Source: Colwellia sp. M166
Lineage (GTDB): Bacteria > Pseudomonadota > Gammaproteobacteria > Enterobacterales > Alteromonadaceae
Length of the DNA: 64,000 nucleotides
Direction: 5' to 3'
Assembly (NCBI RefSeq): GCF_024585285.1
Contig: NZ_CP040755.1
Span: 1,302,001 to 1,366,000, forward strand
The position numbers were made by a program, and so were the translations under genes. Each line of letters begins with the position of its first letter. The stretch's first letter is position 1. The notes beneath the pieces were generated by a model. The model was given only the letters and a program-made list of their open reading frames with translations. It made no database searches and was not told the DNA's origin. Below, piece after piece: positions 1-64,000 of the stretch.

Positions 1-473
1 TTGAACATAAAAATCAAATTGAATGGGTTTTACTCGGCAGTAATGATATTGAACTTTACTTAACCTTAGATGTTGACGATAAAACTTACTTGAAGTTTTC
101 TCTGAAGATACTGCATCAAGATGTGGAAACACTTTTTGATCTTGAGCAATTTGCTGAAATTTTTGACGAGCCGGGCCAAGCACAATTAAGCCGTTTAGCC
201 GACAGTGATAATACCTCAGGTTGGAGCAGTGAACTTTATCAACAAAGTAGCTTCGCCCAAGTAGGTTACTTCCATCGAAAAGATTATCGCAAAGACGCCT
301 TATCCGCTTATGAGGGGAAAGACAGTGGTGAACAATTTGAACTGTATTCTCTCTACAATGAGGATCAAGATAAAGGCATTGATATCGAAGTATGGCAAGA
401 TGGCGATACTGAAGTATTTTTAACCTTATTTAAACCAACGACAGATATTGTCGATATGTATCCAGGAAGTTAA
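1..473 (+). CDS. Hypothetical protein, 3' end only
   Basis: The reading frame is open from the first bases of the window, so the true start lies upstream; a TTG at 90 is merely the first possible start codon inside the window. About 157 residues are visible. They are acidic and rich in aromatic residues, with alternating short hydrophobic strands (WVLLG, YLTLD, FELYSLYN, DIEVW, TEVFLTLF) that suggest a soluble beta-rich domain, and no signal peptide or membrane segment. The next gene starts two bases after its TAA, so the two are probably translationally coupled and in one operon with the potassium channel that follows. I do not recognise the family. Confidence 0.75.
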   Translation, partial: EHKNQIEWVLLGSNDIELYLTLDVDDKTYLKFSLKILHQDVETLFDLEQFAEIFDEPGQAQLSRLADSDNTSGWSSELYQQSSFAQVGYFHRKDYRKDALSAYEGKDSGEQFELYSLYNEDQDKGIDIEVWQDGDTEVFLTLFKPTTDIVDMYPGS

Positions 474-475
474 TT

Positions 476-805
476 GTGGCACGAAAATTACCTGAAAAAT
501 GGCAATCATCCATCAAAGCAGTGAAAGCGGTACAAGTTGCTTTTGATATGGATGAAAAAATTCAGCTAGCGATCAGAAAGCAAGCATTAGAGGGCGGTAT
601 TAGCCCCTCAGAGCAGATTCGTGATATTTTAGGCCTGCCAACCAATAAGCGCCCAAAGCGTCCAAGACTAACGGTCAGCTTATCATCTGAAGATTATCAG
701 TTACTTGCAGAAAAATATGACTTGCAAGCAGAACAACAACTTGAAATTAAGAAAAAATTAATGGATGATTTGATCAACTATGTTGATAATGAACTCATAG
801 ACTAA
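476..805 (+). CDS. Small conserved-type hypothetical protein
   Basis: A 109-residue soluble, strongly charged protein. Start is GTG at 476, two bases after the previous stop; no ATG fits better. It begins with a basic segment (ARKLPEKW) and has a central PTNKRPKRPRLTVSLS stretch that separates two helical halves. The first half (ISPSEQIRDILGLP) and the second (SSEDYQLLAEKYDL) each look like short ribbon-helix-helix-like or adaptor helices, but I cannot place it in a family. Coupled to the upstream gene and 44 bp before the potassium channel gene, so likely co-transcribed. A DNA-binding role is only a guess from the basic, helical character. Confidence 0.7.
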   Translation: MARKLPEKWQSSIKAVKAVQVAFDMDEKIQLAIRKQALEGGISPSEQIRDILGLPTNKRPKRPRLTVSLSSEDYQLLAEKYDLQAEQQLEIKKKLMDDLINYVDNELID

Positions 806-849
806 AATACTTAACTATTATCAACTGATATATAATGTAAGAGATTAAA

Positions 850-1335
850 ATGATAATTGTGCAAAAAGCCATGGATAAAAGTCATTTATATAACGTTGAT
901 GGCTTCGGGGTAAAAAATTACAATTATGGCTTTATCGCCATTGCTTCTTTTATTTTATTTTTTACGTTAAATTTAACTTTAGGTTATATAACTTATCAAG
1001 CTGAGCTTGGACTTGAAGCCTCACCGATAAAAAATTACACTGATGCTATCTGGCTAATGGTAATGTCCTCAACCACCATTGGTTTTGGCGATATCTACCC
1101 CATTACCTTCACCGGCCGCGCATCCGTTTTTATTATGTTTATTTTGGGTATTGGTATACTTGGTGGCATGGGCGCAGTATTTGCCAATAAAATATTCGGC
1201 TTTGCAGATACCAACATCAAAAACAGAGAGTTAAGGATGCAAAATTCTCAAATCATCGCTCAAAATAATGAAATCAGTAGAAAGCTGATAACATTAGAAG
1301 AAAAACTAGATACCATAACAAAGAGCCTAAAATAA
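850..1335 (+). CDS. Two-TM potassium channel (ion_trans_2)
   Basis: A 161-residue inner-membrane protein with the plan of a minimal K+ channel: TM1 at about residues 26-48, a pore helix, the selectivity filter TTIGFGD at 75-81, and TM2 at about 92-112. GFGD is the usual variant of the GYGD filter. After TM2 comes a cytoplasmic helix (about 118-160) with heptad-like spacing that should form a coiled coil, a plausible tetramerisation stalk; there is no RCK or cyclic-nucleotide domain. It follows two small soluble genes on the same strand, which could be partners or regulators. ATG at 850 is preceded by a weak GAGA-like SD. Confidence 0.88.
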   Translation: MIIVQKAMDKSHLYNVDGFGVKNYNYGFIAIASFILFFTLNLTLGYITYQAELGLEASPIKNYTDAIWLMVMSSTTIGFGDIYPITFTGRASVFIMFILGIGILGGMGAVFANKIFGFADTNIKNRELRMQNSQIIAQNNEISRKLITLEEKLDTITKSLK

Positions 1336-1562
1336 CGCTTGCTAAGCAATTAACAACGATTAATTATAGTTGCCCCGACAGCTGTGATTACCTCAATAAA
1401 TTCATCTTGTTTAACTAATACCTAACTTCGCATAACTGACATACTTAAGCGATGACACCACAAGGCGCTATAGGCGCTATAGGCGTTTTATGTCATACTC
1501 ATTAATGCAATTATTTCTTTCACTTTAAAAAGTAAAATATCATCAAAGATAAGGGACATACC

Positions 1563-1823
1563 ATGCTATTAAAAAAAATAACACTAATTACCTTAGTTGC
1601 CATTATTAGTGGCTGTGCCAATACATCGGCATTAGAAGAAAACATTTCCCAACTAAGCCAAAAAGTAGACCGCTTAACAAAGCAAGTAGACAGCTTAACC
1701 TCACAGACAAAGTCAATATCAACTGAGGTTAATGATTTAAGCTCAGCACAAGCAGAAACGAAAATGGCAGTAGAAAAAGCCAACGACCGTATCGACAATA
1801 TGGTTGCTAGCTATAAAAAATAG
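1563..1823 (+). CDS. lpp: Lpp-like (Braun-type) outer membrane lipoprotein
   Basis: An 86-residue protein with a lipoprotein signal peptide (lipobox IISGC, lipidated Cys18), then an uninterrupted alpha-helical heptad region (LSQKVDRLTKQVDSLTSQ and onward) and a C-terminal ...ASYKK. This is the pattern of the major outer membrane lipoprotein: lipid anchor, trimeric coiled coil, and a C-terminal lysine that in Enterobacteria is linked to meso-diaminopimelate of peptidoglycan by an L,D-transpeptidase. Good SD (AAGGGACATACC before ATG). It is convergent with a LysM/YkuD L,D-transpeptidase gene 93 bp away, which fits that role. Symbol given by similarity of architecture; paralogous coiled-coil lipoproteins are possible. 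Confidence 0.82.
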   Translation: MLLKKITLITLVAIISGCANTSALEENISQLSQKVDRLTKQVDSLTSQTKSISTEVNDLSSAQAETKMAVEKANDRIDNMVASYKK

Positions 1824-1860
1824 CACTGATAGCGTTTAAATGCCGTATTGAAAGAGAAAG

Positions 1861-1887
1861 CACTAAACCTTGGTTTATGTGTTTTTT
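1861..1887 (+). terminator. Intrinsic terminator of the Lpp-like gene
   Basis: CACTAAACC, a two-base TT loop, then GGTTTATGTG (nine pairs with one bulged T), followed directly by six T residues. It lies 38 bp after the lipoprotein stop and points in the same direction. Confidence 0.75.
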
Positions 1888-1916
1888 CTATCTGCTTTTG
1901 AATTTTACGCTACTGG

Positions 1917-2879
1917 TTAATCATTAACCAACTTAGTAACTAAACCTTTAGGGCTTGCTATTTGCTGTAATAACAACTGCATATTATCAGGGCTATCACC
2001 GATAAATTGAGATACGGCATTACTAATTTCAGGTTGGCTAACGCGGCCATCATCTGCCGTTAACGGACTATGCACTTCAAATAGTTTTTTATTGGCTTCA
2101 TAAGATAACTTTATGGCCTGATCGACAATACGCACGGGAGTATTAATTTCAACATGCTGGTAAAGCCATTCAATATCATCATCGTACAAACGAATACAGC
2201 CTGAGCTTGCTCTCATGCCAATGCCAAAACGTCGATTTGAACCATGCAATAAATAAACACTGGTACCTAAACGCAAAGCATATTGACCAAACGGGTTATT
2301 CGGCCCAGCGGGCACTTCATCAGCCAGCTTGGTTCCATATTCAACGAAGTGTCTTTGCTTCATTTCAGCCGTTGGACGCCAAACAGGATTTTTACGTTTT
2401 TCACCTATGTAACTAACAGTTTTTGGCGTGGCTAATCCTTGTCGACCAATACCGACAGGAAAAACATGAACTTTGTCACTATTGGCTGGAAAGTAATACA
2501 AACGTAATTCAGGTAAGTTAATAACAATGCCTTCACGTTTACCATACGGCAACAACATCTGACTTGGAATAATCAATTGTTGCCCTATAGCTGGTAGAAA
2601 AGGATCGATTCCGGGATTAGCCGCCATCAAGGCCAAAAAACCAACATCATATTTTTCGGCAATCTGTTGAAAATAATCACCTTTGACCACTTCATGATAT
2701 TGCATTTCACCAATTAACCGCGAATTGGGCGCTGGTAGTGGGTAAACTTTAGCAAAACATACCGAAGTAACTAAGCTGCACAGTAATAAGCAACAAGCTA
2801 AAGCACTACCATTAACTCTAGCCAAAAAATATGATTTAATAATAACGGTCTCCACGCCAATAATAAAAAACATAGCCAA
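1917..2879 (-). CDS. L,D-transpeptidase, LysM + YkuD domains
   Basis: A 320-residue secreted or periplasmic protein. An N-terminal hydrophobic stretch (about 17-43, ending VCFA) is a signal peptide; a LysM peptidoglycan-binding domain lies at about 60-106 (YHEVVKGDYFQQIA..IIPSQ) and the YkuD catalytic domain at about 115-255. The catalytic signature is HGSN (His212) and SSGCIRL (Cys228). This is the ErfK/YbiS/YcfS family, which cross-links peptidoglycan or attaches Braun lipoprotein to it. The convergent neighbour encodes an Lpp-like lipoprotein ending in lysines, so lipoprotein anchoring is a reasonable inference. The C-terminal 65 residues after YkuD are an extra helical tail. The ATG at 2879 is used; a later start within the signal peptide is possible. 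Confidence 0.92.
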   Translation of the reverse strand: MAMFFIIGVETVIIKSYFLARVNGSALACCLLLCSLVTSVCFAKVYPLPAPNSRLIGEMQYHEVVKGDYFQQIAEKYDVGFLALMAANPGIDPFLPAIGQQLIIPSQMLLPYGKREGIVINLPELRLYYFPANSDKVHVFPVGIGRQGLATPKTVSYIGEKRKNPVWRPTAEMKQRHFVEYGTKLADEVPAGPNNPFGQYALRLGTSVYLLHGSNRRFGIGMRASSGCIRLYDDDIEWLYQHVEINTPVRIVDQAIKLSYEANKKLFEVHSPLTADDGRVSQPEISNAVSQFIGDSPDNMQLLLQQIASPKGLVTKLVND

Positions 2880-2901
2880 TCACAAATTGCAAAGGCTTAG
2901 C

Positions 2902-4419
2902 TTAAAAAGGTTCAAGCCAATAAGGCTGCATTTCAGTAGCAATCGCTTTGGTATTATCTAACGCTAACAGCAAGCCTTCGACTTTACTACTTTGCCATTG
3001 TACCAGTCGTTTCGAGGGCTCAGATAGTTTCTCTAGTTGCATTTGAATAATCCACAAGGACTGTAATTCGCTTATGCCTTGCTGTAAATCTAACCACGGT
3101 CGGCGAAACTTATCACGTAAATCATAATCAAATAATCCGGCCAACCAAATCCCCGTTAACAAACTACGGTTTAAGAGTTTGCTTTGGGCTATATATTGTT
3201 GACAAGTAAAATGCTCAGCACTTTTCATTTGTGTACTTATTTCACGTAAACTGAACTGGATTCTATCTTGAGCAAATTTAATCAGCGTATTGCCGCCTTC
3301 ACTACCGGCTAAAACAGGTGTCTGTGCCCGTGATAAATAGAGCTGCAATATGTTAAGCTGTAGTTGATTAAACCTAGCGCTGTGCAGGAGTTGACAAATA
3401 TCATCCGTACTTGGGAACCGACGTTTTTCAATTTTTAGCTGCTTAATTAACTGTTTACTGAAGTCGAGCTTTTTACGATAATTACCGGTTTTATTGGTAA
3501 GTTCTTGTAAATGTATTGCATTATCAACCCAAGATAACAAATGAACAAAATGGCTCAACTCAGCCCTGATCAATAACTCTTCAGGAGATAAATATTCTGA
3601 AAACAGCCAAAAACCATGACGAATAACAGCCAAGCTTGCCTCTATCTTCGCCAAAGCAACTAATGTTTCACTCGCTAAATAATATTCAATATTTTGTTGT
3701 AAGCTGGTTAGGCTACGACTTAACCCCGAAGTAAAAGCCGTGCCAATTGCGTCGCTACGCTCTTGACAAATAAAACGCTCTTGTTGGATTTTTTCTTCAC
3801 AAGGCTCTGCACGCGAAAGCGCATAACCTCGCGCCGCTTTGCTTTTTAATCCTGGTCTTAGCGCTAGCTCATCAAAAAGTAGTGACGCTAAATTAAATAA
3901 TGCCGTTTTGTTGCCTTTAACAAGCTCTAGTTCAATTTCATCAATAGCAGATTTTTGCTCAGCACTGGCAACTTCGCCCTGATCATACGCTAACTCAATA
4001 ACATTGCCCCTTACGTCAGTGAGCAACCAAGTACAACGGATAAAATCAGTGCTAAATAATGTTATCAGCTCATTTTGAATAGCGTTTACAGATTGGCCTT
4101 GTTGCCATATTTCACTTGGGAAAAGTGTCAAAATAGGAAAATTACTTTCAATGTCAACATTGTACTCTGGGCGACTATGCAAGCCACCAACAACTTGCCC
4201 TGCTGTTTTAATTGTTTGTTCAATGTGGTTATTGCAACGGCGAACTCTTAAGCCCATGTCATGTTTTCGCAGGTTTAAATCTGTAGTATCAAAATAACAA
4301 TTGGCAAGTTGCTTTTCTTGATAGGTAAATTGAATTTTTTCACGATTAAACATTTGAGTGATTTTTGTTGCAACATTATCACTTAAAACTAAATATTTAA
4401 GCTCTATTTCGGTTGTCAT
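2902..4419 (-). CDS. ygiF: Inorganic triphosphatase, CYTH-CHAD
   Basis: A 505-residue cytoplasmic protein. The N-terminus carries the CYTH signature EIELK (E4, E6, K8), and the CYTH tunnel domain runs to about residue 200 (strands with LRVRR, EIELELVKG). The C-terminal half is a CHAD domain, helical with many conserved basic residues thought to bind polyphosphate. In E. coli, YgiF hydrolyses inorganic triphosphate, and the gene lies next to ygiM and cca. Here ygiM is adjacent and divergent, which supports orthology. I start at ATG 4419 (MTTEIELK), which matches the family N-terminus and has GGAAA upstream; the ORF extends 16 codons further but that extension has no family counterpart. Confidence 0.9.
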   Translation of the reverse strand: MTTEIELKYLVLSDNVATKITQMFNREKIQFTYQEKQLANCYFDTTDLNLRKHDMGLRVRRCNNHIEQTIKTAGQVVGGLHSRPEYNVDIESNFPILTLFPSEIWQQGQSVNAIQNELITLFSTDFIRCTWLLTDVRGNVIELAYDQGEVASAEQKSAIDEIELELVKGNKTALFNLASLLFDELALRPGLKSKAARGYALSRAEPCEEKIQQERFICQERSDAIGTAFTSGLSRSLTSLQQNIEYYLASETLVALAKIEASLAVIRHGFWLFSEYLSPEELLIRAELSHFVHLLSWVDNAIHLQELTNKTGNYRKKLDFSKQLIKQLKIEKRRFPSTDDICQLLHSARFNQLQLNILQLYLSRAQTPVLAGSEGGNTLIKFAQDRIQFSLREISTQMKSAEHFTCQQYIAQSKLLNRSLLTGIWLAGLFDYDLRDKFRRPWLDLQQGISELQSLWIIQMQLEKLSEPSKRLVQWQSSKVEGLLLALDNTKAIATEMQPYWLEPF

Positions 4420-4627
4420 ATTTTTCCAATATTGGTTATAAATCAAGCTTATTTTCTGTAGCAACAATATTTTATTGAGCTAACACGGTAAATAGTAACC
4501 TCAATCTTACATGATTAATATTTTATATCAAAAATCTCAGAAATCTAAGCAACATCACTTGCTATCATTCCTGCAAAGTCCTACTATCTTTGCCATTCTT
4601 TGTTTAAATGGCGCTATTGGTTCTTTC

Positions 4628-5227
4628 ATGATGAACATAAAACAAACATTCGTTGCTTTATTATGCTGTACGTCCTTATTTTCTTTTGCCGAAGAGGCCG
4701 ATGTAGTAACAACTACCGGCTATATTTCTGAAGATTTAATTGTTTATATACATACCGGCGCAGGTAAAAATTATCGTATACAGGGTACGGTAAACTCTGG
4801 TGAGAAAGTACAAGTAACTGGTGAGTCTGATAATGATTATAGTCAGATAACAACCGATAAAAATCGTACCGGTTGGGTTGAAAGCAAGTATGTATCAAAC
4901 AAACCAGGCATGCGTTTTGTTATTGCTGATCTCAATGAACAGTTAGCAAGTTTTCGAGCAGAGAAAAGTACAATTACTCGTCAATTAGATGAGGCGACCA
5001 ATGAAATAGAAGCACTAAAGTCAGAGCGTAGTGATTTACAAAACAGCATTTCAGCACTCAATATGGACTTAACAAAAACTAAATCACAGTTAAAAAGCCA
5101 AGATACTGATATTAAGAAGCAATGGTTTTTTAATGGTGCTATCGTGTTAGGCATCGGCTTATTATTTGGCTTAGTTTTACCACGTTTATTTTCAAAACGT
5201 AAAGCAAGCTTAGAGAATTGGAATTAG
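4628..5227 (+). CDS. ygiM: SH3-domain membrane protein, TIGR04211/YgiM family
   Basis: About 199 residues. A signal peptide (MMNIKQTFVALLCCTSLFSFA) leads to a bacterial SH3 domain (about 27-90, with YIHTGAGKNYRIQGTVNSG and the closing GWVESKYVS), then a long coiled coil (about 95-160), one C-terminal TM (about 165-187) and a short basic cytoplasmic tail. That order is the YgiM family plan. It diverges from ygiF, as expected for this locus. The start is ATG 4628 or the next ATG 4631; a longer ORF begins at 4511 but would place the signal peptide 40 residues in, so I reject it. Confidence 0.87.
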   Translation: MMNIKQTFVALLCCTSLFSFAEEADVVTTTGYISEDLIVYIHTGAGKNYRIQGTVNSGEKVQVTGESDNDYSQITTDKNRTGWVESKYVSNKPGMRFVIADLNEQLASFRAEKSTITRQLDEATNEIEALKSERSDLQNSISALNMDLTKTKSQLKSQDTDIKKQWFFNGAIVLGIGLLFGLVLPRLFSKRKASLENWN

Positions 5228-5243
5228 TCTTTAGTTTAAAAAT

Positions 5244-5264
5244 AAAGGCTCTCTCAGAGCCTTT
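5244..5264 (+). terminator. Hairpin after ygiM
   Basis: AAAGGCTCT, loop CTC, AGAGCCTTT: a perfect nine-pair stem 17 bp after the ygiM stop. The T tract is short (TTT then AAAT), so termination may be weak. Its position argues that the next gene starts after it, not at the TTG at 5218. Confidence 0.6.
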
Positions 5265-5289
5265 AAATCCCATTATAGGAAACCCTCTG

Positions 5290-6726
5290 TTGAAACCTCT
5301 GCTTTATATATGTCTGTTCAAAATTTTTCTCATGTCATTTTTTGCTCAGGCAAATGGCGTTTCTCCCTATTTACCCTTAAAAACCGATCCTCTATTTGAA
5401 TTAGAGCTTGAAAAGCTTGCTACCATAACCAAATTACCGATTTTAACACGCCCATACCACGCAGCAACAGTCTATAAGTACTTAGACAAAGTTAAAAGTA
5501 GCCACCCTACTTTATATCAAAGGCTAAATGCTTATATAAAACGCTACAAAAAAAAGAAAGCACTCACGCATTTTTCAGCACAAATTAGTCATTCATTTAA
5601 AGATGATTTTTTACTTGCCAATCAGCGCGCCCTTGATGTTGGCGATTCTTTTAAAATAACAACAAGCAGCTTTTGGCAAATAAATGAGCACCTTATTTTA
5701 AATGGTGGTGGCACACTGTATAACGGTGAAGTAATCCCAAACAATAGCTACATTTCTTTTGGCTGGGATGTATTACAAGTTGATATTGGCTATCGAGAAC
5801 ACTGGTTATCGCCGACACAAGAAGGTGCGTTACTATTATCCACTCAAGCTAAGCCAGCGCTTAATGTGACTGTTAGTAATCCTGAACTATTAACCGATTG
5901 GAATATTAAATATGAGATGTCTGTAGGGGTCTTAGAAAGACAAAGCGGCATACAGTTTGATACCAAAAGAGCACCCGTTTCAGGTAAACCAGCACTTATG
6001 TCTATGCATTTAAGCTTTCAACCATTTGATTGGTGGACTATAGGTTTTAATCGAACCTTGATGTTTGCAGGAGACGATAACGATATATCGATAAAAGACA
6101 TATGGAATGGTATAACTGATCCTGTAAATAGTGATAATTGTGGCGGAAGTGGCACCGAGTTGCAGGACTGCTCTAAAGAATTTGGCAACCAACAAGCCTC
6201 AATTAGCAATAAGTTTGATATAGCTCCATTTGATTTCCCATTAAGCTTAACGTGGGAATATGCCGGCGAAGATACCAAAGAGTACCAAAATTACCAACTG
6301 GGCAATATTGCACAAAATTTTGGTCTGTTTGTCCCATATTTGACGACGAATACTTCGATGAACTTTGAATATACTAAGTTTCATAGTGCATGGTATGTAC
6401 ATCATATCTATGATGAGGGTTACTCAAACGACAAAGTTAAAATGGGCCATTGGTGGGGTAATTTGAAAGCATCAGACGATGGCGTAGGCGGTAGTGCAAT
6501 GAGTATGAGATTCGATTGGCAAAACATTGGCAGCTACCAACTTTCAATGCTATATCGTTCAGCAGAATTTAACCCATCAACCATTTATCAATATCAACGC
6601 TCTCATGAGGTTGAAATATCAATAGCAAAAGCGATAAAAAGCATTTTTTTTGAAGTTAAGTTAAACTTAGGTGAAGATGCTATAGGCGACCAGTTTTTAC
6701 GCTCCAGCTTCAAAATCCGTTGGTAA
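5290..6726 (+). CDS. Wzi-like capsule assembly outer membrane protein
   Basis: About 478 residues, beginning with a signal peptide (MKPLLYICLFKIFLMSFFAQA) and continuing as an outer-membrane beta-barrel: repeated amphipathic strands with aromatic girdles (FWQINEHLILNGGG, WWTIGFNRTLMFAGDD, GGSAMSMRFDWQ) and a C-terminal strand ending FKIRW. This matches the capsule assembly Wzi family, in which Wzi is a lectin-like porin that tethers capsular polysaccharide to the cell surface. Start choice: TTG 5290 has AGGAA eight bases upstream and follows the ygiM hairpin; the longer ORF from TTG 5218 overlaps ygiM and adds 24 residues before the signal peptide. A GT9 gene follows 28 bp downstream, suggesting a short surface-polysaccharide operon. 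Confidence 0.8.
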   Translation: MKPLLYICLFKIFLMSFFAQANGVSPYLPLKTDPLFELELEKLATITKLPILTRPYHAATVYKYLDKVKSSHPTLYQRLNAYIKRYKKKKALTHFSAQISHSFKDDFLLANQRALDVGDSFKITTSSFWQINEHLILNGGGTLYNGEVIPNNSYISFGWDVLQVDIGYREHWLSPTQEGALLLSTQAKPALNVTVSNPELLTDWNIKYEMSVGVLERQSGIQFDTKRAPVSGKPALMSMHLSFQPFDWWTIGFNRTLMFAGDDNDISIKDIWNGITDPVNSDNCGGSGTELQDCSKEFGNQQASISNKFDIAPFDFPLSLTWEYAGEDTKEYQNYQLGNIAQNFGLFVPYLTTNTSMNFEYTKFHSAWYVHHIYDEGYSNDKVKMGHWWGNLKASDDGVGGSAMSMRFDWQNIGSYQLSMLYRSAEFNPSTIYQYQRSHEVEISIAKAIKSIFFEVKLNLGEDAIGDQFLRSSFKIRW

Positions 6727-6754
6727 TTTTGAATTAACTTAAGAAGAAAGTTAT

Positions 6755-7777
6755 ATGACAAATATTATTAAGCCCTTCAAAAACATTGTTGTTTTTATGC
6801 CTCGATTTTTAGGTGATTGTATCAACTGTACACCTGCACTTAAACTTATTGAAACGAGCTATCCAGACGCAAAAATCACACTGGTTATCAGAGCAATTCC
6901 AGCACAAGCGTTTAATAGAAGTGAAAAGTTTCAACTGGTCATTGATGAAAGACCCAAAAATAAAGTACAAGGGATTATTTCCCTTATTAAGTCTTTAAAA
7001 AATGAAAGCTTTGATGCTGGCATATTAATGACTAATACCTTTATTGATGCTGCTATTGCTCGAATTAGCGGTGTAAGAAATTTAATTGGTTACAACAAAG
7101 AGATGCGCAACGCTCTTTTAAATAAAGCATTAAAGCTTGATATCAACCGTCATTACATCAACCGCTATGCTTATCTAGGTAATGCTCTGTGTGAAAACTC
7201 ACACACTTATTTACCTGACGTAGAGCTAGATTACGATAAAAAGCAAAGTGTTTTAGCTGATATTAAGAGCATAAAAGTTGGATTTTGTATCGTTAGTAAA
7301 GCCAAATTAAGCCGACATTATCCCACAATACATACTGCTGAAGTGATCTATTTATTGAATCAACAGCTCCAGAAAACAACCTCGTTTTATATGTTAGGTG
7401 CACCAGAAGAAATATCAGAAGCTGAGCAAGTAGTATGCTTGTGCCAAGAAAAAGGCATTGTAAACACTCACTCTTTGGCAGGAAAAACGACTATAACTCA
7501 ACTCATTGATACGATTGCTGACTTGGATCTTCTTATTACCGTGGATTCAGGGCCATTACACGTCGCGGCAGCAACAAAAACTACAACCATAGCACTACAG
7601 AGTAAAGGTACAAGCCCCTTTAGCAACGTATGCCCTAAAGGTATGCAAGTGACAGTGATAAACAATGCTGGCAACTATATTAATGATGATGACCAAATAT
7701 TGGATATCTCACCCGAGCTTATTGCTAAAACAGCTATTGAATTACTCAAAAACAAGAACTTTTTTTCAGCAACATAA
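6755..7777 (+). CDS. GT9 heptosyltransferase-like glycosyltransferase
   Basis: A 340-residue cytoplasmic GT-B enzyme of glycosyltransferase family 9 (ADP-heptose:LPS heptosyltransferase family). The N-terminal Rossmann half opens with VVFMPRFLGDCINCTPAL, the typical P-x-x-GD acceptor-domain motif. The C-terminal half has the nucleotide-sugar signature VDSGPLHVAAA (D264 to A273). Members add heptose to the inner core of lipopolysaccharide, though related enzymes transfer other sugars, so the exact donor is uncertain. SD AAGAAG before ATG 6755. It follows the Wzi-like gene and converges with a CDP-glycerol transferase-like gene, making envelope glycan assembly the theme of this block. Confidence 0.88.
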   Translation: MTNIIKPFKNIVVFMPRFLGDCINCTPALKLIETSYPDAKITLVIRAIPAQAFNRSEKFQLVIDERPKNKVQGIISLIKSLKNESFDAGILMTNTFIDAAIARISGVRNLIGYNKEMRNALLNKALKLDINRHYINRYAYLGNALCENSHTYLPDVELDYDKKQSVLADIKSIKVGFCIVSKAKLSRHYPTIHTAEVIYLLNQQLQKTTSFYMLGAPEEISEAEQVVCLCQEKGIVNTHSLAGKTTITQLIDTIADLDLLITVDSGPLHVAAATKTTTIALQSKGTSPFSNVCPKGMQVTVINNAGNYINDDDQILDISPELIAKTAIELLKNKNFFSAT

Positions 7778-7801
7778 GAATAAATTATATTAACCTACAG
7801 G

Positions 7802-8860
7802 CTAAAAACGCCAATAGTTAAGTTTTTTACGCATTTTAAACTGACGAATAAAATCTTTTGGGTGAGAAGCCAGGCTGGCTTTATCTTCTATTGTTTTGTC
7901 AATTGCAACTAAAACCCGCAGTGCAGAGAGTCCGTCGTTATATGGATGCACCTCATTAATAAAGCTTTGAATATAATCCATTAACGCTTTTGGTCGTGTT
8001 AACACATATTCTATGGCTTGTTCAAGCTCTGCCGGAGTTTGAATGTCAAATAAATGAGCTTTTGGGTTAATATTTTTAAAAGTAACCACAGGTTTGTGCT
8101 GTAATAAAAACATTAGCATTACCGAAGATGTGTCACAAACCATAACGTCAGCTTGTTTTAACAGAGGGATAACATCGCTCGTTTCTACAAACGTCAAATA
8201 TTCACTTTCAATTTCTTTAAAACTATCCACTATGTTTCGCGACATTTTAGGGTGAAATTGTACTAACCAACGCCAACGACCTGACTCACTCAATTGCTTT
8301 ATTATCGATAATAAGTGCGGGGCCGCACATAAGCGCTTTGAAAATGTTGAGCAAAATAATATTGTCGGTTTTGCATTATTTGAAATCACAGGAAGATCAG
8401 AAGCAAATAAGCTATCTAATGCACTCCAACCAGTTTCAATGACATTAAACTTTTTGGGTGAGCCTTGTAATGCTAAAAATTCTCTTGTTGATTCAGGCCC
8501 TTGCGTACAATAAAGATCAAAACAACGCCTATCTTTATAATGGTCGTTATTACCCTTTTTATCTAATTTACCGGCATCAAAACCATGAAAAATAGCAACA
8601 TTAATCCCAGGAAGAAAAGTCGGTGCGTTATTAGCAGGATATAATACTGCGTCAGGACTAAAAACAAATATCGCACTAAGATCGGCTAATTGTTGTTCGT
8701 CATCATCAAAAAGTTCCTTGTCAACGGCATCTCCTTCAACAAACCATGCCACCTTATCGCCGCGGTTTAGCGCTTGTGTTTGTATCGGTCTCAAAATTGA
8801 AAAACTATAATTCTGGCTGATAAAAAAAAGGTACTTTTTAACGGTCATTAGCGAAATCAT
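7802..8860 (-). CDS. CDP-glycerol glycerophosphotransferase-like protein
   Basis: A 352-residue GT-B-fold protein. The C-terminal half carries the pattern of the CDP-glycerol:poly(glycerophosphate) glycerophosphotransferase family (TagB/TagF): LVQFHPKMSRN, then PLLKQADVMVCDTSSVMLMFLLQHKPVVTF, with the nucleotide-binding D-T/S-S-S motif. The N-terminal half has a Rossmann-like start (YLFFISQNYSFSILRPIQTQAL) and an FHGFDAGK loop. In Gram-negatives such enzymes decorate lipopolysaccharide core or capsule with glycerol phosphate or similar groups; the real substrate is not visible from sequence. Convergent with the GT9 gene, 24 bp apart. The start is ATG 8860 or the ATG four codons on (8848), which has the better SD distance (AGGA 12 bases away). 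Confidence 0.78.
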   Translation of the reverse strand: MISLMTVKKYLFFISQNYSFSILRPIQTQALNRGDKVAWFVEGDAVDKELFDDDEQQLADLSAIFVFSPDAVLYPANNAPTFLPGINVAIFHGFDAGKLDKKGNNDHYKDRRCFDLYCTQGPESTREFLALQGSPKKFNVIETGWSALDSLFASDLPVISNNAKPTILFCSTFSKRLCAAPHLLSIIKQLSESGRWRWLVQFHPKMSRNIVDSFKEIESEYLTFVETSDVIPLLKQADVMVCDTSSVMLMFLLQHKPVVTFKNINPKAHLFDIQTPAELEQAIEYVLTRPKALMDYIQSFINEVHPYNDGLSALRVLVAIDKTIEDKASLASHPKDFIRQFKMRKKLNYWRF

Positions 8861-9190
8861 TCCTGTTCAGTGAAGCACATGCTGCTATTAAAATAATCAT
8901 ATCAGCTTTATTAACTTTACCAATTAAATGTTCGATTGCGATCAATAAAATCTAGTTGCGTGAAAGTGATGCTTATTGAGCAATCATGGTAATAATGAAT
9001 ATAAAGGCAATGATAACATGGCAAAAATCAGGTTAAATTATAATATTTAGCTAACAAATAAACAACATTCTCAAATAGATACATTATATTTTCGCTGCTG
9101 GCCTCAGCCTCTGTAACAGTTCAACAGCCAGTTTTTAAAATGACACAACCAAGGTTAAAGATAATATATTCGTTTTAGATTGATTTTTCA
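8861..9190. other. Intergenic, no feature recognised
   Basis: AT-rich sequence between the CDP-glycerol transferase-like gene and the leu promoter. I see only tiny reading frames and no hairpin-plus-T-run, repeat or RNA gene. The promoter of the divergent minus-strand gene should lie here but I cannot point to it. Confidence 0.5.
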
Positions 9191-9220
9191 TTGACAGCAA
9201 CCAAAGAAATACGTTATTAA
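9191..9220 (+). promoter_or_regulatory. Probable leu operon promoter
   Basis: TTGACA (perfect -35) at 9191-9196, 17 bases, then TTATTA at 9214-9219, or TATTAA at spacing 18. It sits about 47 bp before the leader-peptide start, the right distance for a leader transcript. No second promoter of similar quality is seen before leuA. Confidence 0.65.
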
Positions 9221-9266
9221 TAAGCTACTGACTATTTATTTACTTCTAGAGAATTAAAGCAAAAAA

Positions 9267-9329
9267 ATGAAAAATTCATCAAGCATTATTCGAATTAACC
9301 TCCTCCTCGTATTATCCATGCGCGGTTAG
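9267..9329 (+). CDS. leuL: leu operon leader peptide
   Basis: A 20-codon frame read as MKNSSSIIRINLLLVLSMRG. It contains CTC-CTC-CTC-GTA-TTA, i.e. four leucine codons within five, plus three isoleucines and a valine, which are the branched-chain residues expected in a leu attenuator. It is followed 43 bp later by an intrinsic terminator and then by leuA. By analogy with enterobacterial leuL, ribosome stalling at the Leu codons when leucyl-tRNA is scarce should favour an antiterminator and allow leuABCD transcription. The SD is weak (AGAG/AAAG). The arrangement is seen directly; the mechanism is inferred. Confidence 0.8.
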   Translation: MKNSSSIIRINLLLVLSMRG

Positions 9330-9372
9330 GTTTTATGCTTGAAAAATAAATAGACAAAGATAATAAAACACT

Positions 9373-9401
9373 AAACCCGCGCTAACTACCGCGGGTTTTT
9401 T
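9373..9401 (+). terminator. Leucine attenuator terminator
   Basis: AAACCCGCG, eight-base loop, CGCGGGTTT and a T run: a nine-pair GC-rich stem between the leader peptide and leuA. Together with the Leu-rich leader this is a classical attenuator. Confidence 0.85.
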
Positions 9402-9446
9402 ATGCCCGTTATTTAACGCTAAAACTTATATTAATCAGGACAACAC

Positions 9447-11030
9447 ATGGGCACATCAAGCGACAAAGTAATTATTTTTGACACTACATTACGTGATGGC
9501 GAACAAGCATTAAACGCAAGTTTGTCAGTACATGAAAAACTACAAATAGCGCACGCTATCGAACGTTTAGGTGTTGATATTATGGAAGTAGGATTTCCAG
9601 TTTCATCACCGGGTGATTTCCAGTCCGTACAAGAAATAGCAAGAACCGTGAAAAACTCTCGAGTTTGTGCCCTTGCCCGAGCCGTTGAAGGCGACATTAA
9701 AGCTTGTGCTGATGCGTTGAAACCTGCTGACCAATTTCGTATTCATACTTTTATATCTACCTCTGATGTGCATGTTCAGCAAAAATTGAAAAAAAGCTTT
9801 GCTGATGTACAAGCCATGGCCGTGCATGCAATTAAATATGCCCGCCGTTTCACAGATGATGTTGAGTTTTCGTGTGAAGATGCTGGCAGAACCCCAATTG
9901 ACAATTTATGTCGCATGGTTGAACAAGCCATTATAGCGGGTGCCACTACCGTTAATATTCCTGATACTGTGGGCTACACATTACCAAACGAGTTTGGTGG
10001 CATCATCGAAACCTTATTTAATCGTGTACCTAATATCGATCAAGCGGTTATTTCTGTGCATTGTCATAATGATTTAGGCTTAGCTGTTGCTAACTCAATG
10101 TCAGCCGTACAAGCCGGTGCTAGACAAATTGAATGTACCATTAACGGCATTGGCGAGCGCGCTGGCAATTGTTCGCTTGAAGAAGTAGCCATGATCATGA
10201 AAACTCGCCAAGAATTATTAGGTGTTCATACACGTATTAATCATCAAGAAATTGCCCGTAGCTCAAAATTAGTCAGCCAGCTTTGTAATATGCCTGTGCA
10301 ATTAAATAAAGCCATTGTCGGTGGTAACGCTTTTAGTCATTCATCGGGCATACACCAAGATGGTATGTTAAAAGCCAGCAACACCTACGAAATTATGACA
10401 CCAGAAAGTGTCGGCATCAGTAAAACTAAATTGAACTTAACTTCTCGCAGCGGCCGTCATGTTATTAAGCATCGTATGGAAAGCTTGGGCTATCAAGAGT
10501 CAGATTATGAAATTGAAGCCCTTTACGCTGACTTCTTAGCCTTAGCGGATAAAAAAGGCCAAGTTTTTGATGACGATTTAGAAGCCTTACTTTTTAATAT
10601 TCAACAACAAGATCAACAAGACTTTTATCACTTACAAACGCTAAATGTGCAAAGCGGTGGCAGCGAGTTTGCCACCTCAAGTATCAAGCTTGCATTAGGT
10701 GATGAGCATAAAATTGTGTCTGCCACCGGTAATGGCCCTGTTGACGCGCTTTATAGGGCGATAAAAAAAGCCATTGATATCGATTTTGAAGTCAGTGACT
10801 ACAAAATATCAAACAAAGGTCAAGGTGAAGATGGCTTAGGTAAGGCTGACATTGTGGTGTCGTGGCAAGGACGAAACTTTCATGGCTACGGCTTAGATAC
10901 TGACGTTATTAAAGCCTCAGGCAATGCTTTAGTCAATGCACTTAATGGTATTCATCGTGCTATTACCATTGCTGAACTGAAAACAGAGTTAAAAAAAGAC
11001 ACGGCTGCTGAAGCTAAAAGTGCGATTTAA
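9447..11030 (+). CDS. leuA: 2-isopropylmalate synthase
   Basis: A 527-residue enzyme that condenses acetyl-CoA with 2-oxoisovalerate, the first committed step of leucine synthesis. The TIM-barrel domain opens with [10 protein letters not shown] (D12, R16, D17, E19), and the metal-binding HCHND motif starts at H205. The C-terminal domain from about residue 390 is the LeuA allosteric domain that binds leucine (contains [12 protein letters not shown] and [11 protein letters not shown]). Length matches the E. coli-type enzyme. SD AGGA before ATG 9447. First gene of leuABCD, behind the leader/attenuator, so regulated by leucine supply at transcription and by feedback at the enzyme. Confidence 0.98.
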
Positions 11031-11080
11031 TCGCAGCGGGCTAGTCAACAAAAGTATTCATTTATAACGTAAATTTATAG

Positions 11081-12205
<1,125 letters not shown>

Positions 12206-12206
12206 C

Positions 12207-13625
12207 ATGGCCAGCACTTTATACGAAAAATTATGGCAAAATCATATTATCGAAGAAAAAGCTGATGAAACGCCGTTAATCTTTGTTGATCGTCATTTGA
12301 TCCACGAGGTGACATCACCACAAGCTTTTGCTAATTTGAAATTTCATAACCGTGTATTACGCCATCCTGAACGTACTATTGCGACTATGGATCATAATAT
12401 TTCTACTCGCTCTATTGAAATTAATGCCGCCGGTGAAGGCGCAGCAAATCAATTAAGAACTCTTGAGAAAAACTGTAAAGAGTTTGGTATTGAATTATTT
12501 GGCATGGGCCATAAAAACCAAGGTGTTGTGCATGTAATGGGGCCAGAACTTGGCTTAACCTTACCCGGTACAGTAATTGTTTGTGGTGACTCGCATACGG
12601 CTACACATGGTGCTTTTGGCGCTTTAGCATTTGGTATTGGTACTTCTGAAGTTGAGCATGTATTTGCTACTCAAACTTTACGTCAAACTAAAGCTAAGAC
12701 AATGCGAATTGAAGTAAAAGGCCAAGTCGCTCCTGGCATCAGCGCTAAAGATATTATCTTAGCGATTATTGGCAAAACTGGCAGCGCAGGCGCAACGGGT
12801 TATGTGGTTGAATACTGTGGTGATGCCATTGAGCGCTTAACCATGGAAGAGCGCATGACGGTTTGTAATATGAGTATTGAGTTTGGTGCTAAAGCGGGGC
12901 TTATTGCCCCAGATGCAACTACATTTGACTACTTAAAAGGCAAAGATTACTCGCCAAAAGGTGACGTATGGGAACAAGCAGTTAATGATTGGAAACAGCT
13001 AAAATCAGACACTGATGCAACCTTTGATAGCTACTTAACGCTTGAAGCAAAAGATATTAAAACCCAAGTGACTTGGGGAACAACACCGGGTCAAGTAACC
13101 CAAGTTGATAATGTTGTGCCATCACCTGAAGACTTTTCTGACCCTGTAGATCGTGACTCTTGTATTGCTGCCTTAAAATACATGGGCTTAACTGCCGGTA
13201 CAAAAATTACCGATATCACCATCAATAAAGTGTTTATTGGCTCATGTACCAACTCTAGAATAGAAGATTTACGCGCCGCGGCAGCTATTGCCAAAGGTAA
13301 AAAAGTATCTCCAACGGTTGATGCTATCGTTGTACCAGGTTCATACCGCGTTAAAGCGCAAGCCGAAGCTGAAGGCTTAGCACAAACGTTTATTGATGCG
13401 GGTTTTGAATGGCGATTACCGGGCTGTTCAATGTGTTTAGGCATGAATGATGACGTGTTAACCGAAGGCGACCGTTGTGCTTCAACGAGTAATCGCAACT
13501 TTGAAGGCCGACAAGGCCGTGGTAGTCGTACACATCTAGTTAGCCCTGAGTTAGCGGCTGCTTCTGCTATTGCAGGACATTTTGTCGACTTAACCGCGAT
13601 TAACTCACAAGCTAAAGGAGCATAA
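12207..13625 (+). CDS. leuC: 3-isopropylmalate dehydratase, large subunit
   Basis: A 472-residue aconitase-family protein that with LeuD isomerises 2- to 3-isopropylmalate. The [4Fe-4S] ligands are at C347 (GSCTNSR), C407 and C410 ([10 protein letters not shown]), the same numbers as in E. coli. The start is ATG 12207 ([10 protein letters not shown]) with AGGAG seven bases away; the longer ORF from 12078 reads through the end of leuB in another frame and is not real. LeuD begins one base after its stop, as expected for the two subunits of one enzyme. Confidence 0.98.
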
Positions 13626-13626
13626 C

Positions 13627-14223
13627 ATGGAAAATTTTACCCAGCATTATGGTTTAGTTTTGCCATTAGATGCAGCGAATGTTGATACTGACCAAATTAT
13701 CCCAAAACAGTTTTTACAAAAAACGACTCGCACAGGTTTTGGTCAACATCTATTTAATGATTGGCGCTATCTAGATAACGCAGGCAAAGTAGATAACCCT
13801 GAATTTATTCTTAATAAGCCACAATATCAAGGCGCGAGTATTTTACTAACAGGTGAAAACTTTGGTTGTGGTTCGAGTCGCGAACATGCGCCTTGGGCTC
13901 TGCAAGAATATGGTTTCAAAGTCATTATTGCTTCAAGTTTTGCAGATATTTTCTATGCAAACTGTATTAATATCGGTGTTTTACCTATTATATTAACAGA
14001 AGTTGAAATAGCTGAGTTATTCAAGCAATCAAAAGCTGATTTGCAGTACCTAACGATTGATTTAACCGCCAGCAAAGTTAAAACAGCAGATGCAGAATAT
14101 AGTTTTACGTTAACACCATTTCACAAATACTGTTTAGAGAACGGTGTAGATAGTGTCGGTTGGACGTTAAATAAGATTGATAAAATAGAAAGTTACGAAG
14201 CAAAAATGCCGGTATGGCAATAA
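13627..14223 (+). CDS. leuD: 3-isopropylmalate dehydratase, small subunit
   Basis: A 198-residue swivel-domain subunit partnering LeuC. Visible motifs are the N-terminal [16 protein letters not shown], and the substrate-binding [17 protein letters not shown], both diagnostic for LeuD. Normal length. SD AAAGGAG lies in the end of leuC, so translation is coupled. Last gene of leuABCD; a hairpin follows the stop. Confidence 0.98.
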
Positions 14224-14234
14224 GTAAGTAACCA

Positions 14235-14263
14235 GAGCCATCAGACTAAACATCTGGTGGCTC
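14235..14263 (+). terminator. Hairpin after leuD
   Basis: GAGCCATCAGA and TCTGGTGGCTC pair over 11 positions (one G-T) around a seven-base loop, 11 bp after the leuD stop. Only A/T-mixed sequence follows, not a clean T run, so this may be a weak or Rho-assisted end of the leu operon. Confidence 0.45.
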
Positions 14264-14301
14264 AAATATTTCCTAACTAAGCTCTGCGTTTATAGATAAC
14301 A

Positions 14302-15909
14302 CTAGTTCCAAGAAGATAAAGCGTCCATCGTAAATTTTTCACCGCGAAAACTCAGCACTACTTTCTGCGGTAGGATTTCATTCAATAGTAATTCACGAGC
14401 AATGTAGTCACCCTCGTAGCGATCACGACCATTGACTCTGACCCATCCTTGACCGTCGCTGGCATAAATATGCATTTCAAACTCTAATGATGGCACGCCA
14501 TCTTGAACCCAGGTGGGCATTTGCGTGAGCGGTAAAACATCACTATTATCTACTTTCACTTGTTCTAAGGGGTTGTCACTTTGCTTGGTTTCTTCAATTG
14601 CAGATTGAAAGCTTGCTAATAGCTCTTCAGAAACACCGTCTTCAGCTTCCACAATAAAGTTTGTGGCTACAGATTTTTGTGGCCTTTGCTGATGTGTTTG
14701 TTTAGTCGTTTGCTGCTCAGCTAACTGGCGCTCGTTAACAACAAATTGACTATCATCATTATTATCAGCTGCTGTTGATGTATTTTTCTCAATGATATTT
14801 GCATTATCAGTGCTAGGCTCAACACTATCCTTTACCTTAGCAACAAGTTTATTAGCACCGTTAACAATGCTGGCGGCAAGCTCAGGCTTATCAGTATCGA
14901 CGCCTTCTTCCGTCAGTGGCTTTTTATCGATAAGCGTTTGAGCTTGCTTTTGAGTTTCACTGCTTAACTTCACGGTATTATCAACAACGACAAGTTGCTG
15001 CGTGCCCCACCAAACGCCTGCAGCTAAAACAACCAGCAGCGTACAAAGTAAACTACCGGCTTTTATCCACGAATTTTGCCACCATGATATAACTTCAAAC
15101 TCATCCCCAAGAGCATCATGCGCAGCTTGTAGCACTATTTTACGATTAACCACGGCATTATTACTGTTGTAGGCATTCATTAACGAGCGCTCTGCTAGCA
15201 GATTCATTAAACGTGGAATACCGTGGCAAATTTTATGAATAGCATTGACCGCACTCTGATCAAAAATATTACGGAAACATTTTGCCACTGAAAGTCGGTG
15301 TTTAAGGTATTGTGCTACTTCTTGCTTATTTAGCGGTAACAAGTGATATCGTGCGGTTATTCGTTGTGCTAATTGCCGTAAATCTCGACGCTGTAATAAC
15401 TGTTGTAACTCTGGCTGACCAATTAAAATAACTTGTAAAAGTTTTTTGGTATTAGTTTCTAAGTTTGTCAGCAGCCGTAACTGCTCTAGTACCTCTGGCT
15501 GTAGATGTTGGGCTTCATCAATAATCAACAGAGTATTAATATTTTCATCATGATTTTTCAGCAGTTTTTGCTGTATTTTATCGGTTAACGTTTTTAAGGT
15601 TGCGCCGGTTTTACGATAGCGTATTTTTAATTCATCACACAGCGTGGCTAAAAGCTCTTGACTGGAAAGGGTTGGGTTGAGAATAAAAGCCGCTTGGGTG
15701 TTTTCTGGCAAATTTTCCATTAAACGACGGCTAATGGTAGTTTTACCTGTACCTACCTCCCCGGTCAACAAGACAAACCCGCCAGTATCACCCAAGCCAT
15801 AAGTTAAGTGATTGAGCGCTTCGCGATGGCGATCGCTCATAAATAAATAATCAGGATTTGGCGCAATGGAGAATGGTTTTTCTTCTAAACCAAAATAACT
15901 TGTGTACAT
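14302..15909 (-). CDS. GspA-GspB fusion, ExeA-type AAA ATPase
   Basis: A 535-residue inner-membrane protein. Residues 1-270 are an ExeA/GspA ATPase: the family opening YFGLEEKPFSIAPNPDYLFMS, Walker A GEVGTGKTT (50-58), Walker B LLIIDEAQ (D131, E132). One TM lies at about 284-302. A long polar linker (about 310-465) follows, and the last 70 residues (VPSLEFEMHIYASDGQGWVRVNGRDRYE..) look like the GspB domain. GspA and GspB together help insert or assemble the type II secretion secretin across peptidoglycan; here both are in one chain and there is no peptidoglycan-binding domain visible between them. No other gsp gene is nearby. Start is ATG 15909, matching the family N-terminus. Divergent from cca. 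Confidence 0.85.
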   Translation of the reverse strand: MYTSYFGLEEKPFSIAPNPDYLFMSDRHREALNHLTYGLGDTGGFVLLTGEVGTGKTTISRRLMENLPENTQAAFILNPTLSSQELLATLCDELKIRYRKTGATLKTLTDKIQQKLLKNHDENINTLLIIDEAQHLQPEVLEQLRLLTNLETNTKKLLQVILIGQPELQQLLQRRDLRQLAQRITARYHLLPLNKQEVAQYLKHRLSVAKCFRNIFDQSAVNAIHKICHGIPRLMNLLAERSLMNAYNSNNAVVNRKIVLQAAHDALGDEFEVISWWQNSWIKAGSLLCTLLVVLAAGVWWGTQQLVVVDNTVKLSSETQKQAQTLIDKKPLTEEGVDTDKPELAASIVNGANKLVAKVKDSVEPSTDNANIIEKNTSTAADNNDDSQFVVNERQLAEQQTTKQTHQQRPQKSVATNFIVEAEDGVSEELLASFQSAIEETKQSDNPLEQVKVDNSDVLPLTQMPTWVQDGVPSLEFEMHIYASDGQGWVRVNGRDRYEGDYIARELLLNEILPQKVVLSFRGEKFTMDALSSWN

Positions 15910-16047
15910 AGAAAATCTTAACTGATGAATCGACCCAATGAAATTAACCTGAACACGTGCATATGTCAAAAATCAGTCAACAATTGTGTTAAACTTTAAT
16001 GATATTATTATTCTATATCATTCATTTTCAGAGGCTTGTAGCGCTAA

Positions 16048-17328
16048 ATGTCAAACATAAATCAACAATTAAATTATTTTTTGGTCGGAGGTGCCGTTCG
16101 AGACTCCCTGCTTAATCGAACTGTTGTCGACAAAGATTATGTTGTGGTCGGCTCTAGCATTGCAGAAATGCTTTCCCTCGGATTTTTGCAAGTAGGTAAA
16201 GATTTCCCGGTATTCCTGCACCCAAAAACTAAACAAGAATACGCCTTAGCTCGTACCGAAAAAAAAGCAGGTCAAGGTTATACCGGCTTTGATTGTGACG
16301 CTTCGGCGAATGTTACCCTTGAAGAAGACCTACTACGTCGAGATCTCACCATCAATGCCATGGCGATGGATGATAACGGTAAAATAATTGACCCTTATCA
16401 TGGACAAATCGACTTAACTAACCGCGTACTACGTCATGTTTCAGCTGCCTTTATTGAAGATCCATTAAGAGTGTTACGTGTTGCTCGTTTTGCGGCTAGA
16501 TATCATGCATATGGCTTTACTATCGCACTAGAAACACTCGCTTTAATGACCGAGCTTAGCGAAAGTGGCGAACTATTGAGTCTTTCAGGTGAACGGGTGT
16601 GGCAGGAAATGCATCGAAGCCTCGCTGATGATCATCCTGAAGTATTCTTTCAAGTGCTTTATCAATGCCAAGCACTGCAATCGCTTTGGCCTGATTTGCA
16701 TAACATGTGGGGGATCCCAAATCCCAAGAAATGGCATCCTGAAATTTGCTCTGGCGTGCATACCATGATGGTGCTAAAACAAGCAGTTCGACTATCAAAG
16801 AAAACTTCAGTCAGGTTTGCTAGTGTTTGCCATGATCTCGGAAAATCATTAACTGAAGAAGATAATTTACCTTCCCACCCTGGTCATGAAACGGCAGGTT
16901 TACCACTAATAGAAGCGTTTTGCACTCGCCTACGCGTACCAAGTACTCATAAGTCTCTAGCATTAAAGGTTTGTCAATTTCACCTCCATGCACATAAGGC
17001 CTTTGAATTAAAGGCTAGCTCTATTTTAAAGTTATTTGATCAACTAGATGCTTGGCGAAAACCTGCAGAATTTGAAGACTTTTTACTTTGCTGCCAAGCT
17101 GATTTTACCGGCCGTCTTGGTTTTGAAAACCGACACTATCAGCAGAAAGACTTTCTCTTCAGTGCCTTTATGCTACTTAATAAAGTTACAGCAAGGCCAT
17201 TTGTTGAAAAGGGTTTAAAAGGCCTCGCAATAAAAGAAGCGATAACACAGCAAAGACTTGCAGACTTAAAGCAATTTAAACAAAACTACCTAAAGCAAAA
17301 TACCATTGCCTCCAATTGCCGTAACTAA
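16048..17328 (+). CDS. cca: CCA-adding tRNA nucleotidyltransferase
   Basis: A 426-residue class II nucleotidyltransferase that builds or repairs the 3' CCA of tRNAs. The active site is GGAVRD (14-19) with the metal-binding pair in VDKDYVVVG (D28, D30); RRDLTINAMA and the RVLRVARFAARYHAYGF neck/body motifs follow. The C-terminal half carries an HD-type phosphohydrolase motif (VCHDLGKSLT) as in E. coli-type multifunctional Cca. ATG at 16048. In E. coli cca lies beside ygiM/ygiF; here those genes are 11 kb away, so the locus has been opened by the leu and envelope genes. Confidence 0.97.
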   Translation: MSNINQQLNYFLVGGAVRDSLLNRTVVDKDYVVVGSSIAEMLSLGFLQVGKDFPVFLHPKTKQEYALARTEKKAGQGYTGFDCDASANVTLEEDLLRRDLTINAMAMDDNGKIIDPYHGQIDLTNRVLRHVSAAFIEDPLRVLRVARFAARYHAYGFTIALETLALMTELSESGELLSLSGERVWQEMHRSLADDHPEVFFQVLYQCQALQSLWPDLHNMWGIPNPKKWHPEICSGVHTMMVLKQAVRLSKKTSVRFASVCHDLGKSLTEEDNLPSHPGHETAGLPLIEAFCTRLRVPSTHKSLALKVCQFHLHAHKAFELKASSILKLFDQLDAWRKPAEFEDFLLCCQADFTGRLGFENRHYQQKDFLFSAFMLLNKVTARPFVEKGLKGLAIKEAITQQRLADLKQFKQNYLKQNTIASNCRN

Positions 17329-17343
17329 TTGTAAATATGATTA

Positions 17344-17452
17344 CTGAACATTGCTACTCTTTCACATCCATGTGAGCCTAGCATACCGTTCATCCTGAAC
17401 ATTGCTACTCTTTCACATCCATGTGAGCGTAGCATACCGTTCATCCTGAACA
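17344..17452. repeat. 51-bp tandem element, locus A (two units plus CTGAACA)
   Basis: Two units at 17344-17394 and 17395-17445, differing at one base, followed by the first seven bases of a third unit. Each starts CTGAACAT and ends ATACCGTTCATC. Inside each are a hairpin TCACAT-CC-ATGTGA, an outer stem GCTA/TAGC, and at the unit junction a hairpin GTTCA-TCC-TGAAC. The array directly abuts the intrinsic terminator at 17454 between convergent cca and a TonB-receptor gene. Related arrays are at 40895 and near 48000. Confidence 0.9.
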
Positions 17453-17453
17453 T

Positions 17454-17484
17454 AAAAAAACCATATCAATTGATATGGTTTTTT
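17454..17484. terminator. Bidirectional terminator between cca and TonB receptor
   Basis: A-run, CCATATC, AATT, GATATGG, T-run: a palindromic stem flanked by A and T tracts, able to stop transcription from cca (+) and from the TonB receptor gene (-). Confidence 0.85.
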
Positions 17485-17535
17485 GTATTAGGTTAGCACT
17501 ACATTAGATTAACTTAGCACCAACTGACGGCTAAA

Positions 17536-20115
17536 TTAGAATTTATAAGCCGCTTTCACGTAGTAGTAACCACCATTGTAATCAAATGGGCCACTTTCGT
17601 AATAAACACCACTTACTACACCGTAAGCACCACCATCTTTTTGCAATTCTTGCGCTTCAGTATCAAAAATATTGTTAGCACCCGCTGATAATGTCCAGCT
17701 ATCATTTAAGAAGTAACTTACTGAGGCATCAATGGTATAAGAAGAGCCAACCGTTTCTGACCAACCATATGAGCTAAATTCATCTGGTTCATCAGCATGC
17801 GTTGCAAACCACTCGCCAAAGTAGTTGGCACGTACTAACATACTAACATTTTCCCAACTTTGCGCTAAGGTAAATGTAGCGCGGTGCTCAGGAATACCTT
17901 CCTCTAAACGTCTAACTTTGTATCCTGTAGTAAAACTACCCGGATCATCAACTTCTGTGCTGTTATAGTTGTAAGCAAGGCTAAATTTAGTATCTCCACC
18001 CATTAACTCCATACCGTAGTTAGCTACGATATCAACACCTTGTGTGGTCGTATCAAAATCATTAGCAAAAAAAGTAACCTTACCACCGAGTAATAATTCA
18101 GGGCTCGGATACTTACCAGCTAATGCATCAACATCGGCTTGAGTAATATCAAGCTTGTCCGTTTGTGCAATACGGTCTGATACTTCAATATTATATGCAT
18201 CAACCGTCATAAAAAAGTCACCACTTTGGTATACAAGGCCTACTGCATAACTTACTGACTCTTCAGGCTGTAACTCTACACCACCTTTTTGTGCTGATAC
18301 TGGATGTGTCGGTGGAAATGTAGCTGATTGTACAAGTTCACCACTTACCAGCGATGTTTGAGTATTAACTACATTCGCTTGCCCAACCGTTGGGGCACGG
18401 AAACCAGTGCTATGCGATGCTCGAACAGATAACTCATCAGTCAATCGATACTGTGCAGTTAACTTATAATTGGTAGTATCGCCGAATGATGAAAAGTCTT
18501 CATAACGTAATGCCGCACCTAATAACAAGTCTTCAGTTACATATGCTTCAACATCTAAATAAGCCGCAATACTTTGACGCTTATCAAGTCCTTGAGCTTC
18601 TGGTGAGAAACCAGCAAAGCCATGAGAACCAACACTAAAGCCCTGAGTTGCTAGCGGACCTTGTTGCCATGATGCTTGCTCACCTGAAACAATTTCAAAG
18701 CTCTCTTGGCGCCATTCAAAACCTGTCGCGACATTGATAGGCTCAGATAAGCCGACATCAACACTTTTAACTAAATCAGCATTTAAAGCTTTTTCTAACT
18801 GGATATATGAACCCGCTTCAAACGAAAGACCTGGCTGATCCGCATTCAGAGCACCCAATGATGGGTTTACAGTGTTAACCAAAGTATAGGTAGATTTATT
18901 ACGACCGACAGAACCACTAATATCATAGAGGGCTTCATCTAAAAAGCCGCCTTTAATCTCACCACGAGTTCCCATCGTTAATGAAGTATCATTAATATCC
19001 GCAGTAAACTGTGGTGTGTAACCACCAGGAAGTAATTCATTAAATGCCCAGCAATTGTCATTATTGGCAACACCATCAATGTAATCTTGCTGATTTCTAA
19101 CGTCGCCAGCCGTGATTGGAATATTAGGACATGCGTCAGCATTACCGTCCATTGCACCAACTAATAAATCACCATTGCCATCAGTAAAAACACCACCACG
19201 GTTATGAGGGCTACGGTAATAATAACCACCAGTACCGGTACGGTTTGAATAGTTACCAAACATGTAAAACTCTTTATCATTGCCTAAATCAAGACCAACA
19301 TTAGCGAACAGAGTGATGTCATCCTTAATTTCTGGATTACCCCAAGTCATCGCTGGCGTTGCAACACTGGTATTACCGGCATCGATTAAGGCTTGTGCGT
19401 CAGGACGTTGAACACTTCGGCTCGTTGCATCAGCATCTTTGTATTGAAAAGAAAGGTTAACAAAGCCATCTTTAGTGAATGGTAAACCAATGTTACCGTC
19501 AACAATAGTCGTGTCACCATCACCTTCGTAATAAGCGCCTTGTTTAACTGAGATAGAGCCACCGTCGGCATCATCTTTAAGCACAAAGTTCATAACCCCA
19601 GCAATAGCATCAGAGCCGTATTGCGCTGCAGCACCATCACGCAATACTTCGACTTGCTTCAAGGCAATAGAAGGTATGACTGAAATATCAGGCCCTTGAG
19701 CACCATCATTTACACCGCCACCTTGGAAGGCAATAACTGAGGCACGATGACGACGTTTACCATTTAACAAGATTAATGTTGAGTCCGAAGATAGACCACG
19801 TAAGTTGACCGGACGGATAAATGATGCTGCATCTGAAATAGGTTGCTGACGAACATTAAATGATGGTACTGCTGCTTGTAGCATGTCTAGCATATCACTT
19901 GAAGCATTTTTACCGAGTTCATCACCACCAATAATATCAATTGGCACCGGTGATTCTGCCACTGAACGTGGTGCAGAACGTGAACCAACAACGGCAATAC
20001 GTTCAATATCTTTAGTTTTTACTTTTGAGTCGCTTTCTGCAGCAAAGCTTGGTGCTGTTCCTAGTGCTAGACCCACTGCAAGGGCTAACGTACCAGTACG
20101 AAATTTAGTAGACAT
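17536..20115 (-). CDS. TonB-dependent outer membrane receptor
   Basis: An 859-residue outer-membrane transporter. A signal peptide (ending APSFA) is followed by a short N-terminal stretch with the TonB-box-like IERIAVVGSR, a plug domain (about 45-180, with RPVNLRGLSSDSTLILLNGKRR and EVLRDGAAAQYGSDAIAGVMNFVLK), and a large 22-strand barrel ending in the aromatic strand YVKAAYKF. This clade resembles marine TonB receptors for organic substrates rather than siderophores, but the ligand is not readable. Strong SD AGGAAGGAA before ATG. It has a long upstream region with an operator-like palindrome and stands alone, downstream of fahA on the same strand but with a terminator between. Confidence 0.93.
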   Translation of the reverse strand: MSTKFRTGTLALAVGLALGTAPSFAAESDSKVKTKDIERIAVVGSRSAPRSVAESPVPIDIIGGDELGKNASSDMLDMLQAAVPSFNVRQQPISDAASFIRPVNLRGLSSDSTLILLNGKRRHRASVIAFQGGGVNDGAQGPDISVIPSIALKQVEVLRDGAAAQYGSDAIAGVMNFVLKDDADGGSISVKQGAYYEGDGDTTIVDGNIGLPFTKDGFVNLSFQYKDADATSRSVQRPDAQALIDAGNTSVATPAMTWGNPEIKDDITLFANVGLDLGNDKEFYMFGNYSNRTGTGGYYYRSPHNRGGVFTDGNGDLLVGAMDGNADACPNIPITAGDVRNQQDYIDGVANNDNCWAFNELLPGGYTPQFTADINDTSLTMGTRGEIKGGFLDEALYDISGSVGRNKSTYTLVNTVNPSLGALNADQPGLSFEAGSYIQLEKALNADLVKSVDVGLSEPINVATGFEWRQESFEIVSGEQASWQQGPLATQGFSVGSHGFAGFSPEAQGLDKRQSIAAYLDVEAYVTEDLLLGAALRYEDFSSFGDTTNYKLTAQYRLTDELSVRASHSTGFRAPTVGQANVVNTQTSLVSGELVQSATFPPTHPVSAQKGGVELQPEESVSYAVGLVYQSGDFFMTVDAYNIEVSDRIAQTDKLDITQADVDALAGKYPSPELLLGGKVTFFANDFDTTTQGVDIVANYGMELMGGDTKFSLAYNYNSTEVDDPGSFTTGYKVRRLEEGIPEHRATFTLAQSWENVSMLVRANYFGEWFATHADEPDEFSSYGWSETVGSSYTIDASVSYFLNDSWTLSAGANNIFDTEAQELQKDGGAYGVVSGVYYESGPFDYNGGYYYVKAAYKF

Positions 20116-20622
20116 GTTATTTCCTTCCTAATATTTTAATATAATTTTATAGCTATTTATTTTTATAATTTTATTTTTACCTTTTGTGCTAATCACCACA
20201 CCAACACTTGCTTAATATTAGTGTAAATAAACTAAAAGGCTTGATTATTTATAAAACAGCTAGAAATGCTTTACAAGTAGTGTTTTCGTCTAAGAATTAG
20301 CAACGAGTGAATAAAAAGAAACGATCAACAAAGCGCTACGAAGACTATGTAGGGTTACATCAACATATGTAACCAATCTGTAACCAAGAGCCCATATAGC
20401 TTGTAGAAAAAAATTCAAACAGTTAGTGTGCGAAATTTTTCGTATTTAAATAAACCGTCATTGCATATAAAATAGACAAAAAAAAATATAAAAAAAATGA
20501 ACTTTTTCACAATTAGATTATTTGATTGATAAAAATAACGTTTAAAAGGTTAATGTCTTGTTAATAGATGCTTTGATGAAAACTAAGTTTAGGGCTAGAG
20601 TAAATAATTTTATACATTTAAC
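20116..20622. other. Long leader/promoter region of the TonB receptor gene
   Basis: About 500 bp of very AT-rich sequence between the fahA terminator and the receptor start. Apart from the palindrome at 20353-20385 I see no gene or RNA. Its length suggests regulated expression of the receptor. Confidence 0.5.
20353..20385. promoter_or_regulatory. Operator-like palindrome with a third half-site
   Basis: GGTTACAT, six bases, ATGTAACC forms a perfect 8-bp inverted repeat; a further TGTAACC follows at 20379-20385. Three half-sites with this spacing look like a dimeric repressor or activator site, about 240 bp upstream of the TonB receptor start. The regulator is unknown; it does not match the TyrR box. 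Confidence 0.5.
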
Positions 20623-20654
20623 AAAAAAAAAAGCTTCAATAATATGAAGCTTTT
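20623..20654 (-). terminator. Terminator of fahA
   Basis: On the minus strand: AAAAGCTTCA, short AT loop, TGAAGCTT and a run of about ten T. It lies 24 bp after the fahA stop and separates it from the TonB receptor gene. Confidence 0.85.
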
Positions 20655-20677
20655 CAGATAAGGATTGAAGATATTTT

Positions 20678-22000
20678 TTAATCTGCAGCTAAAACGGTTG
20701 CGCTCACTTCACCAAAACCTATACGTGCAGCTCCTGCTTTTTTACACCAGCCTTTCATAATCACACAATCACCATCTTCCAAGAAAGTACGTGTTTCGCC
20801 ATTAGGTAAGCTAATAGGCTCTGCACCTGCATTTGACAATTCAAGCATTGAACCGGCTTCTTCAGGATTAGGTCCTGACTGTGTACCACTACCAAACATA
20901 TCGCCGGGGCGTAAATTACAACCATTCACCGTATGGTGCGCTACCATTTGCGCAACAGTCCAATAGGAGTCTTTAAAGTTTGATTGTGACAACTGCACCG
21001 CTGCTTGCGCTGAATTACGCATTGTTTCAGTTTCAATTAATACTTGTAAATTTAAATCTAAAGACCCAAACGCACGATTATGCTTTGACTCCAAATAAGG
21101 TAAAGGCTGAGGATCAGCTTCATCACGGGTCCATTGTGCTCGGTATGGCGCGAGTGCTTCTGAGGTAACAATCCAAGGAGAAATGGTTGAAGCAAAACTT
21201 TTTGATAAAAATGGTCCTAAAGGCTGATATTCCCAACCTTGGATATCACGTGCAGACCAATCATTAAATAAACAAATACCAAAAACATGCTCTTCAGCAT
21301 TATCAATACTGATAGGTTCACCTAAATCATTACCATTGCCAATAAACACACCAACTTCTAACTCATAATCTAAACGTTTACATGGACCAAAAGATGGTTC
21401 AGTTGCTGTTGGTGCTTTAGTTTGACCTTTAGGACGTTTAAAGTTACTGCCTGATACCTCAATTGAAGAAGAGCGACCATGGTAACCAATAGGAACCCAT
21501 TTATAATTAGGTAACAATGGATTATCAGGGCGGAATTTACTGCCAACAGATGTCGCATGATGAATAGAAGTATAAAAATCAGTGTAATCACCAATTTGGC
21601 ATGGTAACGCATATTCAACATCGGCTTGTGCAATTAAACATGACGTTAACGCTATTTGTAGCTCAGAGCCTTTGGTTAGGCCTTTTGACAAGGCTTGGCG
21701 TACAGCACCCCAATAACGTTTACCCATCGACATAAAAGCATTTAACTGACTATGACAACATTGCGCTAAAGCCGATTGCACATCACCGTCAAAGATACTC
21801 AAAGCAAATAATGCTTTTAAATCTAAAACCTGATCACCAATAGCAACACCCGCTCGAAAATCTTCTACGCTGCCTTTACGTTTAAAGCTAGCAAAAGGTA
21901 AGTTTTGTATTGGAAAATCACAATTTTCTAAGTTAGCGGATTCAACCCAACTAGTTAAAGCAGGGTTATGTGTTTCGTTAAGTAAATTGGTGTTAGGCAT
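20678..22000 (-). CDS. fahA: Fumarylacetoacetase
   Basis: A 440-residue enzyme cleaving fumarylacetoacetate to fumarate and acetoacetate, the last step of tyrosine/homogentisate breakdown. It has the two-domain FAH layout: N-terminal SH3-like part, then the catalytic FAH fold with YTDFYTSIHHATSVG, KWVPIGYHGRSSSIEVSG, the metal ligands in LDYELEVGVFIG, and FNDWSARDIQGWEYQPLGPF. Full length. No homogentisate dioxygenase or maleylacetoacetate isomerase gene is nearby, so the pathway is split over the genome. A terminator follows and the divergent neighbour is trhO. Confidence 0.95.
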   Translation of the reverse strand: MPNTNLLNETHNPALTSWVESANLENCDFPIQNLPFASFKRKGSVEDFRAGVAIGDQVLDLKALFALSIFDGDVQSALAQCCHSQLNAFMSMGKRYWGAVRQALSKGLTKGSELQIALTSCLIAQADVEYALPCQIGDYTDFYTSIHHATSVGSKFRPDNPLLPNYKWVPIGYHGRSSSIEVSGSNFKRPKGQTKAPTATEPSFGPCKRLDYELEVGVFIGNGNDLGEPISIDNAEEHVFGICLFNDWSARDIQGWEYQPLGPFLSKSFASTISPWIVTSEALAPYRAQWTRDEADPQPLPYLESKHNRAFGSLDLNLQVLIETETMRNSAQAAVQLSQSNFKDSYWTVAQMVAHHTVNGCNLRPGDMFGSGTQSGPNPEEAGSMLELSNAGAEPISLPNGETRTFLEDGDCVIMKGWCKKAGAARIGFGEVSATVLAAD

Positions 22001-22358
22001 GGCTTAAACAACTCCAGAGAAAAAATAAGTACGCAGTAGCGCAATATTATAACAAGCGCTCCTATAAAGGCTATGTCAATAAAATATACTTGATAAACAA
22101 CTGTCAACAATATGTTGCAGCGCTAAGTTTACATAGCAATAGTTTTACTTTTACCACTTTATAGCGCTTAGCGTGAGCACCTTGATAACAGAGCGTATAA
22201 CAATAAATCAGTAAAATACTACTTTCAGTTAGGTACATTTGCTAGAATGTTGCCGTTTTATCAAATGATAAAACAACTAATTGCTGCCTTAGTGGCAGCC
22301 ACAATCAATCTACAGCTCCTGATTTACTGTCAGGCTCGCTCAATGGGTCAATAATTAC
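22001..22358. other. Divergent intergenic region fahA / trhO
   Basis: 358 bp. It holds an extended -10-like TGCTAGAAT at 22240-22248 and three successive hairpins before trhO: GTTTTATC/GATAAAAC (22255-22274), GCTGCC/GGCAGC (22283-22299) and CCTGA/TCAGG (22318-22334). No reading frame of note. Confidence 0.55.
22240..22248 (+). promoter_or_regulatory. Possible extended -10 promoter of trhO
   Basis: TGCTAGAAT fits the TGnTATAAT extended -10 pattern. No good -35 is visible 17 bp upstream, which is common for extended -10 promoters. It would start a roughly 105-nt leader holding three hairpins. Confidence 0.4.
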
Positions 22359-23336
22359 ATGAATAACATCACTGTTTGCGCGTTATATAAATTTGTTCGT
22401 TTAGAAAGTTTCGAAGACATTAAAACACCGTTACAGCAAGTAATGGAAGACAATGCCGTTAGAGGTACTTTACTTTTAGCGCTTGAAGGTATTAATGGCA
22501 CTATTGCTGGCTCACAAAAAGGCATCGATACTGTATTAGCATTTATTAATAGTGACAGTCGCCTTGCCGGCGTCTCTTCTAAATGCTCTTTTCATCAAGA
22601 CAATCCTTTTCAGCGCACAAAAGTTAAATTAAAAAAAGAAATAGTCACTATGGGGGTTGAAGGTATCGACCCCACATTAACGGTCGGCACTTATGTTAAA
22701 CCTAAAGACTGGAATGCACTTATTTCTGATCCTGAGGTGCTATTAATAGATACACGTAATGATTATGAAGTCGAAATTGGTACTTTTAAAAATGCCGTTA
22801 ACCCGAATACAGAAACTTTTCGTGAGTTTCCTGAATATGTTGCAAAAAATCTAGATAAAACAAAACACAAAAAAGTAGCCATGTTTTGTACCGGTGGCAT
22901 CCGTTGTGAAAAATCGACGGCTTATTTGAAAGAACAAGGTTTTGAAGATGTTTACCACTTAGAAGGTGGGGTATTGAAATATCTGGAAGAAGTTCCTGAA
23001 CAAGAAACCTTATGGCAAGGCGAATGTTTTGTTTTCGATGCTAGAGTAGCTGTCAATCATAGCCTAGAGCGTGGTCAATATGATCAATGTTTTGCCTGTC
23101 GATATCCAATCACCGAAGCAGAAAAGACCAGCGAACATTATATTCAAGGGGTTAGTTGTCCTCGTTGTTATGATAAATACACTGATGAACAACGAAGCCG
23201 CTTCCAAGAACGTGAAAAGCAAATTAATTTAGCGAAGGCGCGTGGCGAAGAGCATATTGGTGGCGAAATAAAACAAGTCATTGAACAACGAAGAGCAACG
23301 AAGAACGCTGAAAAGCAAGCACAAAATAAAACATAG
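22359..23336 (+). CDS. trhO: tRNA uridine 5-hydroxylase TrhO (rhodanese-like)
   Basis: A 325-residue cytoplasmic enzyme of the YceA/UPF0176 family. TrhO makes 5-hydroxyuridine at the wobble U34 of certain tRNAs using oxygen. The N-terminal domain (about 1-95) is acylphosphatase-like, the rhodanese domain (about 115-215) carries the active-site loop [10 protein letters not shown] with C177, and the C-terminus has a zinc-binding-like cysteine cluster ([16 protein letters not shown]) and a basic tail. Complete. The SD is weak (GGGTC). A terminator follows, then a tRNA-Phe gene on the opposite strand; the proximity to a tRNA gene is probably coincidental, since tRNA-Phe (GAA) has no U34. Confidence 0.93.
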
Positions 23337-23360
23337 TTTTACATTACAGCATCATATAAT

Positions 23361-23386
23361 AGCCTGCGACTCAGCGGGCTTTTTTA
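23361..23386 (+). terminator. Terminator of trhO
   Basis: AGCCTGC, loop GACTCA, GCGGGCT, then TTTTTAT; a seven-pair stem with one G-T, 24 bp after the trhO stop. Confidence 0.85.
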
Positions 23387-23468
23387 TGCCTGTAATACTC
23401 ATGCTGCATTATCTATACAAAAACCACACGAGCTGAGTAGCGAAGAATGTCAGTAAAATTCAGACAAC

Positions 23469-23503
23469 AAAAAAGCCTTAACAATATTATTGCTAAGGCT
23501 TTA
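23469..23503 (-). terminator. Terminator of the tRNA-Phe gene
   Basis: On the minus strand, AAAGCCTTAGCAATA pairs with the following ATTGTTAAGGCTTT and runs into T residues, 22 bp after the tRNA 3' end. Confidence 0.75.
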
Positions 23504-23525
23504 GATTTTTATCACAAATAAAATA

Positions 23526-23601
23526 TGGTGCCTTGACCCGGAATCGAACCAGGGACACGAGGATTTTCAATCCTCTGCTCTACCGACTGAGCTATCAAGG
23601 C
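23526..23601 (-). tRNA. tRNA-Phe (anticodon GAA)
   Basis: 76 nt with encoded CCA. Acceptor GCCTTGA/TCAAGGC, D arm beginning TAGCTCAGTCGGTAGAGC, anticodon loop with GAA in TTGAAAA, and T arm with GGTTCGATTCC. All stems pair. The sequence closely follows the bacterial tRNA-Phe pattern. It stands alone between convergent trhO and the pit gene, with its own terminator. Confidence 0.98.
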
Positions 23602-23771
23602 ACTGTCTTTCATTAGAACAACAATATAAATATTACATTCGCTGCGAAAGAGGCGACATAATATAGTGAATTAATCTCACTCGCAAGCCATTTTCTTTAC
23701 CTGCATTGATAATTATCATCGTTAGCATAAAAAACCAACAAAAATAGCGTGTTTGGGCAAAAATCGCATAT

Positions 23772-23797
23772 AAAAAAGCCAGTATAATTACTGGCTT
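23772..23797 (-). terminator. Terminator of the pit operon
   Basis: Minus strand: AAGCCAGTA, four-base loop, TACTGGCTT, then TTTTAT; 25 bp after the pit stop. Confidence 0.85.
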
Positions 23798-23821
23798 AAT
23801 TTTGTATTTGCAGGTGTTTTA

Positions 23822-25117
23822 TTAACTAAATATCGACTTCATTAACCAGAAGAAGATAATAGAAAGTCCTGCACCTATCGGTAAAGTAATCACCCAAGAA
23901 ATAACAATGTTGCGCACAACACCTAAGTTAATAGCAGCAATACCACGTGCCATTCCTACGCCCAATACAGCGCCAACTAAGGTTTGTGTTGTTGAAATAG
24001 GTAAGCCAGCCCCAGAAGCAATCACTACCGTACAGGCAGCCGCTAACTCAGCAGCAAAACCTCTGCTAGGTGTTAAGTGTGTAATACCATTACCTATCGT
24101 AGCGATAACACGATGTCCAAATAAAGCAAGACCAGCAACAATACCTAAACCACCTAGTGGTAAAATCCACCAAACTAATGCAGATTTCTTCGCAATTTCA
24201 CCACCGTTATCAACAATACTCACCACTGCCGCTAATGGTCCAATAGCATTGGCAACATCATTTGAGCCATGAGCAAAGGCCATACAACAAGCCGTTACTA
24301 CCATCAAAACAGCAAACACTTTTTCAACGTTGGCATAATGTGTCGTTTTATCAGCTTTTTCGTCAAATTTAAGGCGACTAATAAAGTATTTACCAACCAC
24401 AGCAACAACCACAGCAACAATAATAGCTAAGTAATATCCGCCAGCACCACCAATTTCGAAGTTATAAAAGCCGAGATTAATATTGTCTAATCCAATATGT
24501 TTCAAGCCCTTTTTAATCGTTACCAAGGATAAAACAAAGCCGGCTAAAAACATATAAAATGGTACATAGCGCTTGGCTTGTTCTAACGGTTTCTCAGCAT
24601 CAAAAATAAGTTTTTGTGCGCTATTAAAAATAATAAAGGCAATAACACCAGAAATTAACGGCGTAATAATCCAACTACCAACGATACCACCTACTTTTCC
24701 CCAAGCCACGGTATCTGGACTTACACCAATAGCAGCAAAACCAATAATAGCACCGACAATTGAATGTGTTGTTGATACTGGCCAGCCTAAAATTGAAGCG
24801 ACTAGCAACCAAGTTGCAGCAGCAAATAAAGCGGAAATCATACCAAAAACTAAAAGTTCTGGAATATCGATAAATAGTGATGGGTCAATAATGCCTTTAC
24901 GTATCGTTGAAGTCACCTCACCACCGGCTAAGTAAGCACCAGCAAATTCGAACACCATCGCGATAATAATGGCTTGTTTTATTGTTAACGCTTTTGAACC
25001 AACCGATGTACCCATTGCATTAGCAACATCGTTGGCTCCTATGCCCCAGGCCATAAAAAAACCAACAACAGCGGCAATCATGACTAGCGTAGAGCCATGC
25101 GAAAGTAGAATATCCAT
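23822..25117 (-). CDS. pit: PiT-family inorganic phosphate transporter
   Basis: A 431-residue inner-membrane protein with about 10-11 TM segments. It carries the two inverted PiT repeats, each with the signature GANDVANAMG (near residue 27) and GSNDVANAIGP (in the second half), which form the sodium- or proton-coupled phosphate site. This family gives low-affinity, constitutive phosphate uptake. The DUF47 gene ends nine bases before its start, and such pairs (DUF47-pit) are widespread. No Pho box was found upstream, in contrast to the pst genes. Confidence 0.95.
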   Translation of the reverse strand: MDILLSHGSTLVMIAAVVGFFMAWGIGANDVANAMGTSVGSKALTIKQAIIIAMVFEFAGAYLAGGEVTSTIRKGIIDPSLFIDIPELLVFGMISALFAAATWLLVASILGWPVSTTHSIVGAIIGFAAIGVSPDTVAWGKVGGIVGSWIITPLISGVIAFIIFNSAQKLIFDAEKPLEQAKRYVPFYMFLAGFVLSLVTIKKGLKHIGLDNINLGFYNFEIGGAGGYYLAIIVAVVVAVVGKYFISRLKFDEKADKTTHYANVEKVFAVLMVVTACCMAFAHGSNDVANAIGPLAAVVSIVDNGGEIAKKSALVWWILPLGGLGIVAGLALFGHRVIATIGNGITHLTPSRGFAAELAAACTVVIASGAGLPISTTQTLVGAVLGVGMARGIAAINLGVVRNIVISWVITLPIGAGLSIIFFWLMKSIFS

Positions 25118-25126
25118 GAGTAAGCC

Positions 25127-25807
25127 TTATTTTCTAGCTAAAAGAATTTCTAAACGTGCACCTACACGTTCAGCAAGATCAGCTAAATCACCAACCCAAT
25201 CAATAATTTGGTATAAAAACATTACATCAACACAATTTAAATCTTTTTCAATTGCTAATAAGTTCTTACGTAACTCAATTTGCATACCGTCGGTATCATC
25301 TTCAATTTCATCAAGCTGGCTGATCATTTTTGTGACCAAGTCGACTTCACGACCACGAAAACCGGTTTCTAATAAGTCATCTAATTCATTAATGGCATCG
25401 GCAGCTTTTTCAGCAGCATCGACACTACGAGCCACATAGGCAATAAACTGTGCTTGTAATTCGGTGGGAATGGTTAATTTTCTGCCGAATATTCGCCCAG
25501 CGATATCTTTAGCGCGATTGGCAATTTTATCTTGTTGAGTTAATAACTCTAATAAATCAGCACGGTCGACGGGCATAAACAAACCGCCAGGAAGCTCTAA
25601 ACGAATTTGACGTTTTAAATCATCAGCTTCACGTTCTAGTTTAGATATTTTATTACGAATTTTTCCTGCTTTAGTCCAATCTTCCTCGGTCGCGGCTGCG
25701 AAAAAAGGCACAAGTTGTCGGCTGCATTTATGTACAATTCGAATATGTTGTTCTATGGGTTTAATTGGCGATTTTGCAAATATGCCAAGTATAGAATTTC
25801 TGGCCAT
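25127..25807 (-). CDS. PhoU-like DUF47 protein (TIGR00153)
   Basis: A 226-residue all-helical cytoplasmic protein of the DUF47/TIGR00153 family, a distant PhoU relative and the usual genomic partner of PiT transporters. Recognisable parts are the opening FAKSPIKPIEQHIRIVHKC, the KLEREADDLKRQIRLELPGGLFMPVDRADLLELLTQQDKIAN block with PhoU-like acidic metal-binding residues, and the C-terminal VMFLYQIIDWVGDLADLAERVGARLEILLA. It probably regulates the Pit transporter made from the next gene, nine bases downstream. SD GGA precedes ATG 25807. Confidence 0.93.
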   Translation of the reverse strand: MARNSILGIFAKSPIKPIEQHIRIVHKCSRQLVPFFAAATEEDWTKAGKIRNKISKLEREADDLKRQIRLELPGGLFMPVDRADLLELLTQQDKIANRAKDIAGRIFGRKLTIPTELQAQFIAYVARSVDAAEKAADAINELDDLLETGFRGREVDLVTKMISQLDEIEDDTDGMQIELRKNLLAIEKDLNCVDVMFLYQIIDWVGDLADLAERVGARLEILLARK

Positions 25808-26213
25808 AATTAATTTCCAGGAGCCTTTGCTCTTTGTTTTTCATTCGCCGCGGATATTAAAGCATTTGAAAGTTAATTCAAAGGCTTTATAACAAGATAA
25901 CGGCTGTTTATAGAATGATTAGTTATTATAAGTTCACTTAAAAGTATATACCCTATTTATTGTGCAATGGGCAATTGAGTCAATAATAAACTTATAGTAC
26001 AAATAGAAACTTAGTCTTTAATTAATAAAAAACTTAGTGAAAAAAGCTTATATATTATTTAATTAAGCTTAACATTGTTGTTGTGCAGGTTTAGATAATT
26101 ATGAAATTAAACAGTGGTTATCAACTATAGCCACTGTTTATATTTACACTTTACTTAATCTTAAACCAAGTTACTTGCACACTTTTAATTTTACTCAATC
26201 AACCGTTATCGTT
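25808..26213. other. Intergenic phoU / DUF47-pit
   Basis: About 400 bp, very AT-rich. It contains a hairpin just after phoU (listed separately) and should hold the DUF47-pit promoter, but no convincing -35/-10 pair or Pho box was found. Confidence 0.5.
26108..26140 (-). terminator. Hairpin after phoU
   Basis: TAAACAGTGG and CCACTGTTTA form a ten-pair stem around a 13-base loop, about 74 bp beyond the phoU stop. The T tract on the minus strand is short, so this is a likely but not certain end of the pst operon. Confidence 0.5.
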
Positions 26214-26918
26214 TTAAGATAATGATTCAAAATCTTCAGGTGTCGTATGACGAACGACTTTACCTTTAACAAAATATATAATGTATTCACAAATATTTTG
26301 GCAGCGGTCACCGATACGCTCTAGGGCACGTGCCGACCAAATAACACTCATTATTTGTGGAATTGAGCGTGGGTCTTCCATCATATAGGTCATTAATTGA
26401 CGCATTAGCGCTTCATATTCACGATCAATTTTGTCATCACTTTTATGCACTCTAACGGCGGCATCAAAATCCATCCGAGTAAAAGCATCTAAGGTTGCTT
26501 GTAGGAATGTCAACACATGACGCCCTAAGTTATCTAGATTAGACAATAAATCTTTATGTTCACTCGATAAGCTTTCTAATGTCACATTAGCAATTTTACC
26601 CGCCTCATCACCAATGCGCTCTAAGTCAGTAATGGTTTTAACAATTGCCATTACTAAACGTAAATCCCCCGCTGCTGGCTGGCGCTTAGCAATAATACGC
26701 GTACACTCATCATCTATGCTGACTTCTGCATTGTTAATAAGAAAGTCGTTATGTAGTACTTTTTTTGCTAACGCCTCATCGGCATCGCAAACCGATGTCA
26801 GGGCGTCAGTCAGTTGTTTCTCCACTAAACCGCCCATGTGCATGACATGGTTAATAATACGCTCTAAGTCTTCATTAAATTGGCCAGAAATATGACGACC
26901 AATGTTTAAATTATCCAC
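26214..26918 (-). CDS. phoU: Phosphate signalling regulator PhoU
   Basis: A 234-residue cytoplasmic protein made of two three-helix PhoU repeats. Each carries the metal-binding E/DxxxD pattern (DLERIGDEAGKIAN and ALERIGDRCQNICEYIIY). PhoU links the Pst transporter to the PhoR kinase and keeps the Pho regulon off when phosphate is plentiful. Start is GTG 26918 with GAGG eight bases upstream. It lies 31 bp after pstB, closing the pstC-pstA-pstB-phoU operon. Confidence 0.97.
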   Translation of the reverse strand: MDNLNIGRHISGQFNEDLERIINHVMHMGGLVEKQLTDALTSVCDADEALAKKVLHNDFLINNAEVSIDDECTRIIAKRQPAAGDLRLVMAIVKTITDLERIGDEAGKIANVTLESLSSEHKDLLSNLDNLGRHVLTFLQATLDAFTRMDFDAAVRVHKSDDKIDREYEALMRQLMTYMMEDPRSIPQIMSVIWSARALERIGDRCQNICEYIIYFVKGKVVRHTTPEDFESLS

Positions 26919-26949
26919 AGTAAAATCCTCTATTTATGGTCAATATTGT

Positions 26950-27774
26950 CTAACCGTAACGGCCGGTTATATAATCTTCGGTTTTCTTCTTTGTCGGTGT
27001 TGTGAACAAGGTATTGGTATCGCTATACTCGATAAGATCCCCCATATACATAAACGCCGTTTGGTCGGAAACACGTGCCGCTTGTTGCATATTATGGGTA
27101 ACAATAACCACGGTAAATTGTTTCTTTAAATCATTAATTAGCTCTTCGATAGTTAACGTTGAAATAGGATCCAAAGCTGAAGTAGGTTCATCTAATAATA
27201 ACACTTCTGGTTGAATAGCGATCGCACGCGCTATCACTAAGCGCTGCTGCTGACCACCTGAAAGCCCTAAAGCACTTTCATGTAACCTATCTTTAACTTC
27301 ATTCCATAACGCGGCGCTACGTAAAGACGTTTCTACTGCTTCATCCAACACGCGACGATTATTTTCACCGGTAATACGTAAACCATAAACCACATTTTCA
27401 TAAATCGACTTAGGAAAAGGATTCGGTCGTTGAAACACCATGCCCACTTTACGGCGTAAAGCCGCAACATCAGTATGGCGATCGTAAATATTTTCACCGT
27501 TGAGGTTTATTTGACCTTTAATCTTACAAATATCAACTAAATCGTTCATCCGGTTAATACAACGTAATAGTGTTGATTTACCACAACCACTTGGCCCGAT
27601 AAAGGCCGTTACTTGGCCCTTAGGGATCAACATTGAAATGTCTTGTAAGGCCTGCTTGTCACCATAATACAAGTCTAAGTTCTTAATTTCCAACGCCACT
27701 TGTTCTGGCGAAAGATTATTAAGATCGAGCTTAATATTGTGTTCTGATAAATTTTTTGGCGTAACAGAAATCAT
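26950..27774 (-). CDS. pstB: Phosphate ABC transporter ATP-binding protein
   Basis: A 274-residue ATPase of the high-affinity phosphate importer. Walker [10 protein letters not shown] at 60-68, signature LSGGQQQR, Walker [13 protein letters not shown] and the H-loop [13 protein letters not shown] are all present; RCINRMNDL after Walker A is typical of PstB. The first 25 residues are a variable extension. AGAG precedes ATG 27774. The gap to pstA is 90 bp. Confidence 0.98.
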
Positions 27775-27864
27775 AGTATTCTCTTTAAATCTTATTCAAT
27801 AGAGGGGAATTACTTCCCGTTCATCTTTAAATTATTGCTAAACAGTTCGTTTTATCAGATTAGT

Positions 27865-29502
27865 TTAGTGCTCTAGCATGCGATATTTTTCCCGTAAGCG
27901 ATTACGAATCGATACGGCAGTCATATTCAGAGCGACAATAATAGTGACGAGTAATAATGCCGTGGCATAAACTAACGGTCTTGCCGCTTCAACATTCGGA
28001 CTTTGGAAACCAACGTCATAAATATGAAAACCTAAGTGCATAAATTTACGGTCTAAATGTAAGAATGGGAAGTTACCATCAAGCGGCAAATTAGGCGCCA
28101 TTTTCACCACCCCAACTAACATTAATGGAGCAACTTCACCGGCAGCACGTGCTATCGCCAAAATAATACCGGTCATAATAGCAGGGCTAGCAATAGGTAA
28201 AATAATACGCCATAAGGTTTCAGCCTTAGTTGCGCCCAATGCCAAACTACCGTGTCGCATTGCTGAAGGAATACGTGATAGCCCTTCTTCCGTGGATACA
28301 ATCACCACCGGTAAAGTTAAGATAGCTAAGGTAATCGCTGACCACATAACACCTGGTGTACCAAACGTTGGGCTAGGTAATGTTTCGGCATAAAATAATT
28401 GATCTAAGCTCCCCCCCACCATATAAACAAAGAAACCTAAACCAAAGACACCGTAAACAATCGACGGTACACCGGCAAGATTAATCACCGCAATACGCAA
28501 CAGTTTTGTGAGCGTATTATTACCCGCATATTCATGTAAATATATCGCAGCAACCACACCCAGTGGCGAGACAATAACGGTCATTAATAACACCATTAAC
28601 ACCGTACCAAAGATAGCAGGGAATACACCACCTTCGGTGTTGGCTTCTCGTGGATCATCAGTAACAAATGCGACTATCTGACTGAAAAATAATTTAATTT
28701 TTTCGAAAACACTTAACTTATTATTAAAGGTAACGTGTAAGACGTCTTCAAAATTAATAGTAACTTTTTGCCCGTCCATGGCACGCATTACTATCTGATC
28801 ACGAGAAATTTTTTCACGTAAGCTCATCAATTTACGTTCTAGCACTTCGTATTCAGCTCGTAAGCCAGCAACTTTGGCTTTAAATTCTCCTGCTAACTGT
28901 GGGGTAAGCGTGTCATCAAGTTTATGTTTACGCTCTTTTAAACGTGTGCGTTCAATTTGATAATTAATCGCACCAATGTCAGATTTTTGCAGTGCTTCAA
29001 TTTCTGCTTGAAAGTCACTTACCCGAGTAACTAACTCTGCCATTTGGCTTTGTTCAACCACTTGACCATCGAGAATGATCGCTTCGATGTAGCCGTAGAA
29101 GTTACCGTTGGTGCGGCGCTCAATCACTACAAGCTCTTCCGGCAATGAAGTTTTATTAATTTGCGGCACCAAAATCCAGCGAAAATCTAAACTGACTAAT
29201 TCTCGGTTACCGGTTTTAATTAATAAACGCTCAAGTGTTTCAGCTGACTTATCAAGATCGAGATCGAGATGCACCAACTGTGATACCGGTATACTTTCTC
29301 GGTCATAGATTTCACCAATAACCGTTAAGTTTTTACCTTTTTCATCGGTCATTTCGAACTGATATATATCTGCCGGCCAAAAATAACTTAAACCACGTGA
29401 GGCGATTAACCAAAGTAAACCTACCACTGATATCAGGCTGATACTAACACCACCTGCTGACAACCACACCCAAGGAGAGCCAGACTTAAACCAATTATTC
29501 AT
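27865..29502 (-). CDS. pstA: Phosphate ABC transporter permease PstA, long form
   Basis: A 545-residue inner-membrane permease. Only the last 260 residues or so (from about 288) correspond to the short E. coli PstA; they hold six TM segments and the EAA loop (PSAMRHGSLALGATKAETLWRIILPIASPAIMTGI). In front are one TM (about 13-33) and a 230-residue mostly periplasmic region with a coiled coil (AEIEALQKSDIGAINYQIERTRLKERK..). Long PstA proteins of this kind are known in marine gammaproteobacteria and pseudomonads. AAGGAAGG precedes ATG 29502. It sits 15 bp after pstC, whose N-terminus is also extended. Confidence 0.93.
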   Translation of the reverse strand: MNNWFKSGSPWVWLSAGGVSISLISVVGLLWLIASRGLSYFWPADIYQFEMTDEKGKNLTVIGEIYDRESIPVSQLVHLDLDLDKSAETLERLLIKTGNRELVSLDFRWILVPQINKTSLPEELVVIERRTNGNFYGYIEAIILDGQVVEQSQMAELVTRVSDFQAEIEALQKSDIGAINYQIERTRLKERKHKLDDTLTPQLAGEFKAKVAGLRAEYEVLERKLMSLREKISRDQIVMRAMDGQKVTINFEDVLHVTFNNKLSVFEKIKLFFSQIVAFVTDDPREANTEGGVFPAIFGTVLMVLLMTVIVSPLGVVAAIYLHEYAGNNTLTKLLRIAVINLAGVPSIVYGVFGLGFFVYMVGGSLDQLFYAETLPSPTFGTPGVMWSAITLAILTLPVVIVSTEEGLSRIPSAMRHGSLALGATKAETLWRIILPIASPAIMTGIILAIARAAGEVAPLMLVGVVKMAPNLPLDGNFPFLHLDRKFMHLGFHIYDVGFQSPNVEAARPLVYATALLLVTIIVALNMTAVSIRNRLREKYRMLEH

Positions 29503-29517
29503 GCTACTGTGCCTTCC

Positions 29518-31755
29518 TTACAATGAACTATATTTTTCACGCAAACGCTGACGTATAAACTCAGCAAGCGTGTTAAATACAAAGGTAAAAACAAATAAAA
29601 CAAATGCTGCTAAGAACAATATACGGTAATGCGAGCTACCTACTTCTGACTCTGGCATTTCAACCGCAATATTCGCTGCTAGCGTTCTCATGCCTTGAAA
29701 AATACTCCAATCTAGAATTGGTGTATTACCTGTCGCCATTAACACAATCATGGTTTCTCCCACAGCACGACCTAAGCCCATCATAACCGCAGAGAATATT
29801 CCTGGGCTGGCGGTTAGTAGTACCACTTTAATTAAGGTTTGCCATTGCGTAGCGCCTAGTGCTAATGAGCCACTGGTTAAATGCTTAGGGACACTAAAAA
29901 TAGCATCTTCAGCCATTGAGAAAATGGTCGGAATAACCGCAAACCCCATAGCAATACCAACCACTAAGGCATTTCTTTGGTCAAAGTCGATAGCTAGATC
30001 ATTAGTAATAAACTGGCGAATATCACCACCAAAAAAGTGCAATTCCAATACCGGCGACAACGCGAAAGCTGCATAAGCTGCCAATAAAATAGCAGGAATT
30101 AAGATTATTGGTGCCCACGTTTCCGGAATAAGTGTTTTATAGGCTCGTGGTAATTTGTGCCAAGCAAATGCAGTAATAAATACTGAGGATGGAATAAACA
30201 CTAACAAAAGGCATATCGCCGGTAAGTAAATTTCAATGATCGGAGCTAACCAAAGACCGGCCAAGAAGCCTAGAATAACTGTAGGTAATGCTTCCATCAT
30301 TTCAATGGTTGGTTTAACTTTTCTGCGCATACCCGGCGTCATAAAGTAAGCGGTATAAATTGCCGCGGTTAAGGCAATAGGCACCGCGAACATCATCGCG
30401 TACATAGCGGCTTTTATGGTGCCAAAAGAAATCGGTACTAAAGAAAATTTCGCTTCAAAATCATCAGACCCTGAGGTTGACTGCCAAATAAACTCAGGTT
30501 CAGGATAACCTTCATACCAAACTTCTTGCCAAAGTGCTTGCCAAGTAACTTCTGGATGCTCGTTTTCTACCGCGAAAATAGCAAGTTCATTTTCTGAAAA
30601 TATAACTAGGCCATCAGCACGAGGGGCAATGGCGAATGCTTGAGCATTGCCTTGATGTAATTGACCACGCCATAAGTCTGCTTCACTGGTGGTATAGAAC
30701 ATGCCCATTTCACCAGAAGGTGTTTCAGTATAAAAGCTTTTACGAAATTGCTCGGTATAAATAGCCACAACCGGCTCACTGTCACTGACATTAAAGCTGC
30801 GAACTTTTTTAAATTCTCGCCCTTGCTCCGTTGCTACTTCAAACCACTGACTCACCGTACCACTATCATCGCCCAATAAAATTGAACTACCACCAGATAA
30901 TAATGCCATCGCGGTAATATGATTTGGCGTCGACTTGTTTTGCGCTAATTGCGGAATAATAGTGGCTTTTAGCTCGCTATCTTCGTCGAGTGAAAACACG
31001 GCAACTTGATCGCTTTCGCGTACAAACACCATAGCTAAATCAGGTGTCACCAAAATATCATCAATACGCTTGGCGGTATAATCAATTTCTTGATATTGCA
31101 CTTCATAAGCAATGTCGTAACTAAAATCGTCTTCAGCTAATAGTGTGGTTTTAATCAAACGCTTGTCTTCAGTAAAACCAACAAAAATAGCTTTTTCATC
31201 GTCCATAGCAAAAGAGAGTTTAGTCAGTGCTGCATTGTTTTCATCGACCGGTAAATATGCTTCACCTAACGGATAACGCACACTCGGTATAATCACCCTC
31301 TCACCGCTATCAAAATTAGCGGAGAAGTGCGGTACAACCAACTGTACATTGCCTGCACTATCAAGCAATAGCTTCTGCTCTTGGCCAATATTGATCAGCT
31401 GCGCTAAACTTTCGCCATCGGCAACCAGCGGTTGTGAAAGTATCTTTTCACCCGCTTTATAGCCACCGCCATCAACTAATTGATAAAAATCAATATAGCC
31501 TTGTTCAGTTATGCTATAAGCAACTTCCTTTAATTCATCAATGCCGGTTGCCAGCACTTTATGTTCTTCTTTGATGACAAACTGCGCCTTAGCATCAACT
31601 TTTGCCGATTCAAAAATAGGTTTGATCACGTAAAGTAAATACATGAATATTAATACCAAGGTAAATAAAACACTAATACCGCCTAGTGTTATCATCCATT
31701 TTGCTAATGAATTTTTTACCTTTCTAGAGTTTGCTGATTTAGAAGCAATGGTCAC
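29518..31755 (-). CDS. pstC: Phosphate ABC transporter permease PstC, long form
   Basis: A 745-residue permease, more than twice the E. coli length. One TM at about 22-44 is followed by a periplasmic region of some 400 residues made of repeated beta strands (e.g. ITAMALLSGGSSILLGDDSGTVSQWF) that looks like a WD40/YVTN-type propeller; the C-terminal 300 residues carry the permease TMs and EAA loop (HLTSGSLALGATQWQTLIKVVLLTASPGIFSAVMMGLGRAVGETM). Start is GTG 31755 with AAGG upstream. First gene of pstC-pstA-pstB-phoU, downstream of a strong Pho box. The substrate-binding PstS is encoded 9 kb away. Confidence 0.92.
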   Translation of the reverse strand: MTIASKSANSRKVKNSLAKWMITLGGISVLFTLVLIFMYLLYVIKPIFESAKVDAKAQFVIKEEHKVLATGIDELKEVAYSITEQGYIDFYQLVDGGGYKAGEKILSQPLVADGESLAQLINIGQEQKLLLDSAGNVQLVVPHFSANFDSGERVIIPSVRYPLGEAYLPVDENNAALTKLSFAMDDEKAIFVGFTEDKRLIKTTLLAEDDFSYDIAYEVQYQEIDYTAKRIDDILVTPDLAMVFVRESDQVAVFSLDEDSELKATIIPQLAQNKSTPNHITAMALLSGGSSILLGDDSGTVSQWFEVATEQGREFKKVRSFNVSDSEPVVAIYTEQFRKSFYTETPSGEMGMFYTTSEADLWRGQLHQGNAQAFAIAPRADGLVIFSENELAIFAVENEHPEVTWQALWQEVWYEGYPEPEFIWQSTSGSDDFEAKFSLVPISFGTIKAAMYAMMFAVPIALTAAIYTAYFMTPGMRRKVKPTIEMMEALPTVILGFLAGLWLAPIIEIYLPAICLLLVFIPSSVFITAFAWHKLPRAYKTLIPETWAPIILIPAILLAAYAAFALSPVLELHFFGGDIRQFITNDLAIDFDQRNALVVGIAMGFAVIPTIFSMAEDAIFSVPKHLTSGSLALGATQWQTLIKVVLLTASPGIFSAVMMGLGRAVGETMIVLMATGNTPILDWSIFQGMRTLAANIAVEMPESEVGSSHYRILFLAAFVLFVFTFVFNTLAEFIRQRLREKYSSL

Positions 31756-31782
31756 TTAGAAATACCTTTAACTATGATAATT

Positions 31783-31831
31783 TTTATAACTGCAGTGATT
31801 ATAAGACAGTTGTATGACAGTTTTGTGACAA
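31783..31831 (-). promoter_or_regulatory. Pho box and promoter of pstCAB-phoU
   Basis: On the minus strand three PhoB half-sites follow one another at 11-bp steps: TTGTCACAAAA, CTGTCATACAA, CTGTCTT (31803-31831). The latter two form the box CTGTCATACAACTGTCTT, close to the consensus CTGTCATAWAWCTGTCAY. TATAAA at 31783-31788, 14 bases downstream, or TATAAT at 31798-31803 could serve as -10. This predicts induction by phosphate starvation through PhoB. Confidence 0.85.
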
Positions 31832-32014
31832 GGTACTTTTATCTCAAGTGACAACATTCTCTCAAGCTTATTACATATTTTTTTAGTGCTGAGTAATTAA
31901 AGTGAGTAATTAAAGTGAATCATTAATATAATAGTACTATTGTTGCTGATGCACTTAGCTTGTATTATGATTTATTGACTAGTTAACAATGCTTTATTGG
32001 AAAAGGATAATAAT

Positions 32015-32443
32015 ATGGCCATTAGCCAAATTATGCGCCGAAATCTAATTACTTTAGGTCTAGACAACACTTTAGAAAGTGCTAAAGATTTATTTGAACT
32101 GCATAATATTCATCATATTTTAATCAAAGATGAAGCAACATTAGCAGGTGTTATTACCGACAGTGACTTATGGCAGAACTTAAGTCCGACGGTAGGTACT
32201 CGTAATGAAACCTCACAAGATAGTTTTATATTGAATAAAAAAGTACATTTGATCATGGCTAGAGATCTGATCACTGCCACAGAAGATGTCACGATCAATG
32301 AAGCGGTATTACTATTTTATGATCACAATATATCTTGTCTGCCTATTATCGACGAACACAAGCGACCTATAGGCATTATTACTTGGCGTGATATTATTAA
32401 GGTGCTTGCGCTACAATATCGCCGAAAACACCAGCAGCTTTAA
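32015..32443 (+). CDS. CBS-domain pair protein
   Basis: A 142-residue cytoplasmic protein made of one Bateman module. The two CBS repeats are visible as AISQIMRRNLITLGLDNTLESAKDLFELHNIHHILI..LAGVITDSDLW and LIMARDLITATEDVTINEAVLLFYDHNISCLPII..PIGIITWRDI. Stand-alone CBS pairs usually bind adenine nucleotides and modulate a partner; none is identifiable here. ATG 32015 has AGGA eight bases upstream, better than the TTG six codons earlier. It diverges from pstC and converges with the broken selO gene, ten bases away. Confidence 0.85.
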   Translation: MAISQIMRRNLITLGLDNTLESAKDLFELHNIHHILIKDEATLAGVITDSDLWQNLSPTVGTRNETSQDSFILNKKVHLIMARDLITATEDVTINEAVLLFYDHNISCLPIIDEHKRPIGIITWRDIIKVLALQYRRKHQQL

Positions 32444-32453
32444 CAACAAAGCT

Positions 32454-32740
32454 TTAAGAGCTACAAGACAACATTGAACACCCAGCTTTATCTTTCGCCC
32501 ATATGGGGCGCTTTCCAGCAAAGTGTTCAAACTCAGGTTGCTCATCGTAGGGCTTAGATAACACTTGCTGTAATTGATGAAGTAAAGCGTAATCCTGTTG
32601 CTCAGCTAATTCGATTGCCTGTTGAGCTAAATAATTGCGTAATACATACTTAGGATTAGTCGCATTCATTTTCTGACTAATGGCTTGTCTGCTTTTATTG
32701 CTCAAGTCACGCAAAGCAATATAACGTTCCAGCCAACTTA
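32454..32740 (-). pseudogene. selO: selO 3' fragment (C-terminus)
   Basis: The downstream part of selO, cut off by the insertion sequence. Read in frame from the IS edge it gives WLERYIALRDLSNKSRQ..., continuing NPKYVLRNYLAQQAIELAEQ and ending SMLSCSS, which matches the end of E. coli SelO (NPALVLRNWLAQRAIEAAE.. and VSCSS). The terminal CSS corresponds to the Sec/Cys motif of the family. Without the N-terminal part it has no start codon context of its own, apart from a TTG at 32714, and should not be expressed as a functional protein. Confidence 0.93.
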
Positions 32741-32753
32741 TGTGGACTCCCTC

Positions 32754-32958
32754 TTGTCAACAACAAAAAAATACTGAAACAAAGAAATTAATGCATACTT
32801 ATGTACGAGCTCTCTAGTGAGAGGCTATCTCAGGCTCTTTGATATTTACGCGAACTGGTTGTCAAATCTATAAAGCGAGCGCTAGGCTCTTAGTTGGCTA
32901 CTGACTAAACCAGTTGATTTTTATCTTCGTTAGTGCATTTTTGTTGTGTGAACTCTTT
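32754..32958 (-). ncRNA. Candidate seekRNA/bridge RNA of the IS
   Basis: The noncoding 3' region of the IS is rich in paired segments. AACTGGTT plus GTCA (32853-32864) pairs with TGAC and AACCAGTT (32902-32905, 32908-32915), giving a 12-pair stem; CTCTC/GAGAG forms a smaller hairpin near 32811-32824. AGTTGGCT (32892-32899), in the large loop, is complementary to AGCCAACT in selO directly beside the IS (32731-32738). ACTTATGT at 32797-32804 repeats the bases at 32736-32743. IS110/IS1111 elements are known to use such RNAs to choose targets. Existence and ends of this RNA are inferred. Confidence 0.5.
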
Positions 32959-33996
32959 TTAGGCTGCGAGTAACTCAGCTTTGTATTCTGTACCTTGTGT
33001 CAGCATAGCGAACGCCGTTCTAACGGTTTTATTCGCCAGTGCGACTGCCGCACACTTTTTACCTCTGCGCTCAACTAAGCCCTGTATCCACGCATCTTTT
33101 TTTGTTTTAGCTTGTCGTTTCATGGCATGTTGAACTGCTGCGGTTGCCCCACAGATTAATTGACTTCTTAAGCGACTATTCTTAGTAAATTTACCTATAG
33201 AGCCAAGTTTTACAAAACCGCCGGATGAATGCTGGATTGGTGTTAACCCGATACAGGCAGATGCATCTTTACCTTTACTGAAGCAGCCGAGCTCTGTGCA
33301 GCCAAGAGCAATGTAAAGGTTAATTGCATTCATTGCTCCAACGCCTTCTAACCTCAATAGCTTCTTGCACTCTGGATGTGTATTAACAGATTTCTCCATA
33401 CACTCATCATAATGCTTAACATCTTTGAACAGCCCATTTAAATGCTCTTTAGCTAAGAAAATGGCTCTTCGACATTCAGCCGATAATTCATTAGTTGCAT
33501 CTTCTAAAACGCTTTCGATTGCTGAGATTATTCCACCTCTACGTTTCGATATCTTTATATTCAATTCAAAAAGTAAAGCGATGATTTGTTTTTGAGAGGC
33601 ATCACGTTGTTTAACCGCTAACTCTCTTAGCCGTTTAATCGACTGCAATTGTTGCTGTTCTACGGTTTTTCCACCAATAAAAGTGACATCAGGCATAAAG
33701 GTCGCTTGGACAATCGCCAGGGCATCATTTTTGTCGGTTTTTTGATTTTGTCTAACGACAGAGACTAACTTAGCAGAGATTAAGCGTGCATCATGTCCTG
33801 CTTGAAGTGCCTTTTGTTTCCAATAATTCGACGTGCTACAGGCTTCAAATATTATCGTGACGGGTTTGTTGTTGATAAGCCAAGAGAGAAATTCTTCCGG
33901 TGTCATTTCGATATTCGATTGCACTTTTTTGTTTCTATAAATACAAACTTGAATAACTTTCTTTGCTAAATCAACGCCAACTCTAGTACGATACAT
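32959..33996 (-). CDS. IS110-family transposase (DEDD recombinase)
   Basis: A 345-residue transposase. The N-terminal DEDD RuvC-like domain shows VGVDLAKKVIQV (D9), the E of IIFEACSTS, and KTDKNDALAIV; a coiled region follows, then the Transposase_20 domain with LLRLEGVGAMNAIN, GLTPIQHSSGGFVKLGSIGKFTKNSRLRSQLI and the serine used in catalysis. The frame is intact with no internal stop, so the copy is potentially active. ATG 33996. It is read in the same direction as the selO gene it interrupts. Confidence 0.95.
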   Translation of the reverse strand: MYRTRVGVDLAKKVIQVCIYRNKKVQSNIEMTPEEFLSWLINNKPVTIIFEACSTSNYWKQKALQAGHDARLISAKLVSVVRQNQKTDKNDALAIVQATFMPDVTFIGGKTVEQQQLQSIKRLRELAVKQRDASQKQIIALLFELNIKISKRRGGIISAIESVLEDATNELSAECRRAIFLAKEHLNGLFKDVKHYDECMEKSVNTHPECKKLLRLEGVGAMNAINLYIALGCTELGCFSKGKDASACIGLTPIQHSSGGFVKLGSIGKFTKNSRLRSQLICGATAAVQHAMKRQAKTKKDAWIQGLVERRGKKCAAVALANKTVRTAFAMLTQGTEYKAELLAA

Positions 33997-34070
33997 ATCA
34001 GGACTCTTTATAATATATTGGTGTGGTAACTTTTATATTACCTCACTCGTTAAGGGTGAGGGAGTCCAAT

Positions 34071-35419
34071 TATCTAAATAAGCTTGCTTGATAAGCTGAG
34101 CTAATTTCATCTTGATTATAAAAGCAGGCAGACAAGTGATTAAGCCATAAAGACCTATCATTAGGTAAATCCGCTAAGCGTCGATAAAATATCGTCATAT
34201 CCGTTTCAACAGCCATTAATACGTCTTCAAGAGCAATAAATAGCTTGAGTTCATCTTCATTAGCCTGTTCACTAGATAATTCGAGACCAAGTTTAGCTGC
34301 CATCATAAATTGCCATTGCTGTTGATAATTTTTAGCAAAGTTATTAAGTGCTTTTTGTAGTGGCTCTGCATCGTTAATTAACGGAAAGATTGCATTCGCA
34401 AGCTGGAATAAATTCCATTGTGCCATCTCTCCTTGCGCACCAAAGCGATAACGTTTACCTTGAGCATCTGTGGTATTAGGCGTCCAATTTAAATCGAAAT
34501 TATCAATCCAGCCATAAGGTCCGTAATCAATAGTTTCGCCAATAATAGACATATTATCAGTGTTCATTACACCGTGGACAAAGCCAACTCGCATCCAGTC
34601 AACAACTAGGCTACAAGTTCTATCACACACTTCATTAAACCAGGCAAGATAAACTGCAGGGCTTGGCGCACCTAAATGTGGAAAGTCTCGTGTAATAACA
34701 TAATCAACCAGTTGCGTTAACAAGCTGATATTTTGTCGTGATGCGGGTAATTGAAAACTACCAAACCGTATAAAAGATGACGATACTCGACACACCACCG
34801 CACCCGGCTCTGCCTTAGCGTGACCGTCATAAAACATATCTCTGACAACACTATCACCGGTAAGTGAGAGGCTCAATGCTCGGGTTGTTTCCACCCCTAA
34901 ATGATACATAGCTTCAGAACAAAGAAATTCACGTATTGAAGAACGTAATACCGCTAGGCCGTCAGCTGTGCGTGAATAAGGCGTTGGACCGGCCCCTTTT
35001 AGCTGTAAAGTTTTATGACCGTAGTTTTCGGTCATCACTTCAGCAAGATTAATAGCCCTACCATCACCCAATTGGCCAGCCCAGTGACCAAATTGATGAC
35101 CGCCATAACACATGGCAAATGGTTTCATATCAGGCAATAAACCATTACCAGAAAAAAGTTGTAAAAATTCAGCAGAATTTACCTGCTGCTCCGTCAGCCC
35201 TATTTGTTTTACCACATGTTTACTGATAGCAACTAACTGCGGATTTTTAGTGTTTTTAGGCTCAACAAAAGAATAGGCAGACTGTACTTGTCGTGGGTAA
35301 TTACTCACAACTTCATCAGCAGCAAAGGTTCTAGTAAATTGGTTATCTAAAGTAAAGGTAATATCTGACAAAGGGCTAACACTCTTTAGTAAAGCATGAA
35401 GGTTAGTATGACCGAACAA
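34071..35419 (-). pseudogene. selO: selO 5' fragment (protein adenylyltransferase)
   Basis: About 449 codons of SelO/YdiU, a pseudokinase-fold enzyme that transfers AMP to protein Ser/Thr/Tyr residues. Recognised by FAMCYGGHQFGHWAGQLGDGRAINLAEV, LQLKGAGPTPYSRTADGLAVLRSSIREFLCSEAM and VHGVMNTDNMSIIGETIDYGPYGW. The reading frame leaves selO at the IS edge and stops after SLFR. Thus roughly the last 90 residues, starting before the conserved W..RY motif, are missing; the kinase-like core is still encoded and a truncated protein could be made. The start appears to be TTG 35419, since an in-frame stop lies four codons upstream. Confidence 0.93.
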
Positions 35420-35816
35420 GTATCGAATTCAACCGTATCACCAAGATAAAGTCATTTATTAGCTAGTATTAATAAGTATGCCATTTTATTTAGAATACTT
35501 TTAATTACTGTGTGATTGCTATCAACATAGCAATCTATTATCTCACTTTCAAACTCTGCTATAATTTGTTACTAAATAGTAAAATATAAGACTAATCTCT
35601 TATTTTATATCTATAATATTTTATGATTCTTCTCTACGGGAGGTTACATTTGCATTTTGGTATTATAAATTTGATATTCATTATTCATTATTCATTAAAG
35701 AAGTATACACAGCAAAGTGCTTTCATGAAAAAGTGATCATTGCAATATAGCGAATAAATTAAGCGTTAAATGCAAGATAGATGAATTAAGGCCAAAGTCT
35801 AGTAACCGGAAAGCAA
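35420..35816. other. Intergenic selO / diguanylate cyclase
   Basis: Nearly 400 bp of AT-rich sequence between two divergent broken genes. A short tandem (ATTCATT) repeated three times lies around 35675-35697. No gene, RNA or clear promoter seen. Confidence 0.5.
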
Positions 35817-37060
35817 ATGTCAGATAAAAAAAATAATGTAGAGGCTTTATTACGGCAAGTGCAAGTTTTGTCGAGTGTGCTCGATAATATTGGCTCTTAC
35901 GTTTACAGCAAAGACCTCGAAGGAAAGTACACCTATGTTAATGCTGATGTAGCAGAATTATTTCAGACCACCGTGCAAGATGTTATTGGTAAAGATGATA
36001 GTCACTTTTTTGATTTAGATATTTCTAATGAATTAAGTCAAAATGATCTAAAAGTTATTCGTGATAAAGTCCCACTCGTATCAGAAGAAAATAACGTTAT
36101 AAAGTCTACCGGTAAAGTCAGTACCTATCAAATCATCAAAAAACCGCTACTTGATAGCAACGGCAATGTCATCGGTATTTCAGGCATATCTGTTGATATT
36201 ACAGAAAAAAAAGCGCTTGAAGCTGAAAACCAAGAACAAAAGTATTTACTAGATGTCATTTTAGGTATGTTAATGACCGTGTTGCCAAGCTTTTTGGTCG
36301 TCCGGCCAAAGAAATAATAGGCCAACGTGATAGTGATGTTATCTCACAGGCTGATGCCGATCATTTTTGGCAAACCGACAAACTGGCTTTTGAAAGTAAT
36401 GATAAAGTTGTTATTAACGAAACATTAAAAGCAGCGGATAACAAACTACATCATTATCTGAGTGTTAAAGTACCTTGTCACTTTAAAGATGATTGCAAAA
36501 CTTTAATCGGTTTTTCTACCGATGTAACTGAATTATATCAACTAAAAGAAAAGTTTGAACAACTGGCTAATATTGATGAATTAACCGGTTTATACAACCG
36601 ACGGTATTTTTTTGATAATGCTAATCGTGAGTTTAACCGTGCTGAAAGATATCAACAAGCACTTGCCGTTATCTCGATAGATGTTGACCGCTTTAAAACA
36701 ATTAACGATAAATACGGCCACCCTATTGGTGATCAAGTTTTAGTCAAAATTGCCCAGTTAATTACCCCCACCATCAGAGCCGAAGATATATTTGCTCGTA
36801 TCGGCGGAGAAGAATTTTCCATATTATTACCAAATACTTCAAAGCTTGAAAGCCAAAAAACTGCAGAAAGGCTACGTCATTTATTAGATGAAAACCCAAT
36901 ATCCATTGCCAACGACATTTGCTTAGCCATCAAAATTAGCCTTGGTGTTTCTGTTCTAAAAGCAGCCGACACGAGTTTTCAAGATCTATACGCTCGCTCT
37001 GATATTGCTTTGTATAAAGCAAAGTCCATGGGAAGAAATAACGTCTACTTAATTGACTAG
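35817..37060 (+). pseudogene. PAS-PAS-GGDEF diguanylate cyclase, frameshifted
   Basis: The first frame (35817-36317) encodes a PAS domain (YVYSKDLEGKYTYVNADVAELF..) and the first residues of a second PAS (KYLLDVIL), then runs out of frame to a stop. The rest continues in another frame from about 36263: RYVNDRVAKLFGRPAKEIIGQRDSD, then a full GGDEF domain with DELTGLYNRRYF, the active site GGEEF and an RAED inhibitory I-site five residues before it, to TAG at 37060. Compared with PAS1, about 15 residues are missing at the junction, so a deletion (length of the form 3n+1, e.g. 43 or 46 bp) is the likely cause. The GGDEF frame has no ATG before the catalytic core, so independent translation is unlikely. 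A sequence error cannot explain the lost residues. Confidence 0.87.
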
Positions 37061-37212
37061 CAAGCTGAGATATCTTAAAAATTGGGCAATAACGGCTCTA
37101 GAGAGCAATAGTGTTTTAGCAATAGATATATGCTAATTAAATCCTATCTCAAACTAACATAATTATCGATACTAGCTTATCAAAAACGCTTTACAGCAGA
37201 TAAATAAAGTGA

Positions 37213-37812
37213 CTATATTTTATCCAGCACGACTTTCGCTTGACGAATTCTAGTAAACATATCAGCACAACCGCCTTTGTCGGGATGATGCTTTTGGGCA
37301 AGACGTAAGTATTGAGTTTTGATCATTTTCGCATCCGCATCTATCGGTAGTTCTAAAACTGCAAGTGCTTCTTGTTTTTGATCTTGTGCAGCATATTTTT
37401 GCCAAAATGATTTCAACAGGCCATTTATTTCATCTGCTTGGGTGACAAAATAATGTTTAGTATCTAAATAATAATTTTCGAGCGGATCGACTGTTTCAAG
37501 CACGCTTTGTGATTTATCATTAATAACTATCGGCATATTTGTCACTATCCTCTCTACGCGTACCGATTGAATACTAAGGGTAAATTTTTGCCCGCGTTGA
37601 TATTGACGCTTTAGGTGATAAAGCGCATGCATACAAAGAAAGTGAGCACTAAATAAATCTTTACTATTAGCTAAGGTAAAATGTTCAAAAGGCGGAATTT
37701 TCTTAACTTGCAAATGTTTGATTATTTGGTATTCATTGCTTAGCGAAAAACAATTCAGGAAATCATCAAGCTCATCAAGTATCGGAGCTAAATAAGGATT
37801 TAAAGTCTGCAT
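37213..37812 (-). CDS. DnaJ-related protein with C-terminal J domain
   Basis: A 199-residue cytoplasmic protein. The C-terminal 50 residues form a short J domain with the diagnostic HPDK (YLRLAQKHHPDKGG), so it can stimulate an Hsp70. The N-terminal 140 residues match the DNA-J-related domain found in marine gammaproteobacteria (NPYLAPILDELDDFLN.., LFSAHFLCMHALYHLKRQY). No zinc fingers or G/F region. Its client is unknown. Stands alone, divergent from ettA. Confidence 0.87.
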   Translation of the reverse strand: MQTLNPYLAPILDELDDFLNCFSLSNEYQIIKHLQVKKIPPFEHFTLANSKDLFSAHFLCMHALYHLKRQYQRGQKFTLSIQSVRVERIVTNMPIVINDKSQSVLETVDPLENYYLDTKHYFVTQADEINGLLKSFWQKYAAQDQKQEALAVLELPIDADAKMIKTQYLRLAQKHHPDKGGCADMFTRIRQAKVVLDKI

Positions 37813-38064
37813 TTAAGTTATTAGTTATTGGTATTGCTTTTATAATACATAATTTTTTCATCGCTTGGCGAATTATCCCTTACCCCCTTTTCATTAGATC
37901 ACACAGTCGCGACAGAATTAAACCTCAGGAATATGTTTTTAGTCATCATTATTAGCATTTCAGTCTGAAAAAAATAGAATTAACTTAATCTCATTTGCTT
38001 GCCCTCTCCCTTTAACCTAAAATATTGCCATTATTGTCTTTCCAATCCAAATATAAGGTTTTTC

Positions 38065-39744
38065 ATGGCTCAACCATTACCTGATAAATTCATCATGTCG
38101 ATGAACCGCGTTTCGAAAGTGGTTCCTCCTAAGCGTACAATTTTAAAAGATATTTCACTGTCTTTTTTCCCTGGTGCAAAAATTGGTGTACTAGGTTTAA
38201 ATGGCTCAGGTAAATCAACGTTACTGCGTATTATGGCCGGTGTTGATACCGAGTTTGAAGGCGAAGCAAAAGCATTAGCTGGCATTAATATCGGCTATTT
38301 ACCTCAAGAGCCGATATTAGATGAAGAAAAAACCGTCCGTGAAATTGTGGAAGAAGCGGTTTCTGAAGTAAAAAATGCCATGGCACGCTTGGACCAAGTT
38401 TATGCTGAATACGCTGAACCTGAAGCCGATTTTGACGCCCTAGCAAAAGAGCAAGGTCAACTTGAAGATATTATTAATAGCCAAGACGGCCACAACATTG
38501 ACAACGTTTTAGAGCGTGCTGCAGATGCTTTGCGCCTACCGCCTTGGGAGCAAAAAATTGCTGTTCTTAGTGGTGGTGAGCGTCGTCGCGTTGCCCTTTG
38601 TCGCTTATTATTACAAAAACCTGACATGCTACTACTTGATGAGCCAACTAACCATTTAGATGCTGAGTCTGTGGCTTGGTTAGAGCGCTTCTTACATGAT
38701 TATGCTGGTACTGTCGTCGCCATCACCCATGATAGATATTTCTTAGACAATGTTGCCGGCTGGATCTTAGAGCTTGATAGAGGTCATGGTATTCCTTATG
38801 AAGGTAACTATTCTTCTTGGTTAGAACAAAAAAATGCTCGCCTTGAGCAAGAAAGCAAAAGTGAAAATGCCTTACAAAGAACCATTAAACAAGAACTTGA
38901 ATGGGTACGTTCAAATCCGAAAGCACGTCAATCTAAAAGCAAAGCTCGTATGGCTCGCTTTGAAGAATTGAATAGCCAAGATCATCAAAAACGTAACGAA
39001 ACTAACGAACTTTATATTCCACCGGGGCCTCGTCTCGGTGATAAGGTGTTAGATGTTATTAATTTAACAAAATCATTTGGCGATAGAATGCTGATTGATA
39101 ACTTAAGCTTTAGCGTCCCTAAAGGTGCTATCGTCGGCATTATCGGGCCAAACGGTGCCGGTAAGTCAACCTTATTCAAAATAATGTCTGGTGCTGAACA
39201 GCCAGATTCTGGCACAGTAGAACTTGGTGATACGGTTAAGCTTGCCAGTGTTGATCAGTTCCGTGATGACATGGACGATAGCAAAACCGTCTACCAAGAG
39301 ATCTCGCAAGGTCATGAAATTTTAAACATAGGTAATTTTGAAATTCCAAGTCGTGCCTACGCAAGTCGCTTTAACTTTAAAGGTAATGATCAACAAAAAA
39401 TCATCGGCGATTTATCTGGTGGTGAACGTAATCGTGTACATTTAGCTAAGCTTGTGCAAACCGGTGGTAACGTATTATTACTCGATGAACCTACCAATGA
39501 TCTCGATGTTGAAACCTTACGCGCACTTGAAGAAGCGTTATTAGAGTTCCCAGGTTGTGCGATGGTGATTTCCCATGACCGTTGGTTCCTTGACCGCATT
39601 GCCACCCATATTTTAGATTACCGCGATGAAGGGCAAATTAATTTCTATGAAGGTAATTTCACTGATTATGAAGCTTGGTTGAGAAAAACTTATGGTCCAT
39701 CTGCAACTGAACCACATCGTATAAAATATAAAAAAATAGGCTAA
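38065..39744 (+). CDS. ettA: Energy-dependent translational throttle protein EttA
   Basis: A 559-residue ABC-F protein that binds the ribosomal E site and gates the first peptide bond according to ATP/ADP ratio. Two ABC domains: the first with GLNGSGKST, LSGGERRR and LLLDEPTNHLDAESVAWLE, the second with GPNGAGKST, LSGGERNR and LLLDEPTNDLD; the linker between them and the Arm region (YAEYAEPEADFDALAKEQGQLEDII) match E. coli EttA closely, as does the KRIKYKKI-type end. Start is ATG 38065 with AAGG six bases upstream; the ORF extends to 37999 but without family similarity. Own terminator follows. Confidence 0.97.
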   Translation: MAQPLPDKFIMSMNRVSKVVPPKRTILKDISLSFFPGAKIGVLGLNGSGKSTLLRIMAGVDTEFEGEAKALAGINIGYLPQEPILDEEKTVREIVEEAVSEVKNAMARLDQVYAEYAEPEADFDALAKEQGQLEDIINSQDGHNIDNVLERAADALRLPPWEQKIAVLSGGERRRVALCRLLLQKPDMLLLDEPTNHLDAESVAWLERFLHDYAGTVVAITHDRYFLDNVAGWILELDRGHGIPYEGNYSSWLEQKNARLEQESKSENALQRTIKQELEWVRSNPKARQSKSKARMARFEELNSQDHQKRNETNELYIPPGPRLGDKVLDVINLTKSFGDRMLIDNLSFSVPKGAIVGIIGPNGAGKSTLFKIMSGAEQPDSGTVELGDTVKLASVDQFRDDMDDSKTVYQEISQGHEILNIGNFEIPSRAYASRFNFKGNDQQKIIGDLSGGERNRVHLAKLVQTGGNVLLLDEPTNDLDVETLRALEEALLEFPGCAMVISHDRWFLDRIATHILDYRDEGQINFYEGNFTDYEAWLRKTYGPSATEPHRIKYKKIG

Positions 39745-39777
39745 CTCAACAGTTAACTATTTAGTAACTAACAAGAT

Positions 39778-39815
39778 AAAGGCAGCTTAATGAATTAATT
39801 AAGCTGCCTTTTTTG
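39778..39815 (+). terminator. Terminator of ettA
   Basis: AAAGGCAGCTTAAT pairs with ATTAAGCTGCCTTTT around a short loop, ending in a T run; 34 bp after the ettA stop. Confidence 0.88.
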
Positions 39816-39922
39816 TTATCGCAAGCGAATTAATTTATTGCTCATTTAACGAGAATTAATTAATGCGTTTGATATTAAAGCAAGCTATGCTAAATATACC
39901 ACTTTAGCCAAAATTAAATTCA

Positions 39923-40288
39923 ATGCAAAATCGACGTCAATTTACTCGCGTGCTCTTTTCCATGAAAGCAAAACTGTCTGTAAGCGAAGAACAGTTTGAG
40001 GTAAAAGTGCATGATATTTCATTAAATGGTGCATTACTTTATTTGGATTGCAAAGGGTTAATACTGACACGACAACTTGGTTTATTGTCATTTCAATTAG
40101 ATAATAATAACAGTGAAATTATCATGAATATTGCGGTTGTCCATCAAGAAGGTGACGAAATTGGTGTGCAATGTAATGCCATTGATATCGACAGTGTTAG
40201 TTTATTGCGACGCTTAATAGAGCTGAATTTAGGCGACGATGAGCAACTGCATAAAGAACTATCGCAGTTAACACGTACCGAAAATTAA
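39923..40288 (+). CDS. PilZ-domain protein (cyclic di-GMP binding)
   Basis: A 121-residue single-domain PilZ protein. The c-di-GMP signature is present in both parts: the arginine motif NRRQFTR near the N-terminus and DISLNGA (D/NxSxxG) about 25 residues later. A short helical C-terminal tail follows the barrel. It likely acts as a small c-di-GMP receptor controlling an unknown partner. No strong SD before ATG 39923. It lies 44 bp before gcvR on the same strand and 3 kb from the broken diguanylate cyclase, though no direct link is implied. Confidence 0.87.
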   Translation: MQNRRQFTRVLFSMKAKLSVSEEQFEVKVHDISLNGALLYLDCKGLILTRQLGLLSFQLDNNNSEIIMNIAVVHQEGDEIGVQCNAIDIDSVSLLRRLIELNLGDDEQLHKELSQLTRTEN

Positions 40289-40332
40289 CCAAGCTGCAAT
40301 CACTTCTCATTTTTATTTTCAAAGGACTTATC

Positions 40333-40830
40333 ATGAATCACCTTATCATTTCTTTTATCACCGCTGACCGTCCCGGCATAGTAGAGGTTTTATCCGACTT
40401 AATTACAAAGCATAAGGGTAATTGGCAAAAATCTAGCTTACATCAAATGTCAGGCCTGTTTGCTGGTGTTATTGAAATTGCCACCGCACCGGAAAATTTA
40501 TCCGCATTATCCGATGAGCTTGCTGCATTAGATGGCTTTAAAATGCAGATTGAGCATGCCCAACAAGATAAGTCAGCACCTGAAGCTGTACTTGTTCTAG
40601 AGCTCACGGCAAACGATAGAGCAGGCATAGTACAAGAAATATCATCAATTATTCATCATCAAGGTGGTAATTTACTTAAACTGGTCAGTACGCAAGAAAT
40701 AGCGCCCCATGCAGGTCATGAGTTATTTAAAGCTAAAGTCACTGTTTCTGCTAACAACCAGAATATAGACGCCATGATTGATGCCCTTGAGAACTTAGCG
40801 GATGACTTAATGGTGGATATTTCTCGCTAG
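40333..40830 (+). CDS. gcvR: GcvR-like double ACT-domain regulator
   Basis: A 165-residue protein made of two ACT domains (about 3-75 and 85-160): LIISFITADRPGIVEVLSDLITKHKGNWQ and VLVLELTANDRAGIVQEISSIIHHQGGNLL, each with the D-R-x-G-I ligand loop. This is the glycine cleavage system regulator GcvR family; in E. coli GcvR binds glycine and restrains GcvA. No gcv genes are nearby. AAAGGA precedes ATG 40333. Followed by the repeat array B and a bidirectional terminator. Confidence 0.85.
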   Translation: MNHLIISFITADRPGIVEVLSDLITKHKGNWQKSSLHQMSGLFAGVIEIATAPENLSALSDELAALDGFKMQIEHAQQDKSAPEAVLVLELTANDRAGIVQEISSIIHHQGGNLLKLVSTQEIAPHAGHELFKAKVTVSANNQNIDAMIDALENLADDLMVDISR

Positions 40831-40894
40831 GTAATTAACAGCAATGTGATATTCGTAACATAGAATATCTAAGAAGCTTACTTAACATAGAGTC

Positions 40895-41002
40895 CTGAAC
40901 ATGGCTGCTCTTTCACATCCTTGTGATCACAGCATACCGTTCGTCCTGAACATGGCTGCTCTTTCACATCCTTGTGATCACAGCATACCGTTCGTCCTGA
41001 AC
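40895..41002. repeat. 51-bp tandem element, locus B (two identical units plus CTGAAC)
   Basis: Two identical units, 40895-40945 and 40946-40996, and the start of a third. Relative to locus A, 8 or so bases differ, including a compensated pair in the outer stem (GCTA/TAGC becomes GCTG/CAGC) and a G-T in the GTTCG-TCC-TGAAC hairpin. Directly followed by the intrinsic terminator at 41005, between convergent gcvR and pstS. Confidence 0.9.
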
Positions 41003-41004
41003 AT

Positions 41005-41040
41005 AAAAGTCCGCACTCATTGCTGAATGCGGACTTTTTT
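41005..41040. terminator. Bidirectional terminator gcvR / pstS
   Basis: AAAAGTCCGCA and TGCGGACTTTT form an 11-pair stem with an inner TCA-TTGC-TGA hairpin and a T run on the plus strand, A run on the minus side. Confidence 0.88.
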
Positions 41041-41083
41041 ATCGGTTTTAGCAATTGTGCAACTAAAACTTATTAGCTAAAGC

Positions 41084-42049
41084 TTATAAAGCTAAATCTA
41101 ACTTTTTAAATTCTTTTTCGACAACTGACGCAGGTAATGGAATATAACCATCTTTTTCAACAATCGTTTGACCTGACTTAGATAAAACCATTTTCAAAAA
41201 TTCAGCTTCCATCGGAGCTAAAGGCTTGGTTGGGTGCTTATTTACATAGACATATAAAAAGCGAGATAAAGGGTATTTTTTAGAAATGGCATTTTCCATG
41301 CTAGCTTCAACGAAGTTATCGCCTTTTTTCGCTAATGGAAGTGCTCTAACGCCCGAAGTTTTATAACCAATACCGGAGTAACCAATGCCATTTAATGACG
41401 CTGATACTGATTGTACAACCGATGCTGAACCCGGTTGTTCATTAACACTATTTTTAAAATCGCCTTTACAAAGCGCTTTCTTTTTAAAATAACCGTAAGT
41501 GCCTGATACGGAGTTACGACCGTACAACTGCACATCTTTACCTGTCCAATCACCAGTTAAGCCTAAATCCCCCCAACGGTCGACATCTTTTTCTGCACCA
41601 CATTTGCGGTTATTTGAAAATATCGCGTCAACTTGCTCAATACGAAGACCTTTTATAGGGTTATCTTTATGTACAAAAACAGCTAAAGCATCAATAGCAA
41701 CACGCACCGCTGTTGGTTTATAGCCATAACGTTTTTCAAAAGCTTCAATTTCACGAGACTTCATTTTACGGCTCATAGGGCCAAGGTTTGAAGTCGCTTC
41801 CGTTAATGCCGGTGGCGCAGTCGATGAACCAGCTGCTTGAATTTGTACATTTACATTTGGGTAAGTACGCTTAAACTCTTCCGCCCAAAATGTCATCATA
41901 TTAGCTAAGGTATCAGAGCCAACAGATGAAACATTGCCCGATACGCCACTAACTTTTTTGTATTCTGGTAAATCGCTATCAACAGCAAATGCCGAGAAGC
42001 TAATAAAACTTGATAAACCGATAACGCCTAATGCACGTTTTAAACTCAT
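41084..42049 (-). CDS. pstS: PstS-family phosphate-binding protein
   Basis: A 321-residue periplasmic solute-binding protein. Signal peptide ending SFSAFA, then [40 protein letters not shown], typical phosphate-binding loops (T/S-G-S-S-T), [17 protein letters not shown] and [16 protein letters not shown]. It captures phosphate for the Pst permease, encoded 9 kb away. SD GGAGAG before ATG 42049. A Pho box with a correctly placed -10 lies upstream, so it has its own PhoB-controlled promoter. It lies just downstream of phoR on the same strand. Confidence 0.95.
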
Positions 42050-42108
42050 GTTACTCTCCGATGAGAATTGTAATTAATTTGCCAACACTATATAAAGTGA
42101 ATATGACA

Positions 42109-42142
42109 ATAATAAGTAAAGTTTGTGACACTTATATTACAG
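42109..42142 (-). promoter_or_regulatory. Pho box and -10 of pstS
   Basis: Minus strand: CTGTAATATAAGTGTCAC (42125-42142) matches the Pho box consensus CTGTCATATAACTGTCAC at 16 of 18 positions. Ten bases later TATTAT (42109-42114) gives the -10, the standard spacing for PhoB-activated promoters. Confidence 0.85.
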
Positions 42143-42329
42143 GCATCATAAAAGTGTCATTGTTTTCACATAAAACAGCGTGCTATGAAAAATAAAAAAC
42201 GGCAATTAAACTTGGATACTTTAATAAAGATGCAAATTTGCTAGCAAGGCGTTATTCGACTAATGGCGGTTACGGTATTTAAGACGTTAGCTGAGCATTT
42301 AAATGGCGACTGCTGTCGCCATAAATAAT

Positions 42330-43625
42330 CTATTCATTTATTGTGGCAGTAAAATAAATAATAAATTCACTACCTTTATGCCATTCACTTTCAATAGCAA
42401 GTTCAGCATTATGATGGTTCAAAACATGCTTAACAATCGCTAAGCCTAGCCCTGAGCCACCAGTATTACGTGATCGAGACATATCAACACGGAAGAAGCG
42501 CTCAGTTAAACGATTAACATGCTCAGGTTTAATGCCAGGGCCATTATCCTTGACACTAAAACGTATTTTATTACCGTCATTACATAAAATCACATCAATA
42601 ACCCCACCTGCGGGGGTATAAGCAATAGCATTTGAAATTAAGTTCATGCAGGCACTTTTTAACTCATGCTCATTACCGTTAATTTTTATTTCAGGTGAAA
42701 TATGGTCGTTAATCGTGTGATTTTTATCTTGATTCAACCATTGCACATCTTCCACTATTGTTAATATTAAGCGTGATAAATCAACTTGTTGGTGATTGTC
42801 GTCTTCAACATTATTCTCAATTCTGGATAACACCAGTAACTGTTCAACTAGTCTGTCCATGCGTGATACTTGTGTTTCTATGGTGGTGAACGCTTTTTGC
42901 CAGTGCGGCTCTAAACTTGCACCACTGCTTTGCACCATCTCAACATAACCCCGCACGACAGTTAAAGGGGTTTTTAACTCATGCGAAACATTAGCAACAA
43001 AATCACGACGCATTTCCTCTAATCGTTGTATTTTACTAATATCACGAGCAAGTAATAAAATTTGGTCGCTACCATATGCCATCATCCGCAATTCAAGCTG
43101 TAACTCATTATTTATTGGCGAAATAATTAAACATGGGCTGTCATAATTGCCACTATTGACATATTTAGCAAATTCGGGAAAACGGATCAAATTATCAATA
43201 CGTTGACCAACATCACTAGGCCAACGTACACCTAAAAGTTGTGAGGCTTTTTTATTACCCCATAAAATAGTCAATTCTGTTGAAAGCACTAATGCTGCGT
43301 CTGGCAAAGCTTCGGCGCCATCACGAAATTTTCGAATTCGCTCGTTTAGTTGCTTTTGCTTTAAACGTTGCTTACGAATACGTCGATATAGGCCATCATA
43401 TATTCGTCCCCAAATCCCTTTAGCTTGCGGTGGCGATATTGACTTGCCTTGCCATAACCAATTAATTAATTTAAATAAATGATTGTAGTGCCAAGCAAGT
43501 AAGCCAATAGACACAGCACTAACAACAAGAAAGGTGTGACCAAAAAGATAACCGATAAAGCCACTGACAATAATAACGCTAGTGATACGGGTAAGGAGTT
43601 TTCTCGCTGAGATACGAAAATACAT
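42330..43625 (-). CDS. phoR: Phosphate regulon sensor kinase PhoR
   Basis: A 431-residue membrane histidine kinase. Two short TM segments near the N-terminus (about 10-45) are followed by a basic segment, a PAS domain (about 95-190, with ILWGNKKASQLLGVRWPSDVG), the H-box FVANVSHELKTPLT with H215, and an HATPase domain (NLISNAIAYTPAGG, VKDNGPGIKPEH, GGSGLGLAIVKHVLNHH). It phosphorylates PhoB when phosphate is low; PhoU and Pst inhibit it. It is 270 bp downstream of phoB, an unusually large gap for this pair. No signal for a separate promoter is evident. Confidence 0.95.
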   Translation of the reverse strand: MYFRISARKLLTRITSVIIVSGFIGYLFGHTFLVVSAVSIGLLAWHYNHLFKLINWLWQGKSISPPQAKGIWGRIYDGLYRRIRKQRLKQKQLNERIRKFRDGAEALPDAALVLSTELTILWGNKKASQLLGVRWPSDVGQRIDNLIRFPEFAKYVNSGNYDSPCLIISPINNELQLELRMMAYGSDQILLLARDISKIQRLEEMRRDFVANVSHELKTPLTVVRGYVEMVQSSGASLEPHWQKAFTTIETQVSRMDRLVEQLLVLSRIENNVEDDNHQQVDLSRLILTIVEDVQWLNQDKNHTINDHISPEIKINGNEHELKSACMNLISNAIAYTPAGGVIDVILCNDGNKIRFSVKDNGPGIKPEHVNRLTERFFRVDMSRSRNTGGSGLGLAIVKHVLNHHNAELAIESEWHKGSEFIIYFTATINE

Positions 43626-43895
43626 AAATTAGTCGTTAACCTGAATTCGGGATAATGAATATTCGAACATGTAGTTTAACACCTCTACTTTTAATAATTT
43701 ACATTCAAACATTAAATAATTTTGTTCGTTGTGTTGCCAAAGTGAAAAAGCAATAACACACGCTTTTTGTGTTTTACCCCAAGCTTACTTATATGGCGAG
43801 TATTGGACAGTACTAATAAATGCTTAGCAAGCATAAAAAAATCATGCCTGCTGCAAATGGCCTTATAGAACCATGTATTTATGCTAAGTTAACAA

Positions 43896-44597
43896 TTACA
43901 CACGATCTTTAGTTTTTCCTGAAAAACGATAACCAGAGCCTCTTACCGTCTGAATAAAGTCTTCATGCCCTTCGCCAGCAATTGCTTTACGTAAACGTCG
44001 AATATGAACATCAACAGTTCTATCTTCAACATAAACATTGGTTCCCCAAACATTATCAAGCAGCTGCTCTCGGCTATAAACACGCTCGGTATGGGTAAGG
44101 AAAAAATGCAGTAAACGAAACTCTGTAGGGCCAAGATCTAAACTTTTATCATTAATGGAGACACGATGCGCAACAGGATCGAGCTTAATGCCATGAAACT
44201 CAATTGACTCTTCCAATGCTGTTGGCGCAACACGTCGAATAACCGCTTTGATACGGGCAATGAGTTCTTTGGGTGAAAACGGTTTAGTAACATAATCATC
44301 AATACCGGCATCAAAGCCTTTCACTTTATCGTCTTCGTCAGCTCGAGCCGTGAGCATAATAATAGGAATCGTACGGGTATATTCATTCTGTTTTAACGAT
44401 TTTGCTAACTTTACACCAGTACCACCGGGCAACATCCAATCAAGTAAAATTAAATCAGGATACGGTTCTTTAATTTTTGCTTGCGCTTGCTCTATGGTTT
44501 CAGCTTCTATGGCGTTAAAACCATTCTGTTCTAAAACAAAGGTGATCATTTCTCTTATTGGCGCTTCATCTTCGACAACTAAAATTTGTCTATTCAT
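43896..44597 (-). CDS. phoB: Phosphate response regulator PhoB
   Basis: A 233-residue OmpR-family regulator, very close to E. coli PhoB. Receiver domain with [13 protein letters not shown], phospho-acceptor D53 in [11 protein letters not shown], and [10 protein letters not shown]-terminal winged helix with [30 protein letters not shown] and [14 protein letters not shown]. It binds Pho boxes. Start is ATG 44597 ([11 protein letters not shown]) with AGGATGG upstream; the ORF extends 13 codons further without similarity. A Pho box upstream indicates autoregulation. Confidence 0.97.
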
Positions 44598-44638
44598 GTA
44601 TCCATCCTGATGACTAAATATAAAATCGTATAACAAAC

Positions 44639-44672
44639 ATTGTGATAAATAATTGTGACAGTTTCATGACAG
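44639..44672 (-). promoter_or_regulatory. Pho box and -10 of phoB
   Basis: Minus strand: CTGTCATGAAACTGTCAC (44655-44672), nearly perfect against the PhoB consensus, 58 bp before the phoB start. Ten bases later CACAAT (44639-44644) can act as the -10. PhoB therefore probably activates its own gene. Confidence 0.85.
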
Positions 44673-45073
44673 CATTAAAATTATTGTCATTTTCGCGCTG
44701 CAAAGTGATTCAAAAAGAAAAAATCGCTTAATTCACACCTCGATACAATTAAACTCTCGATAGGATAAGCCCAAGTTTGAGCGCTCAGAAAGAAAGTATA
44801 TACCTATTTAAAAAGAAAACAGTGTAAAACAAACACCGTAAAAGCAGTTAAAGCCAATAAAAAACGCTGAGATAATTTCAGGCTAATAATGAGGTTCAAG
44901 CTGATAGAGATAGTTAAATAAACATTGTTAAGCTTATTTTATCGCAATGCCATAAGCCTTAATTCAATCAAAACTTATAGCATAGCCCGAGTTAACAGCT
45001 TGCAAGTACCGTTAGTTTGCCATCAAAAGAGAATTGCTTGAGTAAAAGTCAGCTTACTCAAATTAGCGCTATA

Positions 45074-45102
45074 GGTTCGTTAGTTGGTAACGATAACGAA
45101 CC
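45074..45102. terminator. Hairpin after cysS
   Basis: GGTTCGTTA and TAACGAACC form a nine-pair stem with an 11-base loop, 15 bp after the cysS stop. There is no T run on the minus strand (a GTTTTG lies on the plus side), so it is only a possible terminator. Confidence 0.35.
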
Positions 45103-45116
45103 GTTTTGCTAGCGCC

Positions 45117-46499
45117 CTAACCTTTACGCCACGTTGTACCGCCAGCACTATCTTCTAAAATAATGTTCAAAGCCGCTAATTTGTCACGAGCATCATCAGC
45201 CATAGTCCAGTCTTTGTTAGCACGTGCGTCATTGCGCTGTTTAATCAAAGCTTCTATTTCAGCAACATCATCACTATCGTCATTACTACCTTGTAAAAAG
45301 TCTTCAGGGGAATTTTGAGCAATCCCTAACACTTCTCCTAGCGAAACGAGAATAAAAGCTAGCTTTCCAGCCGCTTCAATATCGCTTGCTTTGAGGCGAT
45401 TGATTTCTTTTGCTAGTTCAAACAAAACCGGCATGGCTTCAGGACAGTTAAAGTCATCGTCCATAGCTTTTTCAAAGCGCTGAACGTATTCATTACCTGT
45501 TAACTCAACCTTAATAGGTGTTACATCACGCAAGGCAGTATAAAGTCGCTCTAAGCTTGCTCGCGCTTGGGTTAAATTATCTTGTGAGTAATTTAATTGG
45601 CTACGATAATGACTTGAGGTTAAAAAGAAACGCACGCTTTCAGCATCATATTTATCGAGTACACTACGCAAAGTAAAAAAGTTATTTAAAGATTTTGACA
45701 TCTTTTCTTTGTTTATTTGCACCATACCGCCGTGCATCCAATAATTTACGTAAGGTGTATCAAAGGCACAACATGATTGCGCAATCTCGTTTTCGTGATG
45801 TGGAAATTGTAAATCAGAGCCACCACCATGAATATCAAAGTGCTCGCCTAAGTGTTTGCTATTCATCGCGGAACATTCAATATGCCAACCTGGTCGGCCT
45901 TTGCCCCATGGCGAATCCCAACTAGGCTCGTCTGGCTTAGCCATTTTCCACAGTACAAAATCTAATGGATTACGTTTAGCTTCATCGATATCAACACGAG
46001 AGCCAGATTGCAACATATCTAAATTTTGTAAACTCAACTTACCGTAATCTTTATAACTACTGACATCAAACATCACATCGCCATTGCTCGCAACATAAGC
46101 ATGTTCGCGTTCAATAAGACGCACAACTAAGGCTATAATTTCATCCATATGTCCGGTTACGGTAGGGGCAATATCAGGACGCATAATATTGAGATCATCA
46201 AAATCTTGATACATCTGTTCGGTCATGCGTAAAGTTAAAGCTTCACAGCTTTCACCATTTTCATTAGCGCGCTGGATAATTTTATCATCAACGTCAGTAA
46301 TATTACGCACATGTGTTAGGTCGTAACCTAAGTACTTAAAGTAACGGGCAATAATATCAAAGGCAACATAGGTTCTCGCATGACCAATATGGCAACGGTC
46401 ATAAATAGTAATACCACAAACATATAAGCCTACCTTGTTGGAAGTGATTGGTTTAAAAACTTCTTTTTTCCTGCTTAAGGTATTATAAATCTGCAACAT
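45117..46499 (-). CDS. cysS: Cysteinyl-tRNA synthetase
   Basis: A 460-residue class I aminoacyl-tRNA synthetase charging tRNA-Cys. Zinc ligand C28 in [19 protein letters not shown] at 37-40, the second zinc region with [13 protein letters not shown] and [14 protein letters not shown], and KMSKS in [12 protein letters not shown]. The C-terminal DALR helices and tail are complete. Divergent from ppiB, 200 bp apart; cysS-ppiB-lpxH as neighbours is a common gammaproteobacterial arrangement. Confidence 0.98.
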
Positions 46500-46699
46500 A
46501 ATGACGATTTTTCCTATGTAATATCAATACTTGATTAAAGGGTTGTATTCTCAACATGAGAATTATCGCAATTGTACCCGAAGTATTGGTATGAATCATT
46601 AACCTAAAGGTATTTGCTGATAAATTTTGCCGAGAAATCTTTCTTTTATTGGGTTACAATTTGCCTAATTACACTTCCTTTAGATTTATGAGTAAAAAA

Positions 46700-47191
46700 A
46701 TGATCACATTTAAAACAACCTTAGGCGATATTAAAATTGAATTAGATTTTGATAACGCCCCTGTTACGGCAAAAAACTTTCAACAATATGCTGAAGATGG
46801 CTTTTATAACGGCACGATTTTTCACCGTGTTATTAAAGGTTTTATGGCGCAAGGTGGTGGTTTCGCCTCAGGTATGGACGAAAAAGATAGTCGTGAATCA
46901 ATTCAAAATGAAGCAAATAATGGTTTAAGCAATGCGCGTGGCACTTTAGCTATGGCACGTACTCAAGACCCACATTCAGCATCAGCACAATTTTTCATTA
47001 ACTTAGCTGATAACGACTTCCTTAACTTCAAAAGTGAAGACGTGCAAGGCTGGGGCTACTGCGTATTTGCTAAAGTAGTTGAAGGCATGGACATTGTCGA
47101 CAAAATGACGCTAGTAGATACCGGTCGTATGGGTTTTCACGATGACGTACCAAAAGAAGAAATTTTAATCGAAGAAACAATCGTCGCGTAA
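46700..47191 (+). CDS. ppiB: Peptidyl-prolyl isomerase B (cyclophilin)
   Basis: A 163-residue cytoplasmic cyclophilin-type proline isomerase. Motifs [14 protein letters not shown], the [19 protein letters not shown] core, SASAQFFIN, and [19 protein letters not shown] match E. coli PpiB throughout. ATG 46700 ([10 protein letters not shown]) fits the family start and length (164 in E. coli) with GAG seven bases away; ATG 46688 would add four residues and the longer ORF from 46649 adds 17. lpxH follows 24 bp downstream. Confidence 0.96.
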
Positions 47192-47215
47192 TTTTATATT
47201 ACCGCCGCTAACGCT

Positions 47216-47974
47216 ATGAGCGAAATTTCTCATTCAAGTAATAAATCAGCTTTAACATATTTTATTGCTGATTTACATCTTGCCCAAAACAGGCCCGATA
47301 TTACGGCCTGTTTTTTATCATTTTTAGAAAATGAAGCGCCAAAAGCACAAGCTTTATATATTTTGGGTGATTTATTTGAATATTGGGTCGGTGATGATGA
47401 TGACAGTACTTTTATTGTCGAAATATCCCAGGCGCTAAAAAAATTATCAACGCTGAGTTGTAAAATTTATTTCATTCATGGCAATCGTGATTTCTTACTC
47501 GGCAAACGCTTTGCTAAGCAATCGGGTATGGAACTACTTCCTGAAATCACCTTAATAGATTTATACAACAAGCCAGTGGTAATTATGCACGGTGATACTT
47601 TATGTACACGCGATGTTGGTTATCAAGCTTTTCGTAAGAAATCACGTAGTTGGTGGTGGCAAACGATGATAAAAAGCTTACCGCTATTTGTTCGACGTAA
47701 AATCGCGAACAACTATCGCAATCAAAGTGCCACAGCTACTGCGATGAAATCACAAGATATTATGGATGTCACTGAAAGTGAAGTTATTCACTGTTTAGAG
47801 CAACATCAAAGTCAAATTTTAATCCATGGCCACACTCATCGCCCTGCAGTGCATGAGATAAAAGCAAATGGGGAAGAAGCACAAAGAATTGTATTAGGTG
47901 ATTGGTATGAGCAAGGTGCTTGGCTAAAAGTCACCCCTGATAGTATGGAGTTGCTAGATAGTCCATTCGAATGA
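47216..47974 (+). CDS. lpxH: UDP-2,3-diacylglucosamine diphosphatase
   Basis: A 252-residue peripheral membrane metallophosphoesterase of lipid A synthesis, hydrolysing UDP-2,3-diacylglucosamine to lipid X. The two-metal motifs are in order: ADLHL, GDLFEYWVGDDD, HGNRDFLLG, IMHGDTLC and ILIHGHTHRPAVHE. The basic hydrophobic insertion (RKKSRSWWWQTMIKSLPLFVRRK) is the membrane-facing lid. Likely co-transcribed with ppiB. The element array C and a bidirectional terminator follow. Confidence 0.97.
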   Translation: MSEISHSSNKSALTYFIADLHLAQNRPDITACFLSFLENEAPKAQALYILGDLFEYWVGDDDDSTFIVEISQALKKLSTLSCKIYFIHGNRDFLLGKRFAKQSGMELLPEITLIDLYNKPVVIMHGDTLCTRDVGYQAFRKKSRSWWWQTMIKSLPLFVRRKIANNYRNQSATATAMKSQDIMDVTESEVIHCLEQHQSQILIHGHTHRPAVHEIKANGEEAQRIVLGDWYEQGAWLKVTPDSMELLDSPFE

Positions 47975-47997
47975 TTAATATTTACCACGTTGGATAA

Positions 47998-48145
47998 ACA
48001 CGCTCCTGCGCATCCATGCGCTCGCGATACTGCCTACAGTGACACAGGTACCTAGTTTTTTTCGGGAACAAAAAATGGCCGTTCATCCTGAACATACACG
48101 CTCCTGCGCATCCATGCGCTCGCGATATACCGTTCATCCTGAACA
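47998..48145. repeat. 51-bp tandem element, locus C (one unit interrupted)
   Basis: The intact unit is 48088-48138 (CTGAACAT to ATACCGTTCATC), with hairpin GCGCAT-CC-ATGCGC. The copy before it (from about 47998) shares the same hairpin region, but about 47 bp of unrelated sequence (about 48030-48078, with a GACACAGGTACC stretch and T-run/A-run) is inserted before its final CCGTTCATC. CTGAACAT at 48139 opens a third. The hairpin differs from locus A by two complementary pair changes. Directly before the terminator at 48147, between convergent lpxH and a DUF885 gene. Confidence 0.88.
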
Positions 48146-48146
48146 T

Positions 48147-48178
48147 AAAAATGCCTAAACTTTCGTTTAGGCATTTTT
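48147..48178. terminator. Bidirectional terminator lpxH / DUF885 gene
   Basis: AAAAATGCCTAAAC, loop TTTC, GTTTAGGCATTTTT: a 14-pair stem symmetric enough to work in both directions. Confidence 0.9.
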
Positions 48179-48291
48179 GTTCGTACTGCAGGTAAACTAC
48201 ATCATTACTACTGAACCTGAGTTCCGAATAACAGGTATGCGAACAGCGTATATAAAGGCAATATTTTCAGAGCAAATAAAAAAATTCAACT

Positions 48292-50172
48292 TTACTTAGC
48301 CATTTGACTACTTACCCAGTCATTCACTCTGCGCTCTAAAATAGCCAATGGCATAGCGCCACCACCGAGTACGGTATCGTGGAAGCCGCGAATATCAAAG
48401 CGCTCTCCTAAAGCTTTTTTAGCACTTTCTCTCAACTCAAGAATTTTTAACATGCCAATTTTGTATGAAGTAGCTTGCCCCGGTAGCACTAAGTATCGAC
48501 GTACTTCAGAAACAATCGCTTCTTCGGCAATCGGTGTTTTCTCTTTAAAATAAGCGATAGCTTGTTCTTCAGTCCAGCCTTGTGCATGTAAGCCAGTATC
48601 AACCACTAAGCGAACTGCCCGCCATATTTCATTAACTAAACGGCCGAAGTCAGAGTAGTCATCTTGGTAAGCACCCATCTCTTTCGCTAATTGTTCTGCA
48701 TACAAGCCCCAACCTTCACTGTAAGCGGTAAAATTCGCTTGCGTGCGAAACTGTGGTATCGATGTTAGCTCTTGAGCAATCGATATTTGCATATGATGCC
48801 CTGGATTCCCTTCATGGTAGGCAACACCTTCCATTTCATTTTTTGGCATCGCTGTCATATCAGATAAATGTGCGTAATAAACACCAGGGCGACTACCATC
48901 TGGTGTACCAGAACTGTAATGTTGCGCTGCACCATCTTGCTCTCTAAATGCTTCTACACGTTTAACCACTAAGTCAGCCTTAGGTAAAAGGCTAAAATAT
49001 TTAGGTAACTGCTCATTGATAAAGCCTAAGTAAGTTTCTGTATCGGTAATATAGCCTTGACGTCCCTCATCAGTATTTGGATAGAAAAATTGCTCGTCGG
49101 TTTTAATGAAGTTAAAAAATGCCGGTAAATCACCATCAAAACCAACACGCTCTTTAATCGCGATCATCTCATTGGTGATACGCGCAACTTCTTTAACCCC
49201 AATGGCATGAATTTCACCTGCAGATAATTCAGTGGTTGTTGATGCGTTAATCATATGATTATAAAACGCTTGACCATTCGTTTGAGTTGCCACGCCCGTA
49301 GGATTACTTTTGCTGTTAACAATGTCACTTTCGAACCAAGAAATTAATGCCTGATAGCTCGGTAAAAATGTTGCAAGCAATTGTTTTTTAGCGTCAGATT
49401 CTAAAGACTCTGCCTGTTCTTTGGTGATTTTTTTAGCCTCAACTAAACCTGTTATTTTTCTTTGTACATCCATCCACAGTGGCGAGTCAACCGCCGCTTC
49501 ATCCTCAGTAAATGGTCGGCCTGTGATAAGATTGCTTGCCTGCTCAATAACGCCTTCGTAAGCAAATTTAGGCGGGCGAGTGCCAAAGGCCGCATTTTCT
49601 TTTGCTCGTACCAGTAATTGATCAATAGCCGTACTAACACCGGCAATACGTTTAACATAGGCCTGCATATCACTGAGTTCATCAACTTGATGAAAGTTAA
49701 TTAAAAACTGTGCTGCAAAAGCTTGAATACCATTAAATTGAGTGAAAATATAATTATTGTTATTAAACTTCGCGCCTGCTTTTGCTTGTTGATATTGATA
49801 CAGCCAAATATCATATGAAATCTTAGCTTCTGAAGTTAAATTGTTATAATCGAAATTAGTGGTTAGCTCAGCAACGCTGGCTGCTTGCCATGCTAATTGC
49901 TCTTGTTCAAAAGCTTCTGTCATATCATTCATTTGGTCGTATTTCTCTTTACGACCTAGAAATGTCAGCATGACCGGGCTGCTTTGTAATTGCTCTTCAT
50001 ACTTAACCGCAAACCATTCATTTAATCGTTTCGATTCATTAGCTTTACTTTCTACAACGGTTTTAGTGGCTTCGACAACGGTTGGCTCTTGGGTAGCTGT
50101 TTGTGATGAACTGTTAGGTTGGCAAGCAGATAAACTAGCTACCGCTGCAACCAATGCAATCATAGTGCGCAT
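48292..50172 (-). CDS. DUF885 lipoprotein, probable metallopeptidase-like
   Basis: A 626-residue envelope protein. A lipoprotein signal (IALVAAVASLSAC, Cys at about 17) is followed by a Ser/Thr-rich linker and the large alpha-helical DUF885 domain. Its key motif VAYHEGNPGHHMQI resembles zinc-binding HExxH-type sites, and ...FTAYSEGWGLYAEQLAKEMG follows about 40 residues later, as in distantly related M32/M2-like folds. The function of this family is mostly untested; peptidase activity is inference. SD AAGGAA before ATG 50172. Single-gene unit. Confidence 0.88.
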   Translation of the reverse strand: MRTMIALVAAVASLSACQPNSSSQTATQEPTVVEATKTVVESKANESKRLNEWFAVKYEEQLQSSPVMLTFLGRKEKYDQMNDMTEAFEQEQLAWQAASVAELTTNFDYNNLTSEAKISYDIWLYQYQQAKAGAKFNNNNYIFTQFNGIQAFAAQFLINFHQVDELSDMQAYVKRIAGVSTAIDQLLVRAKENAAFGTRPPKFAYEGVIEQASNLITGRPFTEDEAAVDSPLWMDVQRKITGLVEAKKITKEQAESLESDAKKQLLATFLPSYQALISWFESDIVNSKSNPTGVATQTNGQAFYNHMINASTTTELSAGEIHAIGVKEVARITNEMIAIKERVGFDGDLPAFFNFIKTDEQFFYPNTDEGRQGYITDTETYLGFINEQLPKYFSLLPKADLVVKRVEAFREQDGAAQHYSSGTPDGSRPGVYYAHLSDMTAMPKNEMEGVAYHEGNPGHHMQISIAQELTSIPQFRTQANFTAYSEGWGLYAEQLAKEMGAYQDDYSDFGRLVNEIWRAVRLVVDTGLHAQGWTEEQAIAYFKEKTPIAEEAIVSEVRRYLVLPGQATSYKIGMLKILELRESAKKALGERFDIRGFHDTVLGGGAMPLAILERRVNDWVSSQMAK

Positions 50173-50385
50173 TAATTATTTTCCTTATTATATGATGTGG
50201 AATGAGTAACGCATAAGTCAACAATACGATGTAAACTCGTCGAATTAATTTATTATCCATTTAGCAATAGCTCCAAGCTAAGATGACATACTATCGACTT
50301 ATGAAGAGAATGAAAAACCTTAACAAGGAGTTTTTATCAGTTATTACTTAACAATAAGTATGAAAAATTACTACCTGCATTGAGT

Positions 50386-51177
50386 TCACTCTACAGGCAT
50401 TCCACTATGAAACTTAAAATCAGTATCTGTACTGGTGATTAAATCAGCTTCAACTTCAGCAAAAAAAGCAATTCGACTATCAACTTTAGCGCTTTGCTCT
50501 GGTCCAGCGATTTCTTTCGCTAACGTTAAGTAGTCTTGATAATGTCGTGCTTCAGAGCGTAATAATGAAATATAAAAATCACCTAAGCGTTTATCAACAT
50601 GAGGTGCCAGCTTTGCAAAACGCTCACAAGATCTCGCTTCAATATAGGCGCCAACAATAAGTTTATCGATAAGTGCATCAGGTTCAAAGGTTTTAACATG
50701 CTTTAACATCCCTTTAGCATAACGACATGGCGTGATACTGCGGTATTCAATGCCATAGTGAGCCATCATTTCCAGTACTTGATAAAAATGATGTAACTCT
50801 TCTTTAATTAATAACACCATTTTATCTATCAGGTCTTGCCCATAAAAAGAGTCAGATTTAGGAATCACTGCTTTAGTCAATTTATTTTTAGCCGCCAGAT
50901 CACGCCAGTCACCTTCTCGCTTATAAATAAGCGTTTCAAATGGTTGTAGCCAAGCTAACAGTGCATCACCACTGATTTTATCAACGGCATATTTACGAAT
51001 TAAGAACATTGCCGATTGCGCGGCTTTTAACTCACAGATCAGATGATCGATTAATATTACTGATAGGTTTTCTTTTTTGGCAGCTTCATCGAGCCAAGCT
51101 TGCGGGGTTTCACATTTGAGGAAAGATTTAATCGGTAATAATAATGATGATGATGATGATGATGGTGAGTTTAACAT
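50386..51177 (-). CDS. miaE: tRNA-(ms2io6A37) hydroxylase MiaE
   Basis: A 263-residue non-haem di-iron monooxygenase that hydroxylates the isopentenyl group of ms2i6A37 in tRNA. The ferritin-like four-helix core carries the iron ligands in ICELKAAQSAM, IKEELHHFYQVLEMM, YIEARSCERFAKL and LRSEARHYQDYLTLA. All ligand helices are present. Unusual is the N-terminus: after MLNSP comes a TCA codon run and TTA codons, giving serines and leucines absent from the core family; the start may be variable. Single gene, minus strand, followed downstream by about 213 bp before the DUF885 gene. Confidence 0.95.
   Translation of the reverse strand: MLNSPSSSSSSLLLPIKSFLKCETPQAWLDEAAKKENLSVILIDHLICELKAAQSAMFLIRKYAVDKISGDALLAWLQPFETLIYKREGDWRDLAAKNKLTKAVIPKSDSFYGQDLIDKMVLLIKEELHHFYQVLEMMAHYGIEYRSITPCRYAKGMLKHVKTFEPDALIDKLIVGAYIEARSCERFAKLAPHVDKRLGDFYISLLRSEARHYQDYLTLAKEIAGPEQSAKVDSRIAFFAEVEADLITSTDTDFKFHSGMPVE
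51136..51162 (-). repeat. Trinucleotide repeat in the miaE N-terminus
   Basis: Six TCA codons followed by three TTA codons, encoding Ser6-Leu3. Changes in copy number would add or remove residues without breaking the frame. Confidence 0.85.
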
Positions 51178-51435
51178 GAGTAAAAGTTATCTTTTATGAA
51201 CATTGCTGCATTTTACCATAAAGCAGCAATGATCTAAGAGGCAATTTTTAGCAAAAAACAATAGTCTTAATTTGATACTGGAGTATCTTCGACTATTGCT
51301 AACCAGTCAAAATTGGCGATATCAGCGATGAAAAATATCAATAAGATAGAATCTCAACTCTCCCGTAAGCATTTGATAAAAATGCTTTATCAAAACCACA
51401 GAAAAACAACGCCAGAGAAAACTCGCTATTGTCTA

Positions 51436-52662
51436 TTATTGCCTATCCGCTAGCTGAAAAATTAACGATGTATTCAAACCACCAAAAGCAAATGAATTAC
51501 TCATCACATGCGATAAATTAGCGTTTACTTTACTATTAACAACAAGATTAATATTACACAGAGGATCTTTTTCATCAAAATTACAGGTTGCAGGTGCTGT
51601 TTGTTTTCTTAATGCAAGTATTGCTGCTATTGACTCTAAAGCAGCACCAGCACCAAGCATATGCCCGTGAGTGCCTTTAGTTGAAGAAACAAGTGGTGCT
51701 ATACCGCTATCCTTAAACACCGACAATATGGCTTCAGATTCCGTTTTATCATTCTGTATTGTGCCAGAGCCATGCGCATTAATATAGCCAATGTCAGCGG
51801 CATTCAGCCCTGCATCACTTATCGCGGCAGCCATAGCAGATTCTGCACCCTCGGCTAACGGCTGAACAATATTGTAAGCATCAGAACTCATGCCAATGCC
51901 AACTAGCTTGGCGTATAAGGTGGCACCACGATTTTTAGCCGTACTTTCGCGTTCTAAAATTAAGCTAGCGGCTCCTTCTCCCATCACTAAGCCACTACGG
52001 TTTTTTGAAAAAGGTCGACAAGCATCATTAGATAATACACGTAAGCCGTTCCAAGCATAAAAGTTACCCTTACTAAGACATGCTTCAGCACCGCCGACAA
52101 TGGCATAATCGATTAAGTGGCTACGTAGCATTAAAACAGCCATAGCAATGGCATGACCTGAAGATGAGCATGCAGAGGAAGTAGCAAAGGTTGGTCCTTT
52201 AATACCGTATTTCATCGCGATATGCGCAGTCGCCGAACTGGGTAAAAGCTTAGGTACTGTAAAAGGGTGAGTTCTCGATTTACCTTGTTCGAATAGCTCA
52301 GCGTAAGCATGCTCAATAGTTTCTTGCCCGCCAATACTGGTGCCATGCACAACACTGCTTCGTTGTTGGTTGCTAGCGTCAAACACTAAATTAGCATCTT
52401 TTATTGCTTGCTCTGCTGAGATCAAAGCAAATTGTGCATAACGGTCTAAGAGCTTCAGTTCTTTTTTAGTAAAATAGTCATTCGCGGCATAATCTTTTAC
52501 CTGCGCAGCAAGAAAGGAAATGTTTTCATCGGGTTTTAAAATATTTGTTGTACTAATACAGCTACTTAATGAGGGCTGAAATATACTTGATGAAAATTCA
52601 GCGACATTTTTACCCGCAGCGGAAATACAGCCCATACCACTGACGACAATAGCATCAGACAT
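51436..52662 (-). CDS. Beta-ketoacyl-ACP synthase, FabF/KAS II-like
   Basis: A 408-residue thiolase-fold condensing enzyme. Catalytic Cys165 in ATSSACSSSGHA, His297 in INAHGSGTIQND and His334 in STKGTHGHMLGAG make up the Cys-His-His site of elongating KAS enzymes. It overlaps the end of the ACP gene by eight bases (ATGTCTGA) with AGG upstream, so the ATG 52662 (MSDAIVVSGMG) is the start; the longer ORF to 52713 is not. As last gene of the exosortase/Lnt-like/ACP operon it probably works on the dedicated ACP rather than in housekeeping fatty acid synthesis; no reductases or dehydratase are nearby. Confidence 0.93.
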   Translation of the reverse strand: MSDAIVVSGMGCISAAGKNVAEFSSSIFQPSLSSCISTTNILKPDENISFLAAQVKDYAANDYFTKKELKLLDRYAQFALISAEQAIKDANLVFDASNQQRSSVVHGTSIGGQETIEHAYAELFEQGKSRTHPFTVPKLLPSSATAHIAMKYGIKGPTFATSSACSSSGHAIAMAVLMLRSHLIDYAIVGGAEACLSKGNFYAWNGLRVLSNDACRPFSKNRSGLVMGEGAASLILERESTAKNRGATLYAKLVGIGMSSDAYNIVQPLAEGAESAMAAAISDAGLNAADIGYINAHGSGTIQNDKTESEAILSVFKDSGIAPLVSSTKGTHGHMLGAGAALESIAAILALRKQTAPATCNFDEKDPLCNINLVVNSKVNANLSHVMSNSFAFGGLNTSLIFQLADRQ

Positions 52663-52921
52663 TTTCTTGCCTTTCTTTAACCAATATTTTAACCAGTGCC
52701 AGTATATCGGCATAGCAGCTTAAAGAGCTTCCTTGAGCATTTAACACACTGTCATCAGGAATTTTAATATCAAATGCTTCTTCAATATCAAAAATAATTT
52801 CAACTGTCGATAATGAATCGATACCTACTTCATCAAGTGTTTGAGCATCAGTAAGACCAGCAAAGTCTTCATCGGTATACTCACTGAATATCGCGTGTAA
52901 TTTCTCTTCAATATTATGCAT
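52655..52921 (-). CDS. Acyl carrier protein (dedicated)
   Basis: An 88-residue acidic acyl carrier protein. The phosphopantetheine attachment site is GIDSLS with Ser36, in the usual position after helix I. Length is slightly above E. coli AcpP. It overlaps the end of the Lnt-like gene by eight bases (ATGCATAA) with AGG upstream, and the KAS gene overlaps its own end by eight bases. Such coupling suggests a fixed ratio of Lnt-like, ACP and KAS products. The presence of a private ACP and KAS suggests a special acyl chain. Confidence 0.93.
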   Translation of the reverse strand: MHNIEEKLHAIFSEYTDEDFAGLTDAQTLDEVGIDSLSTVEIIFDIEEAFDIKIPDDSVLNAQGSSLSCYADILALVKILVKERQENV

Positions 52922-54509
52922 TTATTTGCCTGTTTTTAATGTTGCGATTTCGGACTACTACGACAGCAAAGGCCATAATAATGATGAAAAGCCATTTTAT
53001 AAAGTACGGAAATTGTTGATAAAAACTATTATTAGCAACAATATTTAACGCAGTGACGGAATAACCACGGGTATGCGGCGTAATTTTTGAAGAGACGATT
53101 TGTCGACCATAAGGGTCAATGATAACGCTAATACCGTTATTGGTGTTTCGAATGAGGTTTTTTCGATATTCAACACTACGAAATGTACTTAGCGCTAAAT
53201 GTACACTTTGCCCTGCTGTTTTACCAAACCAAGCATCGTTTGACGAATTAATTAACAGTTCACCACCCGCTTCTACTCCATGGCCAACCGTGTCTGAAAA
53301 TACAGCTTCATAGCAAATAAGTGGGACAAACTTAATGCTCTGTTGTGATAAGGGCAATTCAAATAAGATGTTTGCACTACCTTGCTTATAATTTGGGGCG
53401 TAAGGAAAAACTTTCCTCAACCAAGGTAGGTTAGCTTCAAAGGGTAAATATTCACCAAAAGGCAACAAAACTTGCTTTGCGTATCGTTGCTCAAGCTGAT
53501 TATCAACGACTAACTCCATGGTATTGAAATAACCTTTGCTATCATCTAACGTACCAGCTATTGGTTTAATAGCCGTCAGTAAAAGCTTGGTATTTAGTAG
53601 CGATTTATTCAACAAATCTTTATCAAAGTCAAAATATTGAAATGAGACTGGCACTGGAAGTTCCGGTAGTATCAGTAAATCAACCGCTTCATTTTCAGTG
53701 ATGTTGCGGATCATCGTCATAAGCTCAGGTGCTAACTGCTGCCAATCGTCTCTCGTTCGGTTTTCAATAGAAATATTAGGTTGTACCATAGCAACCTTAA
53801 TTTGCTTACTCGTGGCTATATTAGCCGGATCACTTTGATTTATTTTAAAATATCCATAGCCGTAATTAGCACAAAACACGATGATGGCAAGTAAAAGGCA
53901 AGCGACTTTTTGCTTACTATTTGTCTTGTCTATCGTTATAGCGTTTGCCAATAAAAAGCAAACACTATGAATAATGAAGAAAACTAAAGGTACCCCACCA
54001 ATATCTGCCGCTTGGATAAACATCGGTTTGTTATACAAGCCATGCGCTAAGTTGCCTGGTAATATTTGTGGCGTGTAGTTGACTAAAACCGTAAAATTCA
54101 GTGCCGAGAGCAAAGCCCCAACAACACTTTCTCGACAGTTAAGATAAACATGAAGCCAACAACCTAATGCATATGGCAATGCTGATAAACAACAATACAA
54201 TAAAACAAAGGGAACAATTAAATTTTGTGTACTTGCGGTAATGCTACTTAGGCCAGGAACTACCCACCAAATACTGAAAAACCAACCTAACGTTGCGGCC
54301 AAAAATCCCGTAACAAAGGCTTGACGTCTATCTTGGTTTTTTAATGCCATGCAAACAGGAATAAGGGCAAACCATGCTAGGTTACTGTATCCCTTAGTAG
54401 GAAAGGCTAAATAAAAAAGGCTTACTGTGCTGAGTATTAACAGCAACTCGAGTGACTGTTGCCTAAATTCAGATTTATTCGCTGCCTTAAAATATGCCAG
54501 TACTTGCAT
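52914..54509 (-). CDS. Apolipoprotein N-acyltransferase paralogue
   Basis: A 531-residue inner-membrane protein with several N-terminal TM segments (about 15-240) and a periplasmic nitrilase-type domain (about 240-490), ending in a TM. The Lnt catalytic triad is intact: E283 (LILPELPVP), K345 (RYAKQVLLPFGEYLPFE), C399 (PLICYEAVF). True Lnt acylates the amino terminus of lipoproteins and usually sits near ybeX/miaB; this copy is in an operon with an exosortase, ACP and KAS, so I take it as a specialised paralogue. Start ATG 54509, one base after the small protein stop; the longer ORF starts with TTG at 54539 inside that gene. Confidence 0.88.
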   Translation of the reverse strand: MQVLAYFKAANKSEFRQQSLELLLILSTVSLFYLAFPTKGYSNLAWFALIPVCMALKNQDRRQAFVTGFLAATLGWFFSIWWVVPGLSSITASTQNLIVPFVLLYCCLSALPYALGCWLHVYLNCRESVVGALLSALNFTVLVNYTPQILPGNLAHGLYNKPMFIQAADIGGVPLVFFIIHSVCFLLANAITIDKTNSKQKVACLLLAIIVFCANYGYGYFKINQSDPANIATSKQIKVAMVQPNISIENRTRDDWQQLAPELMTMIRNITENEAVDLLILPELPVPVSFQYFDFDKDLLNKSLLNTKLLLTAIKPIAGTLDDSKGYFNTMELVVDNQLEQRYAKQVLLPFGEYLPFEANLPWLRKVFPYAPNYKQGSANILFELPLSQQSIKFVPLICYEAVFSDTVGHGVEAGGELLINSSNDAWFGKTAGQSVHLALSTFRSVEYRKNLIRNTNNGISVIIDPYGRQIVSSKITPHTRGYSVTALNIVANNSFYQQFPYFIKWLFIIIMAFAVVVVRNRNIKNRQINA

Positions 54510-54510
54510 G

Positions 54511-54693
54511 CTATTTGGGTTTTCGATACCAGAGAGCAATCAAGAGCACAAAAAACAACTGAACTAAGATATGTAAAGAAGGAACACTTGAGCCCCCCGT
54601 TGTTCCACCGCCGCCACCGCCACCGCCGGCAAAAGTGAGCGGTGCAAAAAAAACACAAAAGCAACATAATACGGCTAGAAGAATTTTATTCAT
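54511..54693 (-). CDS. Small Gly-rich protein with sortase-type C-terminus
   Basis: A 60-residue protein, ATG with AGGGA six bases upstream, overlapping the exosortase stop by eight bases. Layout: signal peptide (1-22, ending LTFA), eight glycines (23-30), TTGGSS, VPSL (37-40), one TM (about 41-55) and a basic end YRKPK. This is the tripartite form of exosortase substrates: a short motif, a TM and basic residues. VPSL resembles the IPTL motif of IPTL-CTERM signals rather than PEP-CTERM. If cut at that motif the mature product is only about 15-17 residues, nearly all Gly, Thr and Ser. The Gly codons alternate GGC and GGT, a GC-rich patch in AT-rich DNA. No known homologue is recognised. Confidence 0.75.
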   Translation of the reverse strand: MNKILLAVLCCFCVFFAPLTFAGGGGGGGGTTGGSSVPSLHILVQLFFVLLIALWYRKPK

Positions 54694-55207
54694 GAAGTTC
54701 CCTGTTATTGTTAAACTTTTTTTCTAGAAATAAAAGGACGACTAATCCGGTGATAAAATTAACTATCTGCCAGACATATAAATGGTAAAACTCAAAATTA
54801 TTGTTCGGTAGTCTTATTTCGAAAAATAGATGTGCGATCCTGATCACGTTTTCAATGGACAAAATTATCACAGCAATTGTTATCATTTTCAATGTCTTTA
54901 ACGCAGAACGCGCAAAGCCAATAATAGCAGCGCAGACACTAGCTAAAAGCATTAAACCTGTGCATTCGTTATCAACAATCACATATTGCAAACTAGGTTG
55001 ATGAGTTAAAACATTACCATTAACGGTAAATGATGTGCCTAATGCTGCATGAATTAAAGCAACTGTTTGCGTTAATATACGCTGAATTATTGAACTGGTT
55101 GTTGGTGATGAATGTATCGCTAATACCAAACACTGCAATAGAGTTAATGCGACGATGAATCGAGGAAAAAAAGAAAGTACCGGCGAATAACTAGTTTTAG
55201 AGGGCAT
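54686..55207 (-). CDS. Exosortase/archaeosortase family protein (small, XrtH-like)
   Basis: A 173-residue polytopic inner-membrane protein, about four to five TM segments, with the exosortase catalytic triad: Cys82 in DNECTGL, Arg123 in ENVIRIAHLF and His142 in EFYHLYVW. It would cleave the C-terminal signal of secreted proteins and attach them to a membrane or surface molecule. Its small size is like exosortase H, whose substrates carry IPTLxxWG-type signals, but the assignment is a guess. Its stop overlaps the start of the small Gly-rich protein gene, the probable substrate. ATG 55207 has no good SD. Confidence 0.87.
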   Translation of the reverse strand: MPSKTSYSPVLSFFPRFIVALTLLQCLVLAIHSSPTTSSIIQRILTQTVALIHAALGTSFTVNGNVLTHQPSLQYVIVDNECTGLMLLASVCAAIIGFARSALKTLKMITIAVIILSIENVIRIAHLFFEIRLPNNNFEFYHLYVWQIVNFITGLVVLLFLEKKFNNNRELHE

Positions 55208-55706
55208 TATAACAACGATTTAGCCAAACAGATTTAGAAAAAGTGCTTCGATTCTACGTGACTTAAGGTTAAAATCAAATAGTAATATATTGTTAAATAG
55301 CAATAAATTAAAGCTATATAAAAAATAACCTCGTACACTTTTCCTGCAAAGCTTTATTTCACCCGCTGATAATGCAAAGGTTTAATAACTACATTTTAAT
55401 TACTAAGTTTTATACCACGTTTATTAAGTTTGTTCCCACTCAGAGCTTTGTAAAATTGGTATTATCTGCTGATAAGGTTAGAAAATGCAGAGTAAAATTT
55501 TCAAGTTTAATGACCTTATCAAACCAGAGATAAACTGTATCAGCTCACAGCAAGGAAGTAATCTGTAGTAAAATACTCTGGTCGCTGACAACACCATATC
55601 AATAAAAACCACAAAAATTTAAGCTTATTTTTAAACACATTTAGCTGCAACTTTTTAACGGCTTATATATTACGCAAGACCACTAAAAAACTCACCAGCC
55701 CAAAAC
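55208..55706. other. Intergenic upstream of the exosortase operon
   Basis: About 500 bp of AT-rich sequence. It must hold the promoter for the five-gene operon, but no clear -35/-10 pair, operator or gene stands out. Confidence 0.5.
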
Positions 55707-55740
55707 AAAAAAACACTAATGATGACCCTTAGTGTTTTTT
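55707..55740 (-). terminator. Terminator of the PEP-CTERM gene
   Basis: AAAAACACTAA, nine-base loop, TTAGTGTTTTT: an 11-pair stem with T/A runs on each side, 29 bp after the PEP-CTERM stop. It separates this gene from the exosortase operon. Confidence 0.85.
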
Positions 55741-55768
55741 ATAAAATCGAAGCGTTCAGGCTCTAGTG

Positions 55769-56386
55769 TTACTTAATTCGACGTGATGCTAATCCGATCA
55801 AACCTAAGCCTAAAATAATAAGCGTTGATGGTTCAGGAACGGTTACCGGTTGATTAGCTGCAGATACTTGTAAGTTATCGAATGAGCTAAAGCCAGCAAT
55901 ATTTCTCAATTGAATTGCATTAACACCGGTCATAGACAGTGCAAAATTTCCTTTACCAAAAAGGTTTAATTGTTCAACTTGATTATTAGCGGCATCTAGA
56001 CTGATAATTTCCCAGCTAGCGATGTCAGTATTGTTGTTATACCAACCCATATCAAGGCCTAAGAAATCAAATGCTTGTCCGGAAATAGCTGATAAGGTAA
56101 AAACGGCTTGAGTATTCCAAGTTTCAAGAAAGCGCCCGTTGGCGCCCCAATCTTTTGCCTCACTACTATTAGAAAAGTTAGCAGACTCATTCAACGTACT
56201 AATCACATTAACGCAATTAGTACAACTAACAGATATTTGAAACCCAGCTTCAAAGTAAATTGGACTAGCTTCAACTCTAAAGTTATTGCCTGGAAGATCA
56301 TCTAAGGTTATTAGTGTCGCGTTTGATACTGTGGTGAATAACAACACACAGGCTAATGCTAGTACTTTAAAAACTGTTTTTTTCAT
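55769..56386 (-). CDS. PEP-CTERM sorting-domain protein
   Basis: A 205-residue secreted protein. An N-terminal signal peptide (ending VSNA) precedes a beta-rich domain with paired cysteines (SVSCTNCVNVI) and sugar-binding-like W/N motifs (WYNNNTDIASWEIISLDAANN), and the C-terminus is a textbook PEP-CTERM: VPEPST at 183-188, a TM and the basic end SRRIK. Such proteins are cut and anchored by exosortases, usually EpsH/XrtA of a polysaccharide cluster. Here the nearest exosortase gene is 560 bp downstream, but it seems matched to a different signal type. Good SD AAAAGGA before ATG 56386. Confidence 0.93.
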   Translation of the reverse strand: MKKTVFKVLALACVLLFTTVSNATLITLDDLPGNNFRVEASPIYFEAGFQISVSCTNCVNVISTLNESANFSNSSEAKDWGANGRFLETWNTQAVFTLSAISGQAFDFLGLDMGWYNNNTDIASWEIISLDAANNQVEQLNLFGKGNFALSMTGVNAIQLRNIAGFSSFDNLQVSAANQPVTVPEPSTLIILGLGLIGLASRRIK

Positions 56387-56740
56387 CTTATTATTCCTTT
56401 TAATCCCTTCACGATAAAATTTGAAGGTAAATGCTAAAAGTGAACGTTATCACTTATCTTACAGCTAATTAAGCATAAACCATACCAACAAATAAATAGC
56501 TTTTATTTTCAATCAAGTAAGAATTAGCAGTAATGTCGATTTTTTTATTTGTAAATTTATCTGACACAAAGACTCATCAAGTAACTGTAATCATTAAATA
56601 ATATTAAATACTTAGGGTTCTTTTTAAGAATACTGTTTAATTGTTTTAAAAAGCAACATTTAACTAAATTTTTTTTTCACTATTTGTTATGATATTGCAT
56701 TCATACGTTAACGGAAGCTACTTATTTTTAGCAAAATATA
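56387..56740. other. Intergenic PEP-CTERM / small hypothetical gene
   Basis: Divergent 354-bp AT-rich region. TATGAT at 56688-56693 could be a -10 for the plus-strand gene, without a convincing -35. Nothing else seen. Confidence 0.45.
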
Positions 56741-57031
56741 GTGAAAAATACGATGAAAAAAACAGACGCGAAATCACTAACAGATAAACACGAATCACTT
56801 ATCCATACTGAACAACAAACGGTTGTTTCACATGTGCAACGTGAAGTCGATGACTGGTACCTTAATACCATCATGTTAAAAGACCTAGATGTGCCTTTTA
56901 AATACCGCAGAAAAAAACGCTATAAATCATTACAAAGCCAACAGGTTAATATTACCTATTATCCTGCGAATGAAACCATTGCAGGTTTTGAAATAGAAAT
57001 CATGAAAATTGTTCGTATTAAGGTATGTTGA
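56741..57031 (+). CDS. Small hypothetical protein
   Basis: A 92-96-residue soluble protein, starting at GTG 56741 or more likely ATG 56753. It is rich in Lys, Glu, Gln and Tyr, with a basic centre (FKYRRKKRYKSLQ) and a C-terminal strand pair (VNITYYPANETIAGFEIEIMK). No signal peptide, TM or known motif. It lies alone, 211 bp before the Yip1 gene. I do not recognise it; coding is supported only by length and codon use. Confidence 0.55.
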   Translation: MKNTMKKTDAKSLTDKHESLIHTEQQTVVSHVQREVDDWYLNTIMLKDLDVPFKYRRKKRYKSLQSQQVNITYYPANETIAGFEIEIMKIVRIKVC

Positions 57032-57242
57032 TCACATTTTAAAATAAAACCCTCTATAACGGACTGATAGATGGCTAAAAAAAACTATTTTCGCCGAAAT
57101 ATCAATCAATTCTTGACGAATCCCTTACCATCTTACATAAATAGAATATCAACAATAAAAAAAACAATGTTGATTTGAAGCTAAAGCCGCAGAATTTGAC
57201 TTAATATCTGCATTATTTTTTGGGGACAGAGAGGTATACAAC

Positions 57243-57842
57243 ATGATCTTAAATCATATATGGGGGCTTTATACTGCACCTAAAAAAGAGTGGCAAACCA
57301 TCGAGAAGCGCCACGAAAGTTTAACGTATTCTATGGTGCATATTTTCACCATTGCACTAATCCCAGCAATTTGTAGCTATTATGCCGCCGCTCATATCGG
57401 TTGGACAATAGGCGCAGGAGACCCAATTAAACTAACCGAATCTAACGCCCTATTTATGTCTGCTGCTCTGTATATAGGTTTAATATTCGGAGTTTTATCA
57501 CTGGCGGTGTTAATTCAATGGATGGCAAAAACTTTTGATTCAAAACCAGACTTCACTCAGTCATTAGAATTAGCAGCATATGCTGCAACACCACTGTTAA
57601 TGGCAGGATTAACAGCCCTTTTTCCTGTGCTTTGGTTTGTTGTACTCGCGGGATTAGCAGCGTTATGTTATTCGGTATATTTACTCTATTCCGGCGTACC
57701 AATTATGATGAATATTCCTGAAGAAAAAGGCTTTATTTATTCTAGTTCAGTAGTCACTTGTGGCTTAGTACTTATTGTCGCACTTATGGCTGCAAGTGCT
57801 ATTGTTTTCAACTCGGGTTTAGGGGTTGAATACATCAGTTAA
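57243..57842 (+). CDS. Yip1-family membrane protein
   Basis: A 199-residue inner-membrane protein with five predicted TM segments (about 30-50, 70-90, 108-128, 130-150, 168-190). The opening IWGLYTAPKKEWQTIEKR and the PDFTQSLELAAYAATPLLMAGL segment match bacterial Yip1-domain proteins. Their function is not known; some sit in membrane-stress or lipoprotein contexts. GGGGACAGAGAGG precedes ATG 57243. It shares a bidirectional terminator with purF. Confidence 0.85.
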   Translation: MILNHIWGLYTAPKKEWQTIEKRHESLTYSMVHIFTIALIPAICSYYAAAHIGWTIGAGDPIKLTESNALFMSAALYIGLIFGVLSLAVLIQWMAKTFDSKPDFTQSLELAAYAATPLLMAGLTALFPVLWFVVLAGLAALCYSVYLLYSGVPIMMNIPEEKGFIYSSSVVTCGLVLIVALMAASAIVFNSGLGVEYIS

Positions 57843-57855
57843 CTAAAAGAAGTAT

Positions 57856-57885
57856 AAAAAAACCGCTTAATTAGCGGTTTTTTTT
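57856..57885. terminator. Bidirectional terminator yip1 / purF
   Basis: AAAAAACCGC, TTAATTA loop region, GCGGTTTTTT: A and T runs on either side, located between convergent genes. Confidence 0.88.
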
Positions 57886-57911
57886 ATTTTAAAATACTGA
57901 CATTTAATCAG

Positions 57912-59429
57912 TTATTCAGCACCTTCATTATGCATATCAATAATTGAATCGGCATTTTTATCTGAGGTTTCTTTAGTTTCATTATTACGCATTGCGTCTA
58001 ATCGGTCTAAATAGCCTTGATCTATGTCTTTGGTGACATACTCACCATTAAATACTGAGGTTTCAAATTCAGTAATATCTGGATTCGCGGTTGAAACCGC
58101 CGCAACTAAATCTTCTAATGTTTGAAAAATCAACTTATCAGCACCAATCAACTGACAAATATCATCAAGTTCACGGCCATGAGCAATCAACTCGTTTGCA
58201 CTTGGCATATCAATACCATAAACATTAGGGAAGCGAATTTCTGGTGCTGCAGAAGCAAAATACACTTTTTTAGCGCCGGCAGCTCGTGCCATTTCAATAA
58301 TTTGTCCCGAGGTTGTGCCACGAACAATAGAGTCGTCAACAAGTAAAACATTTTTACCAACAAACTCTGCACCAATGGCATTAAGCTTACGACGCACAGA
58401 TTTTTTACGTTGTTCTTGCCCTGGCATAATAAAAGTACGGCCAATATAGCGATTTTTAACAAAACCTTGGCGGTATGGAATATTAAGGTGACGAGCAATT
58501 TCTAACGCCGTATCACACGATGTTTCAGGAATAGGAATAACAACATCAATATCGATGTCATCCCATTCTTTGGCAATCTTATCGCCTAGCTTTTTACCCA
58601 TATCAACGCGAGAGCCATAAACTGAAATCTTATCAATTGATGAATCCGGACGAGCAAAGTAAACATATTCAAAAATACACGGATGAAAAGATGGATTTTC
58701 TGCACATTGCTGACTATGAATTTTTCCTGATTCAGTAAAGAAAATAGCTTCACCCGGCGCAACATCACGAACAAACTCAAACTCGTTGGCATCAAGTGCT
58801 ACCGACTCAGAAGCCACCATGTACTCAATACCGGTTTCGGTTTCGCGCTTACCAAATACTAAAGGTCGAATTCCATTAGGATCGCGAAACGCTACCATGC
58901 CATAGCCGACGATCAGGGCTACCGTTGCATAAGCACCACGTACACGCTTATGAACATTGCTAATGGCAGTGAAAATATCACTTGGGTCAAGTGTTTGTTG
59001 ATCAGATTTTTGTAATTCATGACCTAAAATATTTAACAACAACTCCGAATCAGAAGTGGTATTAACATGACGGCGTGCCTCAGTATTAAGCCAAAACTTT
59101 AGTTCATCAGCATTGGTTAAATTGCCGTTATGCGCTAATGAAATACCAAATGGTGAGTTTGCATAAAAAGGTTGAGCTTCTGAAGAACTTGACGTACCTG
59201 CAGTAGGATAACGAATATGGCCAATACCGATATTGCCTTGCAAGCGCAACATATGGCGAGTATGAAAAACATCTTTCACTAAGCCGTTACCTTTACGTAA
59301 TCTAAAGGTATTATCGTGAATAGTCACGATACCTGCTGCATCTTGACCACGATGTTGTAACACCGTTAAACCATCATATAAAGCCTGACCAACGGGTGTT
59401 TTACCGACAATACCAACAATACCACACAT
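57912..59429 (-). CDS. purF: Amidophosphoribosyltransferase
   Basis: A 505-residue enzyme of the first step in purine synthesis, using glutamine and PRPP. The N-terminal nucleophile Cys follows Met ([14 protein letters not shown]), so the propeptide is absent as in E. coli. The glutaminase domain shows [11 protein letters not shown] and [10 protein letters not shown], the phosphoribosyltransferase domain the PRPP loop [23 protein letters not shown] precedes ATG. It is 32 bp after cvpA, the usual partner; a PurR box was not detected. Confidence 0.98.
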
Positions 59430-59461
59430 GAACTTACTCTCCGACGAACTAAGTTTAAATA

Positions 59462-59944
59462 CTAAGCTAAAAAACTTGATGATTGTTTGAGGTACTCAAA
59501 AAACCATTCAACTATTAATGTAAATTCTGGAATCAATTGAGAATTCTGCCACCATATCCGCGAGGAAGCAGGAGTAAATGCATCCATAAAAAACAATACC
59601 GCCGCAGTGATCAAAATGCCTCTTAAAGCACCAAATACGATACCGAGCATTCTGTCAGTACCCGACAAGCCAGTTTTACTCACAAGTTGACCAATAATGT
59701 AGTTAACGAGCGCACCTAAAATTAACGTGGTGATAAATAAAATAGCAATCGAGGCAGCATTACGCAGCAGCTGATCGGAAATATTGGTAAGTAGAGTCGA
59801 CAAGTTCATATAGAAACTACTTGCGACAAAAAAGGCACTGATCCAGACAATTAAGGAAACAGCTTCTTTGACAAAGCCCCGCACTAAGCTAATTAAAGCT
59901 GAAATGCCAATGACAGCCAAAATGGCATAATCTATCCAAACCAT
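59462..59944 (-). CDS. cvpA: CvpA-family membrane protein
   Basis: A 160-residue inner-membrane protein with four TM segments. The family opening [29 protein letters not shown] and [18 protein letters not shown] are present. CvpA is linked to colicin V production, envelope stress and biofilm in E. coli; its molecular role is not settled. Located between dedD and purF as in other gammaproteobacteria. Confidence 0.94.
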
Positions 59945-60015
59945 AAATCGAATATTCTCATTGATTAGAGGCGCGCATTCTACCAGAAGGCCGATAGAGT
60001 TTGCTAATGATTTTA

Positions 60016-60642
60016 TTATTTAGTCGGGTAAAAACGGGCAACTTTTCCTTGCACATTAGTCAACTTTTTCAAAGCAGGAAGCTTTTCTTCTAAAGATGAT
60101 TTCATTAATTCAGGACCGACAAAAACCTTGGTCAACTTACCATTTTTGGTTTTAATCGGTTTAGTAAAGGCCGTATAGCCTGCTTTTTTTAATTTACTAA
60201 CCAGATCGTCAACATTATTTTGATGGCGAAAGCTGCCCAATTGAATAACCCAAGCTTGTTTAGGTACTGCGGTACTCGGTGCTTTTTTTACCGCAATATC
60301 AGCAGATTTTTTTGTTATAACTTCGGTTGGGGGGACTGTAAATGCCGACTCTTTAGCCAAAGTGGAGACAGTTACCCCCTTTTCACTCAATGCTTTACTG
60401 GCATCAATAGCACTATCTAGCGCAACATCATCAGAAATGCTTTCCTTAGGTAAATCGGCTAGCTTTGCTTGTGGAAACTCTTTATTCGCTAATGGAAAAT
60501 CTACCTGAGGCGCTTTAGGGATCGTTTCAAAGTTATCTTGATAGGTTTTTTTATCACCATCAAGTACATCAGGCAAAAATATAATCGCGACAGCAGCAAC
60601 AATAATAGTACCCACTAAGCGATTTTGAAACGGTGTAGACAA
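60016..60642 (-). CDS. dedD: SPOR-domain protein DedD
   Basis: A 208-residue cell-division protein: short cytoplasmic start, one TM (FQNRLVGTIIVAAVAIIFLPDVL), a linker and a C-terminal SPOR domain (WVIQLGSFRHQNNVDDLVSKLKKAGYTAF..GPEL) that binds denuded septal peptidoglycan. Start choice: TTG 60642 with GGAG five bases upstream gives MSTPFQNRLVGTII, which matches the family MASKFQNRLVGTIV; the ORF start at 60654 has no SD. It lies close after folC. Confidence 0.92.
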   Translation of the reverse strand: MSTPFQNRLVGTIIVAAVAIIFLPDVLDGDKKTYQDNFETIPKAPQVDFPLANKEFPQAKLADLPKESISDDVALDSAIDASKALSEKGVTVSTLAKESAFTVPPTEVITKKSADIAVKKAPSTAVPKQAWVIQLGSFRHQNNVDDLVSKLKKAGYTAFTKPIKTKNGKLTKVFVGPELMKSSLEEKLPALKKLTNVQGKVARFYPTK

Positions 60643-60660
60643 ATTAGACTCCAAACTTTG

Positions 60661-61938
60661 CTAAACTAATAAACGCCTTATTTCAGCAACGGTGTAAAAG
60701 GATCCGAAAACCAGAACAAGATCAGTTGCTTTTGCATTATGTTTAGCCATTTTAAATGCCTGAGAGACATTGTCAAAACAATTCATCTTACTCGGGTTTA
60801 TTAACATCTGCTTAGCGATGTTTTCTGCTTTACAACCTCTAGCCACATCGAGTGTGCCTAAGTACCAATGATCAACTTCAGCTAAAAGCGCTGACACGGT
60901 ATTGCTAATGTCTTTATCAACAAGCATCCCTAACACTGCATGCACTTTAGGATAGTTTAGCTCACGCAACTTTTTCGCTAAGTATCGTGCCGCTTGTGGG
61001 TTATGACCAACATCTAAAATAATATCACCGTCAAGCGTGAACCTCTCCATTCTTCCGGCTACTTTAGTTTCGGCGATAATCTGATTTAAAAACTGGCTAG
61101 TGAGCAATAAGCTGAGTTTATCCGCCAAAAGCTCTAGCACCATAATAGCCGTTACGACATTATCTTGTGGAATGTGGCAAGTACTTAGCGCCGAGAAATT
61201 ATTTTTATCACTAGACCAAGACCAACTAGCGTTGTCATCAGCCAACTTAGTTGTAAAACTTTGCTCACGAAAAAATGCCTTAGCGGCAATATTATCAGCG
61301 TGAACTGCTAATGATTTAGGCGGCGTTACATCGCCAATAACCACAGGCGTATTACTTCGCATAATGCCTGCTTTCTCAAAGCCAATAGCCTCTCGCGTAT
61401 CACCTAAAAATGCCTGATGATCTAAGTCAATAGTGGTAATTACCGCAATATCAGCGTCAATAATATTGGTTGCATCTAAGCGTCCACCCAAACCAACCTC
61501 TAGAATAATAACATCAGGTTGTTCAGCCATTAACACAAGCAAGGCCGCTAACGTTGTGTATTCATAATACGTTAACGTAATATCACCACGGGCGCTTTCT
61601 ATGGTTTCAAAGGCACTAACTAAGGCATTATCATCAACCTCACAACGGTTAATCCGCAAACGCTCATTAAAGCGCTCAATATGAGGTGAAGAATAAACCG
61701 AACAGGTTAGGCTCTGGGCTAAAAAAGCATTTTCTAAAAATGCACAGGTTGTACCTTTACCGTTGGTGCCGGCCACGGTTATCACTGTTGAGTGCGTAAA
61801 ATCAATATTGAGTTTTTTTGCTACAGTATTGATACGTGCTAAGCCAAGATCAATTTCGACTGAGTGAATACTTTCTAAATAAGAAAGCCATTCAGTAAGA
61901 TTGCTCTTAAATGAATGGCCTTTAATCATTTTTGACAT
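60661..61938 (-). CDS. folC: Folylpolyglutamate/dihydrofolate synthase
   Basis: A 425-residue Mur-ligase-family enzyme that makes dihydrofolate and adds glutamates to folates. P-loop GTNGKGTT at 57-64, VILEVGLGGRLDATNII, TTIDLDHQAFLGDTREAIGFEKAGIM and VGHNPQAARYL are visible. Start ATG 61938, 10 bp after the accD stop; the ORF extends 16 codons into accD but that part has no family similarity. accD-folC-dedD-cvpA-purF is the common gammaproteobacterial order. Confidence 0.96.
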   Translation of the reverse strand: MSKMIKGHSFKSNLTEWLSYLESIHSVEIDLGLARINTVAKKLNIDFTHSTVITVAGTNGKGTTCAFLENAFLAQSLTCSVYSSPHIERFNERLRINRCEVDDNALVSAFETIESARGDITLTYYEYTTLAALLVLMAEQPDVIILEVGLGGRLDATNIIDADIAVITTIDLDHQAFLGDTREAIGFEKAGIMRSNTPVVIGDVTPPKSLAVHADNIAAKAFFREQSFTTKLADDNASWSWSSDKNNFSALSTCHIPQDNVVTAIMVLELLADKLSLLLTSQFLNQIIAETKVAGRMERFTLDGDIILDVGHNPQAARYLAKKLRELNYPKVHAVLGMLVDKDISNTVSALLAEVDHWYLGTLDVARGCKAENIAKQMLINPSKMNCFDNVSQAFKMAKHNAKATDLVLVFGSFYTVAEIRRLLV

Positions 61939-61948
61939 GAGTTTACCG

Positions 61949-62806
61949 TTATGGTGCTGGGCTATCTTGTCCCATAAACTTTGCAAGCATACGCGCTAAA
62001 GTGCTACGCATTTCACGACGATCAACAATTAAGTCTATCGCGCCTTTTTCTTTCAAGAACTCACTGCGCTGAAAACCTTCAGGTAACTTTTCACGCACGG
62101 TTTGTTCGATAACACGTGGGCCAGCAAAACCAATCAAAGCTTTAGGCTCAGCAACATTAATATCACCTAACATTGCTAAACTGGCCGAAACGCCACCCAT
62201 AGTTGGATCAGTTAATACTGAGACGTATGGTAGGCCTTTTTCACTCATTTTTGCTAACGCGGCACTGGTTTTTGCCATTTGCATTAATGAAAATAGCGCT
62301 TCTTGCATGCGTGCACCACCACTGGCTGAAAAGCATACAAACGGTATATTATGTTCTAAGCAATATTCAACGCCTTTAACAAAACGAGCACCAACAACCG
62401 AAGCCATAGAGCCACCTAAAAAAGCAAACTCAAATGCTGCAACGACGATCGGTTGCCCATGAAGTTCACCTCTCATAACGACTAAAGCATCCTTCTCACC
62501 GGTACTTTTTTGTGCTGCAGAAATACGATCTTTATAACGTTTAGAGTCTTTAAACTTAAGAATGTCTTGTGCTTCAAACTCTTCACCTAACTCGACACGC
62601 TCGCCTTGATCAAGAAAACCATCAATACGTTTACGCGCAGAAATTCGCATATGATGATCACACTTTGGACAAACCGACATTTGTCGGTCTAACTCAATTT
62701 TATATAGAACCGCGTTACAGCTAGTACACTTACTCCAAACACCTTCCGGAATATTTCTTTTTTGTGTCGACTTTGCTTTCGGGAGAATTTTTTCAATCCA
62801 GCTCAT
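61949..62806 (-). CDS. accD: Acetyl-CoA carboxylase, carboxyltransferase beta subunit
   Basis: A 285-residue subunit of the first enzyme of fatty acid synthesis. An N-terminal zinc ribbon uses C27, C30, C46 and C49 (CTSC, CPKC), and the crotonase-type carboxyltransferase domain shows [20 protein letters not shown] and [17 protein letters not shown]. Start ATG 62806 ([12 protein letters not shown]), the family start; the ORF extends 17 codons further without similarity. Confidence 0.97.
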
Positions 62807-62963
62807 AATATATTTTTTGCCTATGCACGAGAAATTCAATAATTGTTCAAAATACAACCATTAAATATAAAATTTTACTATTCACATATATAACTTTGAA
62901 TTAGACCATAGAACACCTATACAATTATAGGAAAAACTGGTCTGTTTTCTTTGTTATCACTGA

Positions 62964-63746
62964 TTATAGTAGAAACAATGGTCCTGGGCTACGCTTTGGA
63001 ATAGCAAACTCTTCAGGGTAATCAACATCAACAAAGTACAATCCAGCTGACGGCGCTGTTATACCCGCAACACAACGATTTTTTGCCTCTAGTACTTCAT
63101 CAATCCAACTCACTGGTTTTAGTTCGTGACCAACCTTCATCAAACTACCGGCAATATTTCTTACCATATGATGTAAAAACGCATTACCTTTGACATCAAT
63201 AATAACAAACTCACCTTGGCGAGAAACATTACAATGATATAACGTACGTATCGGGGAATGCGATTGACAATGCACGGTTCTAAACGAGGTAAAGTCATGA
63301 CGGCCAACTAAATATTGTGCAGCTTGGTGCATTAAATTTTCATTAAGCGGGTAATGGCAAAAGCTGATACCTGAACTTAAAATAGCCGAGCGTAAACGAC
63401 TGTTATTAATAATATAACGATAACGCCTAGCGGTTGCGCTAAAGCGCGCATGAAAGTCTTCATTGACCTCTTTCACCCATGATACCGCAATGTCTTTCGG
63501 TAAATTAGTATTAACTCCTAACGTCCATGCCACATCTTTTCGCACTTTATCTGTTTCAAAATGAACAACCTGATTAGTCGCATTAACACCGGTATCTGTT
63601 CGACCTGCGCATACCACCTCAATTGGCTCATTGGCTATTTTAGATAACGCCTTTTCTAGTGACTCTTGCACACTGATAACGTTCTTTTGTCTTTGCCAAC
63701 CATAGTAATTACTACCGTCGTATTCTATGCCTAAAGCGTAACGCAT
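62964..63746 (-). CDS. truA: tRNA pseudouridine(38-40) synthase
   Basis: A 260-residue TruA that isomerises uridines 38-40 in the anticodon stem. Catalytic Asp51 lies in CAGRTDTGV, with [16 protein letters not shown] and [15 protein letters not shown] 63746 ([12 protein letters not shown]) has a perfect GGAGG five to six bases upstream; ATGs at 63782 and 63803 lack one. Between fimV and accD, as expected in gammaproteobacteria. Confidence 0.97.
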
Positions 63747-63833
63747 TTTATCCTCCACTGCTAAGGTGATGGCATTATCCATTATTTTAAGCTTTTTTAC
63801 CAAGCGACTATTAAATAATAATAAAAATGCATT

Positions 63834-63861
63834 AAAAAGGCGGCAATTTGCCGCCTTTTTT
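63834..63861 (-). terminator. Terminator of fimV
   Basis: GGCGGCA, loop of three, TGCCGCC within A and T runs, 19 bp beyond the fimV stop and before truA. Confidence 0.88.
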
Positions 63862-63879
63862 AATAAAGCTTAAAGTGAA

Positions 63880-64000
63880 CTACTTTATATTATCTAATAA
63901 TTGTTGAGCATCAAATTGTTGCTGCGCATCGCCTTGTTTAACAACATCAAGGAGAATAACTTCGGCATTCTCGTTATCACCGATTTCAAGATAGACCTTC
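63880..64000 (-). CDS. fimV: FimV C-terminus (partial)
   Basis: The minus-strand frame entering from the window end reads VYLEIGDNENAEVILLDVVKQGDAQQQFDAQQLLDNIK, stop at 63880-63882. This is the C-terminal TPR-like helix pair of FimV, the inner-membrane hub for polar localisation. The position next to truA supports this. Only about 39 codons are in the window, so the protein itself cannot be described. Confidence 0.8.
   Translation of the reverse strand, partial: KVYLEIGDNENAEVILLDVVKQGDAQQQFDAQQLLDNIK

Follow-up and report, generated by a model that had tools for sequence, protein, structure and literature searches.

What is an exosortase-like enzyme doing in one operon with a glycine-rich peptide and three proteins of acyl-chain chemistry? 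Positions 51436–55207 of the window, by which we mean the whole 64,000-nucleotide stretch of Colwellia sp. M166 DNA analysed here, raise this question, and what chemically becomes of the substrates of bacterial exosortases is, to our knowledge, still open. The original prediction was that the operon makes one short Gly-rich peptide, trims its C terminus and may equip it with a special lipid, using a private acyl carrier protein (ACP) and β-ketoacyl-ACP synthase (KAS). Our preferred reading, to which we assign a probability of about 0.45, is a dedicated exosortase system with this peptide as its sole substrate, in which the exosortase (Xrt) would process the C terminus, a private paralogue of apolipoprotein N-acyltransferase (Lnt) would acylate the N terminus, and ACP and KAS would tune the acyl chain. 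The locus is a favourable place to ask, as the processed peptide would be only about 16 residues long, its full mass determination is feasible and the lipid enzymes are adjacent, so that both ends of the product should be directly readable.

Five head-to-tail genes fill this interval on the minus strand, and all the reading frames and junctions originally claimed for it were recovered. The first gene (54686–55207) encodes Xrt, a 173-residue member of the exosortase/archaeosortase family with the presumed catalytic residues C82, R123 and H142. It overlaps by 8 nt (54686–54693) the gene for Pep (54511–54693), a 60-residue precursor that runs from a signal peptide ending in TFA through Gly8-TTGGSS, VPSL and a transmembrane (TM) helix to the basic tail YRKPK. 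The Lnt paralogue follows (52914–54509; 531 residues from the ATG used, with an in-frame TTG ahead of it at 54539) and carries the triad E283/K345/C399. Two further 8-nt overlaps (52914–52921 and 52655–52662) lead to the 88-residue ACP (52655–52921; phosphopantetheine site S36 in GIDSLS) and to a FabF-type KAS (51436–52662; C165/H297/H334 and K329) with 408 residues from the ATG at 52662, its longest open reading frame starting at 52713. In gene order, the junctions are −8, +1, −8 and −8 nt, the +1 being the gap between Pep and Lnt. The predicted catalytic residues are invariant in every alignment made, namely in 18 Xrt sequences, in 46 Lnt sequences and, for S36 of ACP and the C/H/H set of KAS, in ten operons, the window being included in the Xrt, ACP and KAS sets. 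Other genomes repeat the peptide and enzymes in this order, with blastp identities of about 34–81%, which rules out chance open reading frames; promoter and terminator scans of the operon gave scores inside the shuffled range. The Colwellia-type operon is a conserved, real unit.

An Xrt relative, counted at E ≤ 0.001, occurs in 11 of the 196 genomes of our family sample, our own included. The ten other genomes have the peptide next to it in every case, Lnt in nine and ACP with KAS in seven. A scan of named genome contigs returned eight loci, five of them already in the family set; the three added (Colwellia chukchiensis L046, L051 and L052) are complete operons. Across the resulting 14 distinct loci, all from Colwellia-type bacteria, Xrt and Pep stand together at 14, Lnt at 13, and ACP with KAS at 11. 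The five genes are therefore found together in other genomes, and the expectation that other family members would carry the same set holds throughout for the Xrt–Pep pair and less strictly for its partners, Lnt being missing at one locus and ACP with KAS at three. In the window's own genus the operon is absent from all seven sampled genomes, and an order-level search at E ≤ 1e-8 matched a single genome of 394, our own. Since the operon is missing from these seven and was not seen in the order- and class-level searches outside the family, its distribution is sporadic within one family. Operon-type Lnt, called by profile at E ≤ 1e-60, is present in 10 of the 196 family genomes, all of them among the 11 with Xrt (the exception being G101); the hypergeometric probability of this overlap is 6e-16 by genome and 6e-8 by genus, common descent being ignored in both. 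Four closely related Thalassomonas genomes dominate the mirror-tree correlations; with those pairs removed, r is 0.64 for Xrt–Lnt, 0.42 for Xrt–housekeeping Lnt and 0.23 for operon Lnt–ACP, which lends weak support at best to joint evolution of the operon genes.

Xrt belongs to the exosortase/archaeosortase superfamily by its score against TIGR04178 (34.4 bits, cut-off 23), with Pfam PF09721 just below threshold (24.4 bits, cut-off 25.7). It lies under the cut-off of every named subfamily matched, the best of these in NCBIfam being XrtH (TIGR04177; 45 bits, cut-off 86) and the second-best archaeosortase B (TIGR04144; 37 bits, cut-off 150). Eight other Xrts of the group reach 32–50 bits against TIGR04177, and XrtX is the top-scoring model for some relatives. 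In the Xrt tree, the group forms a clade apart from six class-level proteins found by profile (100/100). A plain exosortase H locus was considered and rejected: besides the score and the separate clade, the motif here is SVPxL, whereas the exosortase H target label is IPTLxxWG-CTERM, and at the 16 class-level loci with Xrt-profile matches no other window protein was found, including Lnt, ACP and KAS (blastp E ≤ 0.01, in flanks of about 1.5 kb that are shorter where a contig ends). As to the archaeosortase B motif VPXXXP, 9 of the 14 operon peptides read VPxxxP (for example VPALHP), and the window's own reads VPSLHI. The Xrt profile found no solved structural relative, and a fused model, whose second half is of low confidence, found no PDB match at E ≤ 0.001, so that no structural mechanism is drawn here.

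At each of the 14 loci, Xrt is accompanied by a candidate cognate target with motif, TM helix and basic tail, so the small reading frame is conserved. Its plan is shared across loci: a signal peptide, a Gly run, a short spacer rich in Gly, Ser and Thr, SVP (SVS at L019), a TM helix and an end with three or four basic residues among the last six. The residue at the predicted signal peptidase cut is Ala, and the Gly run begins there or one residue beyond; the residue after the cut is mostly G, with S, T, V and perhaps A at some loci. From predicted cut to SVP there are 14–21 residues at 13 of the 14 loci, mostly 16–17, and 19 at L019 as read by eye; the unmodified window peptide up to SVP has a mass of 1160.5 Da. 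None of 13 aligned members matched Pfam at E ≤ 0.01, and their NCBIfam matches were all below cut-off. The peptide profile found no second significant copy in the window genome, where its remaining matches have E values of 0.4 and 5.

The operon Lnt keeps the Lnt fold, the triad and its E353/E401 neighbours, and scores 213.3 bits against TIGR00546 (cut-off 132.9). It differs from the familiar enzyme in being a second copy: a higher-scoring housekeeping Lnt is encoded separately in the same genome, as in 10/10 genomes with an operon Lnt, and in the tree the operon Lnts form a clade distinct from the housekeeping ones. It also lacks the canonical tryptophan that follows K/R, the important W237 of E. 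coli; this W is present in 15/15 housekeeping Lnts and 0/13 operon Lnts, all 13 of which have T or S after the invariant R at that position. Another invariant W lies a few residues further along in the operon Lnts and might stand in for it. A third difference is the peptide partner, which has no lipobox Cys at any of the 13 loci with an operon Lnt; the one lipobox-like Cys among the 14 peptides belongs to the Lnt-less locus. Known Lnt proteins take phospholipid donors on the periplasmic side, and E. coli Lnt structures have reportedly been solved with phosphatidylethanolamine (PE) and lyso-PE. It is thus unlikely that ACP passes acyl groups straight to Lnt.

These features bear on the possibility, which we place on the unlikely side, that the operon Lnt is another lipoprotein N-acyltransferase of the ordinary sort, whose acyl preference differs with the help of ACP and KAS and which acts on lipoproteins encoded in the genome, while Xrt and the peptide are an independent two-gene dedicated system that only happens to be on the same transcript. 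Against this, the operon Lnt never occurs without Xrt in the 196 family genomes, the profile found it across the class in one genome of 369, our own, with no match at E ≤ 1e-60 in the 368 others, and the canonical W is missing from all 13. A broad Lnt branch (P0105–P0131), some of it from SAR324 and Smithellaceae, has several group residues in common with the operon Lnt, among them P151, N421 and R449, and likewise lacks the W; the W is absent from 16/16 sampled rows of the wider branch (SAR324, Smithellaceae and others), and 29 loci of broader relatives, searched over about 1.5 kb, showed neither an exosortase nor ACP or KAS. Loss of the W need not, then, signal a new acceptor. These 29 loci belong to the matches of a broader Lnt alignment in the phylum, which gave 52 of 398 at E ≤ 1e-60, with 205–276 bits against 739 for the window's own protein; they yielded one weak peptide-profile match, at L146 (E 6e-5), where the reading frame has 144 residues. 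Among 280 plasmid records, all matches were below 60% identity, the eight listed being at 26–28%, and the one plasmid neighbourhood inspected holds lspA and metal genes and no exosortase.

The locus L019 provides a natural variation on this arrangement. It consists of Xrt and the peptide only, without Lnt, ACP or KAS, in a genome with one Lnt above cut-off, and its peptide alone has, in a lipobox-like setting, a Cys immediately ahead of the glycines (LLFSAC|GGGGGGG). It looks as if the standard lipoprotein route had taken over from the private one. A lipobox Cys would let the housekeeping route acylate the peptide, so that L019 is what one would expect if the private Lnt serves N-terminal acylation of the peptide elsewhere. 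This is a single case with other oddities (it starts with TTG, has F at −3 and reads SVS in place of SVP), and the Xrt tree leaves its state either ancestral or derived. The match of the L019 peptide to the ‘lipo-invert’ model NF058595 (13.1 bits, cut-off 37) covers the signal, Cys and Gly region only and was left unused.

ACP and KAS are more loosely attached to the unit. The ACP passes PF00550 (36.3 bits, cut-off 20.8) and falls short of TIGR00517 in NCBIfam (40.5 bits, cut-off 70.45), and KAS falls short of the FabF model TIGR03150 (392.5 bits, cut-off 493.75). Both are missing at L017 and L026, where Lnt is kept, and the genomes of these loci have no close copy elsewhere (best 35% and 37% identity, with one partial match at 39%; the operon KAS of G041 is at 64%). 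In the Xrt tree, L017 lies beside the complete L018 (98/98) and L026 beside the complete L051 and L052 (91/96). Most simply, ACP and KAS were lost twice while Xrt, Pep and Lnt were retained, which makes them accessory and dispensable for the core. The original prediction stands as far as a conserved operon, a single exported Gly-rich peptide whose tail is of the exosortase type and an additional, diverged Lnt travelling with the exosortase are concerned, and its private lipid is reduced to an accessory part.

From gene content, order and conservation, the catalytic residues, the single peptide in the genome and the divergence of the Lnt, we infer the following chemistry for the dedicated system. 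The 60-residue precursor would be exported by the Sec route and cut by signal peptidase I after TFA, exposing an N-terminal Gly run. The operon Lnt, re-specialised from diacylglyceryl-Cys, would then use a phospholipid as donor and acylate the new N-terminal amine. The Cys of Xrt would cut in or near SVPxL, the TM tail being discarded, and Xrt may hand the peptide to a membrane amine acceptor, possibly PE. Together with the resident fatty acid synthase, ACP and KAS would bias the cytoplasmic acyl chain that reaches Lnt by way of phospholipid. What results would be a Gly-rich peptide about 14–21 residues long (16 in the window) with an N-terminal lipid and some C-terminal group. In its most specific form, which we think unlikely, this would be a ribosomal envelope lipopeptide, a poly-Gly peptide trimmed and lipidated at both ends, its Gly N-acylated by a Cys-independent Lnt in a periplasmic counterpart of N-myristoylation, its C terminus joined to a membrane amine by the exosortase, and its chain chosen by its own ACP and KAS. 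If true, Lnt could be redirected from the lipoprotein cysteine to another amine, and the operon would offer a compact module with which exported peptides can be lipidated.

The lipid could instead sit at the C terminus alone: Xrt would couple the peptide with an aminolipid, and the task of Lnt, ACP and KAS would be to build or N-acylate that acceptor. We consider this quite unlikely: known Lnt acylates N-terminal amines, and in the Lnt-less L019 it is the N terminus of the peptide that changed, by gaining its Cys, though the motif changed as well, from SVP to SVS. It has precedent on its side, as archaeosortase substrates gain a C-terminal lipid and, in Methanosarcina, artA adjoins lipid genes, according to PMC7157517. 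The same paper implicates HvPssA and HvPssD in processing and lipid anchoring that depend on ArtA, and PMC11980579 has rhombosortase ‘possibly’ adding phosphatidylethanolamine by transamidation and allows that a new group may be left where such sortase-like enzymes cut. The precedent of artA with pssA and pssD serves our preferred reading as well, as it lets lipid genes beside a sortase-type enzyme be read as part of that enzyme's chemistry.

The dedicated system that we prefer has its nearest relatives in the one-enzyme, one-target pairs that PMC3237569 calls dedicated systems. Like these members of TIGR04178, the operon pairs a small multi-helix Cys-Arg-His enzyme with an adjacent single target carrying a motif, a TM helix and a basic tail; unlike them, it includes Lnt, ACP and KAS, a set that we found described for none. 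An earlier tie between exosortase systems and acyl-ACP chemistry exists in the N-acyl amino acid synthases, which are soluble enzymes of another family that produce free N-acyl amino acids and involve neither an Lnt nor a dedicated poly-Gly peptide. Their link to PEP-CTERM and exosortase is reportedly that of Craig et al. 2011, cited in PMC4897644, PMC11631085 and PMC5539150. The open-licence papers examined that mention both exosortase and acyl carrier protein concern these synthases or only cite them. Lipolanthines, goadvionins and selidamides likewise join a ribosomal peptide to a fatty acid built with fatty acid or polyketide synthase parts. Their acylation takes place in the cytoplasm and relies on other enzymes, whereas the operon peptide is predicted to be exported and its acyltransferase is an envelope Lnt. 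The open-licence literature searched had nothing combining exosortase with apolipoprotein N-acyltransferase, with or without acyl carrier protein, and nothing for ‘exosortase H’; the papers there on exosortase and Colwellia appeared not to concern this operon. This agrees with the original remark that no system with just this set had been described. Each enzyme comes from a known family, and the combination, which we did not find in open-licence print, is a variant of the dedicated exosortase systems.

The surroundings supply one further candidate for an exosortase target. A PEP-CTERM gene lies at 55769–56386, about 560 bp upstream of Xrt, and miaE lies downstream of the operon. The genome's main exosortase is encoded elsewhere (L027, G000:C1:2103500-2123400), near PrsT and glycosyltransferase-like genes; it is XrtA-like (171.5 bits, XrtA cut-off 208) and passes TIGR02602 (191.9 bits, cut-off 105.55). 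The upstream PEP-CTERM protein is probably its target. That the small protein is instead a membrane subunit or activator of Xrt, with the genome's PEP-CTERM proteins as the true targets, could draw on a natural in-frame Xrt–Pep fusion (P0013, a metagenomic protein of 237 residues whose contig equals in length that of P0069, an operon-type Lnt) and on the 12 PEP-CTERM proteins above cut-off in the genome, one of them just upstream of the operon, but is highly improbable given the separate XrtA-like enzyme near PrsT, the expected PEP-CTERM exosortase, and a peptide that itself carries a signal peptide, a motif of the sorting type, a TM helix and a basic tail.

Some minor features of the neighbourhood were also seen. 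In Colwellia chukchiensis, a PEP-CTERM copy 64% identical to that of the window lies immediately upstream of the operon (L046, 7178–7798), and none was found at ten other family loci. Just downstream of the operon at the same locus (12017–14638), a 555-residue frame, serine recombinase-like by eye, lies between a short miaE fragment and the full miaE, as though miaE had been the insertion site of an element. In the window itself, short intergenic open reading frames at 47982–48174 contain, by eye, repeated FRMNG/YVQDER segments, which suggests a small intergenic DNA repeat.
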